Of a stretch of 33,833 bases of DNA, positions 1 to 33,833 are shown piece after piece (within the stretch, counting starts at the first letter, position 1; each line of letters begins with the position of its first letter). The notes under the pieces were generated by a model, which had not been told where the DNA came from, did not search any database, and saw only the letters and a program-made list of their open reading frames with translations. The stretch lies in contig JAFLRW010000003.1 in assembly GCA_022511285.1 (NCBI GenBank), positions 1 through 33,833 of the forward strand, read 5' to 3'. The stretch comes from Duncaniella sp. GTDB lineage: Bacteria > Bacteroidota > Bacteroidia > Bacteroidales > Muribaculaceae. The position numbers and the translations under genes were made by a program.

Positions 1-2674
1 CCAGAAGTTCGTTGTTATCCTCGATGGCTCCGGTGTTATCGGCGGCCGAAGCCACTTCAACGCCATCTACATATAGATACAGGGTCTTATTATAAGTGTC
101 GCGCACCATAACGACGTGATGCCACTCGTTGTCAAACCATTTGCCGGCATCTTTGACGTATGCTTGACTTTTCTCTTTATCGTCATCTATGGCAAAATAG
201 AGCACACCGTCTTTCAGCTCCAAGCCAATCCAATGGCCGGTGGCTCCGGTTTCGGCATTGGCTGAGTGTGAGCCTTTGTGAAAAATGTAGGCTGCAGTGT
301 CGTTTGATTTCATCCACATCTCGATGCTGAAGTCGCGTGCTCCGAGTTGTATGTCGGGATAGGCGGTCTGAGTATAGTAGGCGGTGCCGTCAAAGTAAGC
401 TGCACCACCTTTTTTGCCCTCTACAGCGGTGGCGGGAGTGGTGCCGGCTGAAACGGCCTCGCCCTCCACATGGTTGATGATAGTGGCCCCGACGTTGTCA
501 AACGAGTAGTAGGCGAGCGGCTTGAGCACTATCACGCGGTTCACTTTGAGCTTGATTTGATATTGGGCTTCATCACCCTCTACGGCTCCTGTGGTGCTGA
601 CGGTGACAATGTAGTCGCCCTCGGCTGTAGGTGTGCCGCTCAGTGTTCCTGTGAGTGTCGCGGCATCGTATGCCCAAGTCAGTCCCTCGGGGAGCTCGCC
701 GGCCACAAGACCGGTGGCGTTGCGCGCCTTGAGGCTCACGGGTTCGATGGCATCGCCGAGTGTCACCATCTGCGAGGAGGGACCCTTGCTCAGAAGGATA
801 GCTGCTTGGGTGTCAAATTCATCTTCAGGGGAGAAGCTGGGGTGGGGCGGCTGATTGTATGCCGTGTTCTGCCAAGCGATAGCCATACGATACTGATGGT
901 CTTGCATCAGTGTGTTTATCTTATAGTTGGTGGGTATGGTTGTGGTGAAGATGAGCAGGTCGCTCTGTGTAGTCCCGTCGTGGAGTATCACCTCCTCGCG
1001 CCAGTCGCCAAAGAGGTCGGCCTGGAGGTTAGGAGTATTCTTTGTGCCGTTGCAGGCTGCTGCGTTGCTGTATTGCGAGAAGTCGGCAATAGTGTGGATT
1101 TTCGAGAAATCGGGTTCCGGTTTTTGGATAATGGTGCCGTCGAGACACTCGTCGAGCAGATCGCCGTCCCAATATATGCGGAAGTTGATTGATGGGCGGT
1201 TGTTGGCTATCGCCACGCCCTGTGAGTAGACGCTTGCATCTGATGCAGCCCAATATTCATAGCCGGGATAGTTGGGCGAGACGTTGGCTGCAATGCCGCG
1301 ACCTATATCATTGCCGCTCTGAGGCTTGGAGAAGATAATGGTGCCGGTACGTGCATCGCGCATCTCGGTGTCGTAGGGGTATTTTGCCTCTTTTGATTCG
1401 TGAGGCATAAACACTTGCAGCCCTTCGCGGTCAGGTATCATCTTGGCCAAGTGAAGCGCATCGCCGTGACCCTCGATGTTGTCTGAGTTGGGGTTGGTGC
1501 GATAGAGGAGTTTTCCGTCGTGGTCCAGACAAGCGGCACCATAGACTATCTCATCCTTGCCATCGCCATCCACGTCGCCCACTGACAGAGCGTGTGCGCC
1601 CTCGCCCCAGAGGTCCTTGCCTTTGGTTTTAGATTCGTGGAACCATACTTCCTGCAATTGGTTGTTTTTGAAGTCGACGGCCCAAACGAAAGCACAGCGA
1701 TAGTATCCGCGGGCCATAATCACTGAGGGATGCAGGCCGTCGAGATAGGCCACACCGGCAAGATAGCGGTCTGCACGATTACAATATTCATCGCCCCAGA
1801 TGCTGGTGCTCACATAATCATAGGCGGGCTTGTAGGCTATCGTGCTAAGCGCTTCGCCGGTTTTGCCGGAGAAGCAGGTGAGGTATTCCTTGCCTCCGCG
1901 CACATGGCCGAGAATCTTGGAGGGATTATCGACGTGCATACGATAGTCTTCGGTCTCGCTGTCGCCGGGCATCAACACCCAGTTGCCTTTGCCGTCCTTT
2001 GTGCCGGGAGCGGTTTTGCAGATGAGTTCTGCCGAGCCGTCGCCGTCAAAGTCGTAGACCATAAACTGTGTATAGTGATTGCCAGAGCGGATGTTGTGCC
2101 CAAGGTCAATGCGCCACAGCTTTGTGCCGTCTAATTTGTAGCAGTCAATGATGGTCGGACCTGTAAAGCCTGACGATGCGCTGTCCTTAGCATCAGAGGG
2201 CATCCACTTTACAAAGAGTTCATATACGCCGTCGCCGTCAACATCGCCAACCGAGAGGTCGTCGGGAGTGTATGTATAGGAGTGCTTGGCGCCGTTGTCG
2301 GGACCCACTTGTCCTCCGGCGGGGCGGTCAAGATGGACCTTCATATATGGCTGGGCCCAAGCGGCACAGCTTCCGGTGTCGAAAGTCGTGCCGTTGGCTA
2401 TTGCGCGCACCTCGTAGGTGGCGCCTGCGGTGCCTGCGGCATCAGTGAAGTTGGTTTTACGCGAAATCGGCTCTGAGTTGATTTTTGTGCCGTCACGATA
2501 GATGTCAAAGGTGGTTTCCGGAGCATCAGTAACGAGCGCGCGCCAGGAGATAAAAACACCGGCGTCGCTGTTGACCGCAACTACGCCGCGGTCCAGATAC
2601 TCTGCCTGTGGAGTAGCGGCTGCGGCCGTGAGAGCCGTTGCTGCCAGACAAGTAAGCAGGGATTTTTTAATCAT
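1..2674 (-). CDS. Rhamnogalacturonan lyase (PL11-like) with C-terminal LamG/concanavalin-like domain; 3' end runs off the window
   Basis: Own translation from ATG at 2674 on the minus strand (not in the ORF track because it is edge-truncated): MIKKSLLTCLAATALTAAAATPQAEYLDRGVVAVNSDAGVFISWRALVTDAPETTFDIYRDGTKI...LSVGDVDGDGVYELFVKWMPSDAKDS...HVRGGKEYLTCFSGKTGEAL. The FG-GAP-like DVDGDG repeats and the GVFISWR..DIYRDG N-terminus are typical of PL11 enzymes. The distal part (...WFDNEWHHVVMVRD..LYLYVDGVEVASA) is LamG-like. Confidence 0.85.
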   Translation of the reverse strand, partial: MIKKSLLTCLAATALTAAAATPQAEYLDRGVVAVNSDAGVFISWRALVTDAPETTFDIYRDGTKINSEPISRKTNFTDAAGTAGATYEVRAIANGTTFDTGSCAAWAQPYMKVHLDRPAGGQVGPDNGAKHSYTYTPDDLSVGDVDGDGVYELFVKWMPSDAKDSASSGFTGPTIIDCYKLDGTKLWRIDLGHNIRSGNHYTQFMVYDFDGDGSAELICKTAPGTKDGKGNWVLMPGDSETEDYRMHVDNPSKILGHVRGGKEYLTCFSGKTGEALSTIAYKPAYDYVSTSIWGDEYCNRADRYLAGVAYLDGLHPSVIMARGYYRCAFVWAVDFKNNQLQEVWFHESKTKGKDLWGEGAHALSVGDVDGDGKDEIVYGAACLDHDGKLLYRTNPNSDNIEGHGDALHLAKMIPDREGLQVFMPHESKEAKYPYDTEMRDARTGTIIFSKPQSGNDIGRGIAANVSPNYPGYEYWAASDASVYSQGVAIANNRPSINFRIYWDGDLLDECLDGTIIQKPEPDFSKIHTIADFSQYSNAAACNGTKNTPNLQADLFGDWREEVILHDGTTQSDLLIFTTTIPTNYKINTLMQDHQYRMAIAWQNTAYNQPPHPSFSPEDEFDTQAAILLSKGPSSQMVTLGDAIEPVSLKARNATGLVAGELPEGLTWAYDAATLTGTLSGTPTAEGDYIVTVSTTGAVEGDEAQYQIKLKVNRVIVLKPLAYYSFDNVGATIINHVEGEAVSAGTTPATAVEGKKGGAAYFDGTAYYTQTAYPDIQLGARDFSIEMWMKSNDTAAYIFHKGSHSANAETGATGHWIGLELKDGVLYFAIDDDKEKSQAYVKDAGKWFDNEWHHVVMVRDTYNKTLYLYVDGVEVASAADNTGAIEDNNELL

Positions 2675-2708
2675 TTGGTATTGGATTATGGGGTTAAGTC
2701 TGAATGTT

Positions 2709-2752
2709 TAAGGCAAATAGGGCTCGATGGCTTTTAAGCCCTATTTGCCTTA
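2709..2752 (-). terminator. 16-bp perfect inverted repeat between asnS and the PL11 gene; probable terminator
   Basis: taaggcaaatagggct (2709-2724) / agccctatttgcctta (2737-2752), 12-nt loop, in the asnS 3' intergenic region. No strong U-tract on the minus side. Confidence 0.55.
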
Positions 2753-2781
2753 TATTTAGGAGTTGCTTGTGTGTGCTCAAA

Positions 2782-4173
2782 TCAGAATTCTGCCTTGCCC
2801 GGTGTGCGCGGGAAGGGGATTACGTCGCGGATGTTTGTCATACCGGTGACAAAGAGCACCAGACGCTCAAATCCGAGACCAAAACCTGAGTGAGGCACGG
2901 TGCCGAAACGGCGGGTGTCGAGATACCACCACATATCTTTCATGGGGATATGCAGCTCTTCGATGCGTGTGAGCAGTTTATCATAGTCAGCCTCGCGCTC
3001 CGAGCCTCCTATTATCTCTCCGATATGTGGGAATAGCACATCCATAGCGCGGACGGTCTTGCCGTCCTCGTTCTGCTTCATATAGAATGCCTTGATTTCC
3101 TTGGGATAGTCGGTGAGGATTACAGGCTTCTTGAAATGCTCCTCCACAAGATAACGCTCATGCTCGCTCTGGAGGTCGGTGCCCCAGTGGACGGGGAACT
3201 CAAATTTCTTGCCCGAAGCTTCAAGGATTTTCACACCCTCGCCGTAGGGGAGGCGCACGAAGTCATTCTCTACCACAAACTTAAGACGCTCGGTCAGCCC
3301 TTTGTCAAAACGCTCTTCGAGGAATTTGATATCGTCTTCACAGTTCTCGAGAGCGTAGGTGATACAGTATTTCAGAAATTCCTCTGCGAGGTCCATATTG
3401 TCTGTGATGTCATAGAATGCCATTTCGGGTTCTATCATCCAGAACTCTGAGAGGTGGCGCGGAGTGTTGGAGTTTTCAGCGCGGAATGTGGGACCAAATG
3501 TGTAAATCTGCCCTAAGGCCGTGGCTCCGAGCTCTCCTTCAAGCTGGCCGGATACGGTCAGTGAGGTGTGTTTCCCAAAGAAGTCTTTTGAGTAGTCTGT
3601 TTTTCCCTCTTCAGTCTTGGGGAGGTTGTCGAGGTCAAGTGTCGTGACCTGGAACATTGCTCCGGCACCTTCGGCGTCAGAGGCTGTGATGAGGGGAGTG
3701 TGGAGGTAATAGAACCCTCTCTCGTTGAAAAACTTGTGGATGGCAAATGCCAGTGCGCTACGCACTCTGAGCACAGCCCCGAAGAAGTTTGAACGCGGAC
3801 GAAGATGTGCTATCTCGCGCATGTATTCAAGCGTGTGTCCCTTCTTCTGCAGGGGGTATGTTGCGGGGTCGGCGGTGCCATACAGTTCAAGGGTGTCGGC
3901 CTGTATTTCACAGCTCTGGCCCTTGCCCATTGACTCCACCAATTTGCCTGTGACACGGATGCTTGAGCCGGTGGTGACCGGTTTTAGTTCTTCATCCGTG
4001 AATTTGGTCATATCGAGCACCACTTGGATGTTGTTGATAGTGGAGCCGTCGTTGAGCTGTATGAACTGCACATGCTTGTTTCCGCGGCGAGTGCGCACCC
4101 AGCCTTTAGCTTCTACTACGGTGCCTATAAGGCTCGGCGTGGTGAGCAGATTCTTTATGCTTGTTCGTTTCAT
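2782..4173 (-). CDS. asnS: Asparagine--tRNA ligase
   Basis: 463-aa ORF; class II aaRS features ([60 protein letters not shown]) and an N-terminal OB fold. Confidence 0.97.
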
Positions 4174-4198
4174 TATGTATCTATGATGTCAGAGATGT

Positions 4199-5692
4199 TT
4201 ATTCAAATGAGCCCATTTTGAGGAAATTAACCTCCTCCTGTGTGAGGTAGCGCCAGCGTCCGCGGGGTAGATTTTTCTTGGTGAGGCCGGCAAAATAGAC
4301 GCGGTCAAGTTTGGTGACATGATAGCCGAGATGTTCGAAGATTCGGCGCACTATGCGGTTGCGGCCTGAATGAATCTCAATACCAGCCTGATTGCGGTCA
4401 GTCTCGGTGGCGTATGATATTGCGTCGGCGTGGATAGGCCCGTCCTCAAGCTCGATGCCGTCGGCAATGCGCTGCATATCCTCTTCGGCAATATCCTTGT
4501 CAGTCCACACGTGATAGATTTTTTTCTTCACAAATTTGGGGTGTGTGAGCTTAGAGGCCAAGTCGCCGTCGTTGGTGAGCAGGAGCACACCTGTGGTGTT
4601 GCGGTCGAGACGCCCTACGGGATAGACACGCTCTTCGCAAGCCCCTTTGATGATGTCAAGCACTGTGAGGCGGCCATTCGGGTCGTCGGATGTGGTGACG
4701 CAGTCTTTGGGCTTGTTGAGCAGAATGTAGCATTTGCTTTCAAGTGTCACCACTTTGCCGTCATATTCCACAACGTCGCTGTGTGTGATTTTGGTGCCAA
4801 GTTCGGTGACCACTTCGCCGTTCACTTTTACAAGGCCGTTCTGGATATACTCATCGGCTTCTCTACGAGAGCATATTCCGGCGTTGGCCATGTATTTGTT
4901 GAGGCGAATCTGTTCGTTAGGATCTGGCACTTCTACCTCGTACTGTATGCGTTTAGGACGCGGGGTGAAGCTGCGGCCACCTTGTGGCATCCCGTATTGG
5001 TTCTGGCGCTGAGGCTTGCCCCCTTGGCGATTATTGTTGTATCCCCCCTGGCGGTTATTGTTGTAATAACCTCCTTGGCGGTTGTTATTGTATCCACCCT
5101 GGCGAGGCTGATATCCGCCCTGGTCGTTATTGTATTCGCCTTGCTGCTGGCGGGGTTGGTATCCCCCCTGGCGGTTGTTATATCCGTTTTGGCGGGGTTG
5201 ATACCCTCCCTGACGGTTGTTGTATCCGCCCTGGCGGTTATAGTTGTTGTGGCGTGGCTGATAGCCTGTCTGTTCGCCCTCGGCAGCTTCAGTCTGTTCT
5301 GTTGCTATGCCCTCTGTGGGTTGTCCCTCGGTGTGAGGCACATAGGGACGGTATCCCCCTTGTTGATATCCCCCTTGGCGATTGTTATAGCGAGGCTGAT
5401 ATCCACCCTGGCGGTGATAACCATTGTTATTATTATAGCGAGGCTGATATCCTCCTTGACGGTTGTAGCCGCCGCCATTATTGTTATAGCGAGGCTGATA
5501 CCCTGTGTGGCGAGGTTGGTAACCCCCTTGGTAATGTTGTTGCCCCTCTTCCGCGCTTTTCTGTTCAGCGGAGTAATCTGTAGTAGAAGAATATGACGAC
5601 AATAATTCACTGCCCGTCTCCGGATTATCGGAAGAGACAGGGCGCGGAGCGCTTATGCGCGGGCGTTTGCCTTTCTTTTCGTTGCTATCCAT
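4199..5692 (-). CDS. RluB/RsuA-family rRNA pseudouridine synthase with long N-terminal low-complexity domain
   Basis: 497-aa ORF. S4 domain (IRLNKYMANAGICSRREADEYIQNGLVKVNG) and RsuA-type catalytic motif (VYPVGRLDRNTTGVLLLTNDGDLASKLTHPKFVKKKIYHV; GRNRIVRRIFEHLGYHVTKLDRVYFAGL). Confidence 0.93.
   Translation of the reverse strand: MDSNEKKGKRPRISAPRPVSSDNPETGSELLSSYSSTTDYSAEQKSAEEGQQHYQGGYQPRHTGYQPRYNNNGGGYNRQGGYQPRYNNNNGYHRQGGYQPRYNNRQGGYQQGGYRPYVPHTEGQPTEGIATEQTEAAEGEQTGYQPRHNNYNRQGGYNNRQGGYQPRQNGYNNRQGGYQPRQQQGEYNNDQGGYQPRQGGYNNNRQGGYYNNNRQGGYNNNRQGGKPQRQNQYGMPQGGRSFTPRPKRIQYEVEVPDPNEQIRLNKYMANAGICSRREADEYIQNGLVKVNGEVVTELGTKITHSDVVEYDGKVVTLESKCYILLNKPKDCVTTSDDPNGRLTVLDIIKGACEERVYPVGRLDRNTTGVLLLTNDGDLASKLTHPKFVKKKIYHVWTDKDIAEEDMQRIADGIELEDGPIHADAISYATETDRNQAGIEIHSGRNRIVRRIFEHLGYHVTKLDRVYFAGLTKKNLPRGRWRYLTQEEVNFLKMGSFE
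4975..5535 (-). repeat. Imperfect tandem coding repeats (GGYQPR.NN.NRQ units) in the pseudouridine synthase gene
   Basis: Many copies of YQPRYNNN / NRQGGY / YQPRQ in the translation; degenerate nucleotide repeats such as 'ctggcggttattgttgta'. Confidence 0.9.
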
Positions 5693-5844
5693 AACTGATT
5701 TTCCTTTTTCGAGCCGGCCTCCCGGTCGTTCTTGTTAATTGTAATATTTGTGGAGTCTCTCTATAAAGAACCTTATTGGAACTTGATTTATATTTTTTGA
5801 ACCTTAATTTGTGTATATGAACAGCATATAGTATGCTATGTTTG

Positions 5845-5875
5845 CAAAAATACGCAAAAAAATCGATATAACAAT
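5845..5875 (-). promoter_or_regulatory. Putative Bacteroidales housekeeping promoter for the rluB-like/asnS operon
   Basis: Minus strand -7 TATTTTTG (plus CAAAAATA 5845-5852) fits TAnnTTTG. ATTG lies about 19 bp upstream, a 3/4 match to the -33 TTTG. Confidence 0.4.
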
Positions 5876-5907
5876 GATAAATGCGTCAAAATTAGTAACT
5901 TTGAAAA

Positions 5908-6759
5908 ATGAAAGCAAAAATATTAACCATTTTGGTCGCCGTAAGCGCCCTTATCGGGCTTGCACAGACCTCTAAAACAACATTTTCAATGTCAGAACAA
6001 TCAAATGCGGGCGCTGATGTAAAAGTGCTCCTTAACACCTCGGTGGGCGACATCACCATTCTTCTCTACGGTGACACGCCTCGCCATCGTGACAATTTCA
6101 TAGCGCGAGTGAAGGCCGGCGACTATGACGGTGTGCTGTTTCATCGTGTGATTGACGATTTTATGGTGCAGACAGGCGACCCTACTTCTAAAAATGCTCC
6201 CAAGGGGAAGATGCTTGGCGGCGGCGACTCGGGGACACCTATTGATGCCGAAATTCTGTATCCCGAGCACTATCATCACCGCGGAGCCCTTGCCGCCGCT
6301 CGTCTTGGCGACAATGTTAACCCCGAGAGGCGGTCGTCAGGCTCACAGTTTTATATCGTCACCGGTAAGAAGTATACTCCGGCCCAGCTTGACCAGATGG
6401 AGCAGCAGGCTTTGATGAGACATAAACAGGATGTGTTTAATCAGCTTTGCGTTGAGCATCACGACTCTATTATGGCTTTGCGCCGCAATAGAGACCAAGT
6501 GGGTCTGCAGGCGCTGCAGGCGCAGCTCGTCAAGGAGACTGAGGCAAAGACGGCCGGCGATACGTCGCTCTATACTCCCGAAATGCGTGAAGCCTATATG
6601 CGGGTAGGAGGCACTCCTCATCTTGACGGCACATACACCGTATTCGGCAAGGTGCTTGAGGGGATGGATGTTGTGGAGAAGATTGAGGCGTCCGAGACTG
6701 ACGCTCACGATCGTCCGCTCGAAGATATAAAGATTATTTCAGCCAAGGTGATTCAATGA
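5908..6759 (+). CDS. Cyclophilin-type peptidyl-prolyl cis-trans isomerase, exported
   Basis: 283 aa; signal-like N-terminus, then VLLNTSVGDITILLYGDTPRHRDNFIARVKAGDYDGVLFHRVIDDFMVQTGDPTS...GSQFYIVTG...YTVFGKVLEGMDVVEKI. Confidence 0.95.
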   Translation: MKAKILTILVAVSALIGLAQTSKTTFSMSEQSNAGADVKVLLNTSVGDITILLYGDTPRHRDNFIARVKAGDYDGVLFHRVIDDFMVQTGDPTSKNAPKGKMLGGGDSGTPIDAEILYPEHYHHRGALAAARLGDNVNPERRSSGSQFYIVTGKKYTPAQLDQMEQQALMRHKQDVFNQLCVEHHDSIMALRRNRDQVGLQALQAQLVKETEAKTAGDTSLYTPEMREAYMRVGGTPHLDGTYTVFGKVLEGMDVVEKIEASETDAHDRPLEDIKIISAKVIQ

Positions 6760-7655
6760 AAAATGCTGTCAGGGGTAATCTCTTTGGCGAGAACAATTCC
6801 TGACGGAGCAATTAGATAGAGAGAGGGCAACGTGCGGATAACGTATGTGCCCTCTTCCTGTAGGGTGCCGTCGTCATAGCCTGCGAGCCACTCTTTGGGG
6901 AAATTGCTCAATGTGTCGAGCCATAATTTATGCTCTTCGCCTGAGTAGATGGCCAGGACTGTAAGTGAACCGTCTGTTACAGCTGCTGTTATTCGGGTGT
7001 CGGCGGTCAGTTGGTCCATTACCTCGCGACAGTGAGAGCAGTCGGGATCATAGAATATCAACAGTAGGCGTGAGGAGGGGGCGGAGACTGTTGCAAGTGT
7101 TTTGTACAGAGATGTTTTGGCTCCGGATGGGGTCAGATACGGAAAATCAGAACAATTGTCGCCGGGACGATTCTTCAAGGCTCCGTCAAGCAGCATCCGC
7201 TGTCGGAGTTTTGCCATTTCGGCCACTGAATCATCTGCAATATAGCTGTGAAGGAACAGTATGAAATATTCCTCCGAGGCCACAGGCGATTCGATGTCAT
7301 AGAGATATCTTTCTGCGATATCCGCTATCAGGTATAAATCATTGTCGTTTTTGGCGGATATGTCAACGAGTCTATCGAATGCTGCCTGTCGGCTCTGATC
7401 CGAGGCGTATGGAAAGACCGAAATGAAATCGGCAAATGATTGTTCGACCGATATGCGAGAATAGGCTCTGAACCCTAAAGAGTCGGCTCCCACCGTATCC
7501 CAAAAGTGAGTGATGATGTAATCGGCTCTCTCTTGCGGAAGGCGTATGGAGGCCGGGACTTCAGGTAGAGGAATCGTTTGAGCGGAGGGAGCAGACGCCG
7601 AAGCAAGTCCGACAATAGCAAATAGCAATAGCCTTAGGATTTTCATCGGTGGCAT
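6753..7655 (-). CDS. Exported thioredoxin-like protein (DUF5106-type); last gene of the fimbrial operon
   Basis: Signal-like N-terminus (MKILRLLLFAIVGLASASAPSAQ) and a thioredoxin-like active site LLLIFYDPDCSHCREVMDQL with cis-Pro region IRTLPSLYLI. Starts 4 nt after the upstream ORF. Confidence 0.75.
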   Translation of the reverse strand: MPPMKILRLLLFAIVGLASASAPSAQTIPLPEVPASIRLPQERADYIITHFWDTVGADSLGFRAYSRISVEQSFADFISVFPYASDQSRQAAFDRLVDISAKNDNDLYLIADIAERYLYDIESPVASEEYFILFLHSYIADDSVAEMAKLRQRMLLDGALKNRPGDNCSDFPYLTPSGAKTSLYKTLATVSAPSSRLLLIFYDPDCSHCREVMDQLTADTRITAAVTDGSLTVLAIYSGEEHKLWLDTLSNFPKEWLAGYDDGTLQEEGTYVIRTLPSLYLIAPSGIVLAKEITPDSIFH

Positions 7656-7659
7656 AGGG

Positions 7660-9444
7660 CTACTTGAAGGAGATATCGTCAGAGCTAAAGTCCTGGCAAG
7701 AAAATTCTATCTCTCCACAGCCGTTGCTGTCAGCCACTCCGCGTTTAGCGCTCAGCACAATGCGATAGACGTGATTGCGCATCAGGGGATAGGGGATAAT
7801 ATTGGTGTTGAGAGCGTTGCTGATCACCTTCTGCTCAAATCCATTGGTGCCGCCAATGGTATTGCTGGGATTATTGTTGCTATATGTTCCCGATATCGCC
7901 GGATTGTTTTTAGAGTAGTCAACGATTGGCACTGAATAGAGTGTGTTAGTGCTCCCACTCTTAATGTTGAACATCCAATATATCAAGGTCGGTTTGCCGC
8001 TATCCGAGTCCCCGAGTTTTGCAAGGTTTGAGGGGTCTGACACATTTCGTTCACCCGTGTAGACCACGATGTGATAGTAGTTGTCAGTGTACATCGAGGT
8101 CAGATTCACGCGGTTGTCGCATCTTACGATGCCGTTACGTTGGGTCACCGGGTTGAATATCTGAGGGTAGGGAAGGTCTTCAGTTTCTGCTACCACATTT
8201 TTAGCTCCATACGAGCCGAATGTCCAGCCTTTCTTTTTCCAGGCGCCGTAGAACCAACTGAGGCGTTGTCTGAGTTTGTCGAACGAGCCTTTTGCATCTG
8301 TCGGGTCGCCGGTGCGAATCAACGCGCCATATCGGTGGATAGCTTCCCATTCGCACCCGTTATCGTGGTCTTCTTTCCAGATACTATCGGTGGGCGACCA
8401 CACATTCATAGGCTCGCAACGGGCGTAGATGTTGGAGTAGCGCAGGGTGATATAGTCGGGAAAATTGTAAGTTTTTGGGATTAGGAGTTCCAATTTAATC
8501 ACAGAGCGGAGCAGTGAGATGCTACGATGCTGATAACCGGGAAGGTCGCCGGAGGTCAATGACGAGAGATTGAAAGGAGTGCCCGGCACCCAGTTGTCAA
8601 TTTTGTTGAAACGCTGGATGCCATACATAGGAATGGGGTAATCTTTGCTTGGAAGACGCCAGCAGCGGTTGCCATAGGAGTCCTTAATGCCGTTGTCATC
8701 GAGGTTTGCTCCATGGTCCACCCAACAGGATGTGGAACTTAGAAGCAGACGACGATTGGGGTCGGTCTCTTTAGTGTTTACCCCCATAATGTATTCATAC
8801 AGGCCCTCACCGTTGATGATATTGGTGTTGCCTTTATCGGTGTAGATGGGGTCCCACTGTGCGTGGTGAAGGTCAAAGACGGTTTTTATCCCCATATCCG
8901 ACCTGTCCCAGTTAGGTCCGGAATTGTCAAATCGTTTTTCTTTACCTTCCAGTTTGTTGATAAGGTCGGGATAGCACTCAACCTCCGGGCGGTTGGCTAA
9001 TATGGCAATCTTGAATTCATGGTTGGTAATGGAGTCGCGGATGGAGGGCCAATCCCAATCATAGGGGGTGTCGTTGCCCGATGAATAAAACGGCACGGAG
9101 ACAAACCACTCGGAAAAGTTGTCGGAGCTGTTTAATTTCTTCACGCGACGACTCTTTGACTCAAAGAGGAATCTATCCTTGTAGTCAAAGAACAGCACAC
9201 GAAACTTTTCAGGATTGATATAGTTCTCAATCTCCTCCATAGGGTTTTCTTCTCTGACGGCGGTGACACCGCCCATCTTATCGAGCGTGACGGAGAGATT
9301 GAGGGTAAATCCCTCCTGATAGTCCTCAAGCAGGCTCTCTTCAGTTGAGTCTGTCGGGGCCATGATTTCATCGTCAGAGCAGGCCGGGAGGAGTAGGCCT
9401 ATGAGCAGAGGGATGAGGAATGTATATCGAAGATTAGCTAACAT
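7660..9444 (-). CDS. Cys-containing fimbrial tip/accessory lipoprotein (Mfa/FimA-like locus)
   Basis: 594 aa; lipobox-like LLLPACSDDE; position in the fimbrial operon; multiple Cys after the lipobox (TSCW, NRCW, ARCE, GCEW, VRCD, GCGEIEFSC). Confidence 0.6.
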   Translation of the reverse strand: MLANLRYTFLIPLLIGLLLPACSDDEIMAPTDSTEESLLEDYQEGFTLNLSVTLDKMGGVTAVREENPMEEIENYINPEKFRVLFFDYKDRFLFESKSRRVKKLNSSDNFSEWFVSVPFYSSGNDTPYDWDWPSIRDSITNHEFKIAILANRPEVECYPDLINKLEGKEKRFDNSGPNWDRSDMGIKTVFDLHHAQWDPIYTDKGNTNIINGEGLYEYIMGVNTKETDPNRRLLLSSTSCWVDHGANLDDNGIKDSYGNRCWRLPSKDYPIPMYGIQRFNKIDNWVPGTPFNLSSLTSGDLPGYQHRSISLLRSVIKLELLIPKTYNFPDYITLRYSNIYARCEPMNVWSPTDSIWKEDHDNGCEWEAIHRYGALIRTGDPTDAKGSFDKLRQRLSWFYGAWKKKGWTFGSYGAKNVVAETEDLPYPQIFNPVTQRNGIVRCDNRVNLTSMYTDNYYHIVVYTGERNVSDPSNLAKLGDSDSGKPTLIYWMFNIKSGSTNTLYSVPIVDYSKNNPAISGTYSNNNPSNTIGGTNGFEQKVISNALNTNIIPYPLMRNHVYRIVLSAKRGVADSNGCGEIEFSCQDFSSDDISFK

Positions 9445-9473
9445 TTACAATGAGAGTGAAGTGTATTTTGCGG

Positions 9474-11441
9474 TTATAAGACCGGAGCATTAGTTTCTAT
9501 GACGTGCCAATCAAAGATTTTGATTGTTAGATTGAGTTGGTCATTATTACTGATGGGATCGGGCACAATAATCTGATCGGGGTCGTCAACCGGAGTGCCT
9601 ATGCCTTTAACATCCAGGAGATTATACTGATACCAGTTGTTGCGGACCACACCACACACATCAGACGCAGCCGTCGTGCCGTGGCGGAGGACGGCCGGAG
9701 CTACGTAATACATTCGTCCGTTATTGAAATGGTCAATGGGGCCGAGCCATTCGTAGAGGATTGACATAAGGTCGTCCTGATTAGCCTCGCGCAGATCCTT
9801 GCCATTTTCATCGCAGATTCTGAGATTAGTGGTCCCACGGCGGATTGCAATCTTTTTATCCTTTGGCCACGGGAGGCGTCGACCGTCGCCACTTTTGATG
9901 GTGGCTAAAGCAAGGAAATCGGCCGCATATTTGTCAATGTCGGCGTTGGTCACCTCCACACCGTCGATATAGAGTTTGAACGAGGTGTCAGAGCCTTGAG
10001 GATTGGCAGAGTTGGCATAGAACACTGTCCCCTGCTTGTCGGCATTGGTGCCACTCCAGTTGTAGAAGGTATAGCGCATGCGATGCTGCGACTTGAGCGT
10101 GGCGTTGAATGAATAGACGCAAGACTTGAAGCAATCCTTGTCGGAAAGATAATAGAATCCGTCGCGGTCGCGGTAGAGGTCGTGGACAGTGAGCTTATTG
10201 TTGCCGATAGTGTCGATTTTCAGCAGTCCGCCCACCAAGACGTGAGTTCCGGCCAAGATATCTGTGCGGCCGTCGAGCTTTGACTTCAGTGTGGCGAAGT
10301 CATAGGTGTTTTCAGGAGCATATATTGCGTTGTTAAACTCGCACTTGTCCAGACCTAATCCATTGAACGAGTAGTTGACTAACTGGTTTTTATTTTTGTT
10401 TTCAAAGTCTTCGTAATAGTTCACGCCGAGCACATCCACAGACTTTCTGTACTGAAGGGGATAGTCGCCGGTGTAGTGATAATCTTGACTCCAATAAGAG
10501 CGGAAGCGGGTGGGGTCGTTCCACTGCCAGGTTGAGAAATAGTTGGAGGAGGGGAGGTTTTTGAAGATATAAGTGTTTTTCTCAAGGGCGTTTATGTTCC
10601 AGCCGGTTACCGACAGACCCCATTTGCGTGACACATATTTTGGGGCTCCGGTTTCGGTGTTGAAACCGTCAAACACGATGAGGTGTTGAAAATCGTCACG
10701 AGTATAGTCAAGCTCGCCTGAAGTTTCGGGCTGTTTGCCATTGAGCTCAAATGAGAATTTAGCCACCAGACGTTCCACGTAGATTACCAATTTTTCAGCT
10801 CTTGCCTTTGCTGAAGGGTCTTTGGTGTCGTAGATCATATTTTCGTTAAGCTCAACAGCCCCGGTGAGCACATTGTTCTGATAATAGACGGAGTTGGTGA
10901 GGGTGAAAAGTCCGCTCTCATCATCACGGCCTATGGATAGGGGGGCGCTTTCACACTCCCACAGCTCCGAAAGGATGTCGTTAAGGGTTTTTTCCTCGCC
11001 GTAGGTCGCAAAAGTGTTAAAATAGCTGATGTTGTTGAGCACTACGAGGCAGTATTTCGGCAACTCGTCATACTCGTCGGGGTCAAGCGTGGCTGTGTAT
11101 GTTGTCGTAATGCGGTCATCCTCGTTGACAGAGCCATTGTCAAGGGTCAAGAGCGTGACTGCGCAGAGGTGTTTGTCTTTATCAAAGAAGAGGGCAGTAT
11201 TGCCGTTAGTGCCAATTTCGTGTTCAAATCCGTCGACGAGCTCGCCGTCGCCATTGGTTCGTGAGGAGGTGGGGAGGTCGGTTGTTTTTATCAGCATATT
11301 GATGCTGATTTTGCCGTGACGTTTGCTGACGGCGCTGTTTGAGCCGTCACCGATGTCGGGGGTGTCATCTCCGGCACACGATGGCATTACTGATATGAAT
11401 ATCAGTGAGAGAATCGTATATATAATACGGCGAAATATCAT
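9474..11441 (-). CDS. Fimbrillin-like lipoprotein, probable accessory/tip subunit
   Basis: 655 aa; lipobox SVMPSC; N-terminal domain resembles P_gingi_FimA/Mfa1-like (ALFFDKDKHLCAVTLL...YCLVVLNN...LVIYVERLVAKFSFELNG); C-terminus LNLTIKIFDWHVI. Confidence 0.65.
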   Translation of the reverse strand: MIFRRIIYTILSLIFISVMPSCAGDDTPDIGDGSNSAVSKRHGKISINMLIKTTDLPTSSRTNGDGELVDGFEHEIGTNGNTALFFDKDKHLCAVTLLTLDNGSVNEDDRITTTYTATLDPDEYDELPKYCLVVLNNISYFNTFATYGEEKTLNDILSELWECESAPLSIGRDDESGLFTLTNSVYYQNNVLTGAVELNENMIYDTKDPSAKARAEKLVIYVERLVAKFSFELNGKQPETSGELDYTRDDFQHLIVFDGFNTETGAPKYVSRKWGLSVTGWNINALEKNTYIFKNLPSSNYFSTWQWNDPTRFRSYWSQDYHYTGDYPLQYRKSVDVLGVNYYEDFENKNKNQLVNYSFNGLGLDKCEFNNAIYAPENTYDFATLKSKLDGRTDILAGTHVLVGGLLKIDTIGNNKLTVHDLYRDRDGFYYLSDKDCFKSCVYSFNATLKSQHRMRYTFYNWSGTNADKQGTVFYANSANPQGSDTSFKLYIDGVEVTNADIDKYAADFLALATIKSGDGRRLPWPKDKKIAIRRGTTNLRICDENGKDLREANQDDLMSILYEWLGPIDHFNNGRMYYVAPAVLRHGTTAASDVCGVVRNNWYQYNLLDVKGIGTPVDDPDQIIVPDPISNNDQLNLTIKIFDWHVIETNAPVL

Positions 11442-11477
11442 TGTCGGCTGTTATGCTTTCAGGGATAATTTAGTGTT

Positions 11478-12615
11478 TTAGTGTCCGAGCTCAATGTCGT
11501 TGACGCGCACCGTCCAACTGTTTACTGCAATCGTGGTGTTAATCCATTTGCCGTGTTGCAGGAAGAAGAACAGAGTCCAATTGCTTTGGCGATCGAGGTA
11601 TTCCTGGTCACTCTTAATCCAACTCATGCCGAAGCCTTGTGTTTTGGCAAGGTAGGTGATGAAAGGAAGATCGACAATCTTTTTGTTGCTGCCATCTTTT
11701 TCGTGTTCCTTGTTGGATGTGATTATTAGCCGTGCAGAGTTCATATGGTCAGTGAAGAGGCGCGATGTTGAAAATTCCACGCACCCCACCTGCACGGGAC
11801 GGCTCTCATCTTCATAGACGGGGGCTCCTTCGCGGTAGCCAGGCTCTACATAGCCAATCAGGCTGTTTTTGAAGAAGTATGGCTTATAGACAGGCTGGAA
11901 GCCTGAGTTATCGTCGGCTATATGGATGGGATTGTTTGAGGAGTCAATTTTGAAATTGTCGTCAATAATTGTGAACTCGTAGTCGGCATAATCAACCTCG
12001 AACGGGCTGGCAATTTCTTCAAGTATAATCTGTATGTTGTTGGTGTCCTTCATCAGTTTTACGGTGTGCTCCGTATATGTAGTGCCATAGTCGGCATTTG
12101 TGACGGAGACATCGAGAGTGCCGTAGAAGAGACCTCCGGAATGTTTTTCAATATTGTGGAGCTCAGAGTCGCTGACACCGTTGGTGAGAGGCAGCGATAC
12201 GGTGAGGTCAGAGATGGATGTGATTCTGCTGCGGGATTTATAGTCCCAAAATAAATGAAGCACGGTCGCAAGCCAAGCCTCCATATATCATCAGATGATA
12301 GTCACCTTCGGCGAGGGGGAGAATCATACGATAGTTTTCATCGCCAAGCAGGGCGTATGATGTTTCTGAATAGGTGGTGATATAGTTACCCTCCTTGTCA
12401 AATACAAACACTTCGACGCAGTCAACGTTTTTTGCGAAAGAGTTGGCTCCGGGTTCCATGTGATATTCATAGACAAAACGGAGTTGAATGCCGGATACAC
12501 AGTTGGTGCGATTGTCGTAGAGGTCTTCGCACGAGGTGAGCGACAATGCTACGCAGCTGAGTGCTGTGAAGAGAAGTCGGGTGAGGGTGATGTTAATGAC
12601 GTTTTTAAAAGTCAT
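11478..12615 (-). pseudogene. FimB/Mfa2-like fimbrial anchor subunit interrupted by a single-base frameshift
   Basis: ORF 12238-12615 (LSLTSCEDLYDNRTNCVSGIQLRFVYEYHMEPGANSFAKNVDCVEVFVFDKEGNYI...YHLMIYGGLACDRASF) continues in the +1 frame as ORF 11478-12284 (from ...DYKSRSRITSISDLTVSLPLTNG to VNSWTVRVNDIELGH). Frames 0 and 2 need one nucleotide skipped; the GGG/TTTT run at 12245-12251 is the likely site. Confidence 0.8.
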
Positions 12616-12680
12616 TTTTCAGATTTTACCTTTAGGTGGTTTAAGTGAGTGTGGGGTAGAGTGAGAGAGAAGGGGGAAAA

Positions 12681-12736
12681 TCAGTCAGAGATGCTCTTCC
12701 CGGACTGATGCTCTCAGGCGAGAGCATCTCTGACTG
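12681..12736 (-). promoter_or_regulatory. Post-mfa1 hairpin with alternative folds (possible attenuator or mRNA stabiliser)
   Basis: cagtcagagatgctct (12682-12697) / agagcatctctgactg (12721-12736), perfect 16 bp. Competing hairpins are gatgctctc (12707-12715)/gagagcatc (12720-12728) and tcagtc (12681-12686)/gactga (12703-12708). Confidence 0.7.
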
Positions 12737-12755
12737 GATTAATAGGGCAGAATCT

Positions 12756-15020
12756 TTAGAATTCGATATTGTTTACACGAACAACCCAGGGGAGAACGTT
12801 AACCTCCACCTCGATGCTGCGTTCGGGTTTTTCATCGGGTTCGTTGGGCTTCAGGGGATCCGGGTCGCGAGTGGTGTCGCGGGGATGACCGATGGCGTTG
12901 ATTTTTGTGACAGCAAGTTTGTAGACATTGTTGCGCACGGTAGCAAACTCCATCTTGCCCATCTTGCCGCTGAGACCGTTGTCGTTGTGACGGTTCCAGT
13001 AGAAGTAGTAGCAGTAGTAGCCCCAGCCCTCATTGTCATCGTTAGTGGGGATGAACACTGTGATGTTCTGAGCGGGTGCGAGTTCAATGAACTTAGAGTT
13101 GTCGAAATCTTTGAGCGACTCAGAGGGGTCAGCATCCTTGAAATCGATCTTATAGCCGTCTGAATAGTCGAATGAGTTGTCGGTGACGGGAGTGTGGTTG
13201 AGAATCTCGTCGGCGATAACTACAGTGAGCTGTACATAGTCTCCCTTTTCGATTTCTTCAGTCGTGGGAGCTGTTTCCATGAACTTAAATTCTGTTTCGC
13301 CTTTCTTCAGATACCACTTGTTGAGAATCTGGTCAACGGCAAAGTAGAGAGCGCCACCGTTACCATCAGTCTTAGCAGAAGCCACGATGTCGGCAACACC
13401 GGCAAAGAGCATGTTGTGGAAAGAATAGATGGCGGGGAGGGGAGTCTTAGTATCCTCGTCGAGGTAGGGCTTGTTTTCGGTTTTGGGATTGTCCTTAACG
13501 GCGTTGAGGGCTTTCTTCACGTCCTCAGATACGTAGCGTTCGCCCTGGCCGGCTTCGTCATTGTTGTAGGTGGCATCGATGTCGTCGCCCACGATAATGG
13601 CGGCTTTGAAGATGATACCGGTTGACTGGATGACCTGCTGCTGGTCGATGCCGGGGAGAGTGTTTTCGGTGACGTAGCGCCATATGTGATATTTCTGATC
13701 GTTATTCCAATTGTCGGTGTTGCCTTTGAGCACGTCAGAGATATCGCTGACAAACCAGCCGAATTTTGTTTCACCCTTATCTTTTCGGCCGATGTTGTTA
13801 TAGTAGTTGCCGGTCTCGTCGAAGAGGGGGAAGTTGAAGTATTTAGAAGCGTTGGAAGGTGTAATGCCGGGCTTTTCCTGACCGGGTTCGGGTTCGCCAT
13901 CCTTAGTCTGGGCCTTGACGTCGGCATAGTAGTCAACTACGTAGTTGTAGGGAGTCTCGATGCCGCAGTAGGTGGGGTTGTTGTTGAGGCCATCGTCAGA
14001 CACTCGGCGCAGGTAGTAGAAGTCCTTGCTCATATTCACGAGCACCATACGCTTGAGCTGAACGCTGAAGAGGTTTTTCTCGCCTTCGTGACCTGTGGCA
14101 ACAGCATCTGCGTCAGCGGCAATGGCATCGCCCCAGAGAGAAGTCTTAATCCAGATTTTATAGACTTGGTCGCCCTCTTCGCTGGCATCGCGGAAGTCGA
14201 TACGAGCAGCCACGCGCTCCACCTTGATGGGCATGGCTTCGTTTGACACCTCGTAGGGGTTCTTGTCGTCGGCATACTGGTCCCATTCACCAATATTTTC
14301 GGGGAATGTGGTGGTGTAGACCTCAGCGTTAGCCATAAGGAACGAGCGGGGAGACCAGATAGAGTTGGTGCTCTGAGGAGTTTCGCCGGCCATAGAAGCT
14401 TTCTCCTCTACACCGCCGTGGAAATCGCGCCACTGAGTGAGGTCGGTCTGAGGATTGGCCTTAACCTCCTGCTGGAGCTTGTTGTACTGGCTGAGGAGGT
14501 TCTGTGTGTAGTTACAGAAGGCATAGATGTTAACCTTGGGTTTTTCACCATTTTCAGTGTGAAGCACACCACCCTCAGCGTATGCATTGTCGAGCACATC
14601 GTATGGGATGCGGGTGGTGATGTTGAAGTTGTAGGGCTTACCTGTTTCAGAAGCCTGTGTCATACCGTTGATGACGAGGTGGGTGAGATATTCGTCCTTG
14701 TCGTTGGTGATTACGAGCACCATCGAGCGAACGTCATTCTCATAGGCATAACCGTATTCGTAATCGTCACCCTTGGTGGGATTGTCGGAATCGGTAGATT
14801 CGTTGCCGGTGTTGGATGAACCGTTAGAGTTTGTTTGGCCTTCCTCATCGGTTGCGCTTCGCGAACCGCCGGCATAGGGGAGACTCACTGTGGCGTTGAT
14901 GTAGGCAAACGAGCCGTCACCTTCGCCGTAGGCTCCGGGGCCAGAGACGACGAGGTCGTCCTGACAGCTGACCATAGCCATTGCTCCAAAAGCAAGGAGC
15001 GACAATAGTGTTTTCTTCAT
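12756..15020 (-). CDS. Mfa1-family fimbria major subunit
   Basis: 754-aa lipoprotein (MKKTLLSLLAFGAMAMVSCQDD); VERVAARIDF, VQLKRMVLVNMSKDFYYLRR, MEFATVRNNVYKLAVTKINAIGHPRD and C-terminal VEVNVLPWVVRVNNIEF are typical of Mfa1-like major fimbrillins. Confidence 0.88.
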   Translation of the reverse strand: MKKTLLSLLAFGAMAMVSCQDDLVVSGPGAYGEGDGSFAYINATVSLPYAGGSRSATDEEGQTNSNGSSNTGNESTDSDNPTKGDDYEYGYAYENDVRSMVLVITNDKDEYLTHLVINGMTQASETGKPYNFNITTRIPYDVLDNAYAEGGVLHTENGEKPKVNIYAFCNYTQNLLSQYNKLQQEVKANPQTDLTQWRDFHGGVEEKASMAGETPQSTNSIWSPRSFLMANAEVYTTTFPENIGEWDQYADDKNPYEVSNEAMPIKVERVAARIDFRDASEEGDQVYKIWIKTSLWGDAIAADADAVATGHEGEKNLFSVQLKRMVLVNMSKDFYYLRRVSDDGLNNNPTYCGIETPYNYVVDYYADVKAQTKDGEPEPGQEKPGITPSNASKYFNFPLFDETGNYYNNIGRKDKGETKFGWFVSDISDVLKGNTDNWNNDQKYHIWRYVTENTLPGIDQQQVIQSTGIIFKAAIIVGDDIDATYNNDEAGQGERYVSEDVKKALNAVKDNPKTENKPYLDEDTKTPLPAIYSFHNMLFAGVADIVASAKTDGNGGALYFAVDQILNKWYLKKGETEFKFMETAPTTEEIEKGDYVQLTVVIADEILNHTPVTDNSFDYSDGYKIDFKDADPSESLKDFDNSKFIELAPAQNITVFIPTNDDNEGWGYYCYYFYWNRHNDNGLSGKMGKMEFATVRNNVYKLAVTKINAIGHPRDTTRDPDPLKPNEPDEKPERSIEVEVNVLPWVVRVNNIEF

Positions 15021-15052
15021 AAAATGATTGGATAATAAGTAGGTAATTATGA

Positions 15053-16531
15053 TTATTTTTGATTTTCAGGAGCTGAGTCAAGCACTTCGCGCAATGTGGC
15101 GAGCTCGCCGGCGTCGATAGTGATACCCTTGTCGAGGGCTGACCGGAGGTGGAGAGCGGCATCCGAGTAGTTGCCGGTGAGGGTGTTGTGTATGCAGCGG
15201 GCATACTCAGCCTCGGCGCTGTGGCCTGCTTTGTTGAGATATTTGGACGCCTCTGTGTATAGTTCCGACTGCATAGCGGCGTTGGCTGCGTTAAGGTTGG
15301 CAACAGAGTCGGTCGGGAACATCCGCACGGCAGTCTCGAACACCTCGTTGTATTCTTCCGAACCGGGAGTATAAGTCTGTGCAAGCAGGAACATCTCGTT
15401 GAGCGACAGCTTGTTTGGTTCGCTGCTGAACACTCGGCGAATCTCTTCCACGTCAGTAAACGTGCGCACTGTATAGCTTATCTTATAGTCTGAATGGCGC
15501 AGGGCGGGGTAGACTGTTGCGAGGAGGAATTGGTATTGTTCGGGGAATGTTGTCTGAATCTTGGTGTTTTTCGGGTCGGGCGCAAGGTCGCTGTCAATGA
15601 TGGCCAGAATCTCCTCGCGGTTGCTAATATCGTGGGTTGCAACGAATTCGCGCAGGCCTTCCCAGTCTTCCGGCTCATAGTCGGTGGTAATGAAGCCTTC
15701 GGGGAATCTGTAGAGGTTCTGAACGTAAGTTTTCAGGGCTTCTGTACGGCCTTTGGCCAGGCGAATGTTGTTGTCGTAAGGACCTTCAGGTGATGCAAAG
15801 CCTTTGATGCTTATAGAATCGACGGTCACATCCAAATCGCTGCGGATTGAGTCGATAGTGGCTATAATCTTAGCCAATTCAATGGAGTTGCGGCGATAAT
15901 CGGGATAAATGACAGTGAGATTGACAGGGAAATCAACATAGGCGCGGCCGGAGAGATCGAACTGTTTTCCGGTGCTTGCCACTGGGGTGACATAACGGAA
16001 CGTGGGCTTGTAGACTACTTGGCGCCAGCTTGCCAAGGGCACATCTTCGCGGTCAATCATCTTCTGGCAGCAGCCGTAATCAGTGCGACGCAGCAGGAGC
16101 GATGCGCCGTTCATCCACTCGGCATAGGGGGCAGATTCGGTGTAGGCCATAGTCTGCGGGCGTTCGCTGTATCTGTAAGCAATCTCTGAGGTTATCTCTG
16201 AGGGGTGCTTGCCATTGCGCTGATATTGAAGCCAGCGTGTGCGCCCGTAGATGCTGACCGGGGTGAGGCATACAGAGTCGCTGCCATTCTTTATCACGGG
16301 GGTGTAGGTTATGACACGATCTCCTTTCATTGGTGTTGAAGCGAGGTCGATGGTCATTCCCACGGTCATATCCTGTGCGGAACGCTGCATACTGACGTTG
16401 CTGAAGGTAGCGCCCAAAGCGGTGGTGTCAGTGGTGTTGAAATGCTCGATAACAGGAGTGCGAGCCTCGGCTGCATTGGCGGCCATCAATGCGAATGCCG
16501 CGATAGAGAGAAGTATGCTTGATGTTTTCAT
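15053..16531 (-). CDS. DUF3868-type protein with OmpA-like and TPR-like C-terminal regions, fimbrial locus
   Basis: 492 aa; signal peptide; SISIKGFASPEGPYDNNIRLAKGRTEALKTYV is OmpA-like; helical-repeat-like C-terminus; immediately upstream of mfa1. Confidence 0.75.
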   Translation of the reverse strand: MKTSSILLSIAAFALMAANAAEARTPVIEHFNTTDTTALGATFSNVSMQRSAQDMTVGMTIDLASTPMKGDRVITYTPVIKNGSDSVCLTPVSIYGRTRWLQYQRNGKHPSEITSEIAYRYSERPQTMAYTESAPYAEWMNGASLLLRRTDYGCCQKMIDREDVPLASWRQVVYKPTFRYVTPVASTGKQFDLSGRAYVDFPVNLTVIYPDYRRNSIELAKIIATIDSIRSDLDVTVDSISIKGFASPEGPYDNNIRLAKGRTEALKTYVQNLYRFPEGFITTDYEPEDWEGLREFVATHDISNREEILAIIDSDLAPDPKNTKIQTTFPEQYQFLLATVYPALRHSDYKISYTVRTFTDVEEIRRVFSSEPNKLSLNEMFLLAQTYTPGSEEYNEVFETAVRMFPTDSVANLNAANAAMQSELYTEASKYLNKAGHSAEAEYARCIHNTLTGNYSDAALHLRSALDKGITIDAGELATLREVLDSAPENQK

Positions 16532-16557
16532 AGTTTTATCTTCGGCAGCTGAGGTGT

Positions 16558-17139
16558 TTAAAATACATAGATGAGGTTGACGGCCGCTTTGGTTGGGCCA
16601 AAATAGTTGTGGGAGCCACTATCAGTCTTTTTACCACATTCCTTACACTCAAATTCATCAAACTTGGTGTAGAGATAACCGACGCCAATTTCGAGTTCGA
16701 GGTTGAAATGCTTGGACAGGAGGAATGAATAGCCATATGCTATACCGCCGCCGACAGCCCAACCCTGATAGCGATGGTCCGTGAGGCGAGAAAAGTCGCT
16801 TCCGAGGAAGTTGATATCATTACGGATGTTGCCAAAATTGTATTTGCCGCCTAAGAGGTGTAGGCCCACAAAGTGTTTAGCAAAATATTCGCAGAACCAG
16901 TATCGAGCCTCGGGCTGCACCAGCCAGTGTTTCCATTTATGGTCGTTGACGGGCCAAAGGTTTAGTTGGCCGGTGAGGTCTAAGGACCAATGTGGCGCAA
17001 GGCCGACTTCAACTCCTAAGTTAGGTGAAAGAGCAGCATCCGGAAGCAGGTTCGTTTTGATGTTGACATTCTGTGCCCTAACTGCGAATACTGCAAAAAT
17101 CGCAAAAATTAGAGTGTAAATTCTCCGGTTTAGTGGCAT
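16558..17139 (-). CDS. DUF3575-type outer-membrane protein, first gene of the fimbrial operon
   Basis: 193 aa; NVNIKTNLLPDAALSPNLGVEVGLAPHWSLDLTGQLNLWPVNDHKWKHWLVQPEARYWFCEYFAKHFVGLHLLGGKYN. Confidence 0.85.
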   Translation of the reverse strand: MPLNRRIYTLIFAIFAVFAVRAQNVNIKTNLLPDAALSPNLGVEVGLAPHWSLDLTGQLNLWPVNDHKWKHWLVQPEARYWFCEYFAKHFVGLHLLGGKYNFGNIRNDINFLGSDFSRLTDHRYQGWAVGGGIAYGYSFLLSKHFNLELEIGVGYLYTKFDEFECKECGKKTDSGSHNYFGPTKAAVNLIYVF

Positions 17140-17222
17140 TATGTTAAGATTTTGTCATTATTCAGTGCCTTTTGGGAGGCTTATATGTGCTCTGAAAGGT
17201 GCGTTTCGATAGAACACGATTA

Positions 17223-17230
17223 CAAAGTTA
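17223..17230 (-). promoter_or_regulatory. Putative -7 element of the fimbrial operon promoter
   Basis: Minus strand TAACTTTG (plus CAAAGTTA) fits TAnnTTTG; about 85 nt upstream of the DUF3575 ATG; no good -33 TTTG at the usual spacing. Confidence 0.4.
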
Positions 17231-17299
17231 AGAAAATTTTATTGCTTAACATTCCTTTCAAATCTTAAAATGTGTTAAGCGGAGTCGTTTTTTCTTATA

Positions 17300-17331
17300 T
17301 TTGTGCTTTCGGCTGAATTGTTGTAATTTTG
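17300..17331 (+). promoter_or_regulatory. Putative housekeeping promoter of the hypothetical-topB pair
   Basis: TTTG (17300-17303), N20, TAATTTTG (17324-17331): exact match to the Bacteroides -33/-7 pattern, 29 nt before the ATG. Confidence 0.65.
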
Positions 17332-17360
17332 CAAAAAAAACAAATATCACCTAATTATAT

Positions 17361-17789
17361 ATGAAACCGCTTTTCGCTACGATTGTAACGGCAATACTAT
17401 TTTCAGTGCCGGTGAGTGGCAAGATGACACGAAGCTATGAGAGTGCTACAGACGGCACGCCTGTGATGATAGTGGACAGTATTGATTATCGCAAGGAGTT
17501 GACCAGAGTGTACGGGCGACTTGCGGGAGCTCCCAACACGAGTTCGCGTGTGGATATGGTCAGTGTGACGGCCGGAGGCAAAGTGCAGGAGTGCACCGAT
17601 ATTGACGGAGTGGACTTTAACCGCTATTTTCAGTGGGAAGAGAGTGGCGAGATAGCCATAGAGCTTGATTTTTCGCCGATGGCCCCGACCAATGAAGGGG
17701 TGTTGACCATTAAGACACCGCAGGGAGAGTCCGTCACAAAATTCATACTTACTTCCGGCGTGAAGGGAAAGAAAGCGAGAGGCAAGTGA
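17361..17789 (+). CDS. Small exported hypothetical protein
   Basis: 142 aa; signal-peptide-like N-terminus MKPLFATIVTAILFSVPVSG; preceded by a promoter match; GTGA overlap with topB. Confidence 0.7.
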   Translation: MKPLFATIVTAILFSVPVSGKMTRSYESATDGTPVMIVDSIDYRKELTRVYGRLAGAPNTSSRVDMVSVTAGGKVQECTDIDGVDFNRYFQWEESGEIAIELDFSPMAPTNEGVLTIKTPQGESVTKFILTSGVKGKKARGK

Positions 17790-19870
17790 AGCTCTGTATC
17801 ACTGAGAAGCCGAGTGTGGCGCGCGATATAGCCCGATTGCTTGGGGCTGATGTCAAGCGCGACGGTTATTACGAAGGGAGCGGCTATTGCGTGACCTGGA
17901 CTTTCGGGCATCTTTGCAGTCTGAAAGAGCCCCACGACTATAGCGATGCCTGGAAACGTTGGAGCCTCGGAGTGCTCCCGATGATTCCGCAGCGATTCGG
18001 CATCAAGCTAATCCCCAATCAGAGCTATGAACGGCAGTTTCACGTCATTGAATCGCTTGCCGCTCAAGCAGAGGAGATTATAAACTGTGGTGATGCCGGG
18101 CAAGAGGGAGAATTGATACAGCGATGGGTTATGCTCAAAGCCGGAGTGACTTGCCCGGTGAAGCGCCTTTGGATATCCTCCCTCACAGACGATGCCATCC
18201 GTGAAGGGTTTGGCAATCTTCTCCCGGAGGAAAACTATCTCAACCTGTATCACGCCGGGATGTCGCGTGCCATCGGCGACTGGATTCTCGGGATGAACTG
18301 CACGCGCCTCTACACATTAAAATACTCCTCTCCGGGAAATGTGCTCTCAATAGGCCGTGTGCAGACACCAACGCTTGCGTTGATAGTGCAGCGCCACAAG
18401 GAGATTGCCGATTTCAAGCCCGAGGATTTCTGGGAGCTGAAAAGCATCTATCGCGACACTACTTTTTCGGCCACTTCAGGGCGCTTTATGAACATTGCCG
18501 ATGCCGAAAAAGCCCTTGAGAAAATCAGGGGGAAGGAAATGCGCCTGACTGATGTGCAGGAGAAGCAGGGTCGCGAATCCGCTCCGCGGCTCTTTGACCT
18601 CACCACGCTACAGGTGGAGTGTAATAAAAAGTGGGGCTGGACAGCTGACGAGACGCTCAAATTAATTCAGAGCCTGTATGAAAAAAAGGTGACCACCTAT
18701 CCGCGAGTCGACACCACGTATCTCAGTGAGGATATCTATCCCAAAGTGCCTGTAATACTCAGCCAGATGACCCCCTATGCCAATCTGACTGCCCCGGTGC
18801 TGGCAGAAAAGATAGCCAAGACGAAAAAGATTTTTGACAACTCGAAGGTCACAGACCACCATGGCATTATTCCAACAGGCCAATCGCCATCAGTTTTAGT
18901 GGGAGATGAGCGCAAGCTTTACCACTTGATTGCATTGCGTTTTATCGCAGCCTTCTATCCCGATTGTCGGTTTATGACCACGACAGTTATGGGTGAGGTT
19001 GATTCTATCCCATTCAAAACCTCAGGCAAGGTGATTACTGATCCGGGCTGGCGCAAACTGTATGCCGGCGACGAGACCAGGACCTCTGATGACGACGAGG
19101 AGGCCATCCTTCCCGAATTCACCCCCGGAGAACATGGGCCACAAGAACCATCATTGATTAAAAAGACCACTCAGCCCCCAAAATACTACACTGAAGGCAC
19201 ACTGCTTCGCGCCATGGAAAGCGCCGGAAAGACTGTCGACGACGAGGAGCTGCGCGAGGCTATGAAGGAGAACGGCATCGGCCGTCCGTCTACTCGTGCC
19301 TCCATAATAGAGACGCTCTTCAAACGCCGGTATATCCAGCGCCAGCGAAAGACGATAGTGCCCACACAAGCGGGAATCGAACTGATTGACACTATCAACG
19401 AAGAATTGCTCAAAAGCGCGAAGCTGACCGGCCTGTGGGAAAACAAGTTGCGCCGCATTGAAAGAGGCTCTTACTCAGCGGCAGAGTTTATTGACGAACT
19501 CAAGACGCTCGTCAATCAGATAGTGCTCAATGTGATGGCCGACAACTCTCACTCAAAAATAATAGTTGAGCAGCAGAGTAAGCCTGAGACAAAGGGGCGC
19601 AAATCGGCTGCTGACAGAACGGCAGGGGCAAAACCGACAAAGGCTCGCTCACAGCGAATCACAAGGTTTGAACAAGTGGAATGTCCCTTGTGTGGCAGCG
19701 GCCATATTGTGAAAGGACGCACCGCCTTTGGCTGTTCGCGATATAGTGAAGGGTGTGGATTGAGGCTTTATTTCTCTGACTGGGATGAATCTCTGAGCCC
19801 TACAAAGCTAAAGAAGGAGTTATCCAAGAAGGGCCCCCATCTGTCTGCAGACAATCCCACTCAGAATTAA
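17786..19870 (+). CDS. topB: DNA topoisomerase III
   Basis: 694 aa from GTG; MKLCITEKPSVARDIARLLGA, TOPRIM NCGDAGQEGELIQRW, catalytic SIGRVQTPTLALIV / KVTTYPRVDTTYLS, C-terminal zinc ribbon CPLCGSGHIV..FGCSRYSEGC. Confidence 0.95.
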   Translation: MKLCITEKPSVARDIARLLGADVKRDGYYEGSGYCVTWTFGHLCSLKEPHDYSDAWKRWSLGVLPMIPQRFGIKLIPNQSYERQFHVIESLAAQAEEIINCGDAGQEGELIQRWVMLKAGVTCPVKRLWISSLTDDAIREGFGNLLPEENYLNLYHAGMSRAIGDWILGMNCTRLYTLKYSSPGNVLSIGRVQTPTLALIVQRHKEIADFKPEDFWELKSIYRDTTFSATSGRFMNIADAEKALEKIRGKEMRLTDVQEKQGRESAPRLFDLTTLQVECNKKWGWTADETLKLIQSLYEKKVTTYPRVDTTYLSEDIYPKVPVILSQMTPYANLTAPVLAEKIAKTKKIFDNSKVTDHHGIIPTGQSPSVLVGDERKLYHLIALRFIAAFYPDCRFMTTTVMGEVDSIPFKTSGKVITDPGWRKLYAGDETRTSDDDEEAILPEFTPGEHGPQEPSLIKKTTQPPKYYTEGTLLRAMESAGKTVDDEELREAMKENGIGRPSTRASIIETLFKRRYIQRQRKTIVPTQAGIELIDTINEELLKSAKLTGLWENKLRRIERGSYSAAEFIDELKTLVNQIVLNVMADNSHSKIIVEQQSKPETKGRKSAADRTAGAKPTKARSQRITRFEQVECPLCGSGHIVKGRTAFGCSRYSEGCGLRLYFSDWDESLSPTKLKKELSKKGPHLSADNPTQN

Positions 19871-19872
19871 AT

Positions 19873-19904
19873 TTTGATAATTTCACGGGAAATTGTTAAT
19901 TTTG
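19873..19904 (+). promoter_or_regulatory. Putative housekeeping promoter of tpiA
   Basis: TTTG (19873-19876), N20, TAATTTTG (19897-19904); exact match to the Bacteroides consensus spacing; 41 nt before the tpiA ATG. Confidence 0.7.
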
Positions 19905-19945
19905 CCGCGTAAAAAACAATCTATATACAAAACTAAGGTAAACCA

Positions 19946-20701
19946 ATGAGAAAGAATATCGTTGCCGGCAACTGGAAAATGAATACAACTCTCCCCGAGG
20001 GTGTAAAGCTTGCCGAGCAAGTCAATGCTGCGCTTGCTGCAGCTACTCCAAAATGTGATGTGGTCATCTGTGTGCCCTTTACCCATCTGGCCACCATTAA
20101 CCAGGTGATTGACAAGACTAAGCTTGGTCTTGGCGCTGAAAACTGCGCAGACCATAAGAGTGGAGCATATACCGGCGAGGTGTCAGCTCCGATGGTGGCA
20201 TCAACCGGTGCCACTTACGTAATCCTTGGTCACTCAGAGCGTCGTCAGTATTACGGCGAGACATCAGAAACCCTGCGCGACAAGGTGCGCCTGGCCCTTG
20301 ATAATGGTCTGGCTCCCATCTTCTGTATCGGCGAAGTATTGGAGCAGCGCGAGGACGGCAGCTACTTAAACGTGGTGAAAACTCAGATTGAAGAGGGACT
20401 TTTCAACCTTTCGGCTGAAGAGTTTGGCAAAATCATTCTTGCCTACGAACCCGTCTGGGCCATCGGAACAGGCAAGACTGCCACCGCAGATCAGGCTGAA
20501 GAGATGCACGCATATATCCGCCAGACTATAGAGTCCAAATATGGCAAAGAAGTGGCCGACAACACATCTATCCTCTATGGAGGAAGCTGCAAGCCATCCA
20601 ATGCTAAGGAGATATTCTCCAAGCCTAATGTGGATGGAGGCCTTATTGGCGGAGCCGCCCTTGAATGCGAGTCATTTATGGGCATCGTAAATGCCTTCTA
20701 A
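19946..20701 (+). CDS. tpiA: Triosephosphate isomerase
   Basis: [61 protein letters not shown]. Confidence 0.98.
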
Positions 20702-20738
20702 TAAACATCGAATCAATACCCTCTCTTGACAACCTCCT

Positions 20739-21224
20739 ATGCGCTCCATATTCCTCCCTATCTGTGCGCTTCTGCCGCTCATAGCTTCAGCTGACGACAA
20801 TGTAGTCACAATCGTGGATCATATCACCGCAGGCTCGTCCACCGTGGTGGAGCTCCCTGATGCACTGAAGGCAAGACTCGAAAAAGACCTTGAACAGGCC
20901 GCCGAGGAGGAACAGCGAGAGGATCTCCCCACCGTGCGTCCGGCCAACGGACGCATGGCGGGCTACCGTGTGCAGGTGTTCTCTGACAATAACCCTCGCA
21001 CGGCAAAGGCTGAGGCCGGGAGCAAGCAGAGGGGTATAGCTGCGCGTTTTCCACAGTATCAGACCTATGTAAGCTACACATCTCCTTATTGGCGCTTGAA
21101 AGTGGGCGATTTCCGCACGCAGCAGGAGGCTAATGCAGCAGCCGAGGAGCTCAGAAAGGCATTTCCGGCTTACAGCAAGGAGATAAGAGTGGTGAGAGAC
21201 CGCGTCAATATTTCAGGCAACTGA
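20739..21224 (+). CDS. Exported SPOR-domain protein
   Basis: 161 aa; signal peptide; GYRVQVFSDNNPRTAKAEAGS...YWRLKVGDFRTQQEANAAAEELRKAFP. Confidence 0.88.
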   Translation: MRSIFLPICALLPLIASADDNVVTIVDHITAGSSTVVELPDALKARLEKDLEQAAEEEQREDLPTVRPANGRMAGYRVQVFSDNNPRTAKAEAGSKQRGIAARFPQYQTYVSYTSPYWRLKVGDFRTQQEANAAAEELRKAFPAYSKEIRVVRDRVNISGN

Positions 21225-21240
21225 CCCCCGCCAGAGATTT

Positions 21241-21825
21241 ATGGATAAAAATTACGGCCTTTCTGAAGCCACTATTCGTGATATAGCATCTCATTACGAG
21301 GCGATACTCTCCCTGTTGGGAGAAGATCCCGCTCGCGAGGGGTTGTTGAAGACCCCTATGCGTGCGGCTAAGGCAATGGCCTATCTTACAAGGGGCTATC
21401 GTCAAGACGCCGATGAGATTATTAATGATGCAATTTTTACTCACGAGGGCTCGAAAATGGTGATTGTAAAGGGGATAGAGTTCTATTCGCTGTGTGAACA
21501 CCATATTCTTCCGTTCTATGGGACAGTCTCTGTCGGTTATATTCCCAACGGGCGAACCATCGGGCTGAGCAAATTGGCTCGATTAGTAGACTTTTACGCC
21601 CGCAGAATGCAGGTCCAGGAGCGTATGACAGCACAAATTTGTTCTATAGTGATGGAGAAGTTAGGTGCAAAAGGAGCTATGGTGGTGTGCGATGGAGAGC
21701 ACCTCTGTATGAAGATGCGTGGCGTTGAAAAACAGCTGTCCCACACGCTGAGTATCGAGACAGCCGGAGTGTTTGACTCCGATCACACCCTGCGCGATGA
21801 GTTTCTCCGCGCTATAAATCATTAA
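21241..21825 (+). CDS. folE: GTP cyclohydrolase I
   Basis: 194 aa; LLKTPMRAAKAMAYLTRGY, GIEFYSLCEHHILPFYGTVSVGYIPNGRTIGLSKLARLVDFYARRMQVQERMTAQI, HLCMKMRGVEKQ. Confidence 0.97.
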   Translation: MDKNYGLSEATIRDIASHYEAILSLLGEDPAREGLLKTPMRAAKAMAYLTRGYRQDADEIINDAIFTHEGSKMVIVKGIEFYSLCEHHILPFYGTVSVGYIPNGRTIGLSKLARLVDFYARRMQVQERMTAQICSIVMEKLGAKGAMVVCDGEHLCMKMRGVEKQLSHTLSIETAGVFDSDHTLRDEFLRAINH

Positions 21826-21833
21826 GATTCTAT

Positions 21834-21872
21834 CAGAAAGCGCCCTCTGCATCAAGCAGAGGGCGCTTTCTG
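21834..21872. terminator. Bidirectional terminator between convergent folE and ABC permease
   Basis: Perfect 17-bp stem cagaaagcgccctctgc / gcagagggcgctttctg with atcaa loop, between convergent gene ends. Confidence 0.85.
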
Positions 21873-21882
21873 TGTGATTGCG

Positions 21883-23196
21883 TTATTTATAGCTTATCCA
21901 GCGTATAATCTCCTTGATATTTGGCTTTTTGCCATACATGAATATGCCTATACGATATATCTTGCCTGCCATCCACACCATTCCGAGGAAGCTGACTATT
22001 AGCAATCCAATTGACAAGGCTATCTCCCAGCCGGGAATGCCGGCGGGAATCCTCGCCACCATCACCATCGGAGCGGTCAGAGGGAAGAGGGACGACCAGA
22101 ATGCAAGTGGCCCCATAGGGTCGGCAGCGGCCACCATAGCGAAAATCAAGCCGAATATGATCGGGAATATGGCAAACGAGGATAGCTGGGATGCGTCCTG
22201 GACATTGTCGACAGTCGAGCCCACGGCGGCAAAGATTGACGAATAAAGCAGGAAGCCGAGCACCAAGAATAATGTGAGCAGAGCAGCAAGGCCGATTACT
22301 TCGCCTACATTGGTGAGCGACGCCATAGCCTGGATCAGTTCGATAGAGTCCTGGTGTCCGATGCTGTCGCTATTCCCCATCTGCACGGCTGCAATATCGC
22401 TCATCACATCGTCGGGCAGCAGAGCCGGCAGTATGAACCCCGACATTACAGATAGGAGCACTCCCCACAAAAGCATCTGTGTCACAGCCACCAAAGCTAC
22501 ACCTATGATTTTTCCAAGCATAAGTTGGGCGGGCTTTACAGATGTGACCACCACTTCGAGCACACGATTACTTTTCTCCTCGATGATTGACGTCATCACC
22601 ATCTGTCCGTAAATCAGGAGGAACATATAGAGGATAAATGTCAATCCGATACCTAATCCGTAGCTTAGCTCAGAGGAGAGTGCCTCACTATCCCCCTTGT
22701 CAGTGCGCAATGTGCTGATGGTGACATCGCTTTTCACCTCGTCCATTATCTTGTCAAGGTTGTCGATGTCATATCCTTTAAGCCTTTCGGTCTCTACAAT
22801 TTTGTTGATTTGTCCGGTGATAGCGCTTTCTACAGCCAGAGGCACCGGGCCGTTGCTCAACAATTTAAGTTGTCCCCGGCGAGATTCCAGTATTCCGGAA
22901 GGGATTACGAGCACAGCCCCTTCGTCTTGGATCTGCATCGCGGAGTCGACTGTCACATCAGGAGTGGCAGGGCGAAATTTAACTTCGGGCGTGTCTGTCA
23001 GGCGTGTGGCCACAGAGCCGCTGTTGTCCACTACAAGCACAGTGGTCTCCGAGCCGTCCATAAACACCATCATCAGCCCTGGAAGCGCCATTAAAAGAAG
23101 CATCAGCAATGGCATCAGGATTGTAGTGATGATAAAGCTCTTCTTCTTGACGCGCTCCATGTATTCGCGTTCGATTACTATTCCTATTTTTGACAT
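21883..23196 (-). CDS. ABC-2 type transporter permease (NatB/YhaP-like)
   Basis: 437 aa; N-terminal TM then large extracytoplasmic loop; EEKSNRVLEVVVTSVKPAQLMLGKIIGVALVAVTQMLLW signature; several TM segments. Confidence 0.9.
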   Translation of the reverse strand: MSKIGIVIEREYMERVKKKSFIITTILMPLLMLLLMALPGLMMVFMDGSETTVLVVDNSGSVATRLTDTPEVKFRPATPDVTVDSAMQIQDEGAVLVIPSGILESRRGQLKLLSNGPVPLAVESAITGQINKIVETERLKGYDIDNLDKIMDEVKSDVTISTLRTDKGDSEALSSELSYGLGIGLTFILYMFLLIYGQMVMTSIIEEKSNRVLEVVVTSVKPAQLMLGKIIGVALVAVTQMLLWGVLLSVMSGFILPALLPDDVMSDIAAVQMGNSDSIGHQDSIELIQAMASLTNVGEVIGLAALLTLFLVLGFLLYSSIFAAVGSTVDNVQDASQLSSFAIFPIIFGLIFAMVAAADPMGPLAFWSSLFPLTAPMVMVARIPAGIPGWEIALSIGLLIVSFLGMVWMAGKIYRIGIFMYGKKPNIKEIIRWISYK

Positions 23197-23219
23197 ATGT
23201 GTGATTGGGTGTGTTACGG

Positions 23220-24152
23220 TTATGATATTGCTAAATCATCCTTCACGGCTCGGATGAAAATCTCGTTCATTGAGGCTATACTCTCGTTAAATCCTTTCAG
23301 AGCCACGGTGTCGTTGGCTATGGCGATGACATCGCGCAGCTCAACGCCGTCATTGACACGCAGCGAAAGGCGTGTGTGACCTTGTGCGTCAGGGGTGGGG
23401 AGTGTAAAATCGCCGGCCACGGGGAGCAGTCGTTCCATCAGAGCTTGATGGTCGCCCTCAAATGTGATATCGTATCTCCCGCCGAAGTATCTGCGCCGCA
23501 GCTCATCGACATTGCCACTGAGTATGTTGCGGCTGTTGTTGATGAGAGTGATATTGTCGCATATCTCCTCAACGGAGGCCATATTGTGAGTGGAGAATAT
23601 CACGGTGGCACCTTCGTCTTTGAGTTTGATAATCTCCTCTTTGAGCAAGTTGGCGTTGATAGGGTCAAACCCCGAGAACGGTTCGTCAAAGATGAGCAAT
23701 CGCGGCCGGTGGAGCACTGTCACAATAAACTGCACTTTCTGAGCCATACCCTTGGATAACTCTTCCACCTTTTTATCCCACCACGAGAGGATGTCGAATT
23801 TCTCAAACCATCTTCTGAGGCTGCTTTGGGCTTCAGATTTGGAGAGTCCTTTTAGACGGGCGAAAAACAGTGCCTGCTCACCCACCTTCATTTTCTTATA
23901 CAGTCCGCGTTCTTCCGGCAGATAGCCTATCTTTTCCACATCCTCTTGCGTGAGGATATGTCCGTCAAACAACACCCGTCCCGAGTCAGGGGCGGTGATA
24001 TGGTTGATGATGCGTATCAATGTGGTTTTGCCGGCGCCATTCGGGCCCAACAGACCATACACCTGCCCCTCGGGAATGGTAAGGCTCACATCATCGAGAG
24101 CCTTGTGGGAGGCGTAGGTCTTTGTTACGTTTTCTACTTCCAGTATATTCAT
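23220..24152 (-). CDS. ABC transporter ATP-binding protein (NatA-like)
   Basis: Walker A GLLGPNGAGKTTLIRI, signature ELSKGMAQKVQFIVTVLHRPRLLIFDEPFSGFDP. Start set at 24152 (MNILEVENVTKTYASHKALDDV), because the longer 24200 start would begin at or before the predicted transcription start. Confidence 0.93.
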   Translation of the reverse strand: MNILEVENVTKTYASHKALDDVSLTIPEGQVYGLLGPNGAGKTTLIRIINHITAPDSGRVLFDGHILTQEDVEKIGYLPEERGLYKKMKVGEQALFFARLKGLSKSEAQSSLRRWFEKFDILSWWDKKVEELSKGMAQKVQFIVTVLHRPRLLIFDEPFSGFDPINANLLKEEIIKLKDEGATVIFSTHNMASVEEICDNITLINNSRNILSGNVDELRRRYFGGRYDITFEGDHQALMERLLPVAGDFTLPTPDAQGHTRLSLRVNDGVELRDVIAIANDTVALKGFNESIASMNEIFIRAVKDDLAIS

Positions 24153-24203
24153 TTTTGCGCTGATAGATACAGTAGTGTATGTGTGTAAGGTATGCGTCAT
24201 GTA

Positions 24204-24233
24204 ATTAGTCGCAAAATTACGATAAAAGTTTCA
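24204..24233 (-). promoter_or_regulatory. Putative ECF-type promoter toward the ABC transporter
   Basis: Minus strand TGAAAC (24233-24228), N16, CGACTAAT (24211-24204). A housekeeping-like TAATTTTG (24219-24212) lies inside the spacer. Confidence 0.6.
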
Positions 24234-24240
24234 TCGGCGT

Positions 24241-24270
24241 TGAAACTTTTTCTTAATCTCTGCGTCTAAT
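24241..24270 (+). promoter_or_regulatory. Putative autoregulatory ECF-type promoter of the sigma factor operon
   Basis: TGAAAC (24241-24246), N16, CGTCTAAT (24263-24270), about 25 nt upstream of the ECF sigma ATG. Confidence 0.65.
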
Positions 24271-24294
24271 ATGAAACATCCCCACTGATTACCG

Positions 24295-24798
24295 ATGTCA
24301 ACTCCATCTGACAAGGAGCGGCTTTTCGCCGAGATTATCGACTCCAATCGCCGTCTCCTTTATAAAATATGTTATATGTATGCCACTGACGGCCATCACT
24401 TCAATGACCTATATCAAGAAGTGCTGGCCAATGTTTGGCAGGGGCTTGACGCATATCGTGGCGCGGCCGCGATTTCCACGTGGCTTTATAGAATGGCCAT
24501 CAACACCTGTGTTACATATTTCCGCCGCAATGTGCGCCACACTGAGGGACGCTTGCCCTTAGAGTCGGTGATTAATATGGAGGGGGATGCTGACAATTCA
24601 GAACGACTGATGCAACTGCGCACCATGTATAAGTTGATTTCCGGCCTCTCCGGAATGGATAAGGCGCTGATAATGATGTGGCTCGATGAAAAGAGTTATG
24701 ATGAGATTGCAGAGCTCTCAGGACTCACTCGCAACAATGTGGCCACTCGCCTGCGCCGTATAAAACTTAAACTAATTGAAAGCAACAAGGAAATATGA
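24295..24798 (+). CDS. ECF-type RNA polymerase sigma factor
   Basis: 167 aa; sigma region 2 LLYKICYMYATDGHHFNDLYQEVLANVWQGLDAYRGAAAISTWLYRMAINTCVTYFRR and region 4 KALIMMWLDEKSYDEIAELSGLTRNNVATRLRRIKLKL. Confidence 0.93.
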   Translation: MSTPSDKERLFAEIIDSNRRLLYKICYMYATDGHHFNDLYQEVLANVWQGLDAYRGAAAISTWLYRMAINTCVTYFRRNVRHTEGRLPLESVINMEGDADNSERLMQLRTMYKLISGLSGMDKALIMMWLDEKSYDEIAELSGLTRNNVATRLRRIKLKLIESNKEI

Positions 24799-25349
24799 AT
24801 ATAGATGAGCTGAAAGCACAATGGCGGTCAATTGATGTCAACCCCGACACTGCAGGAGCCCGTGAGGTGGAGCAGCGCGTGGCACGCAGACGCGTGCAAT
24901 CGCTCGGAGGAAAATATTATTCGTTGTGTATGCGAATGGTGGCTGTGTCATGCCTCGGTATTTTGGCCGTCAGTTCATTAGCCAAGTCGGCGCCACTTTT
25001 GGCTGGTCTCTCCATCGCTTTTTTTGTTCTGATGGGGGGCTTGCAGCTTTGGCAAGCGTTCTATGTCAAGGAATTGGACTTTGGCTCTCTTTCAGTCCGC
25101 GAAGCGATAATGAAGGTGTGCCGCCTTGAAAGGATGAGATATGCCAAACGTGCCGTCGGGATGATTCTCGCAGTTCCGCTATTGGTTTATATGCTTGCCA
25201 CGTTTGCCAATCTCTTTGGCCGATATATGCTCTTTGGTGGGCTTGCCGGTCTGATTGTGGGGATTTTCTGTGCGTTGATTGTCAATCATAATGCAAATAG
25301 TATACTCCGCCGGATGAAGGAACAGCTCGGAGAAGAGGCTGATATCTGA
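24795..25349 (+). CDS. Membrane protein co-transcribed with the ECF sigma; candidate anti-sigma/sensor
   Basis: 184 aa; ATGA overlap with the sigma gene; short cytoplasmic N-terminus (MNIDELKAQWRSID) and about four hydrophobic segments. Confidence 0.75.
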   Translation: MNIDELKAQWRSIDVNPDTAGAREVEQRVARRRVQSLGGKYYSLCMRMVAVSCLGILAVSSLAKSAPLLAGLSIAFFVLMGGLQLWQAFYVKELDFGSLSVREAIMKVCRLERMRYAKRAVGMILAVPLLVYMLATFANLFGRYMLFGGLAGLIVGIFCALIVNHNANSILRRMKEQLGEEADI

Positions 25350-25576
25350 GCCTCTCAATCAATGCGGCTCACAATGGCCTAAGATAAGGGATTTTTATGT
25401 TTTTTAGCATTTTGTTTGTTAATTTGCAAAATAGTGCTTAAATTAGCCGTCGGAAACGCTTGGCCGTATTCCCACTGTTGTATTTTTTACCGATCTCCTT
25501 CAGTTCTGAAGTCATCGTTTAGAAGGCGCAGAACGGAAGCAATTTTATTACATTATCACCCCCCCAACGAACTGTT

Positions 25577-27409
25577 ATGGAACAGCGCGATCCGTCTATC
25601 GAACCCACTGAGGTAAATGAGACCTTGAATCTTGAAGTTGCCGCCTCAGAGACAACTGAAACAACACCCGCCGAACCGACCCAGGGCAAAGAGACTTCCC
25701 AGCAGGCCTTGACAAAAGAGGAATTGACTGCCGCTCTCGCCGAAATTTCTTCCCGCGATGCTGCGGAGATTTCCAATGATGAGGTGGGCCGACTGAAACA
25801 GCAGTTCTATGCTCTGCGCAATGAGGAGCATCGACTTGAGCGCGAAGCTTTTATTGCCGAAGGTGGTGACGTTGAAGCCTTTGTTCCTGCCACAGACCAA
25901 GCTGAAGAGGCTTTCAAGGGCCTTATGACTATCATAAAGGATAAAAAGGCTGCCTACCGTGCAGCTATCGAGGCCCAGGAACAGGCTAACTATGATCGCA
26001 AGAAGGCTATTATTGACCAACTCAACGAACTGAGTGCCGACACCGATAATGTGAATCGTGTATTCTCCACCGTGCGCGAGCTGCAGACTCAGTTTAAGGA
26101 GATTGGCGATGTGCCGCAAACTGTGGCAAGCGATTTATGGCGTGCTTACCAGGAGGCGGTTGAGAAGTTTTATGACCAACTCAAAATCAATAAGGAGCTG
26201 CGTGACTATGACTTCAAAAAGAATCTTGCCGAGAAGGAGACTCTGATTGCCGAGGCTGAAAAGCTGCGCGCGGAAGAGGATATTATAATGGCTTTTAAAC
26301 GCCTTCAGGAACTTCAGAACCAGTGGCGTGGGATAGGGCCGGTCCCGAAAGATGTCCGCGATGAGATATGGGGTAAGTTCAAAGAAATTTCTACCGAAGT
26401 CCACAAGCGATATCAGGATTTCTTCGTTGAACGTAAGGCCCGCGAGCAGGAGAACGAATTAGCTAAGACAGCATTGTGTGAGCGTATTGAGGCTGTTGAC
26501 TTCTCCGGTCTTCAGACTTATGCTGCCTGGGATGCTGCCACTCGCGAATTTATTACAGCCCAGGAGGAGTGGAAGACCCTCGGTCATGCCTCGCGCAAGA
26601 TGAATAATGCACTCTTCAGCCGTTTCCGTGAGGCTTGTGACAAGTTTTTTACCGCCAAGACTGATTTCTTCAAACGGATGAAGGAGGAGCTATCGGTGAA
26701 TCTTGAAAAGAAGATTGCTCTTTGCGAGCGTGCTGAGGCATTGAAGGAGAGTTCTGATTGGCGCGCCACTGCCGATGAGCTTACTGCTCTCCAGAAGGAG
26801 TGGAAGACAATCGGTGCCGTGCCCAAAAAGCATTCTGACCAGGTGTGGCGCAGATTCCTTGATGCTTGCGATTATTTCTTTGACCGTAAGAAGAAAAACA
26901 GCTCCGGCACTCGTCGCACCGAACGTGCCAACCTTGAGCAGAAACAGGAAATAATTCAAAAACTCAAGAGCCTTGCCGAGGCCCCCGCGGAGAATCGCGA
27001 GGATACTATCAAGGCCGTGAAAGATCTTCAGGCTGAATGGCAGAGTGTGGGCCACGTGCCTTTCAATGAGAAGGATAAGGTCTATGCCGAGTATCGCGCC
27101 GTGGTAGATTCACTCTACGAGGCCCTTAAAATGGAGCGCAGAGGCTCTCGTATGGAGGCGTTTGAGAATTCTATTTCCGAGATGCAGGGAGACTCACAGC
27201 GCTTGTATCGCGAGCGCGAACGTCTTCTCCGTTCTTACGAGCAGCGCAAGGGCGAGTTGCAGACCTACGAGAATAATATGGGATTCCTCAATGCACGCTC
27301 GAAAAATGCCGATTCGATGCTTCGCGACATGCAACGTCGGGTGCAGCGTCTGCGTGATGATCTCGCTGATCTCGAACTGAAAATTAAGGCTATAGATAGC
27401 CGTCTGTAA
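25577..27409 (+). CDS. DUF349 repeat protein
   Basis: 610 aa; five repeats around QFKEIGDVP, QWRGIGPVP, EWKTLGHAS, EWKTIGAVP, EWQSVGHVP, each followed by W/F..F......F. Confidence 0.88.
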   Translation: MEQRDPSIEPTEVNETLNLEVAASETTETTPAEPTQGKETSQQALTKEELTAALAEISSRDAAEISNDEVGRLKQQFYALRNEEHRLEREAFIAEGGDVEAFVPATDQAEEAFKGLMTIIKDKKAAYRAAIEAQEQANYDRKKAIIDQLNELSADTDNVNRVFSTVRELQTQFKEIGDVPQTVASDLWRAYQEAVEKFYDQLKINKELRDYDFKKNLAEKETLIAEAEKLRAEEDIIMAFKRLQELQNQWRGIGPVPKDVRDEIWGKFKEISTEVHKRYQDFFVERKAREQENELAKTALCERIEAVDFSGLQTYAAWDAATREFITAQEEWKTLGHASRKMNNALFSRFREACDKFFTAKTDFFKRMKEELSVNLEKKIALCERAEALKESSDWRATADELTALQKEWKTIGAVPKKHSDQVWRRFLDACDYFFDRKKKNSSGTRRTERANLEQKQEIIQKLKSLAEAPAENREDTIKAVKDLQAEWQSVGHVPFNEKDKVYAEYRAVVDSLYEALKMERRGSRMEAFENSISEMQGDSQRLYRERERLLRSYEQRKGELQTYENNMGFLNARSKNADSMLRDMQRRVQRLRDDLADLELKIKAIDSRL

Positions 27410-27508
27410 TCTTTTCGTGACATCCGTCGCACCTCGGAGCGTAAGCCGCCTCGGGTGCGTTGGTTATGCGTTATTTTTTAGACACTACCTATCCTTCACG
27501 TTCTTCTA

Positions 27509-28894
27509 ATGTTTCAAAGGGGCAAATACGGACGCTTCATCCACCGAATTTACACTGCGGTCGACATCGTGGTGCTTAACCTGGTGTTTTTCGTAGTTGG
27601 ACTTTTCAATCCCGATGTTGGAGAGTTCCACTCTCGGATGGTGTGGTTGCTCCTCAACATAGCCTTCATTCCGGCAATGTTGTGGGTCAACGATGTCAAT
27701 CAGGAGCGTAACCTCCAGATGGATAGCTTGATGCGCCGTGTGCTTCTCGTCGTGGCAAGTCATCTCTTCTGTTTCATCACATTGCTCTATTTGATGGAGC
27801 TTGACAATGTCCGATGGCATGTTTTCGTGCAGCTTTATTGTGCGTTGGCGGTGGTGTTGCTTGTCTGGCGTTTGTCAGGACAGATGCTCCTCAAATATTA
27901 TCGCAGTAAAGGCGGAAATCAGAAGAAGGTGGTGATAATGGGGTGTGGTGTCACAGGTCGTCGCCTCTATGAGGAAATGGTGGCTGACATAGGTTTTGGC
28001 TACGAAGTGCAAGGTTTCTTCGACCTTTATTGTCCCCCGGATTTTCCGTATAAGCATCTGTATAAAGGGAATTTCTCTGAGTTTGAAGCTTTTGTAGAGG
28101 CAGAGGGCCCTGATGAATTGTATTATGCCGCTTCAGGTCAGGATGAGGAGCTGGTGCAGCTTGCTGTGCGAGTGTGTGACTCACATCTGATGAAATTCTA
28201 TTTTGTGCCACGTCTATCGCCATATCTTACCCGAGGTTTCAAGCAGGACCACATTGGCAGCGTCCTCGTGATGGCAGGACTCAATAATCCCTTGGAGAGT
28301 GCTGTTAACTCCACTCTCAAGAGGCTTTTTGATATTATATTTTCCCTTACATTTCTGATTCTATCCCCGGTGATATTCATTCCGGTTGCTATTGCCATCA
28401 AGCTGACATCTCCGGGCCCGGTTTTTTTCAAGCAGAAACGCACCGGATATAAGGGCAATGAATTTTGGTGCTACAAGTTTCGCACAATGCGTGTCAACGA
28501 TGATGCCGATATTGTCCAGGCAAGCAAGAATGATCCTCGAAAAACTCCTATAGGCGATTTCCTGCGCAAAACAAGTATCGACGAGTTGCCTCAGTTTTTC
28601 AATGTATTGCGTGGCGATATGTCAGTGGTGGGTCCTCGCCCGCATATGTTAAAACATACTGAGGACTATTCGCGACTAATCAGCGACTACATGGTGCGTC
28701 ATTTCATCAAGCCTGGCATCACAGGCTGGGCACAGGTCAGAGGATATCGAGGACAGACCGAGGAGCTTTGGCAGATGCAGAAGCGTGTGGAACACGATAT
28801 CTGGTATATTGAACACTGGAGTTTCCTTCTTGATATTAAGATTATTATCCGAACCATTATAAATGCGTTCTCCTCTGAGGAAAATGCCTATTGA
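27509..28894 (+). CDS. Undecaprenyl-phosphate sugar phosphotransferase (WcaJ-like, bacterial sugar transferase)
   Basis: 461 aa; N-terminal TMs and CoA-binding-like region (KVVIMGCGVTGRRLYEEM); C-terminal KRLFDIIFSLTFLILSPVIFIPVAIAIKLTSPGPVFFKQKRTGYKG..FWCYKFRTMRVN...TSIDELPQFFNVLRGDMSVVGPRPHM. Confidence 0.93.
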   Translation: MFQRGKYGRFIHRIYTAVDIVVLNLVFFVVGLFNPDVGEFHSRMVWLLLNIAFIPAMLWVNDVNQERNLQMDSLMRRVLLVVASHLFCFITLLYLMELDNVRWHVFVQLYCALAVVLLVWRLSGQMLLKYYRSKGGNQKKVVIMGCGVTGRRLYEEMVADIGFGYEVQGFFDLYCPPDFPYKHLYKGNFSEFEAFVEAEGPDELYYAASGQDEELVQLAVRVCDSHLMKFYFVPRLSPYLTRGFKQDHIGSVLVMAGLNNPLESAVNSTLKRLFDIIFSLTFLILSPVIFIPVAIAIKLTSPGPVFFKQKRTGYKGNEFWCYKFRTMRVNDDADIVQASKNDPRKTPIGDFLRKTSIDELPQFFNVLRGDMSVVGPRPHMLKHTEDYSRLISDYMVRHFIKPGITGWAQVRGYRGQTEELWQMQKRVEHDIWYIEHWSFLLDIKIIIRTIINAFSSEENAY

Positions 28895-31031
28895 GCAATA
28901 TGCTTGATTTAAAGGAAAAGGCCACGGCTCTTTTGAGCAGATTTTATGGCTTCAGTTCGTTTCGTCCCTTGCAGTTTGAGATTATCTCTGCAGCACTTTC
29001 CGGTCGCGACTCAGTGGTGCTGATGCCCACCGGTGGCGGTAAGTCTGTCTGCTATCAGATTCCGGCACTTATCGCCGACTTCGGAGTGGTGATAGTGGTG
29101 TCCCCTCTGATAGCTTTGATGAAAGACCAAGTGGATTCCCTTATTTCCAATGGCATCCCGGCGGCAGCGGTCAACTCTCAACAGCGAGAGGAGGACAACA
29201 AGCAGATTCTTATGCAGCTTGCCACAGGCCGCATCAAATTACTCTATATATCGCCGGAGCGACTGCTCGCTGAGATTGACCAATGGTCCCGTGAGCTTCC
29301 AATCACTCTTTTTGCCATTGACGAGGCTCACTGCATCTCTCAGTGGGGCCACGATTTCCGACCGGGCTACACTCAACTCTCAAAAATCAAAGAGATTTTT
29401 CCGCACGTGCCGGTGATGGCGCTTACCGCTACAGCCGATAAGTTGACGCGTGAGGATATAGCCCTGCAGCTGCGACTCAAGGACCCTCAACTCTTTGTCG
29501 GCTCGTTTGATCGCCCTAATATTTCGCTCAAGGTGATGGTTGATGCCGGGAAAACTCAGCGCATAAATCACATCTGCGCTATGATTGACCGTCATCGCTC
29601 TGACTCAGGTATAGTCTATTGCATATCTCGAAAAGGCGCTGAGGATATGGACCGGCAACTGCGGGCGCGCGGCTATCGCTCGGCGGTCTATCACGCCGGC
29701 CTTTCCGTGAGTGCCCGCACCTCTGCCCAAGATATGTTTATAAACGGCGATTTGCAGGTAATATGCGCCACTGTGGCGTTTGGAATGGGCATTGACAAAA
29801 GTAATATCCGTTGGGTGGTCCACAACAATATGCCGCGTAATATCGAGAGCTATTACCAAGAGATAGGCCGAGCCGGCCGGGATGGCGCGCCGGCTGAGAC
29901 TCTGATGTTTTATTCTTACGGTGACATAGCCACACTTCAGAGCTTTGTTGACGATAGCGGACAGAAAGTGATTAACGGAGAGAAGCTTTCCCGAAGGAGT
30001 ATGCCGAGGCTTCGCTCTGTCGACGTCGCATTCTTCTGAGCTATTTCAATGAGAGTATGGACCATGATTGTGGCAACTGTGATGTGTGCCTCAATCCTCC
30101 AAGTCGCTTTGATGGGACCATTGTCGTGCAGAAGGCTTTGAGCGCAGTGGTGCGTGTGAATGAAACTGCCGGTATCACAATGATTATCGACATCCTGCGC
30201 GGGGCCGCACGCCAAGAGCTGATGCTGCGCGGATATGATAAGATTAAGACCTATGGGTGTGGCAGAGATTTGAGTTTTGCAGAGTGGAATGCTTATATCA
30301 CTCAGATGATTCAACTCGGGCTCTTGGATATCGCATACAATGAGGGGAATCATCTGAAAATCACCTCCTATGGGCGAAATGTGCTGATGCATCGGCTTCC
30401 GGTGGAATTGGCTGTATTTGTGCCGTTTGACCGACGGACTGTTTCGCGTAGAGCTAAAGCATCCGCTGAAAAACAGGTCCTCAATCCGGCTGAGGTGCTG
30501 ATGGATAAGCTTAAGGAGGTGCGCCTTAAACTTGCACGGGAGGAGAAGGTGCCCCCATACCTTATTCTCACAGACAAAACGCTTCTTGAACTCGTGAGGC
30601 TTCAGCCTGTCACGATGGATGATTTCTCGACGGTCGAGGGCATAGGTGAGCGTAAGACTGTTCGCTATTGGCGACCCTTTGTCACTGCTATTCGAAAATC
30701 CAAAGGGTTGAAGGCTTCTGTCGGGTCAGGATTGTCGTCTGACGAGACTTTGCTGCTGCTCAAGGCCGGTTATAATATAGATGAAATAGCCGCTGAGAAA
30801 AATATTAAGCCGGTCACTGTGTATGGCCACATTGTGCAGCTTATCAACGAGGATAAGCTCTCAGACTTCTCATCAATAATCACACGCGAGCAGTATCTGC
30901 GAGTGATGCAGGTGGCTAAGGAGCACCCATCGGATGTTTACGATATCCTCACTCCTGAGATGCCGCGAGGGTTGCCGCGTGTGGCGTTGGCCATTAGCGA
31001 CTATCTACTTCGACATAAAGCTAACTCATAA
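28891..31031 (+). pseudogene. recQ: ATP-dependent DNA helicase RecQ, split by a single-base frameshift
   Basis: ORF 28891-30039 holds the helicase core (LMPTGGGKSVCYQIPAL, FAIDEAHCISQWGHDFRPGY, ...YYQEIGRAGRDG). It loses frame near 29990-30000. Frame 3 directly continues as KEYAEASLCRRRILLSYFNESMDHDCGNCDVC (RecQ zinc site), then RQC, HRDC and HTH regions to 31031. Confidence 0.88.
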
Positions 31032-31070
31032 GATGTTGTTTTCAAGGAAAATCCGCTGTCCCTTCATGGG

Positions 31071-31119
31071 GGAATAAAAAAACTTGCGAGCCTTCAGACT
31101 CGCAAGCTTTTTTTATTCC
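31071..31119. terminator. Bidirectional terminator between recQ and tRNA-Pro
   Basis: ggaataaaaaaacttgcgag / ctcgcaagctttttttattcc, near-perfect 20-bp stem (one bulged C) with A/T tracts on both sides. Confidence 0.85.
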
Positions 31120-31124
31120 TTTTG

Positions 31125-31198
31125 TCGGGGTGACTAGACTCGAACTAGCGACCTCACGCCCCCCAGACGCGTACTCTAACCAACTGAGCTACACCCCG
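31125..31198 (-). tRNA. tRNA-Pro (anticodon GGG)
   Basis: Reverse complement CGGGGTG TA GCTC AGTTGGTTA GAGT A CGCGT CTGGGGG GCGTG AGGTC GCTAG TTCGAGT CTAGT CACCCCG A folds as a cloverleaf; anticodon GGG; CCA not encoded. Confidence 0.93.
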
Positions 31199-31339
31199 AT
31201 TAGGATTTTTGGAGGATACAATAGAGATGTCTTTTTCTCTTTTGCGGTGCAAAGTTATGTACTTTTTTTATTATCTCCTAAGAATTCTGGCGTCATTAAC
31301 ATAAATTTAACAAATAGCTACAGGTGGAGTAGGTGATTG

Positions 31340-32464
31340 TTAATTTTTATTTAATTTTTTGCGTGCTTTTCTCCTTTCTTCTTGGATGATTCCCGGACGA
31401 ATGATGTATTCGTCGTAGTATGCCAAGAGCAGTGTGGTGAGTGGAATGGCGATAATCAATCCGACAAATCCGAGCAGTGTGCCCCATATAGAGAGGGATA
31501 GAAAGATGATGGCGGGATTCATACTCATTGCCTTGCCGATGATGCGTGGCGTGAGGATGAGGTCCTGGATGGCCTGCACTACAACGTAGACTATGATGGT
31601 CTGTCCGAATATCACCCAGAAACCTGTCTCGCTTCCGACGGAGCTGATTAGGCAGATGAGCGTCACAGGTATCAGGGATATTATCTGGAGGTAGGGCACC
31701 ATATTGAGCAAACCGATGAACATTCCCATCACAATAGCTAACGGCAGACCTATGATTAAAAAGCCGATGGAGAACAGCACTCCTACGATAAATGCTATCA
31801 GGGCTTGCCCGCGGAAGTAGCAGTTCATTGATTGTTTCACATCGTTCCCGATTTTGAAGACTATGCGCCGATATTTGGGCATTACCATGCGGCGGCAGTT
31901 GGATAATATTCGTTCATAATCTATCATTATGAAAATCACATATAACACCACCACACTCCAGCTCAATACGCTCAGCACAATCGAGATGCTTCCGGAAATG
32001 ACTGACCACGAAGCTGTCAGCGTCTCTTCGGCCATGCGTGTCCACTGTTCGCGAGTGAGCATTGAGGCGATATAATCAAAGTCTAAATTCCGTTGCACAA
32101 AGTCGATTACCGGTTGGGGGATATAATTGACCGTGTGGTGAACATCGGAGTAGTTCTTGAACATTGAGGCTGTCTGTGTGGCCTCGTTTATTATCATCGG
32201 CACTACTATATAACACACTGCGCTTATGAAAAACAGAAGTTCAAAAAGAGTGACAAACACGGCAATCACTCTCCCTTTGAGTTTGAGCAGGCTGCGGTTG
32301 AATTGCACAAAAGGCTCAAAAATATAGGCTATCAGACATCCCACCAAAAAAGGGAGCAACACACCGCGGAGGATATTGACAAGCCAGATTGCGCCGACAA
32401 TAATTGCGCAGTTTATTAGCAGCCGTACAGTGCTGTCTAAGTCGAAACGTTGACGAACAAGCAT
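31340..32464 (-). CDS. AI-2E family transporter (YdiK/PerM-like)
   Basis: 374 aa; FLVGCLIAYIFEPFVQ, GQALIAFIVGVLFSIGFLIIGLPLAIVMGMFIGLLNMVPYLQIIS, VQAIQDLILTPRIIGKAMSMNPAIIFLSLSIWGTLLGFVGLIIAIPLTTLL. Confidence 0.92.
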   Translation of the reverse strand: MLVRQRFDLDSTVRLLINCAIIVGAIWLVNILRGVLLPFLVGCLIAYIFEPFVQFNRSLLKLKGRVIAVFVTLFELLFFISAVCYIVVPMIINEATQTASMFKNYSDVHHTVNYIPQPVIDFVQRNLDFDYIASMLTREQWTRMAEETLTASWSVISGSISIVLSVLSWSVVVLYVIFIMIDYERILSNCRRMVMPKYRRIVFKIGNDVKQSMNCYFRGQALIAFIVGVLFSIGFLIIGLPLAIVMGMFIGLLNMVPYLQIISLIPVTLICLISSVGSETGFWVIFGQTIIVYVVVQAIQDLILTPRIIGKAMSMNPAIIFLSLSIWGTLLGFVGLIIAIPLTTLLLAYYDEYIIRPGIIQEERRKARKKLNKN

Positions 32465-32485
32465 ATTTAACAGGTAATTTTATCG

Positions 32486-32493
32486 CAAATTTA
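32486..32493 (-). promoter_or_regulatory. Putative -7 element for the AI-2E transporter gene
   Basis: Minus strand TAAATTTG (plus CAAATTTA) fits TAnnTTTG; 22 nt upstream of the ATG; -33 weak. Confidence 0.4.
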
Positions 32494-32526
32494 CTTCATT
32501 TATTCCTTATATAGATAATTTTTGCG

Positions 32527-32534
32527 TACTTTTG
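32527..32534 (+). promoter_or_regulatory. Putative -7 element for the MFS gene
   Basis: TACTTTTG fits TAnnTTTG; 45 nt upstream of the ATG at 32580; -33 weak. Confidence 0.45.
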
Positions 32535-32579
32535 TGGTCATAATTTTAAGAAAATATTATTCATCATTAGAATTTAGAA

Positions 32580-33833
32580 ATGGAAAAAGTAAATGAGACG
32601 GTAGTCGCTCCCGTGCGGCAGTTGCTTTCTGACAAGGCGTGGGCACGTTGGACGGTGCTTGTGCTTGTGGCATCAATGATGCTTTTTGCATATATGTTTG
32701 TCGATGTTATGTCGCCATTGCAGTCATTGGTGCAGACTCAGCGCGGGTGGTCGCCGGATGCGTTTGGTTATTATGCCGGAGCTGAGTATATCTTAAATGT
32801 GTTTGGCTTCTTGATTCTTGCGGGTATCATACTCGACAAGATGGGAATCCGATTCACCGGTGTGCTCTCGGCTTCTCTAATGGTGGCCGGAGCTTTCATC
32901 AAGCTTTATGCTTTGAGCGATATGTTCCAGGGTTCGAGTTTAGATCTTTGGCTCGGTTCGTGGTGGACTGTGATGCCTGGTAGCGCCAAGCTTTCGGCTC
33001 TCGGCTTTATGATATTCGGCTGTGGCTGCGAGATGGCGGGTATTACGGTGAGCAAGACTTTGGCAAAATGGTTTGAAGGTAAGGAGATGGCTCTTGCTAT
33101 GGGCTTGGAAATGGCTATTGCCCGTGTGGGTGTATTTGCTATTTTCTCTATCTCGCCTCGTCTGGCTGAATGGGGTGGGGACCACACTGTGGTTATTCCT
33201 GTGGCCTTCTGCTCTGCTCTGCTTTGTATCGGTCTGCTCAGCTATATAGTCTTTACATTTATGGATTCCAAGCTTGACAAGGAGATTGGCGCTGACAAGG
33301 CTGCTCTTGCTGCGGCAGACGATGAAGAGTTTAAGCTATCCGACGTTGGCGCTATCTTCGGCAGCCGCCTGTTTTGGATTATCGCTATGCTCTGTGTGCT
33401 TTATTATTCAGCCATCTTTCCTTTCCAGCGCTATGCGGCTAATATGCTTCAGTGTAACCTCGGCATCACAGAGACTCAGGCTGCTGACATTTTCCGTTGG
33501 TTTCCCATCGGCGCTGCGTGTCTCACACCCTTCCTTGGCTGGTTCCTTGATCACAAGGGCAAAGGTGCTACAATGCTCATCATTGGTGCTATTCTGATGA
33601 TTGTGTGTCATTTGACTTTTGCTTTCGTCGTGCCTGCTACAAAGAGTGAATTGATTACTTATTCGGCCATCGTGGTGCTTGGCATTTCGTTCTCTCTTGT
33701 GCCTGCAGCCCTTTGGCCTTCTGTTCCGAAAGTGATGGATAAGCGATTCCTCGGCAGTGCATACTCTCTGATTTTCTGGGTTCAGAATATCGGTCTTGCC
33801 CTCTTCCCGATTCTTATCGGCAAGGTTCTTGTA
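32580..33833 (+). CDS. MFS transporter, 3' end runs off the window
   Basis: Own translation from ATG 32580 (not in the ORF track, no stop in window): MEKVNETVVAPVRQLLSDKAWARWTVLVLVASMMLFAYMFVDVMSPLQSLVQTQRGWSPDAFGYYAGAEYILNVFGFLILAGIILDKMGIRFTGV...; multiple TM helices. Confidence 0.85.
   Translation, partial: MEKVNETVVAPVRQLLSDKAWARWTVLVLVASMMLFAYMFVDVMSPLQSLVQTQRGWSPDAFGYYAGAEYILNVFGFLILAGIILDKMGIRFTGVLSASLMVAGAFIKLYALSDMFQGSSLDLWLGSWWTVMPGSAKLSALGFMIFGCGCEMAGITVSKTLAKWFEGKEMALAMGLEMAIARVGVFAIFSISPRLAEWGGDHTVVIPVAFCSALLCIGLLSYIVFTFMDSKLDKEIGADKAALAAADDEEFKLSDVGAIFGSRLFWIIAMLCVLYYSAIFPFQRYAANMLQCNLGITETQAADIFRWFPIGAACLTPFLGWFLDHKGKGATMLIIGAILMIVCHLTFAFVVPATKSELITYSAIVVLGISFSLVPAALWPSVPKVMDKRFLGSAYSLIFWVQNIGLALFPILIGKVLV

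Follow-up and report, generated by a model that had tools for sequence, protein, structure and literature searches.

In the 33,833-nt stretch of Duncaniella sp. DNA analysed here (the window), a 142-bp region separates the gene of an ECF sigma factor from a divergently oriented ABC exporter operon, and it very probably functions as a bidirectional ECF promoter. From it, the adjacent sigma factor would regulate its own operon and drive the exporter, and its targets elsewhere in the genome would include a MacAB-type efflux operon and the gene of an M16 peptidase, with feedback through a membrane partner protein and an overlapping basal promoter on the exporter side.

Results

Two outward-facing half-promoters between the sigma factor and exporter genes

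Positions 24224-24250 form a perfect 10-bp inverted repeat, composed of AAAAGTTTCA (24224-24233), a 7-bp gap TCGGCGT (24234-24240) and TGAAACTTTT (24241-24250); an inverted repeat of this length appeared in only 1 of 1000 dinucleotide shuffles of the intergenic region. Its arms are two outward-reading -35 boxes. On the plus side TGAAAC (24241-24246) is followed, after N16, by CGTCTAAT (24263-24270), while on the minus side TGAAAC (24233-24228) is followed at the same distance by CGACTAAT (24211-24204), and the outward consensus of both sides is TGAAACTTTT-N11-GCG(T/A)CTAA. The predicted sigma-operon promoter extends over 24241-24269 on the plus strand (-35 TGAAACTTTT, -10 GCGTCTAA at 24262-24269, expected start at ~24277) and has the highest motif score of the window; the predicted exporter promoter lies at 24205-24233 on the minus strand (-35 TGAAACTTTT at 24233-24224, -10 GCGACTAA at 24212-24205, expected start at ~24197). 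Hence, the letters on which the first-pass annotation had relied, i.e., the 10-bp inverted repeat, the outward TGAAAC, the N16 spacers and the CG(T/A)CTAAT boxes, were all confirmed on re-reading. A gapped pattern search of the window returned the two half-promoters as its sole matches (0 expected from 100 shuffles), and no further exact match exists in the 1.99-Mb draft genome. A search for E. coli-type sigma-70 promoters gave chance-level matches only.

The gene at 24295-24798 (plus strand) encodes a 167-aa protein with Sigma70_r2 (residues 15-81) and Sigma70_r4_2 (122-160) only, that is, the ECF (group IV) architecture of regions 2 and 4 without region 1.1 or 3. It scores above the cut-off of TIGR02937, no NCBIfam equivalog reaches its own cut-off, and it is preceded by what appears to be an autoregulatory promoter of ECF type, with an AAC-type -35 and a CGTC-type -10. 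On the minus strand, a 310-aa ABC ATPase (23220-24152; ABC_tran and DrrA1-3_C) and a 437-aa NatB-like ABC-2 permease (21883-23196; ABC2_membrane_3), which follows the ATPase in orthologous loci, form one operon with the domains of a NatAB/DrrAB-like ABC-2 exporter, in agreement with the NatA/NatB-like exporter suggested at first pass. The ATPase is a single-copy orthologue in 137 of 150 genomes of the family. The intergenic length of 142 bp presumes that it starts at the ATG at 24152; a longer reading frame would begin at 24200, level with the expected transcription start (~24197) or upstream of it, and hence the start at 24152 is likelier. Although a DUF349 gene lies downstream in the window, none was seen beside the sigma gene in other loci, and we rejected the gene as an operon member.

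Conservation of both promoters across the genus

Among 27 genomes of Duncaniella-like Muribaculaceae, 24 carry an orthologue of the sigma factor, and 18 distinct loci with ABC genes divergent to the sigma gene and its downstream membrane protein gene were each tested with matrices built without the locus in question. Both promoters are kept in all 18, and all 36 half-sites exceed the 99th percentile of shuffled intergenic regions. The paired boxes and their 16-nt spacing, whose presence in homologous loci the first-pass annotation had put forward as a check of its reading, were thus found throughout. In 17 of the 18 loci the two -35 boxes stand 6-8 bp apart, while the sequence of gap and spacers is scrambled and the intergenic length ranges from 88 to 358 bp; pairwise identity amounts to 78-92% in the boxes, 34-47% in the spacers and 37-40% in the flanks (15 nt below the -10). 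Given that the boxes are far more conserved than their surroundings, and that the gap is nearly fixed despite the varying intergenic length, both the boxes and their geometry are under selection. The sole long gap (34 bp, in locus L038) contains an A8T6 tract.

Shared operators are common between divergent genes, and the repeat, a perfect palindrome whose centre gap hardly varies, might instead serve a dimeric transcription factor as operator for both genes, the CGTC boxes being incidental. However, the -10 boxes vary no more than the repeat itself, with a spacer of N16 in 36 of 36 half-sites, and the adjacent gene encodes a sigma factor, with no transcription factor gene adjoining. Moreover, unlinked promoters of the same motif upstream of the MacB and M16 genes (see below) consist of a single -35/-10 pair, and a second arm (9/10 or better) was found in 0 of 23 MacB and 2 of 21 M16 promoters, as compared with 17 of 17 divergent loci. 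Since the same motif elsewhere does without a second arm, we regard an operator as highly improbable.

A primary-sigma box within the exporter-side promoter

Within the exporter-side spacer and abutting the ECF -10, TAATTTTG (24212-24219, minus strand) matches TAnnTTTG, the -7 box of the primary sigma factor of Bacteroidetes (PMC7366714). On the exporter side an exact TAnnTTTG stands against the ECF -10 in 6 of the 18 loci, and 5 of its 6 positions are matched in five more. The summed match there is 78, compared with 54 +/- 4 in shuffles, a value reached by 0 of 2000, whereas on the sigma side it is 50 compared with 45 +/- 4, showing no such excess. The simplest reading is that the embedded box probably serves as a basal primary-sigma promoter for the exporter. 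The first-pass annotation had described the two promoters as mirror images; both halves are indeed of ECF type, but the symmetry is incomplete because only the exporter side holds this additional box.

This one-sided enrichment at the -10 junction could also mean that the sigma side is the sole true ECF promoter and that the exporter owes most of its transcription to the primary sigma factor acting at the embedded TAnnTTTG. We consider this unlikely: the exporter-side ECF boxes are about as conserved as those on the sigma side and are missing where the sigma factor is absent, and TAnnTTTG occurs in only a third to half of the loci. Dual use of the exporter side is more likely than its exclusive use by the primary sigma factor.

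The exporter promoter accompanies the sigma factor

The motif lies upstream of nearly all homologues of the sigma factor, including most of those in other genera; one locus (L266) lacks it at the sigma start used. It also persists where the genes are rearranged. In two genomes (G171 and G178) the genes form a single operon in the order sigma, membrane partner, ATPase, permease, and in a third (G143) sigma, partner and ATPase do so; in these three a variant motif precedes the sigma gene wherever upstream DNA is present. Two further genomes (G074 and G197) carry the exporter and the sigma gene on separate contigs, and a copy of the promoter accompanies each of the two gene sets. Exporters of other genera do not adjoin the sigma gene, yet the motif is often found ~20-110 nt above their start.

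In 62 genomes outside the genus, we set the score of the promoter above the ATPase against the occurrence of a sigma homologue (>= 130 bits). The exporter promoter occurs in 32 of 39 genomes with a sigma homologue and in 1 of 23 without (Fisher p=9e-10, a value that kinship among the genomes makes optimistic); counted per genus, it occurs in 12 of 15 with the sigma factor and 0 of 11 without (p=5e-5), which is the safer value because the genomes are phylogenetically related and not independent. None of the 15 genomes without any match to the sigma factor has it. Within the genus, two members (G201 and G202) lack the sigma factor and its partner, and in both the motif is absent from the exporter, MacB and M16 genes; a search with the regulon pattern gave zero matches in either genome. 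There are exceptions: four genomes (G040, G024, G013 and G037) have a sigma homologue without the exporter motif, and one (G200) has the motif at MacB while the sigma factor was not found in its 79% complete assembly.

Could both promoters belong to another ECF sigma factor of the genome, the one encoded at 24295-24798 being merely one of its targets? Several ECF factors are encoded per genome and their specificities overlap, variant motifs precede the HtrA gene and another ECF gene, and G200 carries the MacB motif. Against this, the exporter promoter tracks this particular sigma factor across genera, G201 and G202 have lost the motif at exporter, MacB and M16 together with the sigma factor though other ECFs remain, and the -10 of the paralogous clade is a different one (GCACCTAA). 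Given the co-occurrence of promoter and sigma factor, we judge this very unlikely, although another ECF of overlapping specificity may serve some of the targets, above all HtrA, where the variant motif is present in the sigma-less G201. Since the paired promoters are conserved, the exporter promoter tracks the sigma factor, and the motif is lost where the sigma factor is lost, the earlier proposal that the adjacent sigma factor drives both sides is well supported at the level of sequence comparison.

The motif extends to a wider predicted regulon

In the 27 genus genomes the regulon pattern has ~74 matches, which fall almost exclusively at expected places, compared with 2 for the reversed pattern. 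The motif stands above a MacB-type ATPase gene in 23 of 25 genomes (0 on the reversed upstream strand) and above an M16 peptidase gene in 21 of 24 (2 on the reversed strand), and the window's own genome has one such site at each (contig C271, positions 425-453, for MacB; contig C9, positions 3049-3077, for M16). The MacB operon continues with a MacB_PCD/FtsX permease, a second similar permease and an HlyD-type adaptor. As these MacAB-type and M16 operons carry the same motif, the view of the locus as one self-contained module proved too narrow, and the pattern of motif occurrence points to a hub of a larger cell-envelope-defence regulon.

Other genes bear related motifs. DUF2807 (GIN domain) proteins, the family being confirmed on one of them, are preceded by TGTAACTATT/TTTT-...-CGTC(T/A)TA in five genus members (L285-L289) and are possibly members of the regulon. 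HtrA/DegP upstream regions (L178-L202) contain the variant TGTAACATTGCA-...-TTTTTGCCGTCTAA; it is weak in the window's genome (score 9.0) and present in the sigma-less G201, so that we did not retain HtrA as a regulon member, and this variant probably belongs to another ECF. A further ECF gene (L294:112-630, and L295) has TGTAATTTTT-...-TCGTCTTA within 3 nt upstream, possibly through cross-talk or through its own autoregulation. In two loci (L023 and L103; genomes G197 and G074), TGAAACTATT-...-CGTCTAA is followed 173-207 nt downstream by an RlmN-like gene, a position that may be due to chance or to an operon effect. The paralogous ECF clade, ~42% identical, is represented by three loci (L059, L060 and L061), two of which (L059 and L060) have a promoter of their own, TGTAACTTTT-N12-TGCACCTAA, with a different -10 box. 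A sigma factor and partner of Bacteroidales type also occur under the record name 'Clostridiales bacterium' (L067), likely a misnamed bin.

A four-helix partner protein

The second gene of the sigma operon (24795-25349, plus strand) has a 4-bp overlap with the sigma stop and encodes a 184-aa membrane protein with four hydrophobic helices and an N-terminal tail of ~40 residues (MNIDELKxxW). It adjoins the sigma gene in every genus orthologue checked and in 20 of 20 cases in other genera. Searches of Pfam and NCBIfam assigned it to no family, giving weak, inconsistent Pfam matches only, and found no known class I anti-sigma domain in it. Its structure model (pLDDT 84) comprises helices 3-12, 19-64, 67-92, 101-141 and 144-183, the first of them and the beginning of the second, from residue 19, lying ahead of the membrane with a pLDDT of 56-77; a fold search against the PDB gave no significant match (best E 0.24). 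The average for class I anti-sigma factors is 101 aa (PMC7406223), beside which the tail of the partner is short. Judging from gene order and topology, the partner probably acts as a membrane-bound anti-sigma factor whose cytosolic tail is short.

Discussion

In the model that we propose, TGAAACTTTT-N11-GCGTCTAA is very likely the sequence that the sigma factor encoded at 24295-24798 recognises on either side of the repeat. Once active, this factor would raise its own operon, i.e., itself and the membrane partner, together with the divergent ABC-2 exporter, while driving in trans at least the MacAB-type efflux operon and the M16 peptidase. The four-helix partner would hold the sigma factor at the inner membrane until a disturbance of the envelope frees it; the freed sigma factor would then turn on the exporters, the protease and more of the partner, giving positive and subsequently negative feedback. 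The overlapping primary-sigma promoter probably provides low-level transcription of the exporter.

More tentatively, and with rather less than even confidence, we speculate that the sigma factor and its MNIDELKxxW partner constitute an undescribed ECF/anti-sigma system spread through the whole family Muribaculaceae, that such short-tailed polytopic anti-sigma factors form a new class, that the 6-8 bp gap places two RNA polymerases in abutting positions where they influence each other, and that the built-in primary-sigma promoter ensures basal efflux before the feedback burst. The family of sigma factor and partner and their regulon appear undescribed in the literature searched, many subscription papers being outside its scope.

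A class I anti-sigma domain is encoded near only 6% of Bacteroidetes ECF sigma factors (PMC7406223). The locus offers a widespread pair of sigma factor and partner for which the promoter is defined, a regulon of two exporters and an M16 peptidase is predicted, and natural loss mutants exist; it belongs to the Muribaculaceae, a dominant gut family in which such regulation has hardly been described. Moreover, a reporter assay built on the promoter could at once address the signal and the role of the partner.

The promoter mechanism is of a known kind. In the alphaproteobacterial nepR-ecfG/phyR locus, an ECF operon and a divergent gene are likewise served by promoters of the same ECF factor (PMC8103513); EcfG, however, is controlled by the soluble NepR and PhyR, whereas here the partner is a membrane protein and the divergent genes encode an exporter. 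B. subtilis SigW/RsiW and E. coli RpoE/RseA share with our system a -35 of the same type, ATTGAAACCTTT for SigW and GGAACTT for RpoE (PMC8103513), as well as an autoregulated operon of sigma factor and partner and targets that include ABC exporters and envelope proteases; they differ from it in that the partner described here is a short-tailed four-helix protein without an anti-sigma Pfam match, and that a divergent ABC-2 exporter stands at the core of the targets. Closer in taxonomy, B. fragilis EcfO, whose motif is known (PMC7366714), and the BcpT-responsive pair of Phocaeicola also combine a Bacteroidales ECF with a co-encoded membrane protein, a role in envelope stress and a protective regulon (PMC9308784), but their anti-sigma factors are large, dual-membrane proteins with an outer-membrane beta-barrel, unlike the 184-aa partner with its four predicted inner-membrane helices. 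Finally, the SM6 promoters of Flavobacterium psychrophilum resemble those described here in having a Bacteroidetes CGT -10 of ECF type and an ECF-anti-sigma pair among their targets, which are, in contrast to those of our system, type IX secretion genes induced at low nutrient levels (PMC9723704).
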